DNA of 64,000 bases from Halobaculum rubrum (GTDB taxonomy: Archaea > Halobacteriota > Halobacteria > Halobacteriales > Haloferacaceae): contig NZ_CP082284.1 of NCBI RefSeq assembly GCF_019880225.1, forward strand, positions 1,426,001 through 1,490,000, read 5' to 3'. The position numbers were made by a program, and so were the translations under genes. The first letter of the stretch is position 1. Every line of letters begins with the position of its first letter. Below, piece by piece: positions 1 to 64,000 of this stretch. The notes below the pieces were generated by a model, which was given only the letters and a program-made list of their open reading frames with translations, did not search any database and was not told the origin of the DNA.

Positions 1-1
1 C

Positions 2-433
2 CTCCTGAAGAAGGAATACAACCTCGGCATCGCCGTCGCCACCGACGCGGGCCTGATGGTCCCCGTCGTGAAGCACGTCGACGAGAAGTCGATCCTCGAG
101 CTCGCCGCGGAAGTGAACGACCTCGCCTCGCGCGCCCGCGAGCGAAAGGTCTCCCGCGAGGAGATGCAGGGCGGCACCTTCACGATCACCAACTTCGGCG
201 CCATCGGCGGCGAGTACGCCACGCCGATCATCAACTACCCGGAGACGGCGATCATGGGGCTGGGCGCCATCGACGAGCGTCCGGTCGCCGAGGACGGCAC
301 GGTCCGCGCGGCCCACACGCTCCCGCTGTCGCTGTCGATCGACCACCGCGTCATCGACGGCGCCGAGGCGGGCCAGTTCACGAACTACGTGATGGAGCGG
401 CTGGAGAACCCGAGCCTGCTGCTGCTGGAGTAG
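2..433 (+). CDS. 2-oxoacid dehydrogenase E2 acyltransferase, C-terminal part (5' truncated by window edge)
   Basis: This is the catalytic end of a dihydrolipoamide acyltransferase, the E2 core of a pyruvate or branched-chain 2-oxoacid dehydrogenase complex. It transfers the acyl group from lipoamide to CoA. The frame is open from the window edge, so the lipoyl and E1/E3-binding domains lie outside. The motif TFTITNFGAIGGEYATPIIN and the catalytic DHRVIDGAEA (active-site His and Asp) are intact, and the protein ends in the usual LLLLE-type tail. No E3 (lpdA) gene follows; the next gene on the strand is ilvA. The substrate cannot be decided from this fragment. Confidence 0.93.
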   Translation, partial: LLKKEYNLGIAVATDAGLMVPVVKHVDEKSILELAAEVNDLASRARERKVSREEMQGGTFTITNFGAIGGEYATPIINYPETAIMGLGAIDERPVAEDGTVRAAHTLPLSLSIDHRVIDGAEAGQFTNYVMERLENPSLLLLE

Positions 434-550
434 CTCGGCTCTCTCCCCTCCCTTCCGTCTCTCTGCCGTCCCTCGACGCTCTCCGACCGCCGACACGGGC
501 TTCCGATCCGCGCAACTTTTGCACCGCGCTGGCGACACCGCCAGCAACGA

Positions 551-1771
551 ATGTCTTCCTCGGTCACGATCACCGATATCCGGCGCGCACGCGAGCGGTT
601 CGATCCCGACATCGTCCGCGAGACGCCCGTCGAGCGCTCGCGCTCGCTCTCGGAGATGAGCGGCGCGGACGTGCGCCTCAAGATGGAGCACCTCCAGCGC
701 ACGGGCTCGTTCAAGACACGCGGCGCCTCGAACAAGTTAGCCCAGATCGTCGATGCCGGCGACGCGGAGCGCGTCGTCGCCGCCAGCGCCGGCAACCACG
801 CCCAGGGCGTCGCGCTCGCGGCCTCGAACGCCGGTATCTCCTCGACGGTCGTGATGCCCGAGGACGCCCCGCAGGCGAAGGTCGACGCGACCCGCGGCTA
901 CGGCGCGGAGGTCGTCCTCCACGGTCGGGAGTTCCAGGGGGCCGTCGCGCACGCTCGTGACCTCGCCGAGGAGCCCGGCTCCGTCTTCGTTCACGCCTAC
1001 GACGACCCCGCCATCGTCGCCGGCCAGGGAACGCTCGGCCTCGAACTCGCCGAGCAGGTGCCCGATCTCGACACCGTGATCGTTCCCATCGGCGGCGGCG
1101 GACTCATCGGGGGGATCGCCACCGCGCTCGCGTCGGTCGCTCCCGAGGTCCGCGTCGTCGGCGTGCAGGCCGAGGACGCCGCGACGGTGCCCGACAGCCT
1201 CGACAAGGGCGAGCCCGTCGACCGCGAGCACACCCGGACCATCGCCGACGGCATCGCCACCGGAGGCGTCGCCGACCTCACATACGACCTCATCGAGCGC
1301 CACGTCGACGATGTCGTCACCGTCAGCGACGACGAGATCGCCCACGCCATCCTCACGCTGCTCCAGCGCGCCAAGCAGTTGGTCGAGGGCGCCGGCGCCG
1401 CCAGCGTCGCGGGCCTGCTGTCCGGTCGGATCGACGTGGCCGACGAGACGGCCGTCCCGCTGCTGTGTGGCGGTAACATCGACATGTCGATGCTCGACAC
1501 CGTCCTCGAACACGCGATGACCGACCGCGACCAGCTCCTCCGCCTGCGCGTCCGCATCGAGGACGAACCGGGCGAACTGTCGGCGCTCTCGACGGTGCTG
1601 GCCGACCGCGGCGCCAACGTCCGCCACGTCCGCCACGACCGCGCCGTCGAGGACCTGCGCGTCGGCGAGGCGTACCTCGTGTTCGAGGTCGCGGCGGCGG
1701 GCCGCGAGCACGCCGGCCAGCTCATCGACGCGATCCGCGACCGCGGCTACGAGGTCACTCGGATCAACTGA
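551..1771 (+). CDS. ilvA: Threonine ammonia-lyase (threonine deaminase) with C-terminal ACT domain
   Basis: The 406-residue PLP enzyme converts threonine to 2-oxobutyrate and ammonia, the first step of isoleucine synthesis. The PLP-lysine motif SFKTRGASNK lies near residue 57 and the phosphate-binding glycine loop PIGGGGLIGG near residue 180. The last 80 residues (from about LRLRVRIEDEPGEL) form a single ACT-type regulatory domain, as in the short catabolic/biosynthetic enzymes. The ATG at 551 is the natural start. It lies 117 bases after the E2 gene on the same strand. Its product, 2-oxobutyrate, is a plausible substrate for such a complex, which is an inference. Serine dehydratase activity is possible too. 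Confidence 0.93.
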   Translation: MSSSVTITDIRRARERFDPDIVRETPVERSRSLSEMSGADVRLKMEHLQRTGSFKTRGASNKLAQIVDAGDAERVVAASAGNHAQGVALAASNAGISSTVVMPEDAPQAKVDATRGYGAEVVLHGREFQGAVAHARDLAEEPGSVFVHAYDDPAIVAGQGTLGLELAEQVPDLDTVIVPIGGGGLIGGIATALASVAPEVRVVGVQAEDAATVPDSLDKGEPVDREHTRTIADGIATGGVADLTYDLIERHVDDVVTVSDDEIAHAILTLLQRAKQLVEGAGAASVAGLLSGRIDVADETAVPLLCGGNIDMSMLDTVLEHAMTDRDQLLRLRVRIEDEPGELSALSTVLADRGANVRHVRHDRAVEDLRVGEAYLVFEVAAAGREHAGQLIDAIRDRGYEVTRIN

Positions 1772-2276
1772 GGGTCGGATCGCCGCTCGGCATGCGACCG
1801 GTTCGACTATTTACTCGGTTCGTGGTACCGATCCTTCTTCCAGTCGAAACCAAGGGGTTGTCGTCGCCGTGTCTGTCGATTCGAGGGTCTATATGAACAC
1901 GAATCGCGTTTCTCATTGTCTGACGTTCGACTGACGCCGGACCTACGGACGACCTACGCTCGACGGACTCGTTTATCGTTTCCGACACGTCGGCCGTCGC
2001 CGCGTCCTCGCCGATGGGCTGTTTCGGGAGCGGATGGCTGGCGCGTCGCGCCGCTCACTCACCCGGTCTCGCTCGCTACGTTCGCTCGCCCTTGCCCGCT
2101 CACGGGTCGCTTCGCTCGCGGGTCGCTCCGCTCGACCGCGCACCGCTCCCCGTTCGCTTCGAGGGCTCGCTCGCTACGTTCGCTCGCCCTCGCCCGTCTC
2201 GTGGGCGGCTCGGGCCACGCGGCCTCACTGCGTTCGGCCGCGCACACCTCGCCGCCGGCTTTCGAGGGCTCGCTCG
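1772..2276. repeat. Gene-free tract with tandem hairpin repeats
   Basis: No convincing gene is present. From about 2069 the tract is built of serine/arginine-coding-looking repeats. A 39-base unit at 2158-2196 is repeated exactly at 2261-2299. Each copy holds complementary arms CGAGGGC and GCCCTCG around a loop related to GAGCGAACGTAGCGAGC. A second hairpin at 2218-2242 has arms CGCGGCC/GGCCGCG around TCACTGCGTTC. The last repeat copy runs into the 3' end of the DUF460 gene and supplies its stop codon. Confidence 0.8.
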
Positions 2277-4250
2277 CTACGTTCGCTCGCCCTCGCCCGC
2301 CCGATGTTCGGAGATGATCTCGTCCACCATCGCCTCGGTCCGCTCGCGCTCGCGCTCCGCGGCGCGGTCCTCCCAGTCGTCGATCACCGCCTCCACGTCG
2401 CTCTCGCGGGCGACCGCCAGCTCGTCGACCTCCTGTATCGTCACGTCGTCCGCCGGACCGACGGGGATCTCGTGGTCGAACAGCACCTCCTCGGCGGCGC
2501 CGGAGAGCCCCCCGTTCCGCAGGATCACCCGGGGTTCCGTCCCCACGAGTCGCTCGGCCGTGGCGCGTCCGGCGCCGGAGGCGTCGCGGAGATACACCAC
2601 GTCGCCGGCGGCGAGCCCGTACTGCTCGTCGGCGCGCTCGATCGCGCGCTTCGTGAACTGCTCGACCACCTTCACGGGGACCAGATCGCGTCCCTTCGAG
2701 ACGTCCGCGAAGTTGTCGTGGTCCAACTTCCACAGCGTCTTCATGCGCGCGAGCTTGTCCTCGAGTTCCTCGACCGTCTCCTCGGCCTCGTCGCGCTCGC
2801 GCTCCAGGCGACTGTTCTCGCGGCGGATCCGCGTGACCTCGCGGTCGCGTCGGGCTTCGAGGCGCTCCTCGCGGCGCGCGTCCGACAGCTCCTCCTCCAA
2901 CTCCTCGATCTCGTCGTCCTTCCCGTCGAGTTCGGCCTTGAGGTCGTCGACGTGTGCTTGGAGGCGGTCGACCTGCGACTCCAGATCCCGGATGCGTTTC
3001 TCCTCGTCGGTGAGTTCGCGCGGCTCCGGGCCGGACTCCTCGGCCTCCTCACCGTCGTCGTCCCGGAGGTCCGAAAGCGCCCCCTCGACGGACTGCTCGT
3101 CGGCGACGACGCGGGCTATCACCTCCGCGCGGTCGATCCCGGCGGGGGTCTTCCGACCGACGCGCTCGAACTGGTCCTCGTGGCCGTCAAACGCGAACAA
3201 CGCCGCCGCCAGCGCGTCGCGCTCGTGGTCGTTGTCGTACGACTCCTCGCGCGTGCGATGGAGCTTCTCGTCGACCGGGAGGTCGCTGCCGGGCGTCCAC
3301 CCGGCGGCGTTGAAGCTCCGCCGGAACGTCTCGACGGTCTCGGGCATCGGCGTCACGTCGGCGGCAACGATGACGGGGCGTCCGCGCTCGACGAGCCACT
3401 CGATCACCTCGGCGGTGTCGGCGGTCCGTGTGGAGTACACGTCGAAGACCGTGCCGTCGAGGCCGACGACGGCGGCGGCGGTCGTCGTCCCCGGGTCGAT
3501 GCCGACGATCACGCGGTCGCGGCGCTTCACCAGCGGCTCGAACTCGATGCCGTCGCGCCGCTCGCGCTCGATCTCGACGCGGGTGTCGCCCGAGCGATGG
3601 GCGCTCACCGGGATGTCCTGCGGGCGCGCCGACACGGAGAAGACGGCGTTCGAGTAGCCGCCGTACTTCTCGGTGATGTCGACCTCGTACTCGAGGCCCG
3701 CGTCCTCCAACTCGGACTCCACCTCGCGGGCCTGCCGCTTCACGTTCCCGTGGATCCGGCGCGTGTAGCGGTCCTGACTCCAGCCGCCCTTCCCGGTCGA
3801 GCGGCCGCGGGACACCTTCACCGTCGTCGTGTCGGTGAAGGCGGTCACCTCGTAGCCGACGTTCGCGGCCGCGAGACGAGCGCTCGCTTCCGCCTCCTGC
3901 ATCGGCTTCTTGCCGTACGGGACGCCGTGGCGGGAGGCGACCCGCGAGAGCGGTTCCGGCCGCTCGGCGCCGGTGACCTGCACGAGCGAGGTCCCGTGTG
4001 GGAGCGACCGCAGAAACCGGACGAGGTCGTCTTTGTCCGCGGCGAGTTCGTAGGCGTTGTCGGTGGCGACGACGGCCGGTTCGTCGGCCTCGATACGCCG
4101 GCGGAGCTTTCGATGCGAGACGACGTCCCGCTCGATCGACTCGCCGTCGAAGACGACGAGGGCGTAGGAGGGCGCGTCGCCCCGGATGTCGCCGCTCTGA
4201 ATGTCGACCCCGAACACGAGGGAGTCGAGCGCGCTCGTCCGGGCGTTCAC
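2277..4250 (-). CDS. DUF460 protein (COG2433), RuvC/YqgF-like RNase-H fold with coiled coil
   Basis: The 657-residue product belongs to the archaeal DUF460 family, described as a possible nuclease of RNase H fold; its cellular role is unknown. An N-terminal domain starts FGVDIQSGDIRG. A second nucleotide-fold domain carries GIDPGTTTAAAV near residues 235-250. About residues 400-500 are a long charged coiled coil (KRIRDLESQVDRLQAHVDDL and following). I chose the GTG at 4250 (VNARTSALDSLVFGVD) because the longer frame runs back into the upstream RNase Z gene. It lies 43 bases after that gene and is probably co-transcribed. The final 12 or so residues (EHRAGEGERT) are encoded by the adjacent repeat, so the original C-terminus may have been overwritten. 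Confidence 0.88.
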   Translation of the reverse strand: MNARTSALDSLVFGVDIQSGDIRGDAPSYALVVFDGESIERDVVSHRKLRRRIEADEPAVVATDNAYELAADKDDLVRFLRSLPHGTSLVQVTGAERPEPLSRVASRHGVPYGKKPMQEAEASARLAAANVGYEVTAFTDTTTVKVSRGRSTGKGGWSQDRYTRRIHGNVKRQAREVESELEDAGLEYEVDITEKYGGYSNAVFSVSARPQDIPVSAHRSGDTRVEIERERRDGIEFEPLVKRRDRVIVGIDPGTTTAAAVVGLDGTVFDVYSTRTADTAEVIEWLVERGRPVIVAADVTPMPETVETFRRSFNAAGWTPGSDLPVDEKLHRTREESYDNDHERDALAAALFAFDGHEDQFERVGRKTPAGIDRAEVIARVVADEQSVEGALSDLRDDDGEEAEESGPEPRELTDEEKRIRDLESQVDRLQAHVDDLKAELDGKDDEIEELEEELSDARREERLEARRDREVTRIRRENSRLERERDEAEETVEELEDKLARMKTLWKLDHDNFADVSKGRDLVPVKVVEQFTKRAIERADEQYGLAAGDVVYLRDASGAGRATAERLVGTEPRVILRNGGLSGAAEEVLFDHEIPVGPADDVTIQEVDELAVARESDVEAVIDDWEDRAAERERERTEAMVDEIISEHRAGEGERT

Positions 4251-4293
4251 GCCCGCGTGTTGGCGGCTGGCGCGTAAAAACTCCGCGCCGGGA

Positions 4294-5229
4294 TCACTCC
4301 CCGTCCGCGTCGGGGTACGGAACCTCGATCTCGTCGCCGTCGTCGGGAAGGAACGCCTCGCCGTCGAACGCCGTTCGCGCTTCCTGCTCCAGGTATCGGG
4401 CCCGCCCCGCGTATCGCGAGGAAACGTGAGTGAGCGCGAGTCGCTTCGCGCCCGCACGGTCGGCGATCCGGGCCGCCTCGACGGCCGTCGAGTGGGCGGT
4501 CTGTCGGGCGCGGTCTGCGTCCTCGTCGAGGAACGTCGCGTCGTGAACGAGCAGATCCGCCCCCTCGGCGATCTCGACGGTCGCGTCGACCGGGCGAGTG
4601 TCGCCGGTGTAGACGATCCGCCGACCGGGACGCGGCGGGCCGACCACCTGTTGGGGCTCGATGACGCGGCCGTCGTCCAACTCGACCGGCTGGCCGTCGT
4701 GGAGTTTGCCGTACGCGGGGCCGGGCGGGATGTCCAGTTCCTGTTCGGCCTTCTCTCGGTCGAACCGGCCCTTCCGGTCGGCCTCGACGAGCACGTAGCC
4801 GACCGAGGAGGTGCGGTGCTCGGTCTCGAACGTCCGGATCTCGTACTCCTCGCGGTCGAGGGCGACGGCGCCGGGGCGGACCTCGTGGACGGTGACCGGG
4901 AAGCTCGGGTCGTGGCCGGCGGCGTGGACCAGCTCCGTGAGGTGGCGCTTCGACCCGGGCGGGCCGTGGATCGCCAGCGGCGCCTCGCGATCGTTGAAAC
5001 TGAGGCTCTGGATCAGTCCCGGGATCCCGAGCACGTGATCGCCGTGGAGGTGGGTGACGAACAGGTGCGAGAAGCCGAAGCCGGTGCCGAAGCGCATCAT
5101 CTGCCGCTGGGTCCCCTCCCCGCAGTCGAGGAGGAACTCGTCGCCCTCGCGGTTCAGGTACAGCGCGCTCGGCGCGCGCGCCACCGTGGGTACCGCGCCG
5201 CTCGTCCCGAGGAAGGTGACCCGTATCAT
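4294..5229 (-). CDS. rnz: Ribonuclease Z (tRNA 3' endonuclease)
   Basis: This metallo-beta-lactamase-fold enzyme cuts the 3' trailer from tRNA precursors. The 311-residue length is normal for the short form. It begins MIRVTFLGTSGAVPT, the classic start of the family. The metal-binding motif THLHGDH is near residue 62, and further ligands lie in IVYTGDTRP and LLVHDATF with the C-terminal ALTHVSSRY. The ATG at 5229 is chosen because everything upstream in the longer frame lacks family similarity and lies in the divergent promoter region. DUF460 follows on the same strand. Confidence 0.96.
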   Translation of the reverse strand: MIRVTFLGTSGAVPTVARAPSALYLNREGDEFLLDCGEGTQRQMMRFGTGFGFSHLFVTHLHGDHVLGIPGLIQSLSFNDREAPLAIHGPPGSKRHLTELVHAAGHDPSFPVTVHEVRPGAVALDREEYEIRTFETEHRTSSVGYVLVEADRKGRFDREKAEQELDIPPGPAYGKLHDGQPVELDDGRVIEPQQVVGPPRPGRRIVYTGDTRPVDATVEIAEGADLLVHDATFLDEDADRARQTAHSTAVEAARIADRAGAKRLALTHVSSRYAGRARYLEQEARTAFDGEAFLPDDGDEIEVPYPDADGE

Positions 5230-5358
5230 ACCGGATGTGATGGTGCCGACGGTGAAACGCTGTCGAAGCGACGTGCGCCCGGCGGGGGCGTTCACTCGTC
5301 GTCCGACCGTCCGGTCGGTCGTGACTGAACCCGGCGCAGTCACGCGATTAATCCGGAT

Positions 5359-5398
5359 GAATTCAGGAGAATTCGGGTTCGTGGCCGTACAGGTATAT
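5359..5398 (+). promoter_or_regulatory. Divergent promoter region with GAATTC inverted repeat
   Basis: Between rnz and the DUF4382 gene the sequence GAATTC-AGGA-GAATTC (5359-5374) forms a 6-4-6 inverted repeat. A TATA-like AGGTATATG lies at about 5391-5398, some 30 bases before the ATG at 5427. The arrangement fits a promoter with an adjacent operator, but no regulator is identified. Confidence 0.4.
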
Positions 5399-5426
5399 GC
5401 CGTCACGCCCGTAACGACCGATCGCA

Positions 5427-7424
5427 ATGACCCGACACACGACCGGCTGGGCCGCCGTCGCCGCGGCCCTGATGCTGATCCTCGCCGGCTGCGCCGGCGG
5501 CGTTCCCTCCGGACCCTCCGGGGGCGACGCCGGCACGGCCGACGGTGCCGGCGGGGACGACGGGGGGACCGTCAACTTCTACATCAGCGACCAGCAGAAC
5601 GCGATCGACCAGTTCGAACACCTGAACGTCACGATCACCGAGATCACGCTCGTTCGGGCGGACGGAGACGACCGAGACGACGCCGACACGGACGACAGCG
5701 ACGCGGACGACGAGACCGAGACGACAGAGACGACGGAGCCGACTGAACCGACCGAGACCGCCGAGTCGACTGAGACACCCGAGTCCGACGACGCGGACGA
5801 CGACGAGGGCGAGCAGGTGACCTACGAGGTCGACAACGTCACCCTCGACTTGACCGAGCTGCAGGGCGCGAACGCCTCCAAGCTGGGGTCGGTTCCGGTG
5901 CCCAACGGCACGTACACGCAGGTGTCCATCGAGGTCGAGTCGGTGAACGGTACCCTCACTGACGGCTCCTCGGCGGACGTGAAGCTGCCGTCGAACAAGC
6001 TCCGACTGAACAAGGAGTTCACCGTCGGTAACGGCGAGGAGGTGGACTTCGTGTTCGACGTGACCGTGTTCGAGCGCGGTCCCAACGGCTACATCCTCAA
6101 GCCGGTCGCCGGCGAGTCCGGCACGGGCGACGAGGTCGAGATCCGCGACGTCGACGAGGATGCGGACGAGCAGGACGACGACCGCGGGGAGGCAGACGAT
6201 GCTGACGACGCGGACAGTGCAGACGATGCTGACGACGCGGACGACGCCACCGAGACAGCGTCGACCGAGAGCGAGTCCGACGACGACACCGCCGACTCCT
6301 CGAACTCGGGACAGTCCTCGATGGACTTCTATCTCAGCGACGAACAGAACGCAATGGGCGATTTCGCCCACCTCAACGTCACGGTGACGACGGTCGGCCT
6401 GCACCGGGCCGGCGACGAGGGCGGCTGGGTCGAGAAGGACGTCGACGACCGCAGCGTCGACCTGACGACGCTGCTCGGCGCGAACGCGACGAAGCTCGGC
6501 ACCTTCGGCGTCGACAACGGGACCTACGACAAGGTGTTCGTCCACGTGGACGGCATCGACGCGACGCTGGAGAACGGCGACTCCGTGAACGTGAAGCTGC
6601 CGTCGAACAAGCTCCAACTGAACACGGAGTTCACCGTCGGCGACGGCGAGGAAGTCGACTTCGTCTACGACATGTCAGTGTTCAAGGCCGGCAACTCGGG
6701 CAAGTACATCCTCAAGCCGGTCGTGAGCGAGTCCGGCACGGGTGACGAGGTGCCCATCGAGGACGTCGACGAGACGGACTCGGACGACGATTCCGACGAG
6801 GAGGCCGACGAACTGAACGCCTCGTTCGTCGGGAACGTCACCGTCGGCGAGAACGCGACCGTCGAGGTGACGCGCAACGGCTCGGCCGTCGAGAACGCCA
6901 CGGTCGAAGTCACGCAGGAGATCGACGGCGACGAGACCACCGAGACGCTCACCACCGACGCGAACGGAACGGTCTCCTTCGCGGTCGACGCCAACGCGAC
7001 CGAACTGAGCGTCGAGGCGACCGCGGGCGACGACGGCGAGGCCGAGATCGAACGCGAGTTCGAGACCGAGGAGGAGTCCGAGTCGGCCGATCTGAGCGCC
7101 TCGTTCGTGGGGAACGTCAACGCGGGCGAGAACGCGACCGTCGAGGTGACGCGCGACGGCTCGGCCGTCGAGAACGCGACCGTCGAAGTCACGCAGGAAG
7201 TCGACGGCGAGGAGATCACCGGAACGTACGCCACCACGGCGGACGGGACGATCACGTTCGCGGTCGACGCGAACGCGACGCGGCTCTCGGTCGTCGTGAC
7301 CCACGCCGACGGCGAGGCCGAACTCGAACGGGAGTTCGACGCCGAGGCGACCGCTGACGGCTCGTCCGGCGGGAACGACGGCGACGGGAACGACAGTGCG
7401 GCGCTGCGTTTCGCGGCCGTCTGA
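5427..7424 (+). CDS. DUF4382-type lipoprotein with two DUF4382 domains and two C-terminal repeats
   Basis: The 665-residue product has a signal sequence ending in the lipobox LILAGC (Cys22), so it should be lipid-anchored outside the membrane. Two DUF4382 domains follow. Each contains VNFYISDQQNA or MDFYLSDEQNA at its start, LNVTITEI-like strands, and the shared block SNKLRLNKEFTVG/SNKLQLNTEFTVG. The domains are split and joined by Asp/Glu/Thr-rich linkers. The C-terminal third holds two copies of a roughly 80-residue beta repeat with the signature SAVENATVEVTQE, rich in N-glycosylation sequons (NAT). Function is unknown; a surface or cell-wall role is an inference. The promoter lies just upstream. 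Confidence 0.85.
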   Translation: MTRHTTGWAAVAAALMLILAGCAGGVPSGPSGGDAGTADGAGGDDGGTVNFYISDQQNAIDQFEHLNVTITEITLVRADGDDRDDADTDDSDADDETETTETTEPTEPTETAESTETPESDDADDDEGEQVTYEVDNVTLDLTELQGANASKLGSVPVPNGTYTQVSIEVESVNGTLTDGSSADVKLPSNKLRLNKEFTVGNGEEVDFVFDVTVFERGPNGYILKPVAGESGTGDEVEIRDVDEDADEQDDDRGEADDADDADSADDADDADDATETASTESESDDDTADSSNSGQSSMDFYLSDEQNAMGDFAHLNVTVTTVGLHRAGDEGGWVEKDVDDRSVDLTTLLGANATKLGTFGVDNGTYDKVFVHVDGIDATLENGDSVNVKLPSNKLQLNTEFTVGDGEEVDFVYDMSVFKAGNSGKYILKPVVSESGTGDEVPIEDVDETDSDDDSDEEADELNASFVGNVTVGENATVEVTRNGSAVENATVEVTQEIDGDETTETLTTDANGTVSFAVDANATELSVEATAGDDGEAEIEREFETEEESESADLSASFVGNVNAGENATVEVTRDGSAVENATVEVTQEVDGEEITGTYATTADGTITFAVDANATRLSVVVTHADGEAELEREFDAEATADGSSGGNDGDGNDSAALRFAAV

Positions 7425-7507
7425 TCGGCGGCCCCGCGGTTGCGACGACGGACGGAGACGGCGGTGACAGTGCCGCCGTCGCGTCCGACGCCGCGGCGCC
7501 GCGCGAC

Positions 7508-7647
7508 TCACAATTTATACCTCTCGATCGTTGATCAACGATTGGGTAGTATAGAACCGCTCGCGTCCACTTTCGCCGGGTTTCACCGACTGGGAACCGG
7601 GTGTCGTTTATACCAAGATAGCCGTCCAATCCACATCTGTGAGGTGA
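7508..7647 (+). promoter_or_regulatory. Promoter region of the DoxX operon with a 16-bp perfect palindrome
   Basis: A TATA-like TTTATAC at about 7513-7519 is followed eight bases later by the perfect palindrome ATCGTTGATCAACGAT (7527-7542). The palindrome would cover the transcription start, a typical repressor position. A second TTTATAC lies at about 7608-7614, and a Shine-Dalgarno GAGGTGA at 7641-7647 precedes the ATG at 7653. This suggests two promoters, the distal one regulated. Confidence 0.55.
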
Positions 7648-7652
7648 GACCC

Positions 7653-8177
7653 ATGGCATATTCGGAAACCAACCCGCTGGCCGAGAACTTCGGCTTCGAT
7701 GTCGGCGGACCGATCGCGGCGTACTGGATCGCGCTCCTGCGCGTCATCACCGGCTGGTGGTTCTTCCACGCCGGCGTGACGAAGATCATCGAGGGCGGCC
7801 TGAACTTCACGTACGGCGTGATGTACATGCAGGAGATGACCGGGACCGCACTCGGACCGATCCCGGTGTGGATGGGCAACAACCTCGGGTGGCTCATCGC
7901 GCCCGGCGTCCCGCTGTTCGAGACGCTCATCGGGCTCGCGCTGATAGCCGGCGCGTTCGTCCGACTGGCGGCCTTCGGCGGCACGATCTTCATGACCCTG
8001 TTCTGGATCGGGAACGCGGGGTTCGGCCACGGGGTCGTCAACAGCGACTTCATGGGCCTGCTCCTGTTCGTCACGATGATCTTCCTCGGGGCCGGACGCT
8101 ACTACGGCCTCGACGGGATCATCGAGAAGCTGGGATTCGTGAAGGCGAACCCGAAACTGCGGTACCTGCTCGGCTAA
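7653..8177 (+). CDS. DoxX family membrane protein
   Basis: The 174-residue integral membrane protein has the DoxX-family layout. A cytoplasmic N-terminus is followed by four hydrophobic helices, beginning AAYWIALLRVITGWWFFHAG with the conserved aromatic/His region and KIIEGG. DoxX/DoxD relatives take part in quinone-linked redox steps in some organisms, but the activity here cannot be read from sequence. The Shine-Dalgarno at 7641 and ATG at 7653 fix the start. The next gene follows after 13 bases with its own strong Shine-Dalgarno, so the two are probably one transcription and functional unit. Confidence 0.88.
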   Translation: MAYSETNPLAENFGFDVGGPIAAYWIALLRVITGWWFFHAGVTKIIEGGLNFTYGVMYMQEMTGTALGPIPVWMGNNLGWLIAPGVPLFETLIGLALIAGAFVRLAAFGGTIFMTLFWIGNAGFGHGVVNSDFMGLLLFVTMIFLGAGRYYGLDGIIEKLGFVKANPKLRYLLG

Positions 8178-8190
8178 GGAGGTGACACAC

Positions 8191-8484
8191 ATGACTCAAC
8201 AATTCGACATCGTCGACAAGGTTGCGCTGGCCGTCAGCGCGGCCCTGATGCTGCTGGGCGTCGTGATCCTCGGACTCATCGAGGTTCTCGCGGGCCAGCC
8301 GTACGGGGCCGCTCCGCTGACGAACGAGGCGGGCGACGTGATCGCGACTCCCGCCATCGACCCGGTGGTCCGAACTGGGCTGGTGATCCTCGGACTGGTC
8401 GTCCTGCTGATGTGGGGCGTCTACCGGGCGATCACGGTCGATCCCCCGGCTGACCGGACGACGACCGAAGTAACCGCGGACTGA
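8191..8484 (+). CDS. Small two-helix membrane protein, partner of DoxX
   Basis: The 97-residue product has two hydrophobic segments (about residues 12-33 and 60-80) separated by an extracellular-looking loop (GQPYGAAPLTNEAGDVI). A strong Shine-Dalgarno AAGGAGGTGA at 8176-8185 points to the ATG at 8191 rather than the in-frame GTG at 8182, which lies inside that ribosome-binding site. No named family is recognised. The tight linkage to the DoxX gene suggests the two form a complex. Confidence 0.75.
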   Translation: MTQQFDIVDKVALAVSAALMLLGVVILGLIEVLAGQPYGAAPLTNEAGDVIATPAIDPVVRTGLVILGLVVLLMWGVYRAITVDPPADRTTTEVTAD

Positions 8485-8684
8485 TCGACGACCGTCCGCG
8501 AACCGACTGCAGACCACGCGACGACCGCCGTGTCGACCGCGCGGGTCGATCCGGTTTCCGACCGCCGCTTTTCGCGACCGACTCGTCCGACAGCGACGCG
8601 CCCGTCGTTCCGATCGAATCTCGTCGGGTGACCCACCCCGGCGAACGGCAGGGTTCAAGCCGCTCGGACCGCTACCGGAGGGTA

Positions 8685-9734
8685 ATGGACGGCCCGCTGT
8701 GGACGGACACGCACGCCCCCGCGCTCGCGGACCTCCCGCAGGAGGACGTGCGCGAGCGCCTCTCACGGGCGGTGGACGAGCCGATGAACCTCGTGATCCA
8801 GGGCCCGTCGGGGTCGGGGAAGACCGCCGCCGTGCGCGCGCTCGCGGCGGCGGCCCACGACGACCCCGACAACGACCTCGTCGAGATCAACGTCGCGGAC
8901 TTCTTCGGGCGAACCAAAAAGGAGATCCGCGAGGACCCCCGGTTCGCCTCGTTTCTGGAGGGACGCAGCCGGATGGCCAAACGCGACATGATCAACCGCG
9001 TGCTCAAGGAGTCGGCCGCGAACGCGCCGATGTCGGGCACGTACAAGACGGTCCTGTTGGACAACGCCGAGGCGATCCGCGAGGACTTCCAGCAGGCGCT
9101 GCGCCGCGTGATGGAGCAGTACCACCGCACGACACAGTTCGTCATCGCGACGCGCCAGCCCGCGAAGCTCATCCCGCCGATCCGCTCGCGGTGTTTCCCG
9201 GTACCCGTGCGCGCGCCGGCGACTGACGAAACCATCGAAGTCCTCCGTGGGATCTGCGAGGCAGAGGAGGTCGACTACGACGACGACGGCCTGGAGTTCG
9301 TCGCCAGCGCGGCCGCCGGCGACCTCCGGAGGGCGGTCCTCTCGGCGCAGACGACCGCCGTCGAACACGACGAGGTGACGATGTCGGCCGCCTACGAGAC
9401 GCTCGGCGAGGTCGGCACCGACGAGGAGGTGCTCTCGGCGCTGTCGGCCGCACGGACGGGCGACCTGACGGAGGCCCGCTCGACGATCGACGACCTCCTA
9501 CACGACGAGGGGTACGAGGGCGGCGACCTGCTCCGGGAACTGCTCAGGGTCGCGCGCTCGAAGTCCGACGCCTCCTCCGAGGCGGTCGCTCGGCTTCACG
9601 CCCTCGCGGGCGAGGTCGACCTTGACCTCGTGGAGGGGAGCGACGACCGCATTCATCTCACCCATCTGCTCGCGGCGTGGGGTGCGGGTCGGACGACGAC
9701 CGAGACCGGCGTGCGAGACCCCGCGGACGCGTGA
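8685..9734 (+). CDS. rfcC: Replication factor C small-subunit-like AAA+ ATPase (RfcC type)
   Basis: The 349-residue AAA+ protein belongs to the clamp-loader small subunits that place PCNA on DNA. Walker A GPSGSGKT is at residues 40-47, and the RFC signature SRC is at 168-170. The Walker B region reads VLLDNAEAI (about 123-131), lacking the canonical DE, so ATP hydrolysis may be weak; the protein could be the specialised second small subunit known in haloarchaea. The ATG at 8685 has a GGAG just upstream and starts MDGPLWTDTHAPA. The end overlaps the next gene in GTGA. Confidence 0.9.
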   Translation: MDGPLWTDTHAPALADLPQEDVRERLSRAVDEPMNLVIQGPSGSGKTAAVRALAAAAHDDPDNDLVEINVADFFGRTKKEIREDPRFASFLEGRSRMAKRDMINRVLKESAANAPMSGTYKTVLLDNAEAIREDFQQALRRVMEQYHRTTQFVIATRQPAKLIPPIRSRCFPVPVRAPATDETIEVLRGICEAEEVDYDDDGLEFVASAAAGDLRRAVLSAQTTAVEHDEVTMSAAYETLGEVGTDEEVLSALSAARTGDLTEARSTIDDLLHDEGYEGGDLLRELLRVARSKSDASSEAVARLHALAGEVDLDLVEGSDDRIHLTHLLAAWGAGRTTTETGVRDPADA

Positions 9735-10420
9735 TATCGATCCCGGCCGCCGTCCCGATCCCGGATCTCGCCCCCGGAAGCGAGCGACGCGTGTTCGTCC
9801 CGTTCGCGCTCGCGGTTCCGTTCCTGTTCCTCGTGCCGCCGCTTGGGCTGCTCCTGCTGGGTGTCGGGGCGTTCTCGGCGTACTTCTACCGCGACCCCGA
9901 GCGCGAGCCCGCGGGTGAGGGCGTCCTCGCCCCCGCTGACGGACACGTCTCGGTGATCCGCGAGGACGGCGACCGCGTCCGCGTCGGCGTGTTCATGAGC
10001 CCCTTCGACGTGCACGTCTGTCGCGCGCCCGCCGGCGGCGCCGTGGCGCGCTTGGACCACCGCGGCGCCGCCCACCGGCCGGCGTTCGTCAAGGAGTCCG
10101 AACGGAACGAGCGGTTCGAGTACACGTTGCGGGAGGGTGGGGGCGACGCGGACGACGGCGCGGGCGGCGGAGCCGAAGCCGAGCCGGACGGCGACGCCGG
10201 GCGCGTCGACGGCGCGCTCATCGCGGGCTGGTTCGCCCGGCGGATCACCCCCTACGTTTCGCCTGGAGATGCGGTCACACGGGGCGAACGGATCGGCTAC
10301 ATCGCGTTCGGCTCGCGGGCCGACGTTGTGCTCCCGGTCGGCTACACCGCCGAGGACGTCCGTGTGAGCCGGGGAGAGGCGGTCCGTGCGGGAGAGTCGG
10401 TGGTCGCACGGCGGGGCTGA
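9731..10420 (+). CDS. pssD: Archaetidylserine decarboxylase (pyruvoyl enzyme, phosphatidylserine decarboxylase family)
   Basis: This membrane enzyme decarboxylates archaetidylserine to archaetidylethanolamine. In Haloferax the orthologue supports archaeosortase-dependent lipid anchoring of surface proteins. Two hydrophobic helices lie at about residues 21-52. FMSPFDVHVCRAP (88-100) is the conserved active-site strand, and Gly194-Ser195 in IAFGSRADVVLP is the expected self-cleavage site that yields the pyruvoyl group. A glycine/aspartate-rich insert occupies about 136-160. The GTG at 9731 overlaps the rfcC stop, implying translational coupling. A 229-residue product fits the short archaeal type. 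Confidence 0.88.
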   Translation: MISIPAAVPIPDLAPGSERRVFVPFALAVPFLFLVPPLGLLLLGVGAFSAYFYRDPEREPAGEGVLAPADGHVSVIREDGDRVRVGVFMSPFDVHVCRAPAGGAVARLDHRGAAHRPAFVKESERNERFEYTLREGGGDADDGAGGGAEAEPDGDAGRVDGALIAGWFARRITPYVSPGDAVTRGERIGYIAFGSRADVVLPVGYTAEDVRVSRGEAVRAGESVVARRG

Positions 10421-10531
10421 CGGTCCACGGGCGGTGCCGCGTCCCGTCGCGTTCCGCTCCCAACGTTCACTTTCACTCCGGGGTCTCGCGCGACCGTGTG
10501 GGTTATGGCCGCCAGCGGTTCACCTTCCCCC

Positions 10532-11020
10532 ATGCCGGGCAACCCGAAGGGCGACCGCCGGGAGCGAGAACTCGTCAACAGGCTCCACGACGCCGGGTTC
10601 GCGGTGATGCGCGCGCCCGCCAGCGGCTCCTCCACTGACCGGGAGCTACCGGACGTGCTCGCGGGCGACGGCCGGGTGTTCTACGCGGTCGAGGCGAAGT
10701 CCTCCTCGGGTGACCCCATCTACCTCCGCGGCGAGGAGGTGGAGGCGCTCATCTACTTCTCGCGCAACTTCGGCGCCTCGCCGAAGATCGGGGTGCGGTT
10801 CGACCGCGAGGACTGGTACTTCTTCCATCCGGGCGACCTCTACGTCACCGACGGCGGGAACTATCGGGTGAAAAAGGAGACGGCGCTCGACGACGGCGAG
10901 ACGATCGACGACCTGCTGGCCGCCAGCGAGGACACCGAATCCGACTCCAGCGTGAGCGAGGTGCTCAACGCCGTCGAACAGGGTGTCCTCTCGGCGGAGG
11001 AAGCCGAGGAGATGCTGTAG
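10532..11020 (+). CDS. hjc: Holliday junction resolvase Hjc
   Basis: The homodimeric endonuclease cuts four-way junctions in recombination. The archaeal Hjc core is clear: [15 protein letters not shown] with the first catalytic Glu, ELPDVLA with the Asp, and [13 protein letters not shown] with the Glu-x-Lys pair. After the core comes an acidic, probably flexible tail (residues 125-162). The ATG at 10532 ([10 protein letters not shown]) is preferred because haloarchaeal Hjc begins just before KGDRRERE; an ATG at 10505 would add nine residues. It follows pssD after 111 bases. Confidence 0.93.
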
Positions 11021-11051
11021 CTCCCGATCTCGGCTTGTCGCTCCGCGTCGT

Positions 11052-11843
11052 TCAGATGCCGATAACTGGCGTCTCCGGCCGATCTGTGGGGTCGAGCCGG
11101 CGGAGCCGCGAGGCCGGGAAGCCGTAGCGCTTCCGTCCGGACACGTCCATCGGGCCGGGACTGGCGGGGGCGTTGCCGGCGTACACCGCCTCGATTACCG
11201 GCTCGTGATTCCCGTAGTCGGCGTTGGTCTCGTAGTCGGCGATGGGCGTCCCCTCCTCGGTCGCGTACTCGTCCGCGCGGTCGGTCGTGACGCCCGTGAC
11301 GACGAGGCGCTTGTCGGTCTCGCGGTCGCGGACGAACGAGCCGACGGCGGGTCGGTGGTCGCCACAGAGGAACGCGCCCGTCTCGCGGGCGGGAACGAAC
11401 ACGCCGTCGCCGCAGACGGCACAGGCGGCGACGCGCTCGCCGGGGGCCGGCACGCGGCCGATCCCGACCTCCATGTCGACGCGCCGGAGATGCTTGCAGC
11501 GGCTCCCCCGAATTGCGTGGTCCGGGCAAGTGCAGGTGTCGCTCCCGAGGTCGACGACGTAGGTGCCGCCGTCGGTGTCGACGAGGTATCGGTCGTCGTC
11601 GCGGAGGGCGTACACCGCCATCGGCTCCGTTCTGGCGCGTGCGGTCCGCCCGGAGTCGCGGGGGTCGGCGGCGCCGTCGAGGTCGTTCGGACCGCCCGGT
11701 CCGTCGGGTCCATCCGGCGTGTCCGGCACGTCCTCGGGGAGGGCACTCCGTCCGCGCGTTCCGTGGCTCCCGCGGTCGCCGTCGTACCGGTCTCCGTCGT
11801 GACTCCGATTCGATCGTTCGCCGGCGGTACGTGGTGGTGTCAT
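11052..11843 (-). CDS. SWIM zinc-finger protein
   Basis: The 263-residue product has a disordered, charged N-terminus (about 90 residues) and then a SWIM-type zinc-binding motif CTCPDHAIRGSRCKHL (CxC...CxH) around residues 135-150. Downstream is a CAVCGDG...CGDH cluster that may bind a second zinc. SWIM domains bind DNA or proteins, and archaeal ones are often encoded beside recombination genes. This gene converges on hjc with a 31-base gap. Specific function is unknown. Confidence 0.75.
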   Translation of the reverse strand: MTPPRTAGERSNRSHDGDRYDGDRGSHGTRGRSALPEDVPDTPDGPDGPGGPNDLDGAADPRDSGRTARARTEPMAVYALRDDDRYLVDTDGGTYVVDLGSDTCTCPDHAIRGSRCKHLRRVDMEVGIGRVPAPGERVAACAVCGDGVFVPARETGAFLCGDHRPAVGSFVRDRETDKRLVVTGVTTDRADEYATEEGTPIADYETNADYGNHEPVIEAVYAGNAPASPGPMDVSGRKRYGFPASRLRRLDPTDRPETPVIGI

Positions 11844-11969
11844 TGGTCAACGAACCTACGAGTCGAGCGACCCTAAGGGCTCGGTCGGTGCTTCGCGGAC
11901 GGTTCGCGGGATCCGGCGCCTGACGAGCGCTTCGAAGCCCTTTTGCCGAGTCCACGGATACGCCGGTGC

Positions 11970-12176
11970 ATGGAAATCGACGCCGAGATGCGCCGCATGA
12001 TCGCCGTCTCCGTCGGCGCAGTCGTCGTCTTCATCGCCCTTCTGGTCGCCATCGGGATCCAGTACACTGACGGACACGACCTCTCGAGCGTCGGCGCGTA
12101 CTACTTCGTCGCCGCGATCGGGCTGTTCGTCGCGCTGATGGCCGCCGCCGGCGTCCTCCTCGATCGAGAAGAGTAG
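11970..12176 (+). CDS. Small two-helix membrane protein
   Basis: The 68-residue product starts MEIDAEMRRM and has two hydrophobic helices (about residues 11-30 and 43-62) joined by YTDGHDLSSVGAY. It resembles small conserved haloarchaeal membrane proteins of unknown function. The ATG at 11970 is preferred over upstream alternative codons because a TTTTGCCGAG element lies about 27 bases ahead. It is divergent from the SWIM gene, and a T-rich CCCTTTTTC at 12196 follows it. Confidence 0.7.
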   Translation: MEIDAEMRRMIAVSVGAVVVFIALLVAIGIQYTDGHDLSSVGAYYFVAAIGLFVALMAAAGVLLDREE

Positions 12177-12236
12177 CGACGCGGTCCGCAGCGCCCTCCC
12201 TTTTTCATCCGTGTTCGCACCACGAGCCGGTACCGC

Positions 12237-13337
12237 TCAGGCCGCGGCGTCGCCGACGTCCGTCCGTTCCCTGTCGCGCCAGTCGACGACCTCGTCGGCC
12301 TCGCGAAGCTCCCGACTGTAATACTCGAGGGGATGTGGCGCCACGCTGCGGTGGTTGTGCTCGTTCTCGCAGATCCCGTACTCCCCGAGCGTCCGACACG
12401 ACGGCGGCGGATACTGCGCGCCGGAGTCGTCGCGGAGGTACGCGAAGCGGTCGGCGACGAGGTCGGGGTCCAGTCCCGTCAGCGCGACGACCTCCTCTGC
12501 GTCGAGGTTGAGGCCGGCGAGGAACGCGAGCAGCGAGAAGCGCTCGTACGGGTCGAGGTCGTCGCCGCCCTGCGTCCGACCGAGCAGTTTCCCGATGCAC
12601 GGCGGGAAGTACTCGGGCGCGACCACGTCGAGGTCGGCGGCGACGCTGCGATCCGCGAGCAGGTCGCGGAGGTCGCTTATTTCGGCTTCCAGTTCGTCGG
12701 CCAGTTCGTCGCCGACGCCCTCGAACGGGAGCCCCTCGGCGACGCGGTCCTCGACGGCCTCCCGGATCAGGCGGTACAGCTCCTCGCGCTCGGTGCGAAC
12801 CTCGCCGTCGACGAGTTCGCGGTTGACGAGCCGCCAGTCGTCGCCCCACTCGGGGTCGACGTACGAGAGGTACGCGCCGACGCCGAGCCAGAGCCACTTC
12901 CCCTCGATTTGCCCGGGCTTCGGCTCCTCGACGCGGACGGCGCTGCCGAGGTCGAACTCCCGCAGCAGGGCGGCCTGATCGATCCGAGCGGGCTCGCGGC
13001 GCGCGCCGTCGTCGCGGGCGCGCTGGAGGTCCTCGGTGAACCGGCGGTAGGCGGTCGCCGCCTCGGCCTCGGCGTACTTCTCGACGGCCGCGCGGGAGTC
13101 CAGCAGCGAGACGAGGATCCGCGCGATGGGGTACGAGAGTAACTCGTCGCGGGTGTCCCACTCGCGCGACTCCGCCGCCTCGACGGTTCCCTCGGTGAGC
13201 GCGCGTTCGACCCGCTCGCGCCCGCGGTCGACGGCGGGGTCGCCGTCGGCGACGAGCGCGGCCAGATCGACGCCCGACTCGCGGACGGCCTCGCGGGCCG
13301 ACGCGAAGAAGGGATAGCGGGCGTGGCGCGGCTCCAT
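12237..13337 (-). CDS. priL: DNA primase large subunit PriL
   Basis: The 366-residue protein is the regulatory subunit of the archaeal/eukaryotic-type primase, which makes RNA primers with PriS. The N-terminal helical domain begins MEPRHARYPFFASAREAV. The C-terminal iron-sulfur domain carries EYFPPCIGKLL, YPPPSCRTLGEYGICEN and HPLEYY. The whole protein contains only three cysteines, whereas the cluster is normally held by four. A His in the adjacent NEHNH may be the fourth ligand, or the cluster may be altered. The PriS gene is not in the window. Confidence 0.92.
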   Translation of the reverse strand: MEPRHARYPFFASAREAVRESGVDLAALVADGDPAVDRGRERVERALTEGTVEAAESREWDTRDELLSYPIARILVSLLDSRAAVEKYAEAEAATAYRRFTEDLQRARDDGARREPARIDQAALLREFDLGSAVRVEEPKPGQIEGKWLWLGVGAYLSYVDPEWGDDWRLVNRELVDGEVRTEREELYRLIREAVEDRVAEGLPFEGVGDELADELEAEISDLRDLLADRSVAADLDVVAPEYFPPCIGKLLGRTQGGDDLDPYERFSLLAFLAGLNLDAEEVVALTGLDPDLVADRFAYLRDDSGAQYPPPSCRTLGEYGICENEHNHRSVAPHPLEYYSRELREADEVVDWRDRERTDVGDAAA

Positions 13338-13442
13338 GGTCGGCTGTTCGTGGTGGAGGCTGGAGGTTAAGCGCGACGGTCTGGTACGTCCCGGTTCGGG
13401 GCGCCACCGACGCGGCTCCGATCCGGGGCGGCCCGGATCGAC

Positions 13443-14546
13443 CTACGCCGACTCGAACCCGTCCTCCCAGCGGAACGTGCCGTTTCGCTGGACGACCTCG
13501 CCGTCGACGAGCATCCGCGAGTCCTCGGCCATGTCCGTGATCATGTCCACGTGAACCGCCGAGTCGTTGCCAGACTCCCCTTCGGGGAGACAGGCGTCGT
13601 ACGCGCGCCCCAGCGCGAGGTGGACGGTGTCGCCCATCTTCTCGTCGAACAGGATCGAGTCGGTAAAGCGGTCGATGCCGCGGTTCATCCCGATCCCGAG
13701 CTCGCCCAGCCGCCGGGCGCCCTCGTCGGTGTCGAGCACGTCCGCGATCGCGTCCTCGCCCTGCTCGGCCGCGAAGTCGACAACCTCGCCGCCCTCAAAG
13801 GTGAGTGACACGTCCGTCACGCGCGTGGCGTCGATGGTCATCGGCACGTCGAAGTACACCTCGCCCTCGGTGGCGTGGGGTGCGGTGAACACCTCGCCGG
13901 AGGGGAGGTTGTGCGAGTCGTACGCGACGCTGGCGGCGGAGTTGACCGCCGTGCGGTCCTCGATGGACATCGTGAGGTCGGTTCGCTCCTTCTCGATGCG
14001 GACCTCCGACCCCGCGTCGAGGATCTTCTTCATGTTCGCCATCTCCTCGGCCAGCGACTCCCAGTCGCGGAGGACGGCGTCGTACACGAAGTCCCGATAC
14101 TCCTCGTGGGCCATTCCGGCCTGCTGGGCCAGCGATCGCGTCGGGTGAACGGTGGATACCCAGTCGGTGTCCATCCGCGCCTCGCGGGTCTCCGTGGTCG
14201 CTTTCCGTGTCTTCTGCCGGCGGTCACCGTCCACGTCCGCAAGCGCCGTGGTGTTGCGTCCGCCGCCGATGCGGAGGTACACGTCCGCCGCCTCCAGCAT
14301 CGCCACCTTCGGCTCGCTGTGGGCGAACTCGCGGTCGTCGTCGCCGGCGCGGAGGAACGCCCGGCCCACCTCGCTGGACCCGTACGTCGTCAGCAGCGTC
14401 GCGTCCCGGTTCCCCAGCTCCGCGGCCACCGCGACCGCGAGGTCGTGGGCGCCCTCGGCGACGTCCATCACGACCTGATCGCCCGCCTCGACGCGGGCGC
14501 TCCAGTCGACGAGTACCTCGGCGTGCTCGCGCACTCGGTCGTCCAT
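13443..14546 (-). CDS. M29-family aminopeptidase (thermophilic metallopeptidase family)
   Basis: The 367-residue dinuclear-metal aminopeptidase removes N-terminal residues from peptides in the cytoplasm. Family landmarks are LPSGEVFTAPH (metal ligands Glu and His), LGIGMNRGIDRFTDSILFDE-type C-terminal block, GDTVHLALG and SAVHVDMITDM. The length matches the family. The start at 14546 (MDDRVREHAEVLVDW) lies where the family begins; upstream in-frame sequence is promoter DNA shared with the divergent gnd gene. It lies 105 bases before priL on the same strand. Confidence 0.9.
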   Translation of the reverse strand: MDDRVREHAEVLVDWSARVEAGDQVVMDVAEGAHDLAVAVAAELGNRDATLLTTYGSSEVGRAFLRAGDDDREFAHSEPKVAMLEAADVYLRIGGGRNTTALADVDGDRRQKTRKATTETREARMDTDWVSTVHPTRSLAQQAGMAHEEYRDFVYDAVLRDWESLAEEMANMKKILDAGSEVRIEKERTDLTMSIEDRTAVNSAASVAYDSHNLPSGEVFTAPHATEGEVYFDVPMTIDATRVTDVSLTFEGGEVVDFAAEQGEDAIADVLDTDEGARRLGELGIGMNRGIDRFTDSILFDEKMGDTVHLALGRAYDACLPEGESGNDSAVHVDMITDMAEDSRMLVDGEVVQRNGTFRWEDGFESA

Positions 14547-14677
14547 GTCGGCGGGTGCGGCGGGCGAGCGCCTAAATCCGGCGCTTTCGGGCGTCCGCGT
14601 CCCGCGGATTCGCGCGTTCCCGCGCCGCCGCTCCCACACACCGCAACGCCTACGCCGGACCTCGCCGACGCGCCGGT

Positions 14678-15601
14678 ATGAGCATGCAACTCGGCGTGAT
14701 CGGGCTGGGTCGGATGGGGCAGATCGTCGTCGACCGCGTCCTCGACGCCGATCACGACGTGGTCGCGTTCGACCTCGACGCGGAGGCGACCGCCGCGGCC
14801 GCGGAGGCCGGCGCGGAGCCGGCGGACTCCGTCGACGACCTGTACGAACGACTGAGCGACGGGACCGACGGCGAGGGCGACGGCGCCCGCATCTGGCTGA
14901 TGGTGCCCGCCGGCGACCCGGTGGACGCCACGCTCGACGAACTCGAACCGCACCTCACGGGCGACGACGTGGTCGTCGACGGCGGCAACTCCCACTTCGA
15001 GGACGCGACGCGCCGCGCGGAGTCGACCGACGCGGCGTACCTCGACTGCGGCACCTCCGGCGGCCCCGCCGGCGCCGAGTTGGGCTTCTCCCTGATGGTC
15101 GGCGGCCCCGAGTGGGCCTACGAGGAATTGACGCCCGTGTTCGACGCCGTCGCCACCGGCCCCGCGGGCCACGACCGGATGGGGCCCGCCGGGTCGGGCC
15201 ACTACGTGAAGATGGTCCACAACGGCGTCGAGTACGCGCTGATGCAGGCGTACGGCGAGGGGTTCGAGCTGCTCCACCGCGGCCGCTACGACCTCGATCT
15301 GGAGGCCGTCGCGCGCACGTGGAACAACGGCGCGGTCATCCGCTCGTGGCTGCTTGAACTGTGCGAGGAGGCGTTCCGCGAGGAAGGCACCGATCTGGGC
15401 GACGTGGCAGACCGTATCGAGGGGGGGTCGACGGGCACCTGGACCGTGCAGGAGGCGCTCGAACAGGAGGTTCCCGTGCCGCTCATCTATCAGGCGCTCG
15501 CCGAGCGCTTCGACTCCCGCGAGGAGCGGTTCGGCCGCCGCCTCGCCAGCCGGTTGCGGTACGGCTTCGGCCGCCACGAGGTCCCCCGGACGGGGGAGTG
15601 A
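14678..15601 (+). CDS. gnd: 6-phosphogluconate dehydrogenase (decarboxylating), short NAD-type
   Basis: The 307-residue protein oxidises and decarboxylates 6-phosphogluconate to ribulose 5-phosphate; in haloarchaea this serves pentose phosphate supply. The Rossmann motif GVIGLGRMG is at the N-terminus, and GGNSHFEDA, GPAGSGHYVKMVHNGVEY (catalytic Lys and His-Asn) and the C-terminal RYGFGRHE are present. The short length is the Gnd type without the extra C-terminal helices. A CCTACGCC box about 27 bases upstream supports the ATG at 14678; ATG 14684 is an alternative. Confidence 0.93.
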   Translation: MSMQLGVIGLGRMGQIVVDRVLDADHDVVAFDLDAEATAAAAEAGAEPADSVDDLYERLSDGTDGEGDGARIWLMVPAGDPVDATLDELEPHLTGDDVVVDGGNSHFEDATRRAESTDAAYLDCGTSGGPAGAELGFSLMVGGPEWAYEELTPVFDAVATGPAGHDRMGPAGSGHYVKMVHNGVEYALMQAYGEGFELLHRGRYDLDLEAVARTWNNGAVIRSWLLELCEEAFREEGTDLGDVADRIEGGSTGTWTVQEALEQEVPVPLIYQALAERFDSREERFGRRLASRLRYGFGRHEVPRTGE

Positions 15602-15698
15602 GACTCGCCGAACACGTTCGCCGTCGGGGGGATCGACCCGTCCTCGCCGCCGGTGGCTGATCACAACCCTTGTTACCCCCCGCTTCCAACCCGGAATC

Positions 15699-16283
15699 AT
15701 GGTAGACCCCGTGACTATCGGGTTCGGCGCGGGCCTCGTGTTGGTCTTCGTCGCGCTGCACGTCGCCCGCGGTACCGGCTGGGAGGCCACCGCGGACATC
15801 TCCGAGGAGGTCATCGAGCGGCGGGCCTCCACCGTCGAGGAGACGGAGTTCCCCGAACCGGGGAGCCGCGCTATCGGGGGCGGAAGCGCCCCCGCGGGCG
15901 CGGTCACAGCCGGCGAGGAGGGCGAACTGGAGGAGGGCGCGGCGGCCGAGGAGTCGTCGTCCGGCCCCGGCGATATCCCGGAAGACGAGATCGAGCACTT
16001 CGAGGTCGAGTTCGCGAAGGAGGGCGACACGATCGAGATCGCCAACAACGAGACGGTTCTGGAGGCCGGCGAGGACGAGGGCTGGGATATGCCCTACGCC
16101 TGCCGGCAGGGCCAGTGTGTCTCGTGCGCCGGACAGATCACGTCCGGCGGCAACTCCGAGGAGTTCGTCGAACACGACAACCAGCAGATGCTCGACGACG
16201 CCGAACTCGACGAGGGGTACACCCTCACCTGTGTCGCGTACCCCCGCGGGGACTTCACGATCGAGACCGGCGAGGCGCCGTAG
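15699..16283 (+). CDS. 2Fe-2S ferredoxin with N-terminal membrane anchor
   Basis: The 194-residue protein starts with a hydrophobic helix (about residues 5-22, VTIGFGAGLVLVFVALHVA). A Glu/Ala-rich linker follows, then a plant-type ferredoxin domain with CRQGQCVSC and a distant Cys in LTCVAY that together ligate a [2Fe-2S] cluster. It likely delivers electrons at the cytoplasmic face of the membrane; the partner is unknown. The ATG at 15699 is chosen because the upstream frame is in the gnd gene. It follows gnd by 97 bases and may share its transcript. Confidence 0.87.
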   Translation: MVDPVTIGFGAGLVLVFVALHVARGTGWEATADISEEVIERRASTVEETEFPEPGSRAIGGGSAPAGAVTAGEEGELEEGAAAEESSSGPGDIPEDEIEHFEVEFAKEGDTIEIANNETVLEAGEDEGWDMPYACRQGQCVSCAGQITSGGNSEEFVEHDNQQMLDDAELDEGYTLTCVAYPRGDFTIETGEAP

Positions 16284-16383
16284 CGCCCCACGTCCGCTTC
16301 CCCGCCGACCCGTTCTCACGCCGTCGTTTTCGTCTCCCACGGCTCCGCGTTCCGCTCGTCGCGCGGCCGTGACGGTTCCGAAG

Positions 16384-16390
16384 GCTTATT
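16384..16390 (+). promoter_or_regulatory. TATA-like box of tRNA-Arg
   Basis: The motif GCTTATT lies about 27-33 bases before the mature tRNA 5' end, the standard spacing for an archaeal TBP site. Confidence 0.5.
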
Positions 16391-16416
16391 CTCCGGGCCG
16401 CGATACGGAGGTGTGA

Positions 16417-16489
16417 GGGCGGCTAGTTCAGCGGACAGAACGCTTGGTTCCGGACCAAGAGGTCGGGGGTTCAAATCCCTCGCCGCTCG
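16417..16489 (+). tRNA. tRNA-Arg (anticodon CCG)
   Basis: A full cloverleaf can be drawn. The acceptor GGGCGGC pairs with GCCGCTC (one G-U). The D stem is GTTC/GAAC. The anticodon stem CTTGG/CCAAG encloses TTCCGGA, with anticodon CCG. A five-base variable loop follows, and the T stem GGGGG/CCCTC encloses TTCAAAT. The discriminator is G, CCA is not encoded, and no intron is seen. Confidence 0.95.
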
Positions 16490-16920
16490 CTATCTCTCGC
16501 GGCACACTGTGACGTACGGCACGAACGTAGTGAGTGCCGTGCGGAACCGTGCTGCGTGTGTCGCTTCTGCAAGAGGGATCTGAACGACGGGACGAGCGAG
16601 CGACAGCGAGCGAAGATCAGGTGGTGCACATCCCTCGCCGTTCGTGTTCTGCCGGACCCCTCGCGACGAGCGTCGCGAGGAGCCGAGTCCGGCGAGCTCT
16701 GCACATCTGCGTCGGACCGAGGTCCGTCGCCCCCGACCATCTCGTCGCCGTAGTGGTCGCAACTACTGCTCCCTACTTCACGGAACTCTGGCGTGTCGCC
16801 GTCTGCTCGTACGGCGACTCCTCGGCGATAATGCGCGTCTCTTCGCTCCCCGATCGTCGCGACCGGTTCCCGAAGCCGTCTCGGGACGCCGGCTGGCCGA
16901 TCAGTCGTTCGTCAGCCGTC
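16490..16920. other. Gene-free tRNA-distal region with partial tRNA 3' copies and a hairpin
   Basis: No protein gene is supported. A 25-base hairpin ACGGCAC-GAACGTAGTGA-GTGCCGT lies at 16516-16540. Positions 16627-16645 match the last part of the tRNA (16 of 19 bases around ATCCCTCGCCG). Positions 16573-16585 match its T-arm in inverted orientation (12 of 13). Such partial copies are what repeated integration and excision at a tRNA gene leaves behind, though no integrase is present. Confidence 0.45.
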
Positions 16921-17964
16921 TCACTCCCAGGGCTTCACCAGCACCTTCACGGCCTCGCGCTCGTCCATCATACGGTAGCCCTCGGGGACGCCGTCCAGGC
17001 CGACCGTCTCGGTGAATATCGGCGACGGGTCGAGGGTGCCCTGGAGCACGTCGGCCATCAGGTCCTCGGCGTACGCACGGACGGGGGCGACGCCGCCGCG
17101 GAGCGCGACGTTGTCGCCGAAGAACGGGAAGAGATCGAGGCCGCCCTCCATCCCGTGTGGGACGCCGACGTAGCCGACGGTGCCGCCCGGGCGGGCGACC
17201 TCGACGGCCGTCTCCATCGCGGAGGCGGCGCCGACGCACTCGAGCACGTGGTTCGCGCCGCCGTTCGTGATGTCGAGTACCGCGTCGACGGCGTCGTCGC
17301 CGCGCTCGGCGACCGTGTGAGTGGCGCCGAACTCCTCGGCGATCTCGAGACGGTCCTCGTGGTGGCCGACGGCGACGATGCGCTCGGCGCCCAGCCGCCT
17401 CGCTGCCGCGACGCCACAGAGGCCGACGGCGCCGTCGCCGACGACGACCGCGTCCGCGCCGGCCTCGACGCCCGCCGAGCGGGCGGCGTGGTGGCCCGTC
17501 CCCATCACGTCGGTGAGCGGGAGCAGGGACTCCAGGACCTCCTCGTCGTCGGCGTACCGGTCCGGCACCCGGACGAGCGTGCCGTCGGCGTGCGTCGAGC
17601 GGACGAACTCCCCTTGCCCGCCGCCGTTGTCGCCGCCCCAAGAATCGCCGTTCGCACACGAGGTGTGTAGGCCCTTGCGACAGAACTCACACGAACCGCA
17701 GGAGATGGCGAAGGGGGCGAGCACGCGATCGCCCGGCTCGACCGAACGCACGTCCTCGCCGACTTCCTCGACGATGCCCATCGGCTCGTGACCGACGCCG
17801 GTGCCGGCGTCGCGGTCGCTCTCGCCGCGGTAGAACCACAGGTCCGACCCGCAGACAGCGGTGTGGGTCACGCGGACGATGGCGTCGGTCGGCTCCTCGA
17901 TCTCGGGCTTGTCGACCTCCTCGACCCGGATGTCGCCGGGGCCGTGGAACACTGCTGCGCGCAT
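16921..17964 (-). CDS. Zinc-dependent alcohol dehydrogenase (MDR superfamily)
   Basis: The 347-residue product is a medium-chain dehydrogenase. The catalytic zinc site is given by TAVCGSDLW and GVGHEPMG. Structural zinc is bound by the cluster CGSCEFCRKGLHTSC. The cofactor site is VVVGDGAVGLCGVAAA near residue 190. The start at 17964 (MRAAVFHGPGDIRVEEV) is typical; the longer frame adds ten residues with no similarity. Substrate cannot be assigned; relatives act on alcohols, threonine or glutathione adducts. No gene lies within 400 bases on either side, so it appears monocistronic. Confidence 0.9.
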   Translation of the reverse strand: MRAAVFHGPGDIRVEEVDKPEIEEPTDAIVRVTHTAVCGSDLWFYRGESDRDAGTGVGHEPMGIVEEVGEDVRSVEPGDRVLAPFAISCGSCEFCRKGLHTSCANGDSWGGDNGGGQGEFVRSTHADGTLVRVPDRYADDEEVLESLLPLTDVMGTGHHAARSAGVEAGADAVVVGDGAVGLCGVAAARRLGAERIVAVGHHEDRLEIAEEFGATHTVAERGDDAVDAVLDITNGGANHVLECVGAASAMETAVEVARPGGTVGYVGVPHGMEGGLDLFPFFGDNVALRGGVAPVRAYAEDLMADVLQGTLDPSPIFTETVGLDGVPEGYRMMDEREAVKVLVKPWE

Positions 17965-18399
17965 GGACGACTCGACGGTCGCCGGCGGTTTCAACCCACG
18001 CCTGGCGGCGACGCGTTCGAGCGATCCGCCCGGCGGGCCCCTCGTCGTCGGCCCGCGGGTCCCACGGCGGGTCGAGGGTCACGCGGGAGGCGCTGGACGC
18101 CCGGCGAGAACCGCCCCGATCGAGGAAATCGCCCCCACGAGATGCGCGTGTTCGCCGATCGCGGCGCGGCTACCCGCTCCGACGGACTCACCGCACGGTC
18201 ACCGTATTTTCGCGTTGTCGCTCGCCGTATTATTGTTCTTAATACACACGTTCAAATGTGATGGACGGCCGATCTGACCGGAGTATCCACGATCTCTCGC
18301 AGCTACGGCCGCTTAACGCTACTATTACTGGTATGTGTGGTTCCTATACATATGACATCTGCGCAACACTTATAAAATTGCGCTTTTGAGACAATAGTA
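17965..18399. promoter_or_regulatory. 435-base intergenic region; AT-rich promoter of the HiPIP gene
   Basis: No gene is seen. The right end is markedly AT-rich compared with the surroundings. CTTATAAAATT at about 18369-18379 is a strong TATA box centred 27 bases before the ATG at 18400. An imperfect repeat TATGT...ACATA flanks a 12-base spacer at about 18334-18355 and may be a regulatory site. Confidence 0.55.
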
Positions 18400-19218
18400 A
18401 TGATCGATACCCTACTATCGGGCGACGCGTCGTCCTACGACATGTGGAGTCGGCGGAACTACCTCGTCGCGACCGTCGGTATCGCGGCGGTAAGTGGCTG
18501 TACCGGCGACGGCGGCGGCGAGGCGACGGAGCCCACCGCCGGCGCCGAGACCGAAACGGAGCCGACGGGGACTCAGGAGGAGGGAGGGGAGACGGAGGAG
18601 GAACTCCCCGAGGGCGTCTCCGAGGACGAGTTCGAACGTGGTCCCGTTCCGGACGTCTACCTGTCAGCGACATCGCTCGGCAACGAAACGCGCAACCCGG
18701 ACGAACTGAACACGAAAGCGGACGTCGGCTTCTCCGAGTTCGACGAGGCGGTGGAGAACGCGGCCCACCAGCCGGGAACGTGCTGTGCAAACTGCGCCGA
18801 CTTCGTTCCGGACAAGAACGGGGACGGATTCGGCGCCTGCGCGGAGGTCGAGGGATACATCGGTGGCGAGGACTGGTGTACGATCTACGAGTCGCTGCCC
18901 GAGCCGTCGGTCCCCGCGGGGATGTCCGAGGACGACCTGGCGACGGCGGCGGTGCCGGAGGCGTACCGCACGGCCAACTCGGCGGGCGGCGAGAAGCGGA
19001 CTCCCGACGACCTCCTGGCACAAGCCGACGTGAACCTCACGGAGTCGGTCGAAGCGATCGCCGAGGGGACCGCGATGCCGGGGCAGTCCTGCGGCAACTG
19101 TGCGGAGTTCATCCCGGACCGGAACGGCGACGGCTGGGGCGCCTGCGCGAAAGTCGAGGGGTACATCGCGGCGGAGGACTGGTGTAGCGTCTGGGAACAC
19201 ATCACCGAGGAACTGTGA
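18400..19218 (+). CDS. Tat-exported lipoprotein with two HiPIP-type iron-sulfur domains
   Basis: The protein carries two high-potential iron-sulfur protein domains in tandem, each with four cysteines: CANCADFVPDKNGDGFGAC...DWC and CGNCAEFIPDRNGDGWGAC...DWC. They should act as extracytoplasmic one-electron carriers. The signal is a Tat lipobox type: SRRNYLVATVGIAAVSGC. A Glu/Thr-rich linker follows. The TATA box spacing favours a leaderless start at 18400; an ATG at 18442 directly before the twin-arginine is the alternative and gives 258 residues. Electron partners are not encoded nearby. Confidence 0.88.
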   Translation: MIDTLLSGDASSYDMWSRRNYLVATVGIAAVSGCTGDGGGEATEPTAGAETETEPTGTQEEGGETEEELPEGVSEDEFERGPVPDVYLSATSLGNETRNPDELNTKADVGFSEFDEAVENAAHQPGTCCANCADFVPDKNGDGFGACAEVEGYIGGEDWCTIYESLPEPSVPAGMSEDDLATAAVPEAYRTANSAGGEKRTPDDLLAQADVNLTESVEAIAEGTAMPGQSCGNCAEFIPDRNGDGWGACAKVEGYIAAEDWCSVWEHITEEL

Positions 19219-19257
19219 GCCGACCGGGGCGCCCGTCCGGGGCGCCGGCGGTTCGGC

Positions 19258-19449
19258 CTACGCGGCGACGGGGCTTGCGATGCGACGAACCGTCACGACG
19301 GCGTCGCAGTCGGGGCACGCGATCGACTCGCCGCCGGACAGGGCTTCGACGATCCAGTCGCCGTCGACGGGCGCGGCGTGACTGCAGTCGGGGCAAAACA
19401 GCGTGTTCTTCGGGGGCGGTCGTCGGGTCTGTGTGGAGGATGTGTCCAT
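19258..19449 (-). CDS. Small zinc-ribbon protein
   Basis: The 63-residue protein starts MDTSSTQTRRPPPKNTLFCP. It contains CPDC near the N-terminus (with a nearby His) and a second CPDC about 30 residues later, the four ligands of a zinc ribbon. Such small proteins are common in haloarchaea and have no known role. The ATG at 19449 is the first start before the family-like sequence. It lies 77 bases downstream of the FAD oxidase gene on the same strand. Confidence 0.75.
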   Translation of the reverse strand: MDTSSTQTRRPPPKNTLFCPDCSHAAPVDGDWIVEALSGGESIACPDCDAVVTVRRIASPVAA

Positions 19450-19526
19450 ACACGTAATACGTGCTCGGGACGGATAACCCCGTCCCCAATATTCGGGCAC
19501 GAGAGAGTCTCTCACCCTCGATCGTA

Positions 19527-21077
19527 TTATAATCGGCCGCTCGGGGAGAACACGCCGTCGGGATCCCACGACTCCTTCGCCTCCCGGAGCCACTCGTAGT
19601 TATCGGTGTAGACGCTCCGCGCGGCGGCGTCGCCGCGCTCGGTTCCCGAGAAGTTCGGAAGCTCCCCGGTCACCGCGCCGATTTCGCGAACCGACTCGAC
19701 GGACTCGCGCGCCCACGAGACGTGTCCATCGTCGTCGGCGGGGTCGACCCACTGCGCTTCGAAGTTGAGCACCGCCTCGGCGTCGCGTTCGGGCACCGCC
19801 GTTTCCGCGGGCGCGAGATCCGCCACGGCGCCGCCGAGCGGCCAGACGACCACCGTGTCCTCGTCGCCGGGCAGCGCGGTCATCCGCTCGGCCACCAGGT
19901 CGACGAGGTCGTCGGTGAACGACTCGACGGCGACGGACGTCCAGTAGTAGCGGTCGCCGGGGGTCGAGTCGCCGCCGAGATACGCCTGCAGCTCTCGGTA
20001 GCGCACCCGCTCGGCGCGCTCGAACACCGGCTCGACGTCGTCGCCGCCGAGCGCCCGAAACGGCGCGAGCGCCCGTTCGCCCTCTCCGGGGTCGCCGCCG
20101 TGCGCGCCGAGGACGCAAAGCGCCAGTTTCCCGGCGGAGTCGGCCGGGAACGCCGGGTCGTCCGGGACCCGCGCGACGTACGGCGAGACGTTCGTGGCGC
20201 GCGGCGCGTCGCGCAGACGTTCGCGGTACTCGCGGAGGAGGGCCGCGATGTCGTCGGCGTCCTCGACTGGGAACCACGTGTCGCACATCGCCACCTCGTC
20301 GGGGACCGACACGAGGTCGAACGCCAACTCGACGGCGACGCCGAAGTCGCCGCCGGCGCCCCGAACCGCACGAAACAGATCCGGGTTGGAGTCCGGGCTC
20401 GCGGTGACACGCCTGCCGGCGGCGGTCACCAACTCGACCCGCCGGAGGCGGTCGCACGCGAGGCCGTGCGCCCGGGAGAGGTATCCCGTGCCGCCGCCGA
20501 GGGTCAGGCCGGTCACCCCGACCTCCGGGGCCACGCCCTGCGGCGTCGCGAGGCCGTGCTCGGTCGTCGCCGCGTCGAGTTCGCCGATGGTGACGCCGGG
20601 TTCGACGACGGCGACCCCCGCGTCCGGGTCGACCGTCACCTCCCGCATCGCGCCCACGTCGCACACGAGCACGCCGTCCCCGGTCGAGGTTCCGACCGAG
20701 GAGTGCCCGCCCGAGCGCGTCGCGATCCCGACCCCGGTCTCACGGGCGGTCCCGACGACGCGAGCGACGTCATCCGGGGTCGTGGGATACGCGACGGCGG
20801 CCGGGTACGCTGAGACGAGTCCGTTCCAGACGCGTCGGGCGTCGCCGTAGCGCTCGTCCGCCGGCGTCACGACCGCGCCGGGAAACAGCGTCCGCCAGTC
20901 GCCGACGGCGTCTCGGGTCACGCGGCGCCCATCGCCGGTCAGCTCGGCCGCTAGCGACGCGAGCGCGTCGGCGTGGGCGTCGGCGACCGCGCGGGCGTCG
21001 TCGCGACCGAACGTCGACGTTCGATCGGTCGTCCGTTCGACGGTATCGCCCGCGGCGTCGCGTGATTCTCCGTTCAT
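19527..21077 (-). CDS. FAD-linked oxidoreductase, berberine-bridge-enzyme type
   Basis: The 516-residue flavoprotein has a PCMH-type FAD domain with ATRSGGHSSVG, where the His is the usual covalent FAD attachment site. VEPGVTIGELDAATTEHGL and the GLTLGGGTGYLSR glycine loop also belong to this domain. The BBE C-terminal signature NYEWLREAKESWDPDGVFS is present. Enzymes of this type oxidise sugars or other alcohols with oxygen or another acceptor; the substrate is unknown. A second Cys of bicovalent members was not evident. The start at 21077 (MNGESRDAAGDT) is chosen because upstream lies the divergent promoter. Confidence 0.88.
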   Translation of the reverse strand: MNGESRDAAGDTVERTTDRTSTFGRDDARAVADAHADALASLAAELTGDGRRVTRDAVGDWRTLFPGAVVTPADERYGDARRVWNGLVSAYPAAVAYPTTPDDVARVVGTARETGVGIATRSGGHSSVGTSTGDGVLVCDVGAMREVTVDPDAGVAVVEPGVTIGELDAATTEHGLATPQGVAPEVGVTGLTLGGGTGYLSRAHGLACDRLRRVELVTAAGRRVTASPDSNPDLFRAVRGAGGDFGVAVELAFDLVSVPDEVAMCDTWFPVEDADDIAALLREYRERLRDAPRATNVSPYVARVPDDPAFPADSAGKLALCVLGAHGGDPGEGERALAPFRALGGDDVEPVFERAERVRYRELQAYLGGDSTPGDRYYWTSVAVESFTDDLVDLVAERMTALPGDEDTVVVWPLGGAVADLAPAETAVPERDAEAVLNFEAQWVDPADDDGHVSWARESVESVREIGAVTGELPNFSGTERGDAAARSVYTDNYEWLREAKESWDPDGVFSPSGRL

Positions 21078-21195
21078 ACCACCCGATATATCCGCGGGGA
21101 GGAAAAGCCATCGCGGGGTGTCGCCTGCCGAGGTACCCGGCGCGGCCGCGACCGACAGCGCAACCGCTATCGGTGCGCCGTCCGGACCGGCGCAC

Positions 21196-21582
21196 ATGGA
21201 GCGACGGCGTGCGCTGGCGTACGCGCGGATCGGGATCGCCTACCCCGTCGGCAGCGTCGCCGCCGCCGTTGGGCTCGCGTGGGTGCTCGGGTGGGACCCC
21301 GGACTCGTCGTTCTCGCGCTGTCGATGGCCGCCGCGGCGACGCTGGCTGGCGTCACCCTTTCGGAAACCGGCGGGATGCGGCCTCCGGAGGCCGACCGGG
21401 GACGTGAGCAGCAGCGCGGTATTCTCGGTCTCGGCGGCAACGGTGGCGGCGGCAGTGCGGACGGCGACGTCCCTGACGTGGCCCGGAGCCGTCGAGCGCG
21501 CCTGCGGGTGTTCTCGCTCGGGCTGTTCGTGCTCACCGTCGCGCTCGTGTTGGTGCTCGGCGGCGTGGTGCCGGGGCTGTAG
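21196..21582 (+). CDS. Hypothetical membrane protein, three helices
   Basis: The 128-residue product starts MERRRALAYARIGIAY. Hydrophobic helices lie at about residues 10-30, 35-53 and 105-127, with a glycine-rich cytoplasmic or external loop (GILGLGGNGGGGS) between the second and third. No named family is recognised. It is divergent from the FAD oxidase gene with a 118-base gap. Confidence 0.6.
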   Translation: MERRRALAYARIGIAYPVGSVAAAVGLAWVLGWDPGLVVLALSMAAAATLAGVTLSETGGMRPPEADRGREQQRGILGLGGNGGGGSADGDVPDVARSRRARLRVFSLGLFVLTVALVLVLGGVVPGL

Positions 21583-21737
21583 GCGGGACGGACACTGAGC
21601 TGTCGGCGGAGGCTGTTCTCGGTGCGATCGCGACACGGAGAGCCACGGCTCGCGGTCGCGGCGTCGAAAGAATCGAAGATCGGTCGAGAGACGGTGCGTG
21701 TCGGCGTCGTGGGGTCTGGTGTTGGCTGGGACCTACT

Positions 21738-23420
21738 TCACATCGCGCCGCCCATGCCACCCATACCGCCCATGCCGCCCATGCCGCCGCCGCCCGGCGG
21801 CATCTCGTCGTCGCCGCCGTCGTCGGTGCCGCCGCCCTTCAGGTCGCCGGCCGCGATGACGTCGTCGATGCGGAGGATCATCGTCGCCGCCTCGGTGGCG
21901 GACTCGATGGCCTGCGTCTTGACGCGGCGCGGCTCGAGGACGCCCTCGGCCTCCATGTCGATCACGTCGCCCGTGTAGGCGTCGAGACCGGCGCCGAACT
22001 CGCCGCCGTCGTGGCGAGCACGCAGGTCGACCAGCGAGTCGATCGGGTCGAGGCCGGCGTTCTCGGCGAGGGTGCGCGGGATGACTTCCAGCGCGTCGGC
22101 GAACGCCTCGACGGCGAGCTGCTCGCGGCCGCCGACGGAGTCGGCGAAGTCACGCAGCTCCAGCGCCAGCTGGGTCTCGGGCGCGCCGCCGCCGGGGAGC
22201 ACCTGCCCGTCCTGCAGCGTCGTGCGCACGACGCCGAGCGAGTCGTCGATCGCGCGCTCGACCTCGTCGACGACGTGCTCGGTGCCGCCGCGGAGCACGA
22301 GCGTGACCGAGCGGGCGTCCTCGACGTCCTCGACGAAGATGCGCTCGTCGCCGCCGATGTCCTTCTGGGCGACGGAGCCGGCGAAGCCGAGGTCGTCCTC
22401 CTCGAGGTCGTCGAGGTTGGCGACGACGCGGCCGCCCGTCGAGCGGGCCAGCCGCTTGAGGTCGGAGTCCTTCGCGCGGCGGACGGCGAGAATGCCCTCC
22501 TGCGCGAGGTAGTGCTGGGCCATGTCGTCGATGCCGTCGCCGACGAAGACGACGTCCGTACCGACGGCGGTCAGCTTGTCGACCATCTCCTTGAGCTGCT
22601 TTTCCTCCTGGTCGAGGAACTGCTGGAGCTGGTCGGGGTCGGTGACGTTGACCTCGGCGTCGATCTCGGTCTCCTTGACCTCGATGGCGCCGTCGAACAG
22701 CGCGACGTTGGCGTCCTCGACCGCGTAGGGCATGTTCTCGTCGACGCGCTCCTTGTCGACGATGACGCCCTCGATGAGCTCGGAGTTGCCGATGGAGCCG
22801 CCGACGACGGTCTCGACGGAGACGTTGTCGGTGTCGACGCTGCCGTCGTCGTCGCGGACGGCGAGGACGGCGTCGACGACCAGCTCGGCGAGCGCGTCGC
22901 GGGCGGACTCGGCCCCCTTGCCGGTCATCGCCGTCGCGGCGATCTTCTCGAGCGTCTCGCGGTCGTCCGCGGTGACGTCGATGGCCTTCTCGTCGAGGAC
23001 CTCCCCGGCCTTCTCGGCGGCCTGGCGGTACCCCTGCGCGATGGTCGTCGGGTGGACCTCCGAATCGATGAGCTCCTCGGCCTGATCGAGCAGCTCACCG
23101 GCGATGACGACGGCGGTCGTCGTGCCGTCGCCGACCTCGTCCTCCTGGGTCTCGGAGACCTCGACGATCATGTTGGCCGCCGGGTGGTCGATGTCCATCT
23201 CCTTCAGGATGGTCACGCCGTCGTTCGTGACGACGACGCCGCCCGAGGAGTCGACGAGCATCTTGTCCATCCCTTTCGGACCGAGCGTGGTCCGAACGGA
23301 CTCCGCGACGGCCTTGCCGGCCGTGATGTTCATCGACTGGGCGTCCTTGCCCGACGTTCGCTGGCTGTCCTCCGAAAGTACGATCATGGGCTGATTGCCC
23401 ATTCGCTGGCGCTGAGACAT
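21738..23420 (-). CDS. ths: Thermosome (group II chaperonin) subunit
   Basis: The 560-residue ATP-dependent chaperonin folds proteins inside a double-ring complex. Group II motifs are clear: [36 protein letters not shown] (ATPase Asp), and [14 protein letters not shown]. The C-terminus ends in repeated GGM units, typical of haloarchaeal and other archaeal subunits. The ATG at 23420 begins [20 protein letters not shown]. It has its own strong promoter with a palindrome at the transcription start and no co-directional gene close by. Which of the two or three haloarchaeal paralogues this is cannot be told here. Confidence 0.97.
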
Positions 23421-23423
23421 GAG

Positions 23424-23455
23424 TCACTCAGTGATTGTTTCCGATTCTATAAAAA
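23424..23455 (-). promoter_or_regulatory. Thermosome promoter with 11-bp palindrome at the start site
   Basis: Reading on the minus strand, TTTTTATAG (complement of 23447-23455) is the TATA box. The transcription start is expected near 23424, giving an almost leaderless mRNA. TCACT-C-AGTGA at 23424-23434 is a perfect inverted repeat exactly at that start, suitable for a repressor that releases on stress. The heat-shock link is an inference from the gene product. Confidence 0.6.
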
Positions 23456-23580
23456 GGTGTCGTCGACGGCCCGTCAACACCTCGCACGACCCTGATTCGG
23501 GCGTGTGTGACGAGTTGTCAAGGCGGATTTATATACGGGATCGCGGGCCGAAGAACTGTCGGTGGCGGGGTCGTCGCGCG

Positions 23581-24144
23581 CTACCGTGGCTCCTCGGCAT
23601 TCCCCGTCGGTGCCGAGAGGTCCGGCGCGCCGTGGATCTCGTTGTGCTTGCGCTCGAGGAACGAGTAGACCGCGCCGTGGGGAGCGCCGTCGAGGATCAT
23701 TCCGGTCGCGCGGCGGACGGCCTCGACCTCCTCGGGCTGACCGATGACGCCGAGGGTGGTTCCCTTGATGACCACTTCGGCGCCCGAGAGATCTTCCATC
23801 AGCTCCCGCGTGCGGCCGTTCTCGCCGATGAGGCGGCCCTTCTGGCGCTGGAGGTCGTTCTTGTTTCGCGTCCTCGATGCGAGGTCGACCAACTCGAACC
23901 GTCGCAGATCGTGCTCCAACAGCGAGAGGGCGACCTCGGGGGTGAACCCGCGGCCGATGGCGCGGACGATGTCGGGAGCGACCAGGCCGGCGACCGGGTC
24001 GCCGACGCTGTCGATGGCGACCGAGCCCGACTCGGAGTCGATGTCGAGTCGTACCTCGGCGCGGTCCTCGATCTCCCGCATCGTCTCGCCGCCCTCGCCG
24101 ATGAGCACGCCGATGCGGTCCTGCGGAACCTTCACGTGCTGCAT
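23581..24144 (-). CDS. KH-domain RNA-binding protein, Dim2/Pno1-like
   Basis: The 187-residue protein has two KH domains with GxxG loops IGEGGE (about residue 15) and IGENGR (about residue 108), and ends ERKHNEIHG-x(16). It matches the archaeal relatives of the ribosome assembly factor Dim2/Pno1, which bind the 3' end of pre-16S rRNA. It forms the third member of an aIF1A-RIO1-KH run, and its own TATA-like CTTAACC lies about 25 bases before the ATG at 24144. Ribosome biogenesis is inferred from family and neighbours. Confidence 0.88.
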   Translation of the reverse strand: MQHVKVPQDRIGVLIGEGGETMREIEDRAEVRLDIDSESGSVAIDSVGDPVAGLVAPDIVRAIGRGFTPEVALSLLEHDLRRFELVDLASRTRNKNDLQRQKGRLIGENGRTRELMEDLSGAEVVIKGTTLGVIGQPEEVEAVRRATGMILDGAPHGAVYSFLERKHNEIHGAPDLSAPTGNAEEPR

Positions 24145-24248
24145 ACACGCAATTTCCGGCCCGACGCGGTTAAGCGTTCCCTCGGGAACCCGCCGAGTCA
24201 GCGGGTCACACGCTCGAACCGTCGACCGTCCGACGGCGTCGTCCCCGA

Positions 24249-25175
24249 CTACTCGTCGTCGCTGTCGCGGTCCTCGGGGTTCGGGTCCGTCGCGGGATCG
24301 GGCTCGGCGCTCGGCTCCGCCTCGGGCGTGGTGACGTACCCGTGGAGGTCGTCCGCGTCGGCGTCGAGGCCCTGTCTGGAGAAGAACGAGGCGACGTTGC
24401 GGCAGTCCCGCTTCAGGAAGTCGTCGGCGTTCGGATGGTGGACGGTCACCGCCTGTCCAAGATCGATGACGACCAGTTCCCCGTCGTGAATGATGAGGTT
24501 GTACTCCGAGAGATCGCCGTGGATCAGCCCCGCCGAGTAGAGGCGCCGCATGTACTCGCGGACGACCTCGAAGGCGGTTTCGGGGTTCTCCACGTCGACC
24601 TCCGCGAGTCGGCGAGCGCGGTCTTCGGCGTGGCCGACCAGTTCCATCACGAGGACGTTGCGCTGGACGGCGATCGGCTCCGGCACACGCACGCCGGCCG
24701 CTCGGGCCCGCGAGAGGTTCGAGAACTCCTTGCGTACCCACGCGACGACCACCTGCTTCTTGTCGGAGCCGATCCCCTCGAATCGGGGGTCGCCCTCAAG
24801 GTAGTCGCGCATCTGCCGGAAGTTCGAGGTGTTGATCCGGTACACCTTCGCGGCCACCTCGCGTTCGTCGGCGCCGAGCGCCTCGTACACGTTCGCCTCC
24901 TTCCCGGTGGAGACCGGGCCGCCGAACGCGACGATGTGGCCGTCGCGAGTGAGCTTGTACAGCGCCGCGAGCGTGGCGTCGTCGAACACCGACGCCTCGA
25001 CTTTGAACTGCTCGGTGTTCTTGACGCGCTTGCGGAACTCGTCGAACTCGTCGTCCTGTCTGCGGGCGATCTTGTCGGCCTCGGTCTGGGCGATGTCGTC
25101 CAGGTCGAGGTCCTCCCACTCGTCGCCCGGCGCGTCCGCCTCGTCGGGTTCGACGAACCCGAACTCTCCGGTCAT
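24249..25175 (-). CDS. rio1: RIO1 serine protein kinase
   Basis: The 308-residue atypical kinase acts in late 30S subunit maturation. The nucleotide loop STGKEANVYEALG spans about residues 89-101, and the catalytic Lys is in EVAAKVYRI (110). HGDLSEYNLI carries the catalytic Asp, and VIDLGQAV the metal-binding Asp. A charged tail rich in Asp, Glu and Pro follows. A box resembling CTTTTCAC about 27 bases before the ATG at 25175 gives it its own promoter. It sits between aIF1A and the KH protein, a conserved archaeal order. Confidence 0.95.
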   Translation of the reverse strand: MTGEFGFVEPDEADAPGDEWEDLDLDDIAQTEADKIARRQDDEFDEFRKRVKNTEQFKVEASVFDDATLAALYKLTRDGHIVAFGGPVSTGKEANVYEALGADEREVAAKVYRINTSNFRQMRDYLEGDPRFEGIGSDKKQVVVAWVRKEFSNLSRARAAGVRVPEPIAVQRNVLVMELVGHAEDRARRLAEVDVENPETAFEVVREYMRRLYSAGLIHGDLSEYNLIIHDGELVVIDLGQAVTVHHPNADDFLKRDCRNVASFFSRQGLDADADDLHGYVTTPEAEPSAEPDPATDPNPEDRDSDDE

Positions 25176-25251
25176 CTCCTCGTACGTACGCGCTCGGGAG
25201 TGAAAAGCACCGGTACCCCGCGGGTGTCATCGCGTCGCGACCGGGGGCGAT

Positions 25252-25542
25252 TCAGGCGATGTGGCCTTCGTCGCGAAGCTGGTCCGCGTCCTGGCTCTCG
25301 TAGCGGTGTTCGATGTCCGCCTTCTCGTCTTGCCAGTCCCAAGGACTGACGAGGACGAGGTCGCCCTCGCGGATCCAGGTCCGTTTCTGCATCCGTCCGG
25401 GGATCCGCGCGGTGCGTTCGACGCCGTCGTTGCACCGGACCTTCACGCGGTTGGCGCCGAGCATCTCGGTCACCTCGGCGAACACTTCGTCGTCGTCGGG
25501 CATTCGGAGATTCTTGCGACCGGTGCCGTCGCCGTCGCTCAT
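25252..25542 (-). CDS. eif1A: Translation initiation factor aIF-1A
   Basis: The 96-residue OB-fold protein binds the 30S A site during initiation. The sequence [20 protein letters not shown] and [18 protein letters not shown] is the conserved S1-like fold. The ATG at 25542 ([19 protein letters not shown]) is normal for the family, and CTTAAC lies about 27 bases upstream. It is first in the aIF1A-RIO1-KH run. Confidence 0.96.
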
Positions 25543-25598
25543 ACTCCTGTGTTCTCGCGTCCGACAGTTAAGTTCGGCGGGTGCGCGGCCGAGCAGTG

Positions 25599-25623
25599 CG
25601 AGGCCGAACGTAGTGAGGCCTCG
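25599..25623. repeat. Hairpin CGAGGCC-GAACGTAGTGA-GGCCTCG
   Basis: A perfect 7-bp stem encloses the 11-base loop shared with other copies in this window. It lies between aIF1A and the small membrane protein gene, upstream of both. Confidence 0.75.
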
Positions 25624-25710
25624 ACAGCGAACGGCGATCGAGGCGAGCCGCGACCGGGCGCCGCGCTCGGAACCCGCCGACCTTTTCAAGAGCTACCGTC
25701 ACGACCGGGT

Positions 25711-25890
25711 ATGATCGACAAACTCGGCACCGCCGGCGTCGCCGGCGCGGTCCTGCTGTTCGCCGGCCTCGCGCTCGTCGCGTGGTCGTCTCCGATCGTC
25801 GCGGTCGGCCTGGCGCTCGTGCTCGCGGGCACCGGTCTCGTGGTGAAGGGCCTCGCAACCAGCCTGATGCGGCAGTTCGGCTTCGCGTAG
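25711..25890 (+). CDS. Small two-helix membrane protein
   Basis: The 59-residue product is almost entirely hydrophobic: helices at about residues 7-26 and 28-50, with a basic end LMRQFGFA. It resembles a conserved small haloarchaeal membrane protein without known function. The ATG at 25711 begins MIDKLGTAGVAGAVLLF. A CTTTTCAAG box lies about 28 bases upstream. Confidence 0.7.
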   Translation: MIDKLGTAGVAGAVLLFAGLALVAWSSPIVAVGLALVLAGTGLVVKGLATSLMRQFGFA

Positions 25891-25914
25891 GCCGACGCTC
25901 GTTTCGGAGAAGCC

Positions 25915-25985
25915 GTTTTCGAAACATTACAAAATTTACTTGTTGAACCGCGAACAACGGTCGACTGCACACGAGGTGATCAGCC
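25915..25985 (+). promoter_or_regulatory. AT-rich promoter of the small heat-shock gene
   Basis: The stretch with TTTCGAAAC and ATTACAAAATTTACT (about 25916-25941) stands out by low GC and precedes the Shine-Dalgarno GAGGTGAT at 25974. TTTCGAAA is a palindrome and a possible heat-shock element; this role is inferred. Confidence 0.45.
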
Positions 25986-26366
25986 ATGGCGCTCCCGACG
26001 AACACGGCGAGTTCCTGGATGCAGAACCTCGACCTGCCGTCCCGCGTTCTCGGCGAGGGCGGCTTCGGTGGCACCGACTACGAACTGTACGAGGAGGACG
26101 ACGAGTTCGTCCTCACGATCGACATGCCCGGCTTCGACCGGGAGGAGATCACGCTCACCTGGGACGAGGGCGTGTTGAACGTCGCGGCTGAGCACGTCGA
26201 CCAGGACCGCGGCCGCAAGAAGACGTACCACCGACGCTTCCGCTTCCCGCGGGAGGTCGACGAGGACGCCATCGGCGCGCGCTACGAGAACGGCGTCCTC
26301 GAGGTGACGCTCCCGGCCATCGTCGGCGGCGGCGCCGCCGGCACGGAGATCCCCATCGAGGGGTAA
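25986..26366 (+). CDS. Hsp20/alpha-crystallin small heat-shock protein
   Basis: The 126-residue chaperone holds unfolding proteins for refolding. The alpha-crystallin domain runs from about residue 32 to 118, with the typical DMPGFDREEITLTWDEGVL, RRFRFPREVD and ENGVLEVTLP motif. The C-terminal IPIEG resembles the IXI-type oligomer contact. A Shine-Dalgarno GAGGTGAT lies 6 bases before the ATG at 25986. It is the only heat-shock type gene near the thermosome, about 2.5 kb away. Confidence 0.93.
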   Translation: MALPTNTASSWMQNLDLPSRVLGEGGFGGTDYELYEEDDEFVLTIDMPGFDREEITLTWDEGVLNVAAEHVDQDRGRKKTYHRRFRFPREVDEDAIGARYENGVLEVTLPAIVGGGAAGTEIPIEG

Positions 26367-26447
26367 CTCCGCCGACGTAGCGCCGCCGCGACCGGCCGAA
26401 CCGCCCGCTCAGCGGGTCGTTCTGAACAGCGGTAGCGAGGCGAAAGC

Positions 26448-26467
26448 CCACCCGTTCACGGGTGGGA
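26448..26467. mobile_element. Solitary IS200/IS605-type end hairpin
   Basis: CCCACCCGT-TC-ACGGGTGGG is a perfect 9-bp stem with two-base loop. It is flanked by GAAAG on one side and ATGAAG on the other, as at the ends of haloarchaeal IS200/IS605 (tnpB-carrying) elements. No transposase or TnpB gene is present, so this is a remnant or a solo end. A sister copy lies at 42120-42139. Confidence 0.5.
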
Positions 26468-26491
26468 TGAAGCCGACAACTGGGAACCTAT

Positions 26492-27508
26492 TCACTTCGC
26501 GTCCAGTTCTCGAAGCACGTCGCGGCCCGGAGCGATGAGCTCGTCGAGGTACGTCGCGAGCGCGCCCTTCGCGTCCGCGGGGTGAAGCTCGCCCGACTCC
26601 AGGTCCGCCGCCAGCGACTCGTAGTCGTCGTACTCGAGGTCGCCGCCGTACTCGTCGGGACGCTCGACGACGACCGTGTCGAAGCGCGGGAACACCGAGT
26701 ACTCGAAGATCTCGAGCACGGGGTTCTCGCGCTCGTTCCCCTCGTCGTCCGGCTCGGGGTCGCGCGTCGGCGGGCAGAACGCGCCGTTGATCTTCTCCTC
26801 GATGTCCTCGGTGGAGTCCTCCATCGAGATGGTCGTCCCCGACGAGGAGGACATCTTGCCGACGCCGGTGTCGAGGTCCGCGAGGATCGGCGTGTGCAGG
26901 CACGGCCGGGCCTCGTAATCGTGGTCGCTCTCGCCGTCCATCGCGGGAACCTGCTCGCGGTGGAGCATGTGGACCTTCCGCTGGTCGAGGCCGCCGACGG
27001 CGAGGTCGAGATCGAGGTAGACGATGTCCAGCGCCTGCATCAGCGGATACACCAGGTGGCTCACCTTCGCGGTGTCGCCGCTCTGGATCTCCGCCATCGC
27101 GCGCTGGGCGCGATTGAGCGTCGTCGACAGCTCCAGTTCGTGCGTGTCGAGGACGTACTCCTCGTCGAGCTGGAACTCCGAGCCGTAGACGAACTCCGTC
27201 GACTCGGCGTCGAGACCGTACGCGAGGAACTGGTCGCGCATGCGCTCGGCCGTCTCGCGGATCTCGGCGAACGTCCCCTTGTCGTTGAGGTACGCGTGTA
27301 CGTCCGCGAGGAGGACGACGACCTCGAAGCCCGCCTCCTGCAGATCGATGAGCTTGTTCGCCGTCAGCATGTGCCCGATGTGAAGGACGCCCGACGGCTC
27401 GTATCCGACGTACACCCGCTTGCCGTCCGGGTCCTCGGCCAGCGCGCGTACCTCCTCCTCGGTGACCACCTCGGTCGCGTTCCGGGTGATCAGATCGTGG
27501 GCATCCAT
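26492..27508 (-). CDS. tyrS: Tyrosyl-tRNA synthetase
   Basis: The 338-residue class I synthetase attaches tyrosine to tRNA-Tyr. Motifs HIGH (43-46) and KMSSS (218-222) are present, as is the archaeal-type YEPSGVLHIGHM context. Length fits the short archaeal/eukaryotic form. The ATG at 27508 (MDAHDLITRNATEVVTEEE) is the natural start. An Orc/Cdc6 gene follows upstream on the same strand with a 100-base gap. Confidence 0.96.
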   Translation of the reverse strand: MDAHDLITRNATEVVTEEEVRALAEDPDGKRVYVGYEPSGVLHIGHMLTANKLIDLQEAGFEVVVLLADVHAYLNDKGTFAEIRETAERMRDQFLAYGLDAESTEFVYGSEFQLDEEYVLDTHELELSTTLNRAQRAMAEIQSGDTAKVSHLVYPLMQALDIVYLDLDLAVGGLDQRKVHMLHREQVPAMDGESDHDYEARPCLHTPILADLDTGVGKMSSSSGTTISMEDSTEDIEEKINGAFCPPTRDPEPDDEGNERENPVLEIFEYSVFPRFDTVVVERPDEYGGDLEYDDYESLAADLESGELHPADAKGALATYLDELIAPGRDVLRELDAK

Positions 27509-27608
27509 ACCCGAGGGTGTCGCGTGGGCCGAGTATGTCTTTCGGATGTGTGTGAGCCGTTGCCCGGCGGTTCTCTCTCGACCGGCCGGCGGCTTCTCGC
27601 CCGCCGAA

Positions 27609-28739
27609 CTACCTCTCGATCCGCTCGAGCACCGCCTCGGGGTCGTACGCCAGCGAGATCGACCGCGAGCGCCCCCGCCCTTCGACCTCGGCGTACTCCG
27701 TCTCCACCAGCCCGAGCTGGTCCAGCTTGTTGACGATCTCCGAGTAGCGCGTGTAGCCCAGATCGGTCCGGTCGTGGAACGCCTCGTACACGGAGCCCGC
27801 CTGCTCGCCGTCGTGCTCGGCGAGCACCTCGACGAGCGCCGTCTCCGACTCCGAGAGTCCGCGGAGGCTGCGCGAGAGGTGGACGTACTTCGATTTGTCG
27901 TACGCCTCCTCGACGTCCTCGATGCTGATCGTCCGGGAGGCGCGCATCTCGGCGTTCAGCCCCGCCCGCCGAAGCAGGTCGATTCCGACACGGAGGTCGC
28001 CCGACTCGCCGGTCAGCTCCGCCACTCGGTCGAGCTCGGTGTCGCCGAGGACGCCGTCGTGGAAGCCCCGTTTCGCCCGTTCGCGGAGGATGTCGACCAC
28101 CTCCTCGACGTCGTACTTCGGGAAGAACACCTCCTCGGGACGGAACACCGACTGCACCCGCGAGTCCAACTCCTCGATGACCGACAGCGAGAGGTCCGAG
28201 GAGACGCAGATGACGCCCACCTTCGCGCCGGCGTGGGCCTCGTGGGCCCGCAACAGCGAGTACAGCGCGTCCGAGGCCTCGTTCTCGTAGAACAGGTAGT
28301 TCACGTCGTCGAGCGCGACGACGAGCACCTCGTCGTCCTCGACGAGCCGGTCAGCGATCTGGCCGAACAGCTTCTTGAACGAGATGCCCGACGAGGGCGG
28401 CTCGTAGTCGAAGATCCCCTCGAAGATGCGCGAGAACACCGCATACCGGGTCGAGTCGACCTGGCAGTTCACCCGAACCGTTCGCACGTCCGTCTGGGCG
28501 CCCAGCTCCGAGAACAGCTTCTGTACGGAGGTGGTCTTGCCGGTGCCCGGCGGCCCGCGGACGACGGTGTTGAGCGGGCGCGAGCCGCGTGCGGCCGGCC
28601 GGAGCGCGTACTTCAGCGACTCCAGTTGGCTCTCGCGGTGACGGAACGTTTCGGGGACGTAGTCGATCTCGAAGACGTGTTCGTCCCGGAAGACGGATTC
28701 GTCCCACGACAGCATCCCGTCCTCGGGGTCCCCGGCCAT
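27609..28739 (-). CDS. Orc1/Cdc6-family replication initiator-like AAA+ ATPase
   Basis: The 376-residue product has a Walker A motif GPPGTGKTT near residue 64, Walker B LVVALDDVNYL, and a C-terminal winged helix (ALVEVLAEHDGEQAGSVYEAF to the RSRSISLAYD end). Archaeal relatives bind origins and load MCM. This one is a divergent, shorter member with DD rather than DE in Walker B. The ATG at 28739 is used; an ATG at 28715 (MLSWDESVFRDE) is possible. No origin-box cluster was seen in the upstream region. Confidence 0.88.
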   Translation of the reverse strand: MAGDPEDGMLSWDESVFRDEHVFEIDYVPETFRHRESQLESLKYALRPAARGSRPLNTVVRGPPGTGKTTSVQKLFSELGAQTDVRTVRVNCQVDSTRYAVFSRIFEGIFDYEPPSSGISFKKLFGQIADRLVEDDEVLVVALDDVNYLFYENEASDALYSLLRAHEAHAGAKVGVICVSSDLSLSVIEELDSRVQSVFRPEEVFFPKYDVEEVVDILRERAKRGFHDGVLGDTELDRVAELTGESGDLRVGIDLLRRAGLNAEMRASRTISIEDVEEAYDKSKYVHLSRSLRGLSESETALVEVLAEHDGEQAGSVYEAFHDRTDLGYTRYSEIVNKLDQLGLVETEYAEVEGRGRSRSISLAYDPEAVLERIER

Positions 28740-29019
28740 GATACCGGACTCTCGCTCGTCCGATCACTTAATCGTTCCCCGGTGGCGGAGTGAAAGTGAA
28801 AACTCGTTCGAGACGCCACGCCCAGCGGATTACGCCCTGAATGTGGTTCAGTACCGCTCCGGTCGTCGACGCGGGGGATCGTCCGCTCTTCCCGGACCAC
28901 CCGGTACGCGATGAGATCGCAGTCTCCAGTCTCGTCGGGCGCTTTTGTCGGGTGAATCCGGCTTAATCCGGCGAACGCGTCGACCGGGTTAACGAGGGTA
29001 CCGATCGTGGGGGACGTCA
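28740..29019. other. 280-base divergent intergenic region
   Basis: It separates the Orc/Cdc6 gene and the HalX regulator gene. GTTAAC at about 28988 is a TATA-like box about 30 bases before the HalX start. I searched by eye for ORB-like inverted TTCCA/TGGAA motifs and long A/T tracts and saw none; no gene is visible. Confidence 0.5.
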
Positions 29020-29652
29020 ATGACCGATGAGCCCGTGGGGGACGAGAGAACAGCACTCCCGGCGCACGAGGACCGCCCGCACGTGCTCGTCGTCGACGAC
29101 GAGGCGGACGTCCGGGAACTGTACGCGGATCAACTCGCCGACGAGTACGACGTGTCGACGGCGGCGTCGGGGTCGGAGGCGCTCGACGTGCTCGACGACT
29201 CGGTCGAGGTGGTCCTGTTGGACCGGCGGATGCCCGGGCTACACGGCGACGACACGCTCGAGCGGATCCGTACGTCCGGCGTCGACGTACGCGTTGCGGC
29301 CGTCTCCGGCGTCAGCGTCGGTCTCGACGTGGTCGGACTTCCGGTCGACGCGTACCTCGAAAAGCCGGTCGACTCCGCCGACCTCCGGGACGCGGTCGAC
29401 CGGCTCGTCCGGGTCGCCCGGTACGACGACCGCGTCCGCCAGTACTTCGCTGTGATGCACAAACAGGTCGCGCTTGAGGCGGCCGACGTTCACCGGCCCG
29501 ACGACGAATACGGCGAGCTCGCCCGGCGTCGCGAGGCGCTGGAGTCGGGGATCGACGATCTGCACGCCCGGCTCGACCACGAGGATTACGAGTTCCTGTT
29601 TCGCGACCTCGGGAACGACGGACACGACTCTCCCGCCGATCTGTACGCCTGA
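29020..29652 (+). CDS. Response regulator with HalX C-terminal domain
   Basis: The 210-residue protein has a receiver domain (about residues 20-140). Phospho-acceptor Asp68 lies in VVLLDRRMPGL, the acidic pocket in VVDDEAD and the conserved Lys in YLEKPVD. The C-terminal 60 residues (from about YDDRVRQYFAVMHKQ) match the haloarchaeal HalX helical domain, whose output is unknown. It is likely the output of an unlinked kinase. The ATG at 29020 is used. Confidence 0.92.
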   Translation: MTDEPVGDERTALPAHEDRPHVLVVDDEADVRELYADQLADEYDVSTAASGSEALDVLDDSVEVVLLDRRMPGLHGDDTLERIRTSGVDVRVAAVSGVSVGLDVVGLPVDAYLEKPVDSADLRDAVDRLVRVARYDDRVRQYFAVMHKQVALEAADVHRPDDEYGELARRREALESGIDDLHARLDHEDYEFLFRDLGNDGHDSPADLYA

Positions 29653-29711
29653 CGCGTCCCACCACCACTCGATCCGCTCCCCCTCTCTCCTCTCGTCTCC
29701 TCCTCGCCTCC

Positions 29712-31730
29712 TCAGAACTTCTCCAGCAGCCCCTCGTAGAACGCGGGGTCGGCGTCCGCGCCGGACCCGGATCCGTCGGAGTCGCCGGCGCCGGCCTCCC
29801 GCGCCAGCTTCTCGACGATCAGCTCCGGCGTCGACCGCGCGAGGTGGTCCTTGCGCGGCGAGCGGTTCACCACCAGCTCGCCGTCCTCGAGCCCCACCGC
29901 CTCGATGCCGTCGACCGCGACGTCGACGGCGGCGGCCTCCCGGATCTGCCGCGCGAGGTGGGAGACGAACACGCCGGTTGCGCCCTGCTCGTCGAGGGCT
30001 TCGAGGATGCCCGCGATGATCTTCGCGGAGGCGCCCGGTTCGGTGATCGACTCCAACTCGTCTACGAGCACCAGCCGGCCGGACGCGCCCGACACGAGGT
30101 CGCCGAAGTCGCGCAGCGTCGACTCGAACGCGCCGGCGTCGAGCGTCCCCTGAGATTTCGCGTAGTAGTGCAGCTCCGAGACGCGGCCGACGCGCGCCGA
30201 CTCGGCCGGAACGGGCAGACCCATGTGCGCGAGCGTGACGATCAGCGCGACGAGATCGAGCGTCGAGGTCTTCCCGCCGGAGTTCACCCCCGACAGGAGC
30301 GTCACCCCCGAAACCGTGTAGTCGACGGGTTCGGCCTCCGTGAACGGTACGTCGAGCAGCGGGGAGCGGCCCCCCTCGATCGCGAACCAGGTCCCCTCGT
30401 CGTCGATCTCGGGGACGACGCAGTCGAAGTCGCGGGCGAAGCGCGCGACCGCCAGCTCCACGTCGAGCTCGAGGGCGTCGGCGACGAGCTCGTCGGCCGG
30501 CTCGCGCAGCGCCGCCAAGTCCTCCGCTAACCCCGATTTGAGCGCCGCCGCCCGCCGATCGCGGGCGGTCTTCAGCTCGGTCCGCAGGCGGTTCAGCGGC
30601 TCCTCGTTGTGCTCGGTCGGGAACGTTGGGTCGCCCGCGAAGATCCGCTCGGTGAACTCCGCCTCGCTCTCGTCCAGCCGGAGCGCGTCCGCGAGCTGCT
30701 CGCGCGCCCTCCGGATCGCCGCGTCGTACTCGTCGGCCAGCTCCCGCGAGAGCAGGCTGTCGACGCGGGCGCCCTGCTCGACCAGCGAGAGGAAGTCGGT
30801 CCCCTCGATGGTCACGTCCTGCTCGCGGATGGCGTCGCGAAGGTGGTCGTTGGCGACCGACTCCGCCGTCGAGACCGCGGCGTCGAGGTCGTCGACGGCG
30901 TCCGAGAGCCGATCCAGTTCCTCGTCGCCGCGGACGGTGCCGTCGTCGTCCAGCCGCGAGAGCGCGTCCCGCAGCGCCCCCGGATCGAGGGCGGGGTCGA
31001 TGCCGGCGGCCTCGTGCACGTCGAGCGCCGCCAACAGCTCCGCGCGGTTCTCCGCGAAGAACGCGAGCAGGCGCTCGGGGACGACCTCCTCGTGGCGGGA
31101 CTCGGGGTCGGTGATCACCCGGACGTCGCCCTCGACGTCGACGCCGGCGAACGCCTCGTCGACCGCGACGACGGTGGCGTACGACCGCGCGAGCTCCGCG
31201 AGGTCGCGGGCGTCCTCCACGACCTCGACTGAGAGCTCCGGAAACGCGTCCTTCACCGCGGCGTAGCGCTCGGCGTCGGCGGTCGCGAGCGCCCGCTCGC
31301 GAACCCGGAGCCCCCGCGGCTCGGTCGGCTGCTCGACGTTCTCCAAGGCGTCGAGGACCGCCTCATCGGGATCGCGCTCGACCGCCTCGGCGGCCCACTC
31401 GCGCACCTCCTCGATGCGCGAGGGCGTCGCGGAGGGGTATATCGTCCGCAGACGCTTCTCGGCGTAGTCGGTGACCGCCCGCTCCTGCAGGAGGCCGAGG
31501 GCGTCCTCGTACACCTCGCGGGCGCGGTCGGTCGCCAGCCAGCCGCCGGGGTCGTCGTGGCGCTCCCGGACGGCGCCGCGGGCGATGGCGGCCGCCCGGC
31601 CTTCGGTGAGGCCGCGGGCCCGGGCGAGCGTCGCCACGTCGCCGCGGCGCAGCGCCGCCTCCGCGTCCTCCAACTCCGCGAGGGCGTCGGCGGTCTTCTC
31701 GCCGACGCCCGGGACCGACGTGAACTCCAT
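29712..31730 (-). CDS. MutS-family ATPase (MutS2/MutS5-like) with N-terminal HhH
   Basis: The 672-residue protein begins with a helix-hairpin-helix segment (VPGVGEKTADALAEL) and ends with the MutS ABC-type ATPase: Walker A GVNSGGKTSTLDL, Walker B RLVLVDELESI, and the GATGVFVSHL switch strand. It lacks the N-terminal mismatch-recognition domain and the C-terminal Smr nuclease of bacterial MutS2. A role in recombination control or junction processing is inferred. The ATG at 31730 is the first before the HhH; the longer frame runs through a repeat tract. Confidence 0.87.
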   Translation of the reverse strand: MEFTSVPGVGEKTADALAELEDAEAALRRGDVATLARARGLTEGRAAAIARGAVRERHDDPGGWLATDRAREVYEDALGLLQERAVTDYAEKRLRTIYPSATPSRIEEVREWAAEAVERDPDEAVLDALENVEQPTEPRGLRVRERALATADAERYAAVKDAFPELSVEVVEDARDLAELARSYATVVAVDEAFAGVDVEGDVRVITDPESRHEEVVPERLLAFFAENRAELLAALDVHEAAGIDPALDPGALRDALSRLDDDGTVRGDEELDRLSDAVDDLDAAVSTAESVANDHLRDAIREQDVTIEGTDFLSLVEQGARVDSLLSRELADEYDAAIRRAREQLADALRLDESEAEFTERIFAGDPTFPTEHNEEPLNRLRTELKTARDRRAAALKSGLAEDLAALREPADELVADALELDVELAVARFARDFDCVVPEIDDEGTWFAIEGGRSPLLDVPFTEAEPVDYTVSGVTLLSGVNSGGKTSTLDLVALIVTLAHMGLPVPAESARVGRVSELHYYAKSQGTLDAGAFESTLRDFGDLVSGASGRLVLVDELESITEPGASAKIIAGILEALDEQGATGVFVSHLARQIREAAAVDVAVDGIEAVGLEDGELVVNRSPRKDHLARSTPELIVEKLAREAGAGDSDGSGSGADADPAFYEGLLEKF

Positions 31731-31785
31731 TCGACGCCCGGTAGCGCGGCGGGGGTCAAAACCGTGCCGGGGAATGCGCGGTTGA

Positions 31786-31930
31786 GGGAGCGAACGGAGT
31801 GAGCGACCGAGACCGCGAAAACGCGAACGGCGAGCGAAGCGAGCCGTGAGCGGGGCAAGGCCGAACAAAGCGACCCGCGAGCAGGGCGAGGTACGACCGG
31901 AGGGAGACCGCGAAAACGCGAGCGACGCGA
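31786..31930. repeat. Repeat tract between the MutS-like and larE genes
   Basis: Two direct copies of GAGACCGCGAAAACGCGA occur at 31809-31826 and 31904-31921. ACGGC-GAGCGAAGCGA-GCCGT at 31827-31847 is a small hairpin of the dispersed loop family. GAGCGAACGGAGTGAGCG lies at about 31790. No gene is seen. Confidence 0.65.
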
Positions 31931-31996
31931 ACACGGTCGTCCCGTTGTCCCGCCCCGTTCGGACGACTTTTGGGTCGTCACCTCCTCGTTCGGGGC

Positions 31997-32902
31997 ATGG
32001 ACGACGACGTGGCGGCGAAAGCGGCGGCCGCGCGCGAGTTTCTCGCCGAGCGCGACGGCGTGCTCGTCGCGTTCTCGGGCGGCGTGGACTCGTCGGTCGT
32101 CGCGGCGCTCGCGCGCGACGCCCTCGGCGACGACGCGGTCGCCTGCACCGCGAAAAGCGAGACGCTCCCGGCCGAGGAACTGGACGACGCGGCCCGCGTC
32201 GCCGACGACATCGGCATCGATCACGCGATCGTGGAGTTCTCCGAGCTGGACGACCCGGACTTCGTCGCCAACGGCGACGACCGCTGCTATCACTGCCGGA
32301 CGATGCGCCTCTCGCGGATGTACGAGGCCGCCACGGAGCGCGGCATCGGCACGGTCTGTGACGGCACGAACGCCTCCGACCCCGGGGAGGGGCACCGGCC
32401 GGGACTCGACGCCGTCGAGGAACTCGACGTGGTCTCCCCGCTCCTGCAGGCGGGCATCACGAAAGCGGAGGTCCGCCGGATCGCCGAGCACTACGACCTC
32501 GACGTGGCCGATAAGCCCTCGATGGCGTGTCTCTCCTCGCGCATCCCGACCGGGCTGGAGGTGACCGAGGAGCGCCTGACCCGCATCGAGAAAGCCGAGC
32601 GCCTGCTGCGCACGTGGGGATTCTCGCAGTTCCGTGTCCGCGACCACGACGGCCTCGCGCGCATCGAGGTCGGCGCCGACGAGTTGGAGACGGCGCTGAA
32701 CACGGACTTCGTCGCGGCCGCCCGCGACCACATGCTGGAGCTCGGCTTCGACCACGTCACGCTCGATCTCCAGGGGTACGAGACCGGAAGCGTTAGCCCC
32801 GGGAGCGAGGCGGACGCCGACGGCGAGGGAGAAAACGCCGTCAACCGCGACGGGGAGCCGGTCGTCGAGGACGTGTTCGCGCGCGAGTACCCGACCTCGT
32901 AG
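31997..32902 (+). CDS. larE: ATP-dependent sacrificial sulfur transferase LarE-like
   Basis: The 301-residue PP-loop enzyme (SGGVDSS, residues 27-33) belongs to LarE, which donates sulfur for the nickel-pincer cofactor. The Cys pair CYHC (97 and 100) and Cys178 in MACLSSRIPTG are the expected sulfur- or cluster-carrying cysteines; the double CxxC suggests a [4Fe-4S]-type LarE. No larB, larC or lactate racemase gene is nearby. The ATG at 31997 (MDDDVAAKAAAAREFL) follows a repeat tract. A basic PP-loop sulfurtransferase of another kind remains possible. Confidence 0.88.
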   Translation: MDDDVAAKAAAAREFLAERDGVLVAFSGGVDSSVVAALARDALGDDAVACTAKSETLPAEELDDAARVADDIGIDHAIVEFSELDDPDFVANGDDRCYHCRTMRLSRMYEAATERGIGTVCDGTNASDPGEGHRPGLDAVEELDVVSPLLQAGITKAEVRRIAEHYDLDVADKPSMACLSSRIPTGLEVTEERLTRIEKAERLLRTWGFSQFRVRDHDGLARIEVGADELETALNTDFVAAARDHMLELGFDHVTLDLQGYETGSVSPGSEADADGEGENAVNRDGEPVVEDVFAREYPTS

Positions 32903-32935
32903 GACCGCTGCCGATGCGAGCACCGCAGCTTCCGT

Positions 32936-33580
32936 TCAGTAGTTCTCCTGCGTCGTCGCTTCGGGAAGGAACGACGTGACGTTCTCGCGGACGAGTGCGC
33001 CGTCGCCGTCGCGTCCGACCCGGATCTCGTTGACCGCGCAGTTGCCCTGATCCTGATCGAGCACCGCGGCGACCACGTCGAGTCCCTTGATAGCACCCGT
33101 GACGGCGTACAGCGGACCGCCGTGGGCGATAACGGCGACGGTCTCGTCGGGGTCGAGCCCCGTCCGGAGGTCCACGAAGGCCGCCTCCACGCGTTTCCAC
33201 ATGTCGAGCAACGACTCGCCGCTCTCGGGGACCGTCTCGGCGGCCGCATACCCGATCTCCGAGAGGGTGTACTCGGGATACGTGCCGAACAGCTCGTCGT
33301 AGGTGAGTCCCTGCATCCGGCCGAAGTCGCGCTCGCGCCACCGGGCGTCGAACGTCGCCCCCGCGCCCGTCGGCCGCGAGACGGCGCGGGCGGTCTCAGC
33401 TGCCCGCTCCAGGTCGGAGGCGACGATCCGGTCGACGGCGTACTCGGCGTCGAGAAACGTCGCCAGCGCGGCCGCCTGTCCGCGACCGCGTTCGGTCAGG
33501 CTCGTGGGGGCCCAGCCCTGTACCCGTCGCTCGCGGTTCCAGGTGGTCTCGCCGTGGCGACACAGGAGGATCGTTCCCAT
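32936..33580 (-). CDS. Histidine phosphatase family (phosphoglycerate-mutase-like) protein
   Basis: The 214-residue protein has the RHGETTWN motif (His nucleophile) at residues 8-15, the second conserved arginine in SDLERAAET, and AHGGPL with the second His near 150. Most relatives are broad phosphatases; mutase activity cannot be assumed. The ATG at 33580 (MGTILLCRHGE) is the normal start. It converges with larE. Confidence 0.9.
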   Translation of the reverse strand: MGTILLCRHGETTWNRERRVQGWAPTSLTERGRGQAAALATFLDAEYAVDRIVASDLERAAETARAVSRPTGAGATFDARWRERDFGRMQGLTYDELFGTYPEYTLSEIGYAAAETVPESGESLLDMWKRVEAAFVDLRTGLDPDETVAVIAHGGPLYAVTGAIKGLDVVAAVLDQDQGNCAVNEIRVGRDGDGALVRENVTSFLPEATTQENY

Positions 33581-33743
33581 CGAACGTGGATGGACGGGGA
33601 GACGAGAAAAGACCGCCGGCGAGGGCCGACGCGCCGAGGTCCGCTCGTCGTCCGACTCCGTTCCCCCCACGTCCCGAGCGGCGACCGAGTCCGGTCGTGT
33701 CGTACTGCCATACCGTTATCCGGCTCGGTCGTCTAGCAGGCAT

Positions 33744-34076
33744 ATGGCCGATGACAAACAGGGACGAGAGGACCAGGCGGCCGACGAGGAGCAACGCCAA
33801 CGGGAGCGGGACATGAAGGAGGCGCGCACCAGGGCCGAAGAACCCGAACCCGTGGGCGACGATCCGGAAGACCAGTTGGGCGAACTCGACGACGTGCTCG
33901 AATCGCACGAGTACCCGGCGACGACCGACGAGTTGGTCGAGGAGTACGGCGAGTACGAGGTCGAAACGCAGGACGGGGTGCAGTCGCTCGGCGACGTGTT
34001 CGCGGGAACCGACGACCGGACGTACGGCTCCGCGGACGACGCGAAAACCCGTATCCTGGGACTGCTTCGTCGCTGA
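33744..34076 (+). CDS. DUF5789 family protein
   Basis: The 110-residue acidic protein is of the haloarchaeal DUF5789 type. The first 50 residues are a charged region, and the domain LESHEYPATTDELVEEYGEY...QSLGDVFAG follows. Function is unknown. The ATG at 33744 (MADDKQGREDQAADEE) follows a TTATCC box about 28 bases upstream. Confidence 0.82.
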   Translation: MADDKQGREDQAADEEQRQRERDMKEARTRAEEPEPVGDDPEDQLGELDDVLESHEYPATTDELVEEYGEYEVETQDGVQSLGDVFAGTDDRTYGSADDAKTRILGLLRR

Positions 34077-34143
34077 CGACCGCGTTCAGAACCTGTCGAG
34101 TACCGAGGGGAACACGTGTGGCTGACGGGAGCCGTCCCCGCGG

Positions 34144-35460
34144 CTAGTTCCCCGTCCAGCGCAACAGCGCGAGCGTCCCCTCGAACAGCGCGATCATGGT
34201 CGCGCCGACGATGATGGGTGCCATGCCGGTCGGATCCGGCGAGACGATGAACGCCAGCCCGACGAACGCCGACCAGAACAGTAGCCGGCGGTCCTCCATC
34301 CACTCGCGGGTCACCAGCCCCATCATGATAGCGAGCTGAATGAACAGCGGGATCTGGAAGACGATCGCCATGTAGCCCATCAACAGGAGGATGAGGTTGA
34401 ACGTCTCCCGGAGGCTGAACGCCAGCTCTGCGCTCCCTTCGGTGTAGCTGATGAAGTAGTCGAAGATGACCGGGAGCACGATGAAGTGTGCGAACGCGAC
34501 GCCGATGACCCCGAGGATCAGGCTCGTCGGCACCGCCGCGAGGTAGTAGCGCCGCTCGTGTGGGTACAGGCCGGGACGCATGAAGCGGTACGTCTCGTAG
34601 ACGAACACCGGCAGTCCCACGAGCAGTCCCGCGAGCGACGCCACCTTCAGCTTCGTGAGCAGGAACTCCAGCGGGCCGTACACGCGGGGTTGGTTCTGTT
34701 CGAACCCGACGTGGGAATCCCACAGGAACTCGATGATCTGCTCGGCGCTCGGGACCGTCGGCGAGACGGTGCCGATCAGCAGCACCACGACCACGACGAC
34801 GCCGGCGATCCCGAACACGATGCCGAGGCGGCGCATCATCTCCTCGATGTGCTCGGCCAGCGGCATCTCCTGGTCGGTGTCCGGGCCGTCACTCTCGCCG
34901 CCGAGCGCGCCGACGCCCTTGTTCACCGCCTCCATTCCTTTCTGGGCCGCGGTCATGGCGCCGCCGCCGTTTGCGGCCGGCTGTCCGCTCTCGCCGGAGC
35001 GCTCGCCGGCGACCGCGTCGGGAACCGGCTGTGAGTCGTCGATCTCCGGCGCGTCGCCGGCGATCGGGGTCGGCTCGTTCGGGGCTCGTTCGGGGTCGTC
35101 GTCCTCGCCGTCGCTGTCGGACTCTCCGCCGGCGTTGCTGCCGCCAACGTCACCGCTCTCGCTGTCACCGCTGTCGTCGTCGCGCCCGCCGCTGTCGTCG
35201 CCGTCGTCGTTGTCTCCATCGCCGCCAGCGACGGCATCGCTGCTGTCTCCGTCGCTCGCGTCGGAGTCGGCGCTGTTCGCCGGCTCGTCCGATTCGCTGG
35301 GAGCATCGTTCCCGTCGGCATCCTCGGGGGGGCTGCGACGGTCGATCTCCAGTTCCTCGTCGGCGGACTCGGACGCCTCATCGGACTCGCCAGTCTCGGC
35401 GTCGCGGTCGCCGTCGGTCTCGGCCGACGGCTCCTCTGGCGGATCCGAGTCCGCAGTCAT
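34144..35460 (-). CDS. tatC: Twin-arginine translocase subunit TatC (TatCo-like) with long acidic N-terminus
   Basis: TatC recognises twin-arginine signal peptides at the membrane; Tat is the main export route in haloarchaea. About 200 N-terminal residues form an Asp/Ser/Glu-rich, probably disordered tail. Six helices follow, starting MPLAEHIEEMMRRLGIVFGI and with the typical YRFMRPGLYPHERRYY and IFDYFISYTEG motifs. The length of the core is a single TatC. The ATG at 35460 is used. It is divergent from the double TatC gene across 181 bases. Which of the haloarchaeal TatC classes this is follows from that pairing. Confidence 0.93.
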   Translation of the reverse strand: MTADSDPPEEPSAETDGDRDAETGESDEASESADEELEIDRRSPPEDADGNDAPSESDEPANSADSDASDGDSSDAVAGGDGDNDDGDDSGGRDDDSGDSESGDVGGSNAGGESDSDGEDDDPERAPNEPTPIAGDAPEIDDSQPVPDAVAGERSGESGQPAANGGGAMTAAQKGMEAVNKGVGALGGESDGPDTDQEMPLAEHIEEMMRRLGIVFGIAGVVVVVVLLIGTVSPTVPSAEQIIEFLWDSHVGFEQNQPRVYGPLEFLLTKLKVASLAGLLVGLPVFVYETYRFMRPGLYPHERRYYLAAVPTSLILGVIGVAFAHFIVLPVIFDYFISYTEGSAELAFSLRETFNLILLLMGYMAIVFQIPLFIQLAIMMGLVTREWMEDRRLLFWSAFVGLAFIVSPDPTGMAPIIVGATMIALFEGTLALLRWTGN

Positions 35461-35641
35461 GGGTGGGGTTCGCCCCCGATCCGTTATAGGCCTTTTCTGA
35501 TGGCGCCATCGGACCCGTCCGCGGTCGCTCGCCCGACGGGCCGTCGACCCGGCGGGGCGACGAACCGCGGCCGCAGTTCTCGTCGTCGCCACGACGCGTC
35601 TCTTGAAAAGGTTGATAACCGGCAAGTCGCTCTCATGCGGT

Positions 35642-38416
35642 ATGTCGAGCGCGCTCGACGAGGACACCCAACAGACGTTGGCGGACGGCAGGGCCGCCGC
35701 CGGCGCGATGCTTCGGTCCGCCCAGAAGGACCTCCAGAAGGTGTTCCTCGTCTTCCTCGCCGGGTTCATGGGGACGTTCTACGCCCTCCGGCTGTACGTC
35801 TGGGACTTCCTGAAGTCCGTCACGCGCGCACAGCTCAGCGATGCCGCCGGCCAGGAGGTCGAGATCATCGCGCAGACGCCCTTCGACGTGATCCTCCTTC
35901 AGGCGAAGATCGGTCTCATCGTCGGGATCGTCGTCGGTATCCCGCCGCTTTTGTACTTCTCTCGCGACACCCTCCGCGAGCGGGGCGCCTGGCCGCAGAC
36001 GCCGGTCGCCCGCTGGAAGCTCGCGCTCATCGCGCTGCTGGCGGTCGGCTTGTTCGCGGGCGGTGTCGCCTACGGCTATCTCGTGTTCTTCCCGTTCATG
36101 TTCGCGTTCCTCGCGAACAACGCGCTCTCCGCGGGCATCCTCCCGACGTACTCCATCGTGAAGTGGGCGCAGTTCATCGCGCTGCTCACGTTCTCGTTCG
36201 GCTTCGCCGCACAGATGCCGCTGGTGATCACGGCGCTGTCGTACGCCGAGATCGTCCCCTACGAGACGTTCCGCGAGAAATGGCGCCACGCCGTCGTCGG
36301 CATCTTCGTGTTCGGCGCCGTGTTCTCGCCGCCGGACCCGTTCACCCAGGTGATGTGGGCGGCGCCGCTGCTGCTGCTGTACGGGGCCTCGCTGTACCTC
36401 GCGAAGGTCGTCGTCACCGCGAAACGGGGAAGCGAGCGCATCGACGCGGCCGCGACCGCGCGGCTCCACTGGAACGTGCTCGCCGGCGTCGGCGTCGCCG
36501 CCGGCGCCGCAGTGTACCTGTTTTACGCTCGCGGCGGCGCAGCAGCGGTCAACGGCGTCGTCGCGGGGACGGGGCTGACGAGCTATCGGATCGCGACGGG
36601 GCTCGCGGCGCCGGTGCTGGCGGCGCTTGCGGTCGGCGTCGGGATCGCCGTGGCCGTCGTGACGCTGGCGTACTTCGTGTACGCCGAGCTCGACGAGACC
36701 ACGGCCGTCGTCGGCGACGCCGGCGACCCCGACGCGATCGACCTCTCGGCGCTGGACGAGGCGGGCGTTCGCGCCGCGCCGCCGGAGGCGTTCGACGGGA
36801 TGACCGAGCCCGAGGCGCTCGAGGCCGCCTCCGCCGCCATGGAGGCTGACGAGCCCGGCAAGGCGCAGGCGATCCTCGACCGCTTCGACGAGGCCGCGGC
36901 GGCGGGGACCGCCGGCGCGGCCGACAAGGACGCCGCCGGGGACGATGTCGCCCGGTCGGGGCCGCCCCGCGATCTGTTCGCCGGCGACGGGGGCGTCGTC
37001 GAACCGTTCCGTCGCGGCGCCGGGTTCGTCGACTGGCGCGGTCGGTTCGGCTCGCTGTGGAACGTCCTGCTCGGCATCGCGGGCATCGTCGCCGCGGTCG
37101 GCTACGTGCTCGTCGAGCGGCCGGCGCTCGCGGATTCGGTCCTCGCCGAGTACGGCACGAGCGCGGCCGCGATCCTCGCGGCCGTCGGGGTGAGCGGTAC
37201 CGCGGCGCTCGTCGCGTTCGTCGCCGCCGGGGTCGCGCTCGCGCTCCTGTTGGGCGTGCTGCTGGCCGTCTACTTCGCGTACGTCGCGGGCACCGACCCC
37301 GCGGCCGTCGACGTCGAGGTGCTCACCGCCGACGAGGTGCGCCGCGCCCCCGACGCCGTGTTCGCGGGCATCTCGGAGCGCCGTGCGAGCTACCTCGCCG
37401 ACCGCGCGGCCGCCGCCGGCGACTCGGCGAAGGCGCGTGCGGTGCTGGACCGCTTCGACGAGATCCAGTCGGCTCGCGAGGCCGCAGACTCGTCGGAGAC
37501 CGACGATTCCGGGGGTGGGGGCGGCCCGTCGATCCCGGGGCTGTCGGACGATGCCAGCGACCGGACGTCGCGGGCGACCGGGACGCTCCTCGAAGGGCTC
37601 ACCGACGGCGAGCGCGACGAGGAGGACATCGGCGGCTACTACGACGACCTCGCGTTCATCGCCGCCTCGCTTCGCTCGCGGCTGTTCGTTCTGGTGTCGG
37701 TGTTCGGCGTCACGCTCGCCGGCGTGTTCGCGTTCCTCTACCTCGGCGGGATCGGCGACGTGAAGAACAACTTCGTGAACCGGATCCCCGAGGAGATCGT
37801 CGGGGTCGGCGCCGAGAACTTCGGCGTCATCGTGCTTCACCCGGTGGAGGCGCTCGTCTTCGAGGTGAAGATCTCGACCATCGCGGGCGCCGTCGCGGTC
37901 CTCCCCTTCATGGCGTACTACGCGTGGCCCGCGCTGCGCGACCGCGGCTTCGTCCGCGGCCGCCGGCAGGTCGTGTTCGGCTGGGTGGCGGCGCTGTTGG
38001 CGGGCCTCCTTGGCGGGCTCGCGCTCGGCTACACCGTCATCGCGCCGGCGGTCATCTCGTGGCTCGTCAGCGACGCGCTGGCGGCGGGCATGGTGATCAG
38101 CTATCGCATCAGCAACTTCGCGTGGCTGGTGTTCTTCACCACCGTCGGGATCGGATTCCTCGCGAACATCCCCATTCTCATGATCCTCCTCAACACGACG
38201 GGTGTGTCCTACCAGGCGATGCGCTCGCGCTGGCGGGAGGTGACCGTGGCCCTCATGCTCGCGGCGGCGCTGTTCACCCCGGCGGACGTGTTCACGATGT
38301 TCCTCGTGACGATCCCGATGATGGCCGCCTACGGCGTCGGCCTGCTCATCCTGTGGGTGATGACCCTCGGTGGCCGGCGCAACCTCGCCGAGCCGACCGT
38401 CGATCTGACCCGCTGA
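35642..38416 (+). CDS. tatC2: Fused double TatC translocase subunit (TatCt-like)
   Basis: The 924-residue protein carries two TatC-like membrane domains: residues about 20-250 (EVEIIAQTPFDVILLQAKIG, VVGIFVFGAVFSPPDPFTQV) and about 670-915 (LHPVEALVFEVKISTIAGA, EVTVALMLAAALFTPADVFT). Between them are further helices and two acidic linkers. This matches the haloarchaeal TatCt, a 14-helix fused type. Each half keeps the C-terminal FSPPDP- or FTPADV-type motif. The ATG at 35642 (MSSALDEDTQQTLADG) is used. It is divergent from the single TatC. Confidence 0.92.
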   Translation: MSSALDEDTQQTLADGRAAAGAMLRSAQKDLQKVFLVFLAGFMGTFYALRLYVWDFLKSVTRAQLSDAAGQEVEIIAQTPFDVILLQAKIGLIVGIVVGIPPLLYFSRDTLRERGAWPQTPVARWKLALIALLAVGLFAGGVAYGYLVFFPFMFAFLANNALSAGILPTYSIVKWAQFIALLTFSFGFAAQMPLVITALSYAEIVPYETFREKWRHAVVGIFVFGAVFSPPDPFTQVMWAAPLLLLYGASLYLAKVVVTAKRGSERIDAAATARLHWNVLAGVGVAAGAAVYLFYARGGAAAVNGVVAGTGLTSYRIATGLAAPVLAALAVGVGIAVAVVTLAYFVYAELDETTAVVGDAGDPDAIDLSALDEAGVRAAPPEAFDGMTEPEALEAASAAMEADEPGKAQAILDRFDEAAAAGTAGAADKDAAGDDVARSGPPRDLFAGDGGVVEPFRRGAGFVDWRGRFGSLWNVLLGIAGIVAAVGYVLVERPALADSVLAEYGTSAAAILAAVGVSGTAALVAFVAAGVALALLLGVLLAVYFAYVAGTDPAAVDVEVLTADEVRRAPDAVFAGISERRASYLADRAAAAGDSAKARAVLDRFDEIQSAREAADSSETDDSGGGGGPSIPGLSDDASDRTSRATGTLLEGLTDGERDEEDIGGYYDDLAFIAASLRSRLFVLVSVFGVTLAGVFAFLYLGGIGDVKNNFVNRIPEEIVGVGAENFGVIVLHPVEALVFEVKISTIAGAVAVLPFMAYYAWPALRDRGFVRGRRQVVFGWVAALLAGLLGGLALGYTVIAPAVISWLVSDALAAGMVISYRISNFAWLVFFTTVGIGFLANIPILMILLNTTGVSYQAMRSRWREVTVALMLAAALFTPADVFTMFLVTIPMMAAYGVGLLILWVMTLGGRRNLAEPTVDLTR

Positions 38417-38595
38417 CAGCCCCCGAACCGTTCGTCGGGACGCCTCCCGACACATCTCGTTCCCATCGGCCTGTGGGACTCTCATTCGTCGCCGCGAGCG
38501 GCCGGGTCGTGGATCGCCGTCGGGCGGCATGTGATACTTGCGGGAACCGGCATCCGAGTCCGAAGCTTCAAATATTCGCTCGGGAATCCCTGAAT

Positions 38596-38808
38596 ATGCC
38601 CAAAATAAGCGTCGAGATGCCCGGTGAGCTTCTCGGAGACCTCGACGAGCACGTCGGCGACGACGGAAAGTTCGTGAACCGCAGCGACGCGATCCGCGCG
38701 TCGGTGCGCAAGACGCTGGACGTGCTCGACGAGATAGACGCGCGCCACGGGCGACTGGCCGACGGGGAGTCGGCGGAACAACACGCGCCGGAGGACGACC
38801 CCGAATGA
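38596..38808 (+). CDS. Ribbon-helix-helix (CopG/NikR-type) DNA-binding protein
   Basis: The 70-residue protein has MPKISVEMPGELLGDLDEHV as the beta strand and first helix, and FVNRSDAIRASVRKTL as the second helix of an RHH fold. It should bind DNA as a dimer. A CAAATATT box about 25 bases ahead supports a leaderless start at 38596. Its stop overlaps the transporter start (ATGA at 38805), so the two are translated together and the protein may regulate the transporter. Confidence 0.88.
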   Translation: MPKISVEMPGELLGDLDEHVGDDGKFVNRSDAIRASVRKTLDVLDEIDARHGRLADGESAEQHAPEDDPE

Positions 38809-39527
38809 GCGGTGTCGACGGCGCCGCCGCGGAGCCGCGCCGGCTGGACGTCCCGGTGGCCGCGGTCGTACTCACCGCGCTGTTCGTCTCGGCGCTGGTC
38901 ACCGCGCAGGTGATCTCGGCGAAGCTGCTCGCGGTCTCGTTGCCCGTGCTCGGCGCGGTGACCGCGCCCGGCGGGACGCTCGCGTACGCGGTCACCTTCT
39001 TCGCCTCCGACTGCCTCTCGGAGCTGTACGGCAAGTCGTACGCCCGGACGGTGGTGAACGTCGCGTTCGCGATGAACTTCGTCCTGCTGGCGTTGGTGTT
39101 TGCGACCATCGCGACGCCCGCCGCGCGGGGATCGGTCGATCCCGCCGCCTTCGAGACGGTGCTCGGACTGTCGGGCAACGTCGTGCTCGGCTCGCTAGCC
39201 GCCTACGTGATCAGTCAGAACTGGGACGTGATCGCCTTCCACCGCATCCGCGAGTTCACCGACGGCGACGCGCTGTGGCTACGAAACGTCGGGTCGACGG
39301 CGTCGAGCCAGCTCATCGACACGGTCGTGTTCACGCTCGTCGCGTTCGCGATCGCGCCCGCCGTCCTCGGCGTCGGTGCGGCGCTGCCCACCCCGGTGCT
39401 CGTGTCGCTCGTCGTCGGACAGTACGTCCTCAAGCTCCTCATCGCGCTGGTCGACACGCCGTTGGTGTACGCGGCGGTCGCGCTCGTCCGCCGCGACGAG
39501 GACGACGCTGCCGCTGTGAGCGCCTGA
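38805..39527 (+). CDS. Queuosine/archaeosine precursor transporter (QueT/YhhQ, VUT family)
   Basis: The 240-residue membrane protein has six hydrophobic helices and YAVTFFASDCLSELYGK, TASSQLIDTVVFT and the conserved KLLIALVDTPLVY ending, typical of the YhhQ/QueT family. Archaeal members import preQ0 or related 7-deazapurines used for archaeosine in tRNA. The start at 38805 overlaps the RHH stop. Substrate is inferred from family. Confidence 0.9.
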   Translation: MSGVDGAAAEPRRLDVPVAAVVLTALFVSALVTAQVISAKLLAVSLPVLGAVTAPGGTLAYAVTFFASDCLSELYGKSYARTVVNVAFAMNFVLLALVFATIATPAARGSVDPAAFETVLGLSGNVVLGSLAAYVISQNWDVIAFHRIREFTDGDALWLRNVGSTASSQLIDTVVFTLVAFAIAPAVLGVGAALPTPVLVSLVVGQYVLKLLIALVDTPLVYAAVALVRRDEDDAAAVSA

Positions 39528-39540
39528 AGCAGAACGGGGG

Positions 39541-40380
39541 TCAGTCGACGCGCTCGGCGAAGCCGAACCGCGGCTTCACGTCGTCGACGACGACCTCGAC
39601 GGTCTCGCCGGCCTCGGCGCCGGGGACGAACAGCGTGTACCCGTCGACGCTGGCGACGCCGTCGCCCTCATCGCCCACGTCGGTCACGTCGACGGTGAGT
39701 CGGTCGCCTTCGGAGACCGGGGAGTCGGTGCGTCCGCGGGCGATCAGGTAGCGCTCGGAGGAGCGCTTCCGGCTCGCCTCGGGGGTGTACGCCCGGACGT
39801 ACTGGAACTCCGCGGCCACGTCGTCGCGGAAGTCCGCGAGGTCGGGGCCGTCGAACACCTTCACGACGAAGTCGCCGCCCGGCTTCAGGAGCTCCAGCGC
39901 GGTGTCGAACGCCTGCCGACAGAGGTGGATCGAGCGGGCGTGATCGAGCTGGTACTCGCCGGTCATGTTCGGCGCCATGTCGGAGACCACCACGTCGACG
40001 GGCCGTTCGGGTCCGGCGTTCTCGTCGGGATCCGGGTCCGCGGATCCGGACGGCTCGTCACGGCCGTCCGGGTCGACCCCGAGCGCCTTCCGGAGGTAGT
40101 AGCGCGTGCGCTCCTCTGTCATGTCGCCGCGGACCGTCTCGACGTGTGGGTGCTCGAGGTCGTCGATGCGCTGGAGGTCGACGCCGACGACGCGGCCGGC
40201 CTCGGTCACCGCCTCGGCGGCGATCTGGAGCCAGCCGCCGGGGGCGGCGCCGAGGTCGACGACGGTGTCGCCGCGATCGAACAGGCCGACCTCGTCGTCG
40301 ATCTGGCGGAGCTTGTAGGCCGAACGGGCGCGGTAGCCCTCCTGTTTCGCCCGGTTGTAGAAATCGTCTTTACCTGCCAT
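39541..40380 (-). CDS. rlmE: 23S rRNA 2'-O-methyltransferase RlmE/FtsJ with TRAM domain
   Basis: The 279-residue protein methylates a uridine ribose in 23S rRNA. The SAM-binding loop VVDLGAAPGGWLQIA lies near residue 42, and the catalytic tetrad context is VVVSDMAP and FVVKVFDGPD. A C-terminal TRAM RNA-binding domain (from about GDRLTVDVTDVGDEGDGVA) extends it, common in haloarchaea. The ATG at 40380 begins MAGKDDFYNRAKQEGYRARS. It converges on the QueT gene with a 13-base gap. Confidence 0.95.
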   Translation of the reverse strand: MAGKDDFYNRAKQEGYRARSAYKLRQIDDEVGLFDRGDTVVDLGAAPGGWLQIAAEAVTEAGRVVGVDLQRIDDLEHPHVETVRGDMTEERTRYYLRKALGVDPDGRDEPSGSADPDPDENAGPERPVDVVVSDMAPNMTGEYQLDHARSIHLCRQAFDTALELLKPGGDFVVKVFDGPDLADFRDDVAAEFQYVRAYTPEASRKRSSERYLIARGRTDSPVSEGDRLTVDVTDVGDEGDGVASVDGYTLFVPGAEAGETVEVVVDDVKPRFGFAERVD

Positions 40381-40737
40381 GACTACCATGCTGAAAACAC
40401 TGCCCTGTTCTCGGCTGTCGATGCGAGCGAATCCGCGTTCATACCCGGTCGAACGTGGTCGAACCGGAAAGGCACATCGCATGGGCGTGACCCGCGACTG
40501 GGATGGCTCTCTTGAACCTTTGAACGCGGAAGACGCCAGCACGACCGACACCCATCTCGAAAACTCGTTTCACCGAGGTTCAAGGGGAACCCCGTGCGGT
40601 ATCGGTCAAGACCTGAGCTGTGATGTATCGGACCGAATTCACTCGCTGGCTGGGCATCCAGGAGACGTTTTCGGAGGCCCGTTTGGGTTCTATACGCAAA
40701 TATTTATAAATACTCAAAAAGAATTATATTATAACTA
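40381..40737. promoter_or_regulatory. 357-base region with strong AT-rich promoter
   Basis: No gene is supported. The end of the region is markedly low in GC. TTTATAAATA at about 40703-40712 is centred about 28 bases before the ATG at 40738 and would give a leaderless message. The low GC marks the start of the disrupted segment to 43307. Confidence 0.6.
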
Positions 40738-41814
40738 ATGCTACACTCTCTTGGAATTGTCGGACAACTATACCTCGGTGTCTTCGCGCTCAGTGGGATC
40801 GTCTGTTTCGCCGCCATCAGTCGGGCGCGGAAGTTTCAGGACCCCGATGTCCGCCGCGGACTGGTGGGGTTGCTCGCCACTGCCGGCGGGTGGGCGCTCC
40901 TCAGGGTCGCCGGGTTCCTGCTCCCCGATCCGTTCCGTATGCCGGCGTACATCATCGGACTCGCTATCGGGTTCGCCACCGTCTGGGCGTGGCTCTACTT
41001 CTGTTCCGCCTACTCCGGACGGACGTACCACCGCAACACGCCGTTGCGACGACTGGGTGTGTTCATCTTCCTCATCGTCGTGTCGATCAAAGTCACGAAC
41101 CCCATCCACGGGGCGTACTTCACGGTGAGGCAGACGTCGACGCCGTTCGCACACCTCGCGGTGGAACACAACGTACTCCACTGGACCGCGACAGGCCTGT
41201 CGTACGTGCTGTCGGCGGTGGGACTGTTCATGATCTTCCAACTCTTCTTCGAATCGGGGTACGACACCCGACCCCTCAGCGTGCTATCAGTCCTGATCGG
41301 ACTTCCGGTCGTGCTCGACATCGTCGCTCAGTTCACGCCGTTGCTCATCAACATCATCTACGCGCCTATCGGGGTGGCAGTGTTCGCAGTCGGTGTGCTG
41401 TTCGTCTTCGAACGCCGCTTCATCGCGGTACAGCGGGCGTCGTTCGGTGACGACCTCTCCATCTATCTTGACGAACGGGGACGGATCCGCGACTACTCGG
41501 CGACCGTCAGGGACGTGCTACCGGAACTCGACGACTCGGCGGGCGACCGCCTCTCCGAGGCTGTTCCGTCGGTCGTTGAGGCCCTCGAAAGCGACGACCA
41601 AATACTCGAACGCGAGCAGTCCGGCGAACCGCGGTACTACTTCGTCTCCACGAGTACCACCATGCTCGGTGACGCCGGAGCGCAGGTGGTACTGCTCTCG
41701 GACGTCACCCAGACGGAGCGCCAGCGCCGCCAACTCGCGGAACGTGAGTCCGAAGTCAATTACTCCCGCTGCAATTCGGAGGAGGATTCATCGAACTCGC
41801 GGTCCTCTTCCTGA
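40738..41814 (+). CDS. Truncated sensor histidine kinase: 7TM sensor and PAS domain only
   Basis: The product has seven hydrophobic helices (residues about 1-215) of the haloarchaeal histidine-kinase N-terminal 7TM type. A PAS domain (about 235-340, [20 protein letters not shown] ... [17 protein letters not shown]) follows. It stops where the H-box and ATPase should begin. The last 17 residues ([17 protein letters not shown]) are an out-of-frame reading of a DUF1328 gene. So the gene is a broken kinase joined to unrelated DNA near 41758. Whether the sensor fragment is still made is unknown. Confidence 0.82.
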
Positions 41815-41933
41815 TATTCGCGGTCGTCGCGGCGGTTCTCGGGGCGAAGGGGATCGCTGGGCTCAGTATGCAGGTCGCCAAATGGCTCATCATCATCTTC
41901 GTCATTCTGGCCATCATTTCATTCGTCCTCTAA
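41757..41933 (+). pseudogene. DUF1328 membrane protein gene without a start codon
   Basis: Read from 41757 to the TAA at 41931-41933 this frame gives [18 protein letters not shown] and then [18 protein letters not shown]..., ending [18 protein letters not shown]. It is an almost complete two-helix DUF1328 protein. A stop (TGA) lies just before it and no ATG, GTG or TTG is in frame ahead of the conserved part. The 5' end has been cut off at the junction with the kinase fragment. Confidence 0.75.
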
Positions 41934-42269
41934 CCCAACAGCGATCACTGACTCGACGCTGTGTGCGGCGTGCGTACCTGATATTGACCGAAGTACCCAA
42001 TTTAGCATCGGGGATCAGCGTAGTGAACACGGGTAGCAGACCCACCGAGGTCACTAGTGGAATATCCGACCGGAGTGTCGACTGTGGATTGCTGGTCAGA
42101 CTGTCGGATTCATCCCGCGCCTACAGGCGCGGGTACCCTCATTGCTCTGTATAAGGGGTATGGTTGACCACGCAAGCAAACTACCCCGAGAGGTCTCGAG
42201 AGATGGGTATGACACAGTCACCGATGAGCGACTCAGTGGGGTCTACCTCCGAGGGTGCGTAGAACTCCG
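41934..42269. other. Gene-free intergenic region containing an IS200/IS605-type end
   Basis: Nothing coding is seen. The hairpin at 42120-42139 is described separately. The GC content is lower than the window average. GTATGACACAGTCACCGATG lies shortly before the permease gene. Confidence 0.5.
42120..42139. mobile_element. Solitary IS200/IS605-type end hairpin
   Basis: CCCGCGCCT-AC-AGGCGCGGG is a perfect 9-bp stem with two-base loop. It is preceded by GGATTCAT and followed by TACCCTCATTGCTCTGTATA. It shares the TTCATCCC-stem-GGG arrangement with the hairpin at 26448-26467 (in opposite orientation). No transposase is near. It may mark the deletion that made the kinase/DUF1328 fusion. Confidence 0.5.
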
Positions 42270-43307
42270 ATGACGGCGGAAGATACCGAGGCACGCTGGC
42301 CCTCGGATCGCACTGGATTATCGTTTCTGGCAGTCGTCAGTATCGTTTTCGCCGCGCTCATCGTCCTCACCCAACTCCCGTACATCATTCTCGCAATCGT
42401 TCTCGCCTACGTTCTCACGCCCGCACAGCAGCGGCTCGAACGGCGGCTGAGTGCAGGTTCGGCTGCCTTCACCCTCACCGCGATCTCGGTCCTGCTGTTG
42501 TTCGTGCTCGTGACGTACATCGTCACGATCGCCATCCAGCAGGGACTGGCACTTTTTACTGCCATACAGGCTGGAGAGTTCAGCTCCGGCGCTGTCGAGA
42601 GCCATGTCGCCACCATCGGCCACGTGGTCGACCTCGAGGCGTTGTACGCGACGTATCAGGGGCCGATAGGGACCGGGTTGGAACGTCTGGCCACGGGCGC
42701 ACTAATCGCTATCGACGGCCTTCCGAGCGTGTTTATCGGCCTCACCGTGACGACCTTCGTGCTGTTTGTCCTCCTGCGAGACGGGACACAGTTGGTCGCT
42801 TGGCTTCGCACAGTCGTTCCCGTGTCCGAACCCGTACAGCGGGAACTGATGGGCGAACTCGATGACCTCATGTGGGCGTCCGTCGTCGGTAACGTCGCCG
42901 TCGCGGGGATCCAAGCCGTACTACTCGGGACCGTATTGGTGCTTGTTGACATGCCTGGGTTCGTCTTCTTGACCGTGGTGACGTTCGTCCTCTGCTTGCT
43001 CCCACTTGTGGGGGCGTTCGGAGTCTGGGTTCCGGCTTCGGTCTTCCTGCTCGCGATGGGGCGCCCCGTGGCAGCGCTGATCATCGTCGGCACCGGCTCC
43101 GTAGTTAGTGTCTCGGACACCTATCTTCGGCCGCTGATCATCAACAGAAGCGGGGCATTGAACGTCGCGGTCATCACCGTTGGCATCTTCGGAGGCATCA
43201 TTGTGTTCGGGGTGGTCGGTCTGTTCATCGGGCCGGTCGTCCTCGGGGGCACGAGGGTCATCCTCGACCAGTTTGCCCGGGAACGGGCCGAATCGACCAG
43301 CGGCTGA
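42270..43307 (+). CDS. AI-2E family (PerM-type) membrane permease
   Basis: The 345-residue protein belongs to the AI-2E/UPF0118 family. Helices lie in pairs at the N-terminus, with a large soluble loop (about residues 95-150) and a C-terminal group ending VVGLFIGPVVLGGTRVILDQF. Members export small molecules or exchange ions; in halophiles some act as Na+(Li+)/H+ antiporters. No quorum-sensing role is implied. The ATG at 42270 is preferred over GTG 42255. It is in the AT-richer segment after the kinase remnant. Confidence 0.88.
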   Translation: MTAEDTEARWPSDRTGLSFLAVVSIVFAALIVLTQLPYIILAIVLAYVLTPAQQRLERRLSAGSAAFTLTAISVLLLFVLVTYIVTIAIQQGLALFTAIQAGEFSSGAVESHVATIGHVVDLEALYATYQGPIGTGLERLATGALIAIDGLPSVFIGLTVTTFVLFVLLRDGTQLVAWLRTVVPVSEPVQRELMGELDDLMWASVVGNVAVAGIQAVLLGTVLVLVDMPGFVFLTVVTFVLCLLPLVGAFGVWVPASVFLLAMGRPVAALIIVGTGSVVSVSDTYLRPLIINRSGALNVAVITVGIFGGIIVFGVVGLFIGPVVLGGTRVILDQFARERAESTSG

Positions 43308-43613
43308 AGACCGTTCGCGATCACCGAATTCGACTACGACGGGGACGTGCCAACTGCTGCAGACATCGTCTCCCGAAGTACGGCTGCTATCTCGGTCGGG
43401 CGAGTTGAGTGACGAATACGGACGCGTTCCGCACTTCCGACCCGCTCGACCTGTGTATGTCCGTACTCGCCGGATCTCCTCGCCTACTCGTTTCGCGTGG
43501 ACGCGGGCAACTCGTTCGCTCGGCGGCCATCACCGCCGCCGAGGCAGTTCGGGCGTCCGCGGGGCGACCGCGGATCGAAACGACCACGACGCTCCCGCCG
43601 CGGCCGTCACCGT
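43308..43613. other. 306-base intergenic region without visible gene
   Basis: Several short frames occur, but none has family character. A GATCGAAACGACC stretch at about 43572-43584 lies some 35 bases ahead of the next start and may be a promoter element. Confidence 0.4.
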
Positions 43614-44213
43614 ATGTCCGCGTCGATCGCGTCGACGTACTCCGCGGTGTTCGCCCCCGAGCTGTTCGTGCTCCTGTGTGGACTGACGGCCGTCTGCTAC
43701 GAGTGGTGGCAGTCGACCCGGCGGTCGTGGACCGGGATCGCCGCCCGAGTCGGCGTGCTCGGGTTCGGCTGGACGGTCGCGTTCGCCGTCTACCAGGGTT
43801 TCCCCGCGCTCCTCACGGTCGCGCCGGCGTGGGTGACGGACGCCACCGGAAGCCTGGGCCTCGGGGTCGGGCTCTCGGTCATCTGGGGCTGGTGGCGGCG
43901 TGCCGACTGGGGGTCGATCGTCCCCGACTACGCGCTCCTGCTCGTCGCCGTGACCGTCCCGCACCTTCTGATCACGCCCGTGTGGGACGTGTCGAGCCAC
44001 GTCCTGTACGCGGTGGTTCCGGCCGGCTTCCTCGCGCTCGTCGACCGGCGCGCGGCGCCGCTCGCGCTCGTCGCGCTCGGGATGGTCGTCGCCCGCCCCC
44101 TCGCGGGCGCCCACACCTGGGGCGAGTCGCTCGGCGGGCTGGCGCTCGGCGTCGCGGCGCTGGCGGCGTACGCGTCGATCACCGGGATCGGCGACCCGTC
44201 CTCGACCGCGTAG
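43614..44213 (+). CDS. Hypothetical membrane protein, about six helices
   Basis: The 199-residue product starts MSASIASTYSAVFAPELFVL. Six or so hydrophobic segments are rich in Trp. The segment MVVARPLAGAHTWGESLGG superficially resembles the third PAP2 motif, but the KxxxxxxRP and PSGH motifs are missing, so it is not called a phosphatase. The ATG at 43614 is used because upstream codons are highly basic and lack family character. Confidence 0.65.
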   Translation: MSASIASTYSAVFAPELFVLLCGLTAVCYEWWQSTRRSWTGIAARVGVLGFGWTVAFAVYQGFPALLTVAPAWVTDATGSLGLGVGLSVIWGWWRRADWGSIVPDYALLLVAVTVPHLLITPVWDVSSHVLYAVVPAGFLALVDRRAAPLALVALGMVVARPLAGAHTWGESLGGLALGVAALAAYASITGIGDPSSTA

Positions 44214-44312
44214 TCGCAGGGACCCCTCACCGGGGGCGGCGCCCGCGTCCGGGCCGCCGCCCCGGCGCTTGCCAGCGTTTAAGAACGGCCGCGAGCGAGT
44301 GGAACCAACAGC

Positions 44313-45182
44313 ATGGTCGAGCCGATCCTCAAGTGGGCGGGGGGCAAACGCCAGTTGCTCTCCGAGATCACGGGGCAGTTCCCCGCCGACTTCGAGTGCT
44401 ATCACGAGCCGTTCGTCGGCGGCGGCGCCGTCTACTTCCACCTGGAACCGGAGCGCGGCTCGATCAACGACCTCAATGACCGGTTGGTGACGCTGTACGA
44501 GGTCATCCGGGACCGCGATCCCGAGGACCTGATCGCGGAGAACGAGACGCACGAACACGACGAGGACTACTACTACGACGCCCGCGACGAGTTCAACGAC
44601 CTCCACGAGGTCGACGACAAGACCGACGACCAGCGGCTCCGTGAGGCCTCGCTGTTCATCTATCTGAACCGAACGTGCTTCAACGGGCTCTACCGCGAGA
44701 ACAACAGCGGCGAGTTCAACGTCCCCGTCGGCCGCTACGCGAACCCCGACTGGGTGCAAGCCGACCGGATCCGCGCGCTCCACGAGGTGTTGCGGGACAC
44801 GGCGATCCACAACGAGGACTTCGAGTACGTCCGGGGGGAGGCGGACGCGGGGGACCTGGTCTACTTCGACCCGCCCTACGAGCCCGTCTCGACCACGGCG
44901 AACTTCACCGACTACCACGCCGAGGGGTTCGACAAGGACGATCAGAAACGGCTTCGGGACCTCGCGGTCGACCTCGACGAAAAGGGCGTCTCGATCGTCC
45001 TCTCGAACTCGCCACCGGTCGCGGAGCTGTACGAGGAGTACGATCAGTTCACCGTGACCGTCGTCGGCGCGACCCGCTCGATCAACAGCGACGGGGACAA
45101 TCGTGGGGAGGTCGCCGAGGTGTTGATAACGAACGTCCCGGACGCCGAGAAGCGGCGGACGACGCTCTCGGAGTACAACTAA
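44313..45182 (+). CDS. Dam-type (D12 class) N6-adenine DNA methyltransferase
   Basis: The 289-residue protein has PILKWAGGKRQLL (residues 4-16) and FVGGGAVYF for SAM binding, YLNRTCFNGLYREN typical of the D12 class, and the catalytic DPPY at 186-189. It should methylate adenine in a short target site, probably GATC-like, but the target is inferred from class only. No restriction enzyme gene lies beside it, so it appears to be a solitary methylase. A TTTAAG box lies about 30 bases upstream of the ATG at 44313. Confidence 0.92.
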   Translation: MVEPILKWAGGKRQLLSEITGQFPADFECYHEPFVGGGAVYFHLEPERGSINDLNDRLVTLYEVIRDRDPEDLIAENETHEHDEDYYYDARDEFNDLHEVDDKTDDQRLREASLFIYLNRTCFNGLYRENNSGEFNVPVGRYANPDWVQADRIRALHEVLRDTAIHNEDFEYVRGEADAGDLVYFDPPYEPVSTTANFTDYHAEGFDKDDQKRLRDLAVDLDEKGVSIVLSNSPPVAELYEEYDQFTVTVVGATRSINSDGDNRGEVAEVLITNVPDAEKRRTTLSEYN

Positions 45183-45251
45183 CGTCGCCCGCAATCTCCG
45201 GGAGATCCCCCGGGAAGCCGTTCCCTCCGGGTTCCACTCGACCGCGGTGAT

Positions 45252-46976
45252 CTACTCCTCCTCGGTCTCCACCTCCTCGTCAGGCTGTTCCTCGCCCTCC
45301 TCGATCGGCGCGTTCGGCGCGTGTCGCTTCACGCCGTTCACGGCGTCGAGAGCCTTCGACCGGCCCGTGTACCCCTCGCCGGACGTTCCGAGGATCGTTC
45401 CGTTGCGGTGCCGGAGCCGCCAGCGGAACTCGCCGCCGGCGTCCTCGTACACCTCGATGGCCGCGGTGGCCATCGTGAGTCGGTCGGCCTCGGGGGCGTA
45501 CTCCCGGACGCGGTCGATCGCGTCCTCCAGCTTCGACCGGGAGCTGTACCCCTCGCCGGAGTCCGCGATGGTCTCCCCGTTCGCGGCGACGAGCCGCCAG
45601 CGGTGGCCGCCGCCGGCGTCCTCGAACGTCTCGAACCGGACGCCGGAGTCGGCGTCGACGGCGGCGTCCCCGGCCACCTCCTGGACGCGGTCGGCCGCTC
45701 GGCGGCCGTTCGACCGACTGGCGTAACCCTCGCCGGAGTCGCCGAGGATGTTCCCGTTGCGGTGGACGAGTCGCCAGCGGAACTCGCCGGCCGAGTCCTC
45801 GTACACCTCGATGCCCGCCGGGTCGAACTCCAGGTAGTCGGCGGGGCCGATGGTCGAGCGGACCGACTCGATCCCGTCTTTCGCGGACGACTTCGAGGAG
45901 AAGCCGCGGGTCCCCGCCGCGATGGTCTCGCCGTTGTCGTGGCGGAGCCGCCAGCGGTACTCGTCGTCGGCGTCGCGGTACAGCCGGAACCGCGCGCTCG
46001 GCTCCTCGGCGACGGGTTCGGCGGCCGGCTCGGGATCCTCCTCGTCGCGCTGCCAGACGACCGCCGCGCCAAGCGAGTTGCGCTTGACGCTGCGCATCCC
46101 CCGGCGGGCGGTCCGGTCGGAGCTGTACCCCTCACCCGAGGTGGCGATGATGTTGCCGTTGCGATGGACGAGCCGCCAGCGCCACTGTCCGGACTTGTCG
46201 CGGTACACGTCGAACGTCGCCGAGCTCTTCGAGAGCGCGTTGACGTGCGACGCCGCCGCGTTCAGGTCGTCGCGTACCGACGCCGTCTCCTCGCGTGCGG
46301 CTGCAGTCTCCGCGGTCGCGGATCGGGTCTTCTCGCGAGCCTCTTCGCGGGCCTCCTCGGCCGCGCGCTCGGCCTCCGCCGTCTCCGCCCGCGACTCGTC
46401 GAGGTCGGATTCGAGGGCGTCGATCCGGTCGTCGCGCTCGGCGACCGCCGCCTCCAGTTCCTCGATCCGTTGGTCGTCCGCCTCGTCGTCGGCGCGGGCG
46501 TCGGCCAACTGCTCCTCGACGGCCTGTCGCGCGCGGCTCTGCCCGACCGAGATCGGCGCGAGCGCACCCGAGAGGGTGATGAGCGCCAGCCCGAGGGTGT
46601 ACACCGCGACGACCCCCTGTGCGCTCCCCGAGCCGAGCGCCCACTGTCCGGGGAAGACGGTCAGGAACCACGCCATCGCGGCCAGACAGACGAGAAGACC
46701 GACGTACACGAGCAGCTTGGCGGTCCGGTGGAACGATTGGCCGACCACGAGGCCGGCGAAGGCGGTCGCGAGTCCGATCCCGGTGAGGAGGTACGCGATC
46801 CCCCGGGTTCCGGTCTGCCCTGATCCCATCGACGTGAGGAACACCGCCATCCCCACGACCGCGATAACGGTCCCGGCGACGAACAGCCAATACCCGTACA
46901 CCTCGTCGGTCGTGAACGGCTCGCCGAACCGCTCTCGGTACGCCGACGTGAGCCTGCCAGCTCCTGGTTCACTCAT
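45252..46976 (-). CDS. Membrane protein with coiled coil and five DUF1508 repeats
   Basis: The 574-residue protein has four helices (about residues 28-50, 58-80, 85-107, 120-142) and a coiled coil at 147-250 rich in Glu, Arg and Ala. Five DUF1508 (YegP-like) units follow from 254 on. Each carries a WRL signature such as GQWRWRLVHRNGN, EYRWRLRHDNGE, EFRWRLVHRNGN, GHRWRLVAANGE or EFRWRLRHRNGT. YegP proteins usually have one or two units; here there are five. Function is unknown. The start at 46976 (MSEPGAGRLTSAYRERFGE) is used. It is divergent from pcn. Confidence 0.88.
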   Translation of the reverse strand: MSEPGAGRLTSAYRERFGEPFTTDEVYGYWLFVAGTVIAVVGMAVFLTSMGSGQTGTRGIAYLLTGIGLATAFAGLVVGQSFHRTAKLLVYVGLLVCLAAMAWFLTVFPGQWALGSGSAQGVVAVYTLGLALITLSGALAPISVGQSRARQAVEEQLADARADDEADDQRIEELEAAVAERDDRIDALESDLDESRAETAEAERAAEEAREEAREKTRSATAETAAAREETASVRDDLNAAASHVNALSKSSATFDVYRDKSGQWRWRLVHRNGNIIATSGEGYSSDRTARRGMRSVKRNSLGAAVVWQRDEEDPEPAAEPVAEEPSARFRLYRDADDEYRWRLRHDNGETIAAGTRGFSSKSSAKDGIESVRSTIGPADYLEFDPAGIEVYEDSAGEFRWRLVHRNGNILGDSGEGYASRSNGRRAADRVQEVAGDAAVDADSGVRFETFEDAGGGHRWRLVAANGETIADSGEGYSSRSKLEDAIDRVREYAPEADRLTMATAAIEVYEDAGGEFRWRLRHRNGTILGTSGEGYTGRSKALDAVNGVKRHAPNAPIEEGEEQPDEEVETEEE

Positions 46977-47133
46977 GGTACTAGCTACCGATTCACAGTA
47001 TATTGGCTTCAAACTATGTTCTCCTGTCGTCCGATCGACCGACTGACAACCGACGATCCTGGACCGTGGCAACGTCGTCGTCCGCGGCTCCGTCGGCGAC
47101 CGAGGCCGATCGAAGCCGGAACGGGAACCGCGG

Positions 47134-47167
47134 GTATTTTTACGGGCACACTCGTAGCCCGCGATAT
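47134..47167 (+). promoter_or_regulatory. Promoter of pcn
   Basis: TATTTTTA at 47134-47141 is the TATA box, about 27 bases before the ATG at 47168, giving a leaderless mRNA. Confidence 0.65.
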
Positions 47168-47911
47168 ATGTTCAAGGCCATCGTGAGCGCGTCTACCCTC
47201 CGCGACGCGCTCGACTCGGTGAGCGTGCTGGTCGACGAGTGCAAGATCCGGCTCAACGAGGACGAACTCGCGATCCGCGCCGTCGACCCGGCCAACGTCG
47301 GCATGGTCGATCTCTCGCTCGAGGCCGCCGCGTTCGAGTCCTACGAGGCCGACGGAGGGGTCATCGGGGTCAACCTCAACAGGCTGGAGGACATCGCCGG
47401 GATGGCCAACACCGGAGACCTGATCCAGCTCGAACTCGACGAGGAGACCCGCAAGCTCCACATCCACATCGAGGGGCTCAGCTACACGCTCGCGCTCATC
47501 GACCCGGACTCCATCCGCCAGGAGCCGGACATCCCCGATCTCGATCTCCCCGCCGAGATCGTGCTGGAGGGTGCCCAGATCAACCGCGGTATCACCGCCG
47601 CCGACATGGTGAGCGACCACATCCGCCTGCGCGTCGACGAGGCGGAGGAGGCGTTCTTCATCGAGGCCGAGGGCGACACCGACGACGTCGACCTCCGGCT
47701 CGACCGCGAGGACCTCATCGACCTACAGGCCGGCCCCGCCGACTCGCTGTTCAGCCTCGACTACCTCAAGGACATGAACAAGGCCATCCCGAAGGACGCG
47801 GAGGTCCGCGTCGAGCTCGGCGAGGAGTTCCCCGTCAAGCTGCACTACGAGTTCGGCGAGGGGATGGGGCAAGTAACATACATGTTGGCCCCGCGTATCC
47901 AGAGCGAGTAG
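47168..47911 (+). CDS. pcn: Sliding clamp PCNA
   Basis: The 247-residue trimeric clamp holds polymerases and other repair enzymes on DNA. It begins [20 protein letters not shown] and shows the inter-domain [12 protein letters not shown], with the C-terminal [13 protein letters not shown]. The QVTYMLAPR region corresponds to the pocket for PIP-box partners. It works with RfcC encoded at 8685. A HAD hydrolase gene follows after 53 bases. Confidence 0.97.
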
Positions 47912-47964
47912 ACCGCCGCGCCGGAACCGACGGCTTCTCGGTCGCGTCGGCCGCGCTCCCGAGT

Positions 47965-48579
47965 GTGACGACCGCCATCTGGTTCGACCTCGACGGCACG
48001 CTCGTCTCGTTCCCGGAGTACGGGGCGGTGCTCGCGACCGCCTGCGAGGGGGTCGGGATCGGGGACGCAGACGCGTTCGCGACCGCCTACAACGACGCCT
48101 TCTTCGACTACTTCGGCGACCTCGCGGCCGAGCCGTACCGCCGGGCGGCCGCGGACGCGCTCGCGGCCGTCGACGCCGACGCCGCTCCCGAATCGTTCGT
48201 CGCGGCAGTCCGCGACGCGGAGTACGAGGCCGTCGAGACGCCGCCCGCGGTCCGAGAGACGATATCGACGCTCGCGGCCGCCGACGACGTTGCGGTCGGC
48301 GTCTGCACGAACGGCGTCCCCGAGTGGCAACGCCGAAAGCTCCGCGAGTCGGGGCTGACCGCCCACGTCGACGCGACGGTCGTCAGCTACGAGGCCGGGG
48401 CACACAAGCCCGCTCCGGAACCGTTCGAGCGAGCCGAGGCGGCCATCGAGGCGGACCGGCGGGCGATGATCGGCGACGGCGAGGAGTCCGACGTGGTCGG
48501 CGCCCGGGAGCGCGGATGGGAGGCGGTCCACGTCGACGGTCCCGCGGACGTTCCGGCCGCGGTCGACTCGGTTCGCTGA
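47965..48579 (+). CDS. HAD-superfamily hydrolase
   Basis: The 204-residue product has motif I IWFDLDGTLVSF near residue 5, motif II in VGVCTNG, and motifs III/IV in HKPAPEPF and MIGDGEESDVVGA. It is a phosphatase-type HAD of unknown substrate. The GTG at 47965 (VTTAIWFDLDGT) is used because the conserved part begins there; the frame upstream is within pcn. It may be co-transcribed with pcn. Confidence 0.88.
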   Translation: MTTAIWFDLDGTLVSFPEYGAVLATACEGVGIGDADAFATAYNDAFFDYFGDLAAEPYRRAAADALAAVDADAAPESFVAAVRDAEYEAVETPPAVRETISTLAAADDVAVGVCTNGVPEWQRRKLRESGLTAHVDATVVSYEAGAHKPAPEPFERAEAAIEADRRAMIGDGEESDVVGARERGWEAVHVDGPADVPAAVDSVR

Positions 48580-48639
48580 CCGTCGGGCGGCGGGTCGGCG
48601 GGCCGGTCGGTCGACGGGCCGGCAACGCGGTCGGGCAGC

Positions 48640-48999
48640 TCACGCCGGTTCGTCCCGACCGGCGGTCGGAACGCCGACCGCCCCCGACACCAAGGCGGCG
48701 CTCAGGAGACACGCGGCGGCGGGCGCGAACGCGAAGCCGACGGTCGCCGCGGCCGCGAGCGCGACGCCGGTCATCGCCAGCGCGGCGCCCCATAACAGCC
48801 GCCCGCTGTCGGTCCACGCGGCGCCCGAACCGACGACCGCGGCCGCGGCGGCGCCGGCGACCAGCAGGGCCGCGAAGACGTCGACGAACGGTCGGGGTGC
48901 GGGAAGCGACGCGGCGGCGCCGATCGCGGCCGCCGTCGCGACAGTGGTCAACAGTCGACTTGCCGCCCGCTGCGGGGTGGAGGGTCGCCCCGGATGCAT
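48640..48999 (-). CDS. Hypothetical alanine-rich membrane protein
   Basis: The 119-residue product starts MHPGRPSTPQRAASRLLTTV and has about four hydrophobic helices rich in Ala and Gly. No named family is recognised. It is on the same strand as the MFS gene and lies 118 bases downstream of it. The codon pattern suits a real gene, but evidence is modest. Confidence 0.5.
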   Translation of the reverse strand: MHPGRPSTPQRAASRLLTTVATAAAIGAAASLPAPRPFVDVFAALLVAGAAAAAVVGSGAAWTDSGRLLWGAALAMTGVALAAAATVGFAFAPAAACLLSAALVSGAVGVPTAGRDEPA

Positions 49000-49117
49000 A
49001 CCGGACGGTCGCCGCCCGACGGCTAATACCCCCGGGCACGTTCCAGCCCCGCTGTCGAGCGCGGCAGATCCGCCCCGGCGGCGGTCGGTTTCGACTTCGG
49101 GGTCGCGCGACGGGCGC

Positions 49118-50491
49118 TCACCACGCACCCGTCGACTCGGTCGCCCCGCCGCGACCCAGCACCCACACCACCGGCACCAGCAGCACCGCGCCGGCGACGA
49201 ACGGCGACCAGTACGCGAGCACGTACGCCGCGGCGGCCACGGGCGGACCGACGGTCCGGCCGAGGCTCCCGGCGCCCTGGGTGACGCCGAACGCCGCCCC
49301 CTGGGTCTCGTCGCTGGCGCGTTCTGACACCAGCGTCGACAGCGAGACGTTCAGCGAACCGTTGCCGAACGACAGCAGCGCCCCCACCGCGAACAGCGCG
49401 ACGGTCGGCCCGGTGAGGAGGGGCCCCGAGAGCAGGCCCGTCCCTGACCCGCCGGGCAGCGGGAGCAAGCCGCCGAGTTCCGGCGTGAACGGGAGCAGCG
49501 CGAGCGACGCCGCCAACGCGGTGCCGCCGATCGCGGCCAGCCGGACCGCGCCGAGGCGACGCTCCAGCGGACCGACGAGCGCGCCCTGGTTGACCGTGCC
49601 GAGCACGCCGATGTACGTGAGGAATATCGCGGCGGCGGTCGCGTCGTAGCCGTAGAAGTCGGCGGCGAAGGGGATGAACATCACCTGGATGCCGGCGAAC
49701 GCGACCGAGGTGACGAAGTACGAGGCGACCAGCGGCCGGAGCGTGTCGTCTGCGAGCGCCGAGCGGAACTGTCCGACCAGCGACCGCCGACCGCCCCCGC
49801 TGGGGCGCGTGCGGTCCGGTTCCCGCAGGACGGCCACGGCAGCGCCGGCCGCGAGAAACGACAGCCCGGCGGCGAGGAAACTCGGGAGGGTGAACCGCGT
49901 CGTCGGAACGACCGCCGGAAGCAGGGCGTCGGCGGCGGCGACGACCTGGTCGCTCGCGGCGACGCCGCCGAGCGCGGGGCCGAACACGAACCCCAGCGAG
50001 AAGGCGGCGCCGACGAGCCCGAGCGCGCCCGCCCGCTTCTCCCGCGGGGTCACGTCGGCGACGTACGCCTGCGCGGCGGAGATGTTGCCGCCGGCGGCGC
50101 CCGCGAGCGTCCGCGAGAGCAGCAGGGTCGCGACGGCGGCCGCGGAGCCGGCGATAGCGCCGACCTCGGTGGCGAAGCCGAAGACGAGCCAGGCGACGCC
50201 CGCCATCGCGACCGAGAAGGCGATCACCGGCCGTCGCCCCCGCTCGTCGGAGATCCGCCCGAGCGTCGGCGCCGCGAGGAACTGCGCCAGCGAGTAGGCG
50301 GCGGCGATGAGCCCGATGAACACGTCGCTCACGCCGAACGACCGCACGTAGAAGGGGAGGATCGGGATGACGACGCCGAAGCCGAGCAAGTCGAGGAAGA
50401 CGACGGCGATCACGACCGCGACCGCGCGGCGGGAGCCGCCGGCGCCGGCGTCGTCGTCGCCGGCCGAGGATCGATCGGGAGGCGCGGGCAC
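49118..50491 (-). CDS. MFS transporter (multidrug/tetracycline efflux type)
   Basis: The 457-residue transporter has 12 predicted helices. Motif A GRISDERGRRP occurs after helix 2, and DLLGFGVVIPILPFY is at the start of helix 1, as in drug-proton antiporters. A glycine/serine-rich loop (LPLPGGSGTGLLSGP) lies in the second half. The GTG at 50491 (VPAPPDRSSAGDDD) is used; no in-frame ATG lies before the first helix. Substrate is unknown. Confidence 0.9.
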   Translation of the reverse strand: MPAPPDRSSAGDDDAGAGGSRRAVAVVIAVVFLDLLGFGVVIPILPFYVRSFGVSDVFIGLIAAAYSLAQFLAAPTLGRISDERGRRPVIAFSVAMAGVAWLVFGFATEVGAIAGSAAAVATLLLSRTLAGAAGGNISAAQAYVADVTPREKRAGALGLVGAAFSLGFVFGPALGGVAASDQVVAAADALLPAVVPTTRFTLPSFLAAGLSFLAAGAAVAVLREPDRTRPSGGGRRSLVGQFRSALADDTLRPLVASYFVTSVAFAGIQVMFIPFAADFYGYDATAAAIFLTYIGVLGTVNQGALVGPLERRLGAVRLAAIGGTALAASLALLPFTPELGGLLPLPGGSGTGLLSGPLLTGPTVALFAVGALLSFGNGSLNVSLSTLVSERASDETQGAAFGVTQGAGSLGRTVGPPVAAAAYVLAYWSPFVAGAVLLVPVVWVLGRGGATESTGAW

Positions 50492-50586
50492 ATCGGACCG
50501 ACGGCCGGCGAGGACTTAGCGGTCGTGGTGGGTTCTCACGACAAGACACTTACTCGTCCTGTGTCCACTCTCCGGTGACCCCCTCC

Positions 50587-51339
50587 ATGCCCACCGACCG
50601 CACCGCGCTCGTGCTCGTCCTCGTCGGACTCCTCCTCGTCCCCGGCCCCGCGTACGCGTTCGCGCTCGACGACCTCGGCGGGGAGGAACGGCATCGGAGC
50701 TCGACGGGCTACTCCGCCACCGAGATCACCGCCTCGAACGACACGGTGCTCGCGGACCGCTACGCCGACCGCCTCGCCTTCCGACCGTCGAGCCTCGAGT
50801 ACCGCCACGTTCGCGAGGTGTTTCGCGCGCCCAACGAGACCCGCGAGGCGCTCGAAACCGCGATGACGGACGGCGCAGCCTCCGTCGAGTCGGACGCCGT
50901 CGTCGCCGACGTCCGACGGCTTCAACGGAACTACACGTTCCTGACGACCGAGTACGACACCTATCACGCGTTCTCGCTCGCGGACGGCGAACTGACGACG
51001 ACCGTCGCGAACGACTCCGAGATCGCGGCCGTCGTCCGTACGCAGTTGGTCGCGAACTACACCTCCCTGCCGCCCGCCGAGCGGCGGACGTTCCGGAAGA
51101 TCCGCAACGCGACCGTCTCGGAGGCGGCGTACGACTACCGCCCGTGGAGCGACGAGCCCGTGCCCGATGCCCCGATCGTCGAGCGCGACGGGACGTACTA
51201 CGCCGTCGAAGTCACGTCGCATACGGACGACTTCGACTTCCCCGACGGGCTGTTGCTCGGGCTCGTCGCCGCGGGGGTCGGTGTCGTCACCGTGCTCGTC
51301 GGTATCGCCACGCTCGGGTACAACCGCTGGCGATCGTAG
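50587..51339 (+). CDS. Signal-anchored exported protein of unknown function
   Basis: The 250-residue product has a signal sequence (MPTDRTALVLVLVGLLLVPG, cleavage around AYAFA) and a C-terminal helix (LLLGLVAAGVGVVTVLVGIA) followed by a basic tail (YNRWRS). The large middle part, with N-glycosylation sequons (NYT, NAT, NET), should lie outside the cell. No domain is recognised. The ATG at 50587 is preferred over the codon at 50575. A TTACTCG box lies about 40 bases upstream. Confidence 0.7.
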   Translation: MPTDRTALVLVLVGLLLVPGPAYAFALDDLGGEERHRSSTGYSATEITASNDTVLADRYADRLAFRPSSLEYRHVREVFRAPNETREALETAMTDGAASVESDAVVADVRRLQRNYTFLTTEYDTYHAFSLADGELTTTVANDSEIAAVVRTQLVANYTSLPPAERRTFRKIRNATVSEAAYDYRPWSDEPVPDAPIVERDGTYYAVEVTSHTDDFDFPDGLLLGLVAAGVGVVTVLVGIATLGYNRWRS

Positions 51340-51380
51340 CGTCGCCCCGACGCGCTCCCGCTCCGGAGAGCCAGTCGACC

Positions 51381-51968
51381 TCAGCCGTGGCGCTCGATCA
51401 CGCGCTTCGCCGCCTGCGCTTTCTCTTTCCACCCGTAGCCGGCCTCGTACACGTGGCGCTTGCTGTCGACGAGCTGTTCGGGACTCGACTCCTCGAAGCC
51501 GCCGCGCTCCCACGTTCCCGAACGGTGGAGCCACTCGATGACGTTCTGGCGGGTCTCCGTCCACGAGAGGCCGACCATCTCGTACCACGCCACGAGCGCG
51601 AACACGGCGTTGTCGTGACAGCCGGGGTAGCTCCCCTCGCGGTAGATGGTCGCCATCGGCTCGCGAGTCGGCTCGGACACCTCCTCGCGGTAGCGCTCGG
51701 CGGTGAGCAGCTCCAGCGTGTCGCCGTTCTCTTCGACGCGCCCCTCGCGCCGGAGCAGATCCAGCGCGGCGCGGTGGAGCCCGGACCACTCGTCGTGGAC
51801 GGCGTGTTGCAGCGCGGACTCGCTGACGGGGCCGTCGACGAGAACCGTCAGGACGTCCGTGTACGCCTGCTCGACGTGGTGCCACTCGGTCCCCTCGAAG
51901 TCGCAGCCGGCGTCGTGCAGGCTGTTCGTGGTGCGACAGCCGGGGCAGGGGTACGCGAACCGTGGCAC
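51381..51968 (-). CDS. Hypothetical protein with N-terminal zinc-binding cysteine cluster
   Basis: The 195-residue product starts FAYPCPGCRTTNSLHDAGCD, so three to four Cys/His may bind zinc. The rest is mixed alpha helical, with ALVAWYEMVGLSWTETRQNV and a short winged-helix-like region. It resembles conserved haloarchaeal proteins without known function. The GTG at 51968 is used; the longer frame covers the kinase gene. It lies 83 bases after that kinase on the same strand. Confidence 0.65.
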   Translation of the reverse strand: MPRFAYPCPGCRTTNSLHDAGCDFEGTEWHHVEQAYTDVLTVLVDGPVSESALQHAVHDEWSGLHRAALDLLRREGRVEENGDTLELLTAERYREEVSEPTREPMATIYREGSYPGCHDNAVFALVAWYEMVGLSWTETRQNVIEWLHRSGTWERGGFEESSPEQLVDSKRHVYEAGYGWKEKAQAAKRVIERHG

Positions 51969-52051
51969 GAGTATCGTGTGGTGGGTGGGTCGGCGGCTTA
52001 GGTGTCGTGGTTCCGTTCGACCCGTCGGCCGACTCCGGAAGCCGCCGACCG

Positions 52052-54835
52052 TTACTCGTCGACCGAGGCCACGCCGGTCACCTCGAACCGGGCGCCGCCG
52101 TCGGTCCCCTCGGTCGCACGGATCTCCCAGCCGTGGGCGACGACCACCTGTTTGACGATCCGGAGGCCGAAGCCCGTCCCCTTGTCGCTCGTCGAGTACC
52201 CGGCCTCGAACACCGAGTCGCGCCGACTGGCGGGGATCCCGACGCCGTCGTCCTCGAGGAAGAAGCCGTCGTCCAGGTCGCCCACGGTGACGGTGACGCT
52301 GTCGCCGCCGTGTTCGACCGCGTTGCGGACGAGGTTCTCGAACAGCTGTCTGAGGCGCCGCTCGTCGGCCAGGATCGGTCGGTCGGCCTCGACGACGAGC
52401 TCCGACTCGCCCGTCTCGACGTTCGCCCAGCACTCACGGACCGTCGCCGCCGGATCGATCGGCGCGAGATCGGTCGCCGTGTCGTCCTCGCGGGCCAGCG
52501 CGAGGAGGTCCTCGATCAGCGCCTCCATCCGGTCGTGTGCGCGGTCGACGGCGTCGAAGTGCTCGCTGTCGCAGTCGCCGCGGGCGAGGTCCAACCGGCC
52601 GGTGGCGACGTTCAACGGGTTCCGGAGGTCGTGGCTGACGACCGAGACGAACTCCTCGAGCCGCTCGTTCTGTCGGCGGAGTTCGTCGCGGCTCTCGCGA
52701 AGGCGACGCTCGCGCTCGTGCTCGTCGAGCGCCGTCTCCGCGGCCGTCGTCAGAATTCGCGCGAGGAACTCGTCGGTCGAGTCGAACGCGTCGGGGGCGG
52801 TCTCGCCGACCGAGACCGTCCCGTGCGTCCCCAGGGGGAGCAGCATGAGGCTCCGGAGGCCGGTCCCCGTGTCGACCGCGCCGGTGTCGGCCTCGATATC
52901 GTCGTACACCCGCACCTCGTCGGCCTCGAAGCTGGCCCAGTTGAGACTGCCGGAGTCGGCGGTGAACGGCTGGCGCTCGGGGATCACGTCGGCGACCGCG
53001 TCGGACTCGGCGACCGGCGCCAACTCGCCCGAATCGGCGTCGAAGAACCGAACCACGGTGACGCTGAACCCGAGGATCCCCTCGGCCGCCTCGACGATCC
53101 GGTCGGCGATCGCCTGCCGTGAGTCCGCCCGGATGAGATCCTGTGTCGCTTCGTGCAGCAGTTCGAGCCGATCCTGGCGCTCTCTGAGGGTCTTCTCGCG
53201 TGCCACGCGATCGAAGGCGGCCTCCAGGTAGTTCGCGAGGATCTCGACGAGGAGAACGTCGGTCTCGGTGAACGCGTCGGCGTTCGTCGAGGAGATGATG
53301 AACAGGCCGTAGTCGCCGATCGGGTGAAACAGGACGCTCTCGGCCGGCGTCTCCTCCGCTATCCGATCCGTGTCGGACACCGACCGGACGTGCGTCGGTC
53401 CGTCCGCCCGAAACGCCTCCCACGCGAAGTGCGCCCGGGTGCCGGGCGCCGCCGATCGATCGTACGTCGGGATCTCGTCGAACGCCGCCTCGACGGAGTC
53501 GGCCACCGAGGTCGGCTCCAGTCGGTCGCCGGCGTCGTTCAGGAGGTGGACGGAGCTCAACTCGGCGCCGATGATCTCGTCGGCCGCATCCGTCGCCAGG
53601 TCCGCTGTTTCGGCGACCGTCCGGGTGTAGTTGAGCGCGCGGGACCGCTCCCGAAGCTGTTCGAGCTTGCGATCCCGCCGTTCTCGGTCCGACACGTCGC
53701 GACTGCTCACGAGGAACCGGTCGGCACCCGAGAGGTCGAGCCGCCTGGTATGGACGGTGACGGGGAACGTCGATCCGTCGCGTCGGGTGTACTCCCCCTC
53801 GAACTCCCGTCGGTCACCGACCTCCATGTCCTCCCAGATCTCACGCACGGTGGTCGGATCCAGGGTCCGGTCGATGTCCCACACCTTCATCGACGTGACC
53901 GCCTCCTCCGTGTACCCGGTCTCCGCGAAGAACTGTGGGTTCGCGTCGAGGACGTTCCCCTCGGCGTCGTGGATGTCGATCATGTCCGGCGATTCCTCGA
54001 ACAGCGCCTCGAGGCGGGCGGTCGTCTGCGTCAGCCGGTCTTCGCGCTCCTTCCGATCGGTGATGTCGGTGATGAACCCTTCGAGCGCCTCCACGCTCCC
54101 GTCGTCCGCGTACACGCCGCGTCCCCGCTCCCACATCCACTTCATCTCCCCGTCGCGCGTCCGGATCCGGTAGGTGACCTCGAAGGCGCCATCCGCCGCG
54201 AGCCCCTCCTGGACGGCGTCCCACATGGCCTCGCGGTCGTCGGGGTGGATGACTTCCGACCCCCACTCGACGCGGTCGGACTCCAGTTCCGCCGCGGTGT
54301 ACCCCGTCAGCACCTCGACCTCCCCGTCGACCGTCTCCATCGGCCAGGTCGGCTCGTTGCAGCAGCGGTAGACGATGCCCGGAAGGTTCCCGATGAGCGT
54401 TTCCAACCGGCGCGTCCGCTCGGTCAACATCCGTCGTGACTGGCTTGCCTCGACGGCGTTCACGATCCGATTGGCGAGCAGCGCGTACTGGTCGGTGCCG
54501 CCTCCTTTCTGGATGTAGTCGGTGACGCCCGCCGAGATCGCATCGCTCGCGACCTCCTCGCTCCCCTTCCCGGTGAACAGCAGAAACGGGAGATCCGGAT
54601 ACTCCTCACGGACCGCTCGGAGGAATTCGATCCCGTTCTTGCCCGGCATGTCGTGGTCGGACACGACGCAGTCCACGTCGTGGTCGGCCAGCACGTCCAG
54701 CCCCGCCTCGGCGTCCGTCACGCCACGAACCTCGATCCGGTCGTGTTCGCGCTCGAGGAACGTTGTGACCAGTTCGCCGAACGCCGGCTCGTCGTCGACG
54801 TGGAGCACTCGTATCGGCTCGTGAGTGTCTGCCAT
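52052..54835 (-). CDS. Hybrid response regulator/histidine kinase: REC, two PAS, two GAF, HisKA, HATPase
   Basis: The 927-residue protein starts with a receiver domain (Asp60 in VVSDHDMPGKNG; Lys in YIQKGG). Two PAS domains (about 135-390) and two GAF-like domains (about 400-705) follow, then HisKA with phospho-His in VVSHDLRNPLNVA (near 730) and an ATPase domain (DDGVGIP, GTGFGLRIVKQVV). It is soluble, with no membrane helices. Signal and partner are unknown. The ATG at 54835 (MADTHEPIRVLHVDDEP) is used. A related but shorter kinase lies at 58170. Confidence 0.92.
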   Translation of the reverse strand: MADTHEPIRVLHVDDEPAFGELVTTFLEREHDRIEVRGVTDAEAGLDVLADHDVDCVVSDHDMPGKNGIEFLRAVREEYPDLPFLLFTGKGSEEVASDAISAGVTDYIQKGGGTDQYALLANRIVNAVEASQSRRMLTERTRRLETLIGNLPGIVYRCCNEPTWPMETVDGEVEVLTGYTAAELESDRVEWGSEVIHPDDREAMWDAVQEGLAADGAFEVTYRIRTRDGEMKWMWERGRGVYADDGSVEALEGFITDITDRKEREDRLTQTTARLEALFEESPDMIDIHDAEGNVLDANPQFFAETGYTEEAVTSMKVWDIDRTLDPTTVREIWEDMEVGDRREFEGEYTRRDGSTFPVTVHTRRLDLSGADRFLVSSRDVSDRERRDRKLEQLRERSRALNYTRTVAETADLATDAADEIIGAELSSVHLLNDAGDRLEPTSVADSVEAAFDEIPTYDRSAAPGTRAHFAWEAFRADGPTHVRSVSDTDRIAEETPAESVLFHPIGDYGLFIISSTNADAFTETDVLLVEILANYLEAAFDRVAREKTLRERQDRLELLHEATQDLIRADSRQAIADRIVEAAEGILGFSVTVVRFFDADSGELAPVAESDAVADVIPERQPFTADSGSLNWASFEADEVRVYDDIEADTGAVDTGTGLRSLMLLPLGTHGTVSVGETAPDAFDSTDEFLARILTTAAETALDEHERERRLRESRDELRRQNERLEEFVSVVSHDLRNPLNVATGRLDLARGDCDSEHFDAVDRAHDRMEALIEDLLALAREDDTATDLAPIDPAATVRECWANVETGESELVVEADRPILADERRLRQLFENLVRNAVEHGGDSVTVTVGDLDDGFFLEDDGVGIPASRRDSVFEAGYSTSDKGTGFGLRIVKQVVVAHGWEIRATEGTDGGARFEVTGVASVDE

Positions 54836-55078
54836 GGGAACCTGCTTCTGTCGCCAGAAACACCGAGGGGACTTAAGCGGTGGCCGTCGGGGCACCGATG
54901 CCGAGGATCGGCGGTCTCCGTCCGCGTTCCGCGGACGAGTACCGGCACACACACACCGACGGTCTCGGCGCCGTTACCGCCACACGGTTCCGACTGCCGG
55001 GTCGCAAGCGCCGTGTGGGCGCGGGGGAACGCCGGGGAGCGCCGAGTTTTAAGCACGCGCCCGAAGAACAGTCGTGTA

Positions 55079-55543
55079 ATGCCCGAGTTCGACACCATCG
55101 TCGTCGCCACCGACGGCTCCGACAGCGTCTCGCGTGCCGTCGAGGTCGCGCTCGATCTGGCCGACCGGTTCGACGCCGCGGTGCACGCGCTGTACGTCGT
55201 CGACAGCGGCGAGGTCGACTCCTCGCCGGAGGAGGTCCGCGATCAGATGCGCAACGCCCTTCAGGAGCGCGGCGGCGAGGCTATCGTCGACGTGCAAAAG
55301 CGCGCCGGCATCGACGTGACCGCCGTCGTCCGCGAGGGTCGCCCCGCCAACGAGATCGGCGACTACGCCCGCGAGATCGACGCCGACCTGGTCGCCACCG
55401 GCACCCGCGGGCGACACGGCGAGAACCGCTTCCTCATCGGTTCGGTCGCCGAGCGGGTCGTCCGCACGTGTCCCGTCCCGGTGTTGACGGTTCGGCAGCT
55501 CGGCGGCGAGGTCGACGACCGGTACGGCGGCGCACCGGTCTGA
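55079..55543 (+). CDS. Universal stress protein (UspA family)
   Basis: The 154-residue protein has MPEFDTIVVATDGSDSVSRA at the start and the ATP-binding GTRGRHGENRFLIGSVAERV at the C-terminal half (GxxGx9GS/T). It should bind ATP and act in stress survival by an unknown mechanism. A TTTTAAG box about 30 bases before the ATG at 55079 supports a leaderless start. It is divergent from the large kinase. Confidence 0.93.
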   Translation: MPEFDTIVVATDGSDSVSRAVEVALDLADRFDAAVHALYVVDSGEVDSSPEEVRDQMRNALQERGGEAIVDVQKRAGIDVTAVVREGRPANEIGDYAREIDADLVATGTRGRHGENRFLIGSVAERVVRTCPVPVLTVRQLGGEVDDRYGGAPV

Positions 55544-55568
55544 GTTCCGGGGGCGGCCCGACGACCGG

Positions 55569-55781
55569 CTACGACTCGGCGTCGCCCGCCCGCGACGGCG
55601 ACCCGAACACGAAGTACACGAACGCGACTGGGAGAACAGCGACCACGGCGGCGACCAGGACCGTCGCCCCGTTCCCGTCGTATCCGGTCGCCGCAGCCTC
55701 CGCGGCGACGGTCGCGACGACGAGCGTGACGAGGAGGTACTTGAGGTCCACGAGGTGGGCCACGAGATCGGGGTCGGCCAT
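55569..55781 (-). CDS. Small membrane protein
   Basis: The 70-residue product has hydrophobic helices at about 12-32 and 37-60 with acidic ends (MADPDLVAHLVDLKYLLVTL). No family is recognised. It converges with the Usp gene. Confidence 0.55.
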   Translation of the reverse strand: MADPDLVAHLVDLKYLLVTLVVATVAAEAAATGYDGNGATVLVAAVVAVLPVAFVYFVFGSPSRAGDAES

Positions 55782-55933
55782 CGTCGATGACCGACACGCC
55801 CGCTCGGAAAACGGTAGCGGTCCCGCCTCCGGCGACTGCTGGCCGACACCGCTGTCCCCCCGGTCGCTCCGGTTTGACCGGCCCCACGTTGCACACCACC
55901 GCCGTTTTTTACCGCGCGTCGCGACCTCCGAAC

Positions 55934-57142
55934 ATGGACGACGAACTCATCGACAGCGACACCCTCCCGCTGGACCGCAAGTCGCGGCTCCCCGGGACGG
56001 GCTTTTTCTACCCGGACTCGCTGGACGAGGACCGATCCGAGGAGCGCGCGAAGGAGGCCGTCGAGGGCGCCGAGGCGGTCGTGATCACCGACTCCGACGC
56101 CGACGGCCTCGGCTGTATCGCGCTGATCCGCGAGGCGTACGACGCCGCCCTCGATCCGACGCCGTTCGAGGAGCGCCGCCGCGCGAAGCTCGACGGCACC
56201 GACGAGGACGGCGAGGAGGAAGACGAGGCGGAGGACGACCGCGCGGAGTCGTCGGTCGCGCTGCTTCCCTCGGGTCCCCACTCCTTCGAGGAGGACCTCG
56301 GCTACGTCGCCGAGTTCCTGGAGGAAGGAACCGACGTGTTCGTCTGCGACATCTGCCCCGACGCGTTCGAGTACATCGCCGAGGACCTCGGCGCGGTCGT
56401 CGACCGTGCGGGCGCCGTCCGCTGGTTCGACCACCACCAGTGGGACGAGGAGCTGACGGCGTCGGTCCGCGATCTGGGGATCGACCTGGTCGTCGGCGAG
56501 AGCGACGAGGAGTGCTCGACGGACGTGACGCTGCGGTCGCTCGACTACGAGTTCGACGAACGCTTCCGCAAACTCGCGACGGTCACTCGCGACCACGACC
56601 TCTGGCTGAAGGCGGACGAGCGCTCCGACGACCTCGCCGACTTCGCCTACTGGACCGGGGGCGAGGAGTACGCGGCGATCGTCGGCGCCTACGGCGTCGA
56701 CCTGCCGCCGGTCGCGATGGAGTACGTCGAGGACCGTCGCGTCGAGAAGCGGCTGCTGATCGAGAAGGCGGTCGACCGCGCGGTCGAACACGAGGTGGGC
56801 GACTGGTCGGTCGGCGTCACCTACGGTCGGTGTTCCCAGAACGAGGTCGCAGACACGCTTCGCGAGCAGGGCATGGACGCGGCGGTCATCGTCAAGCCCT
56901 CGGGGTCGGCGTCGATCCGCGGCTCCGACGACTTCGAGCGCTGCCACGAGGTCGCCGGCCGGGTCGACGGCGGCGGCCACCCGAAGGCCGCCGGCTGTAA
57001 GCCCGACATCTACGACGACATGCTCGACTACGGCCACCACTGGAGCACCGAGGGCGCGACGGCCAAGCGCGTCATCCTCCGGGCGTTCGAGTCGGTCGCG
57101 GCGGACGCCGCGGCGGAGAACGCGGCCGACGCGTCCGAGTAG
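55934..57142 (+). CDS. DHH-family phosphoesterase (RecJ/GAN-like)
   Basis: The 402-residue protein has DHH motifs VITDSDADGLGC, VCDICP, WFDHHQW and the DHHA1 motif GGGHPKAAG near the end. Archaeal relatives are single-strand exonucleases that work with the replisome, or nanoRNases. The ATG at 55934 is preceded by a TTTTTTACC box 26 bases upstream. A long acidic insert (EDGEEEDEAEDD) follows residue 90. Whether the target is DNA or oligonucleotides is not decided. An alcohol dehydrogenase remnant follows directly after the stop in the same frame. Confidence 0.88.
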   Translation: MDDELIDSDTLPLDRKSRLPGTGFFYPDSLDEDRSEERAKEAVEGAEAVVITDSDADGLGCIALIREAYDAALDPTPFEERRRAKLDGTDEDGEEEDEAEDDRAESSVALLPSGPHSFEEDLGYVAEFLEEGTDVFVCDICPDAFEYIAEDLGAVVDRAGAVRWFDHHQWDEELTASVRDLGIDLVVGESDEECSTDVTLRSLDYEFDERFRKLATVTRDHDLWLKADERSDDLADFAYWTGGEEYAAIVGAYGVDLPPVAMEYVEDRRVEKRLLIEKAVDRAVEHEVGDWSVGVTYGRCSQNEVADTLREQGMDAAVIVKPSGSASIRGSDDFERCHEVAGRVDGGGHPKAAGCKPDIYDDMLDYGHHWSTEGATAKRVILRAFESVAADAAAENAADASE

Positions 57143-57361
57143 GTCGACGCCTGGGCCTCCGGCAACGCCCGCGACTCCCGGGACATGCTGGAGTTCAGCG
57201 ACCTCCGCGAGATCACCCCGGAGATCGAGACGTACGACCTCGGCGACGTGGGCGAGGCGTACGACCGGATGATCGCCAACGAGGCGCGCTTCCGCGTCGT
57301 TCTCGACCGTAGCCGACGGGTCGACCGGAGCCCCTTTGTACGCGCGGCCGCTCCGATAGGA
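57143..57361 (+). pseudogene. Alcohol dehydrogenase C-terminal remnant
   Basis: Directly after the DHH stop, the same frame reads VDAWASGNARDSRDMLEFSD and goes on through EITPEIETYDLGDVGEAY to RMIANEARFRVVLDR. This is the C-terminal end of a zinc-type MDR alcohol dehydrogenase (about 55 residues). The catalytic and cofactor domains are missing. The frame stays open to a TGA at 57362. It is the relic of a deleted gene or a read-through extension, and is unlikely to be functional on its own. Confidence 0.7.
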
Positions 57362-57515
57362 TGACGGCACGGTCAGGCGGCACCTTTCACCCAGGTGGGT
57401 CACCCCGCCGCGGGTACCGTCGACTGACCTACCCCGTCGCTCTACACTCCGGAGCGACGGCCCTCGACGGCCCGACACGGGCCACCCCGGCGCCGGTTCC
57501 TCCGACGCCCCGATC

Positions 57516-58022
57516 TCACTCCTCGACTGTCGGCTCCTCGACGTACTCGCCCATGACCCATTTGTGCGAGTAGTCGGTGCCGCACGAGCAGTGGGCGTAC
57601 GCGTGCATCACGTCGCCCTCGGCGTACAGCCCGCCGACGCCCTCGTTCTGTTCTTCCGCGAACGCGAAGACGAACTCCGCGCGGTGGTCCGCCTCGGGAT
57701 CCTCGGCGGCATCCGGACACTCGCCGCCGCCCAGGTCGGGGTAGATGACGCCGTCGCGGTCCATCGCGCCCTGCGCGAACTGCATCGGGTCCATGCCGGT
57801 GCCGGCGGCGAACGCCTTGCGTCCGTCCTCGCCGGGGAGCACGAGGACGACGCCCTCGTCGACGGCCCGACCCATGTCGGCGATCTTCCCCTGCTCGTCG
57901 AGATGGTCGTGCGTGAGGTAGATGGCCACGTCCTCGAGGCGCTCGCCCGCGAGGAACTCCGCGAGCTTCCCGTCGTCGGCGTCGATACCCGCTTCGGCGT
58001 CGCCGCCGGCGTCGTCGGTCAT
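57516..58022 (-). CDS. DUF5807 family protein
   Basis: The 168-residue haloarchaeal protein has the family's FLAGERLEDVAIYLTHDHLD and the conserved HAYAHCSCGTDYSHKWVMGEY end, with paired Cys. It is strongly acidic. Function is unknown. The ATG at 58022 begins MTDDAGGDAEAGIDADDGKL. It is divergent from the second kinase. Confidence 0.82.
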   Translation of the reverse strand: MTDDAGGDAEAGIDADDGKLAEFLAGERLEDVAIYLTHDHLDEQGKIADMGRAVDEGVVLVLPGEDGRKAFAAGTGMDPMQFAQGAMDRDGVIYPDLGGGECPDAAEDPEADHRAEFVFAFAEEQNEGVGGLYAEGDVMHAYAHCSCGTDYSHKWVMGEYVEEPTVEE

Positions 58023-58169
58023 ACCACGGAATCGGCGCGCGAGTCGTATAAGATCGTTCGTCCCGAGTCGTAACCGGTGCGGTCGCGCCGAACCGCCGAT
58101 CGACCCCGCCGTACCAACCCTGATACTTGCGGGTAAAGCGGTTTATTCATCGACGGCGTTGCTTCGATA

Positions 58170-59591
58170 ATGAACGAGGAGAACGACGATATCACCGTTC
58201 TCTACGTCGACGACGAGCCCGACCTGCTGGAACTGCTTGTCATCGGACTCGAGCGCGAGTCGGACCGACTGACGGTGCTGACGGAGACCTCGGCGGCCGA
58301 CGGACTCGACCGCTTTCGCGACGCCGACGTGGACTGTATCCTCAGCGACTACGCGATGCCGGGCGGGACGGGGCTGGAGTTCCTCCGGTCGGTCCGCGAG
58401 ATCGACCCGGACGTTCCGTTCATCATGTTCGCCGAGACGGGAGACGAGCACGTCGCGAGCGAGGCAATCTCCGCGGGCGTCACTGACTACGTCATCGAGA
58501 AGGCCATCGGGGGCCAACACGAACTGTTGGCGCGAAAGATCACCGCCAACGTCGACCGCCGGCGGGCCGAGCGGCGTGCCCAACGCACCAACGAGCGGCT
58601 CCGCGAGATCGCCGGGGTCGCGAACGACGCCCTCTGGATGTTCTCCGACGACTGGGAGGAACTGCTGTTCATCAACGAGGCCCACGAGCGGCTGTTCGGA
58701 CAGCCCACCGAGGAGCTCCGCGACGCGCCCGACTCCTTCCTCGACCGGGTCCACCCCGACGACGTCGACCGCGTACGGCAGGCGATGGAGCGCGCCTCCG
58801 ACGGGAACCCCCAGAGCGTCGAGTACCGCGTCCACAAGTCCGACTCGGTGGTCGTGTGGCTGGAGTCACACTGCACCCCCATCAGGAGCGACGATGGAAC
58901 GGTCCGGCGGCTGACGGGATTCACGCGGGACATCACCGACCGCAAGCGACACGAGCAGGAGCTCGCGAGCAGGAACGAGCAGCTCGACGGTTTCGCCTCG
59001 ACGGTCGCACACGACCTCCGGAACCCGATCAACATCGCCGACGGCCACCTCGGCCTGGCTCGCCAGCAGTTCGACAGCGAGCACCTCGAGGCCAGCGCCC
59101 GGGCGGTCGTCCGGATGGAGGAGCTGCTCGAGGACCTGCTCTCGCTGGCACGCACCGGCGACGAGATCGGCGACACCAGACCGATCGATCTCGCCGAGGT
59201 CGTTCGGGCCGCCGAGGACAACGTCGCGATGGCGGAGGCGTCGCTCGCGATCGAGGACACGGCGACGATCGAGTGTGACCCGACTCGGCTCAAGGAGGCC
59301 GCCGAGAACCTGCTTCGAAACGCGATCGAACACAACGAGGGACGCGTCGAGGTAACGGTCGGGACGCTGTCCGGCGACGGGTTCTTCTTCGAGGACGACG
59401 GCGTCGGGATCCCGGTCACGGAACGGGAGGCCGTCTTCGAGAACGGCTACTCCACGATCGAGAAGGGAACGGGGTTCGGGCTCTCGATCGTCGAGCAAGT
59501 CGTCACCGCACACGGATGGGACATCGGGGTGACGAGCGGTGACGCCGACGGTGCCCGGTTCGAGGTGACGGGCGTCTCGGTCGACCAGTGA
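58170..59591 (+). CDS. Response regulator/histidine kinase hybrid: REC, PAS, HisKA, HATPase
   Basis: The 473-residue soluble protein has a receiver domain (Asp60 in CILSDYAMPGG), a PAS domain (about 150-265), HisKA with TVAHDLRNPINIADGH and an ATPase domain with LLRNAIEHNEG, FFEDDGVGIPV and GTGFGLSIVEQVV. It is a relative of the kinase at 52052, lacking the second PAS and the GAF domains. In the receiver the conserved Lys region reads DYVIEKAI, one residue longer than in the sister. The start at 58170 is used; TTTATTC about 30 bases upstream is a possible TATA box. Confidence 0.92.
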   Translation: MNEENDDITVLYVDDEPDLLELLVIGLERESDRLTVLTETSAADGLDRFRDADVDCILSDYAMPGGTGLEFLRSVREIDPDVPFIMFAETGDEHVASEAISAGVTDYVIEKAIGGQHELLARKITANVDRRRAERRAQRTNERLREIAGVANDALWMFSDDWEELLFINEAHERLFGQPTEELRDAPDSFLDRVHPDDVDRVRQAMERASDGNPQSVEYRVHKSDSVVVWLESHCTPIRSDDGTVRRLTGFTRDITDRKRHEQELASRNEQLDGFASTVAHDLRNPINIADGHLGLARQQFDSEHLEASARAVVRMEELLEDLLSLARTGDEIGDTRPIDLAEVVRAAEDNVAMAEASLAIEDTATIECDPTRLKEAAENLLRNAIEHNEGRVEVTVGTLSGDGFFFEDDGVGIPVTEREAVFENGYSTIEKGTGFGLSIVEQVVTAHGWDIGVTSGDADGARFEVTGVSVDQ

Positions 59592-59625
59592 CGCCGACGG
59601 CGGCCGTCGGGTCCGATCCCCCGGC

Positions 59626-60066
59626 CTACTCGTCGTACAGCGAGTCGGCGATGTCCTGCAGTCCCTTGTCGGGTCGCTTCGTCACCGTGTAGACGGCGCG
59701 CTCGCCGGGGACGCGCAGGCCGTAGAGGTAGCCGGGGTCGATCTCGTCGAGATCGACCGGGTCGCCGGGCCCGCGGTCGTGCTCGCGCGCCCACTCGACG
59801 AGGCGGTTCTCTGCGTCGCCGCCGGCGCCCGCCTCGCGCATGCGCTTGCGGTCGTCGTAGGCGCCGCCCACGAGCAGTCCCTTGGAGTCGCTCGTCACCG
59901 TCGCGTGGCGCTGGTCGCCGTCGAGGACGAGCCGGATCTCCTCGCCCGCCGAGAGGGCGGCCTCCTCCGGGATCCGCAGGCAGGGGAGCCTGGTGCCGCC
60001 CGACCGCGCGAGGCGCGCGCGGTGGCTGGTGACGTCGTCGGCGTCGCTGGCGAGTCTGTCGCTCAT
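59626..60066 (-). CDS. Conserved haloarchaeal protein of unknown function
   Basis: The 146-residue product has a well-conserved-looking fold: LARSGGTRLPCLRIPEEA, RLVLDGDQRHATV, GPGDPVDLDEIDPGYLYGLR and TVTKRPDKGLQDIADSLYDE. It resembles a haloarchaeal family without known role. It lies 21 bases downstream of rps6e on the same strand, so probably in one transcript. Confidence 0.7.
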   Translation of the reverse strand: MSDRLASDADDVTSHRARLARSGGTRLPCLRIPEEAALSAGEEIRLVLDGDQRHATVTSDSKGLLVGGAYDDRKRMREAGAGGDAENRLVEWAREHDRGPGDPVDLDEIDPGYLYGLRVPGERAVYTVTKRPDKGLQDIADSLYDE

Positions 60067-60087
60067 GAGCGGTCGAAGGGGGTCGCG

Positions 60088-60492
60088 TTACTCCTCGTCG
60101 TCGTCCGCGTCGGCCTCCTCGTCCGCTTCGTCCTCGCCGAGCGCCTCGGCGATGGAGCCCCCGATACGGGCGTTGATCTGGACGGTCTCCTCGGAGATCT
60201 GGCGGCCGCGGACGGTGACGCGCTTGCGCTCGCCGTCGCGCGAGGGCTTGTAGCCGACGCCGCCCTCGAGCAGGAGCTCCTTCAGCTCGCTGCCGGGGAC
60301 CTCCTCGCGCATCGGCCGGCCGGCCTTGTCGGAGCCGCCGGTCAGGGTCAGGTCGCCGTCGACGCCGACGGCCGCGCCGTCGACCTCCTCGCCGATCTCC
60401 CGTCCGAGGAATCGGTTGGCGTCCTGTCCGTCCACGTCGAACTGCCGCGTGTCGCCGGCGTCGTCGCCCACGACGATCTTGAATTCAGCCAT
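60088..60492 (-). CDS. rps6e: Ribosomal protein S6e
   Basis: The 134-residue 30S protein has [46 protein letters not shown] and [18 protein letters not shown], the family's core. A Glu/Asp-rich tail follows. The start at 60492 is normal for the family. It is the first gene of a two-gene run with 59626. Confidence 0.96.
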
Positions 60493-60777
60493 TACGGGGT
60501 ACTGCTCGGCGGTGAGAGAAAAGACCGTCGAAAGCGTAGCCGAGAACCGAAGGTTCGAGGCTACGGCCGTGTGCGGCGAGGTCTTCGTGCCGAGCCGCAG
60601 AGAAATGAAAGCGTGGTCCGAGGCCGTGAGGCCGAGGACCACGGCGTTGGCGGCGCGCTTGCGGGCGCGCCGCCCACAGAGAACGCGTGGCCGAGAGGTG
60701 CGAGGACGAGCGAAGCGAGCCCTCGAATCGAACGCGTACTCAGCGACACGTGGGGCGGATCCCCGTCGTCAGACCTG
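60493..60777. repeat. Intergenic region with two hairpins
   Basis: GTGGTCC-GAGGCCGTGAGGCCGA-GGACCAC at 60613-60642 is a perfect 7-bp stem with a 16-base loop. CGAGGAC-GAGCGAAGCGA-GCCCTCG at 60701-60725 is a stem with one mismatch and an 11-base loop. No gene is seen. Confidence 0.65.
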
Positions 60778-61632
60778 CTACCGGGCGACCGCCACCGCGC
60801 CGGCGTCGACGACCGCGCTCGGCGCGCCGCGGTACGTGCCCTCGCCGACGGCCTCGGTGGCCGGAACCGCCACCCATCCGGGTCCGTCGCCGGTCACGAC
60901 CGTCCGGGTCGACTGTCGGAAGCCGTTTCCGGTCCACCCGCCTGCGAACCAGTCGTTTCGCGCCTCGTAGCGGACCGAGACCTCGACGGTCGCGTTCGCG
61001 GGCGCGTCGTACGAGAGGAACATCCGGGTGCCGAACTCGCGACAGACGGTCGACTCGGGCGCCGGGAACGGGCACGCCGCGTCGGTCGCGTCGACCCGCG
61101 GCCGCAACACCGGCTCCGACCCCACCGGCGAGCGCGTGTCGATCGGCTCTTCGACCGCGAGTTCGACGCGCACGAGGTAGTCGTCGAGCGTCCGGATCGG
61201 CGTCTCCCGGGGATCCGGGGTCGGCGTCGCCGCGCCCGGCATCGCGGTTTCCCCGTCGGGGTCGATCGGCCGCGGCGGCGGGCGCTCGCGGTAGGCCGGC
61301 TCCAGCGTCGGTACCGACACCGCGAGCATCGGGCCGTACTCGGTGTCGACGACCTCGAACGACCAGTTCGCCGGCGCGTCGACGACGCCCGGCGAGCCCG
61401 CGACGAGCGCGTCGCCGACGGAACTCGTTCCGTTCTCCACGGGCAACGGGAGATACAGCGTGACGTTCGTCAGCGTCGCGTCCGGTTGGATCGACGCCCG
61501 ATACTCCGCGGTGTGGGTGTACGACTCCGGAACCGGGCGGGTGAACTGCCAGACTCCGGCGGCGAGGACGCCCGCCGCGAGGAGGAGGACGACGGCGGCG
61601 ACGACGAGCACGATCCGGAGGCGACGGTTCAT
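60778..61632 (-). CDS. Membrane-anchored exported protein of unknown function
   Basis: The 284-residue product has one N-terminal helix (RIVLVVAAVVLLLAAGVLAA) and a large outside part with Pro-rich stretch, a pair of cysteines (AACPFP, VCREFG) that may form a disulfide, and N-glycosylation sites (NVT, NGT, NWS, NAT). No domain is recognised. TATATATT-like sequence centred at about 61657 is 25 bases before the ATG at 61632, giving a leaderless message. The peptidase-like gene lies upstream on the same strand. Confidence 0.72.
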   Translation of the reverse strand: MNRRLRIVLVVAAVVLLLAAGVLAAGVWQFTRPVPESYTHTAEYRASIQPDATLTNVTLYLPLPVENGTSSVGDALVAGSPGVVDAPANWSFEVVDTEYGPMLAVSVPTLEPAYRERPPPRPIDPDGETAMPGAATPTPDPRETPIRTLDDYLVRVELAVEEPIDTRSPVGSEPVLRPRVDATDAACPFPAPESTVCREFGTRMFLSYDAPANATVEVSVRYEARNDWFAGGWTGNGFRQSTRTVVTGDGPGWVAVPATEAVGEGTYRGAPSAVVDAGAVAVAR

Positions 61633-61703
61633 CGTCAAACATGTTGTCTTATGAATATATAGTCCCGTCGCCGTCAGCCCCCCACGTGGTATCGCGCCGC
61701 GCG

Positions 61704-62654
61704 TCACCCGAGCCGTACGGGATCGTCGCTGGGGACGATCGAGACTCGCACCTCGTCGCCGACGGCGAACGTCGGATCGCCAGCCTCGGGGCGGGTGACC
61801 AGCTTCGCGCCGGCGCGGACGTCGGCGCGGGCGGCGAACAGCGACAGCCCCGTGATCCGCTCGCCGTTCGCGAGCACGTCCACATCGGCCCAGTCGACGT
61901 GGCGGCCGTCGCGGGTGCCGACCTCGGCGCCGAGCAGCGAGACTGAGCCGCCGGCGGCGTCGCCGGCGCCGTCGGCACCCGCGTTTGGCACGCCGCCGCC
62001 GGAGTAGTGTGCGAGGCCGCCGTCGAGCGGTCGCCCGTCGTCGGCCGCGATAGCCGTAAAGCCCGGAGCGGCGGTGCCGTCCGTGGGGGGCGACATCGGC
62101 GCGTCCAGCACCGCGTAACTGGGTCCCGTCTCGACGACGGTCCCGGTGCCGTCCCACGCGAGCGCCGTCACGTCCGCGTCGGCGACGAGCGGGAGCGACC
62201 CCGACGCCCGGTAGGCGTTCTTCCCGTGCTCGCGGAACTCCAGGTGGACGTGGTTGTCGACCCAGCGGCCGAAGAACCCCGAGCGAACCAACTCGCCGAG
62301 GGCGTCGCCGACGGCCACCTCGTCGCCCGCCTCGACCGCGGGATCGACGTGGAGCACGCGTGCGACGTGGTCGCCGGTGTCGATCACGATCAGGTGGTCG
62401 TGGTCGACGGCGTACTCGCGGTCGGGGCAGCCCACGCTCCGGGTGTCGAGCACTTCGCCCGCGACCGGCGAGACGCCGGCGTTCGACTCGGGGTAGAGGT
62501 CGACTGCACACGCGCGGTCGTGGGCCGGGTACGGCGAGTTGTACAGCGAGAACGTCCGGTAGCGCGCGAGCAGCGACTCGGGGAGGACGACCGGGGTAGT
62601 CGCGTCCGTCTCGCCGTCGTCCGCCCGCGGCCGCTTCCCCGGCGACTTCTCCAT
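61704..62654 (-). CDS. M23-like (LytM-fold) peptidase family protein
   Basis: The 316-residue product has AHDRACAVDLYP and NHVHLEFRE, which align with the HxxxD and HxH motifs of M23 metallopeptidases, and a DGHVxRVLH-like middle (GDHVARVLHVDPAVEAGDEV). There is no signal peptide, and an extra C-terminal beta domain follows. Haloarchaea lack peptidoglycan, so a peptidoglycan target is unlikely. Activity is uncertain. The start at 62654 (MEKSPGKRPRADDGE) is used. Confidence 0.75.
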   Translation of the reverse strand: MEKSPGKRPRADDGETDATTPVVLPESLLARYRTFSLYNSPYPAHDRACAVDLYPESNAGVSPVAGEVLDTRSVGCPDREYAVDHDHLIVIDTGDHVARVLHVDPAVEAGDEVAVGDALGELVRSGFFGRWVDNHVHLEFREHGKNAYRASGSLPLVADADVTALAWDGTGTVVETGPSYAVLDAPMSPPTDGTAAPGFTAIAADDGRPLDGGLAHYSGGGVPNAGADGAGDAAGGSVSLLGAEVGTRDGRHVDWADVDVLANGERITGLSLFAARADVRAGAKLVTRPEAGDPTFAVGDEVRVSIVPSDDPVRLG

Positions 62655-62706
62655 ACCCCGAACACGCGACGCAAGCGCTTAGGCGACCCGACTCCGAGCG
62701 ACGGGC

Positions 62707-63498
62707 GTGACGAACAGCGACGGATCGGGGCGCGTTCGCGTGTACCGCGGCCGCCGAGCCGAGCGCGAGGTCGAGGGGAACGAGACCTCGGACGGCGAGC
62801 GGGGAGGGACGACCCGCGAGTCCCGCGAGGCCGACCGCGCCGCGACCGCCGCGATGCTCGCGGAGGCCGGAGAGTCGGGCCTCCCCGCGCTCCGCGTGTG
62901 GGCGCCGGGTCGCTCGCTCGCCTTCGGCCGCCGCGACGCACACGCCGACGGTTACGCCCGAGCGACGGCGGCGGCCCGCGAGCACGGCTTCCCCCCGGTC
63001 GAGCGCTCCGTCGGCGGCCGGGCGGTCGCGTACGCCGAGTCGACGCTAGCGTTCGCCCACGCGATACCGCTTGACGACGCTCGGGTCGGCCTGAACGACC
63101 GCTACGAGGACGCGACCTCGACGCTCGTCGCCGCCCTCCGCGACGCCGGCGCCGACGTGGAACGGGGGGAGCCGCCGGCCTCGTACTGCCCGGGCGACTA
63201 CTCCGTCCGCGTCGCGGGCGGCGGCAAGGTCGCGGGTATCGCCCAGCGCGTCCGCCAGGACGCCGCGCTCGTCTCCGGGTGCGTCACCGTCGCCGAGCGC
63301 GGGCCGATCCGGGCGGTGCTCGCCGCCGTCTACGACGCGCTCGGCGTGCCGTTCGATCCGGAGTCGGTCGGCTCCGTGGCGCGGGCGGGCGGCCCGAACG
63401 GTCCGACCGCGGTGCGGGAGGCGCTTGAAGCCGGGTTTGTCGAGGGTCGCGAGGTCGAGGTGCGCAACGTGGCCGACCTTCCGGCGGGCGACGGCTGA
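62707..63498 (+). CDS. Lipoate/biotin protein ligase family protein (LplA-like)
   Basis: The 263-residue product has the family motifs ERSVGGRAVAY (RRxGGG-like, here SVGGRA), NDRYEDATSTLV and GGKVAGIAQRV, with the catalytic Lys in GGKVAG. It would attach lipoate, octanoate or biotin to a carrier protein. Such proteins serve the 2-oxoacid dehydrogenase E2 or the glycine cleavage system. The GTG at 62707 is used. A 35-residue charged N-terminal part may be excess. It is divergent from the M23-like gene. Confidence 0.82.
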   Translation: MTNSDGSGRVRVYRGRRAEREVEGNETSDGERGGTTRESREADRAATAAMLAEAGESGLPALRVWAPGRSLAFGRRDAHADGYARATAAAREHGFPPVERSVGGRAVAYAESTLAFAHAIPLDDARVGLNDRYEDATSTLVAALRDAGADVERGEPPASYCPGDYSVRVAGGGKVAGIAQRVRQDAALVSGCVTVAERGPIRAVLAAVYDALGVPFDPESVGSVARAGGPNGPTAVREALEAGFVEGREVEVRNVADLPAGDG

Positions 63499-63537
63499 TC
63501 CGCGGAACTTACGCCCGGTGCCCGCGCACCACCGCCA

Positions 63538-64000
63538 ATGAGCACGCTGTTCAGGAACGCCACGCTCGCGGACGGCCGCGTCCGCGACGTGCTGGTCGAG
63601 GGCGAGACGATCGCGCGGGTGGCGGACGGAGGCACCGTCGGTCGCGTCGACGCAGCCGACGACGTCGGCTGCGACGGAAAGCATCTCCTCCCGGGCGCTA
63701 TCGACGCGCACGTCCACTTCCGCGAGCCGGGATTCGCGCACAAGGAGGACTGGCACACCGGGTCGCGCTCGGCCGCCGCCGGCGGCGTCACCACCGTCGT
63801 CGACCAGCCGAACACCGACCCGCCGACAGTGACGGGCGCGGCAGTCGACGAGAAGGCCGACCTCGCGGCGAAGTCGCTCGTCGACTTCGGGATCAACGGG
63901 GGCGTCACGGCCGACTGGGACCCCGACTCGCTGTTCGAGCGCCCGCTGTTCGCGCTCGGGGAGGTGTTCCTCGCCGACTCCACCGGCGACATGGGGATCG
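63538..64000 (+). CDS. pyrC: Dihydroorotase (3' truncated by window edge)
   Basis: The visible 154 residues start MSTLFRNATLADGRVRDVLV and contain HVHFREPG (metal-binding His-x-His), GGVTTVVDQPNTDPP and a VNGGVT-like strand, typical of the class I dihydroorotase that closes the pyrimidine ring precursor. CTTACGC about 28 bases ahead supports the ATG at 63538. The rest lies outside the window. Confidence 0.93.
   Translation, partial: MSTLFRNATLADGRVRDVLVEGETIARVADGGTVGRVDAADDVGCDGKHLLPGAIDAHVHFREPGFAHKEDWHTGSRSAAAGGVTTVVDQPNTDPPTVTGAAVDEKADLAAKSLVDFGINGGVTADWDPDSLFERPLFALGEVFLADSTGDMGI

Follow-up and report, generated by a model that had tools for sequence, protein, structure and literature searches.

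The window analysed here, a stretch of 64,000 nucleotides from Halobaculum rubrum, contains on its forward strand an open reading frame of 272 amino acids (18400..19218, +) that encodes a putative lipoprotein with two domains of the high-potential iron-sulfur protein (HiPIP) family. The GC content of the frame at the three codon positions is 66/51/86%. A TATA-like box, TTATAAAA (18370..18377, +), was read from the upstream sequence and presumably acts in transcription initiation; its centre lies around 27 bases 5′ of the ATG, which makes a leaderless mRNA likely. The 60 bases upstream of the gene are 65% AT compared with 31% for the window, in agreement with the AT-rich upstream region described in an earlier note on this DNA. 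Seventeen residues precede the twin arginines of the encoded protein; after these come a hydrophobic core and the lipobox AVSGC, then an acidic linker that leads into two cysteine sets of HiPIP type. The twin-arginine (R18R19) to lipobox segment, which ends in the presumably lipidated Cys34, occupies positions 18451..18501 (+). It was read by eye, and an alignment of five tandem proteins showed W16, R18, R19, Y21, L22, S32, G33 and C34 to be invariant. Between R19 and C34 there are 14 residues, within the 12–21 residues that a passage of PMC2945643 gives as the range from twin arginine to lipobox Cys in haloarchaeal Tat lipoproteins, so that twin arginine, hydrophobic core and lipobox Cys are all found at the published spacing. 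At the level of the signal, export by Tat as a lipoprotein, as previously claimed, is thus borne out. The acidic low-complexity linker that leads from the lipid anchor to the first domain (18502..18639, +) varies among the five aligned proteins, save near its end. The first (18640..18897, +) and second (18949..19203, +) HiPIP domains are separated by a Pro-containing spacer (18898..18948, +) that is conserved in the alignments, a hint that the domains adopt a specific orientation towards each other.

Assignment of both domains to the HiPIP family comes from several comparisons. The only Pfam family found in the protein was PF01355 (HiPIP), which matched it with an E-value of 1.1e-10 and 42.1 bits, reported as one stretch. 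When the genome was searched with the same family, the second domain (31.9 bits) and the first domain (23 bits) each passed the cut-off of 22 bits separately, and no HiPIP match outside this frame was obtained in the host genome, which is 97% complete. The cysteines are arranged as C129-x2-C132-x14-C147-x12-C160 and C231-x2-C234-x14-C249-x12-C262, 102 residues apart, and the pattern C..C(8-20)C(8-20)C..[WYF] occurs in a single stop-to-stop frame of the window, this one, where it is found twice at that same distance. Two profiles, built separately on 17 first domains and on 17 second domains, all taken from the window and 16 of 20 named loci of the same full-length tandem form (hereafter, type A), both matched solved HiPIPs, with 3h31 as the best (5.6e-5 and 2.7e-6, respectively). 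In the printed alignments, which for the first domain include 3h31, 1hpi and 2hip, the ligand Cys of both domains line up with those of solved HiPIPs, and the four ligands are invariant in 17/17 first and 17/17 second domains. The order of the cysteines and the WC..[WY] end of both domains also correspond to the HiPIP layout. These results substantiate the earlier claim of two complete HiPIP cysteine sets. Compared with the solved members of PF01355 (3h31, 2hip, 1pih, 1hpi, 1cku), the window protein shares the four-Cys set, the Pfam match in each half and a Tat signal; it differs from them in having two domains per chain and a lipid anchor on an acidic linker, and in being archaeal. It also carries a fifth Cys in its first domain, C128 (18781-18783), immediately N-terminal to the first ligand, which is kept in 29 of the 30 distinct type-A ORFs (the exception being L086).

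A further difference concerns the Tyr that is conserved near the HiPIP cluster and considered important for it, as a supporting rather than a defining feature. Neither domain of the tandem protein has this residue. Phe111 in the first domain and Leu213 in the second stand opposite a Tyr of 1hpi, and in the alignment to 2hip, which is shifted by one position, no Tyr is found opposite either. Together with the lower score of the first domain, these substitutions could indicate that a single domain holds a working cluster while the other serves only in structure or docking, an arrangement that we consider improbable because the four ligands are invariant in both domains. It is far less probable still, to the point of being hardly credible, that the cysteines are ligands of zinc or some other metal, or that the match is due to chance. 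This reading draws on the lack of a confident structure model and runs against the HiPIP profile matches of both halves, the match of each half to solved HiPIPs and the HiPIP-like cysteine order and WC..[WY] end. An AlphaFold model of the two domains (22 rows) reached a mean pLDDT of 39, too poor to place the cysteines or to gauge the distance between the clusters, which should be no more than about 14 Å for electron tunnelling from one to the other. The model of the second domain (43 rows; mean pLDDT 61) was likewise too poor to place the cysteines, and fold searches with it yielded nothing in Foldseek (E <= 0.001) or VIA (Z >= 2).

Surveying domain number across haloarchaea, as the earlier note had proposed, showed that the tandem form recurs. 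Using a profile of five tandem proteins (E <= 6e-120), type A was detected in 24 of the 391 genomes of the class, distributed over the families f1, f3 and f4, whereas within the host genus it was present in only 2 of 11 sampled genomes. Two of these 24 genomes (G075 and G199) had no match in a plain Pfam search. PF01355 itself matches 84 of the 391 genomes, and HiPIPs are therefore not rare in haloarchaea. In a sample of the phylum that includes Halobacteria, 12 of 374 genomes had a HiPIP match; eleven of them are Halobacteria already counted among the 84, and the twelfth match carries two stop codons. Among 32 named loci, 20 are type A (L032-L051; Halolamina, Natronomonas, Natrinema, Haloterrigena, Haloarchaeobius, Salinigranum, Halobellus and Halorubellus, among other genera), one is another tandem from Haloferax (L052) and 11 are Haloferax loci with one cysteine set (L053-L063). 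The 20 named loci and the 24 genomes show that the tandem is neither unique to one genome nor a product of misassembly. Single-domain HiPIPs of haloarchaea bear the annotation 'high-potential iron-sulfur protein' in 7 of 11 matched plasmid records. A search of the open-licence PMC literature returned no paper on HiPIPs in haloarchaea and none on tandem HiPIPs, the combination of 'HiPIP' and 'tandem' being judged by titles; the one paper that mentions HiPIP together with halophilic archaea or Haloferax volcanii deals with Tat export in bacteria.

The history of the duplication was addressed with a tree of 93 HiPIP domains, which is built on few alignment columns, leaves many forks open and includes 10 of the 11 Haloferax singles and 7 of 15 HiPIPs linked to an iron-sulfur gene (see below). 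In this tree, 21 first domains form one clade (96/98) and 21 second domains form another (100/99), which indicates one old duplication that preceded the split of the type-A genera. The singles nearest to type A are those of Haloferax (L053-L063 and L110). The six domains of the three Haloferax tandems (L052, which is the same locus as L097; L098; and L099) constitute a clade of their own (100/94), within which the two domains of L098 are sisters. The Haloferax tandem, too, combines a Tat-lipobox signal with two HiPIP domains in a single chain. It differs from the window protein not only in its clade but also in the spacing of the cysteine sets, which is 119 or 114 instead of 102, and in the identity between domains, which is 84-95% in the three Haloferax proteins and 40-53% in type A (48% in the window). 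The Haloferax form was found in at least three genomes (G261, G304, G078), a lower bound since the count covers only part of the long ORFs with a single match. Its separate clade and high inter-domain identity argue against a single origin for all tandem HiPIPs, which we reject. Tandem HiPIPs thus seem to have arisen at least twice, and the Haloferax tandem is apparently separate from, and more recent than, type A. Gene conversion in Haloferax could raise the identity between domains and so sharpen the contrast; the separate clade and the spacing stand in either case. The fact that the two type-A domains have been kept distinct since their duplication suggests that they are not redundant and probably have different potentials or partners, and argues for a division of work between them. 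That a second lineage also made a tandem is another point against only one domain being functional.

Comparison of the 32 named loci and the window revealed no neighbour of the tandem gene that recurs across genera, although small genes may have been missed because the ORFs were chosen by length and acidity. Instead, the blocks around tandem and other HiPIP genes follow taxonomy. The window and 12 Haloferax loci have in common an aminopeptidase gene (12/12), a Fer2 gene (12/12) and gnd (11/12), with the HiPIP on the other flank. No COX1 and no cytochrome b match was obtained in the window. The previous statement that no cognate oxidase or cytochrome is nearby therefore holds for these two families, and has to be qualified by the presence of a Fer2 ferredoxin gene. 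This gene, at 15699-16283, encodes a 2Fe-2S ferredoxin with an apparent N-terminal membrane helix, seen by eye, and forms a block with gnd and the aminopeptidase gene. In three Halolamina loci (L032, L043, L044), the tandem gene is divergent from a gene similar to cysteine desulfurases, behind which a SufU-like gene is located (L032:7986-9760; Pfam Aminotran_5 and NifU_N in L032). This arrangement, as well as the conserved extra Cys of the first domain, would fit a sensor of redox state or Fe-S supply, or a buffer against oxidative stress, rather than a respiratory carrier. We give this possibility little weight, as SufS/SufU-like neighbours were confined to the Halolamina loci, HiPIP is the one Pfam family found in the protein and the signal points to a location outside the cytoplasm.

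Regarding the respiratory complexes from which such a protein might receive electrons, neither co-occurrence nor linkage marks the tandem form as the dedicated carrier of a bc or of an Fe-S/NrfD complex. With PF00033 cytochrome b as a proxy for the bc complex, 16 of the 24 type-A genomes were positive versus 276 of the 367 others (p = 0.34), and a family of Fe-S proteins similar to DsrO and QrcC was found in 11 of the 24 (p = 0.27), with no enrichment in either case. All 24 genomes hold cytochrome b or the Fe-S family, which says little considering that only 4 of the 391 genomes have neither. The host has one cytochrome b match, three strong COX1 matches plus one under the cut-off, nine matches to halocyanin-type copper-binding domains and no NrfD match. 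A halocyanin-type domain is found around 0.8 kb from cytochrome b (G000:C1:550386-552012), and an ORF with two such domains precedes COX1 by approximately 1 kb (G000:C1:2571243-2574287). This proximity suggests that halocyanin, which is named in a passage of PMC8305020 as the one-electron carrier of haloarchaea, may already cover the classical step, with the HiPIP as an additional carrier.

Relatives of the tandem protein provide a broader context. Haloarchaeal HiPIPs with a single domain share with it the Tat-lipobox signal and the HiPIP domain; unlike it, they have one domain and are either neighbours of an Fe-S gene, COX genes or a metal ATPase gene or are fused to NosL or a cupredoxin. For example, the HiPIP of a Haloferax mediterranei plasmid lies directly 3′ of a gene for a heavy-metal P-type ATPase (L094:9002-12243). 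In L120:9646-10410 (+), a Tat-lipobox signal, a HiPIP above the Pfam cut-off and a cupredoxin-like domain (Copper-bind, E 0.0017, just under the cut-off) are joined in one ORF a few kb from COX genes. Fusions of HiPIP to NosL were identified in L019, with both domains by Pfam, and by eye in L003, L023 and L027. In addition, a NosL-annotated gene with a HiPIP match is located among SCO, TauE, TusA and DsrE genes on a Haloarcula plasmid (L095:8881-9702). The NosL fusions and the gene context on the Haloarcula plasmid, along with the patchy distribution and the variable neighbours of the tandem form, leave a modest probability that the protein serves a special route other than the main oxygen chain, such as denitrification, copper or sulfur enzymes, or exchange with outside substrates as a surface wire. 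Against this, the NosL fusions sit on another HiPIP branch, and inspection by eye of the ORF starts around the tandem gene revealed no denitrification gene, no sulfur gene and none for a multihaem protein.

One subfamily of single-domain HiPIPs, from family f4, adjoins a gene for an Fe-S protein (L117-L122, L124-L126, L137, L138) whose nearest names in NCBIfam are DsrO and QrcC, both below their cut-offs. The Fe-S gene was beside the HiPIP in 9 of 10 loci viewed together, the tenth being L123. Similarly, all of the 15 best-scoring Fe-S genes (15/15) sit 443-587 bases from a HiPIP match; the linkage is partly by construction, since the profile (A3) was built from 7 loci selected for adjoining a HiPIP, and the 15 comprise these 7 rows, two genomes seen before (G386, G370) and six fresh ones (G356, G295, G101, G057, G043, G150). 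Among the 11 linked loci, NrfD was found beside the Fe-S gene in three (L124, L125, L138) and COX genes in two (L120, L126); elsewhere, NrfD adjoins a second Fe-S copy. Neither NrfD nor COX genes were seen in L123. L125 and L138 have the same gene order (HiPIP, small membrane protein, Fe-S protein, NrfD-like protein, small membrane protein), and L124 is alike except that the last gene was not seen (NrfD was assigned by Pfam in L125, and the COX genes of L120 were Pfam-tested).

Across the 391 genomes, the Fe-S family and cytochrome b show an almost complementary distribution: 95 genomes have only the former, 253 only the latter, 39 both and 4 neither (p 3e-53, inflated by relatedness). The Fe-S-positive set comprises the 134 genomes with any relative at E <= 1e-80, a set that probably includes paralogues of other function, above all in the 39 genomes that also have cytochrome b. 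By our own reading, the Fe-S-only genomes belong to four families, mostly f4. In hand-picked samples of checked membership, NrfD was present in 20/20 Fe-S-only and 4/20 cytochrome-b-only genomes, and the gap from Fe-S to NrfD ranged from 198 to 801 bases in the 12 pairs compared. These data make the DsrO/QrcC-like Fe-S family a candidate substitute for complex III. Passages of two papers call haloarchaeal quinol oxidation without a bc complex unresolved (PMC3403918, PMC8305020), and for natronoarchaea part of another (PMC6176080) proposes quinol oxidases, a different way round. In Rhodothermus, according to a passage of PMC5928083, electron transfer from alternative complex III (ACIII) to HiPIP is established; there the HiPIP acts downstream of a quinol oxidoreductase, the same role as proposed here. 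Unlike Rhodothermus, the host of the tandem gene gave a match to cytochrome b but none to NrfD, and nothing similar to ACIII was found in the ORFs beside the tandem gene.

Taken together, these observations can be accommodated in a tentative scheme, one we think rather less likely than not, in which haloarchaea would have two kinds of extracytoplasmic one-electron carrier, the halocyanins and, based on iron, the HiPIP lipoproteins. One or more groups lacking cytochrome b would use the Fe-S protein and NrfD to oxidise menaquinol and pass electrons via HiPIP to a haem-copper oxidase, with halocyanin fulfilling this function elsewhere; the tandems, evolved at least twice, would be the two-centre version. 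We rate this scheme lower because the Fe-S profile is partly circular and because HiPIPs are not more frequent in genomes lacking cytochrome b (23/95 Fe-S-only versus 60/253 cytochrome-b-only genomes), most Fe-S-only genomes having no HiPIP match.

For the tandem protein itself, the match of both halves to PF01355 and to solved HiPIPs, the invariant ligands and the conservation of the form make it probable that it is an electron carrier with two [4Fe-4S] clusters. The high-potential [4Fe-4S]3+/2+ couple of HiPIPs covers about +50 to +500 mV. Folding and cluster uptake would take place in the cytoplasm, followed by Tat export of the cluster-loaded protein, and Cys34 would then anchor it in the outer leaflet, with the acidic linker of about 46 residues as a tether. 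Possible electron donors are a quinol-oxidising complex, which in the host would be of cytochrome b type, and halocyanins; possible acceptors are halocyanins, haem-copper oxidases and further enzymes outside the cytoplasm. A function in electron transfer is favoured by the family context, namely the fusion of HiPIP to a cupredoxin, the Fe-S-linked subfamily and the COX neighbours. The variable neighbourhood, the even distribution with respect to both complexes, the halocyanin-type domains near cytochrome b and COX1 in the host and the presence in only two of the 11 sampled genomes of the genus count against this explanation. The modelling, which yielded no usable fold, was given no weight in either direction. 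On balance, the chances of a respiratory route are about even, and the explanation that combines a two-cluster, lipid-anchored carrier with such a route is the one we moderately favour. The interpretation in the earlier note is supported in part: a carrier with two clusters is likely, while a wire on the cell surface and high expression from a strong promoter are conjectural.

In conclusion, the tandem-HiPIP lipoprotein is a real, little-studied variant of a known electron carrier. Since tandem HiPIPs appear to have arisen at least twice, the two lineages can be compared to learn what is gained by a second cluster. Moreover, the family context offers a testable proposal for menaquinol oxidation in haloarchaea that lack complex III: if true, the route from Fe-S/NrfD to HiPIP would fill the menaquinol-oxidation step to which the passages in PMC3403918 and PMC8305020 refer.
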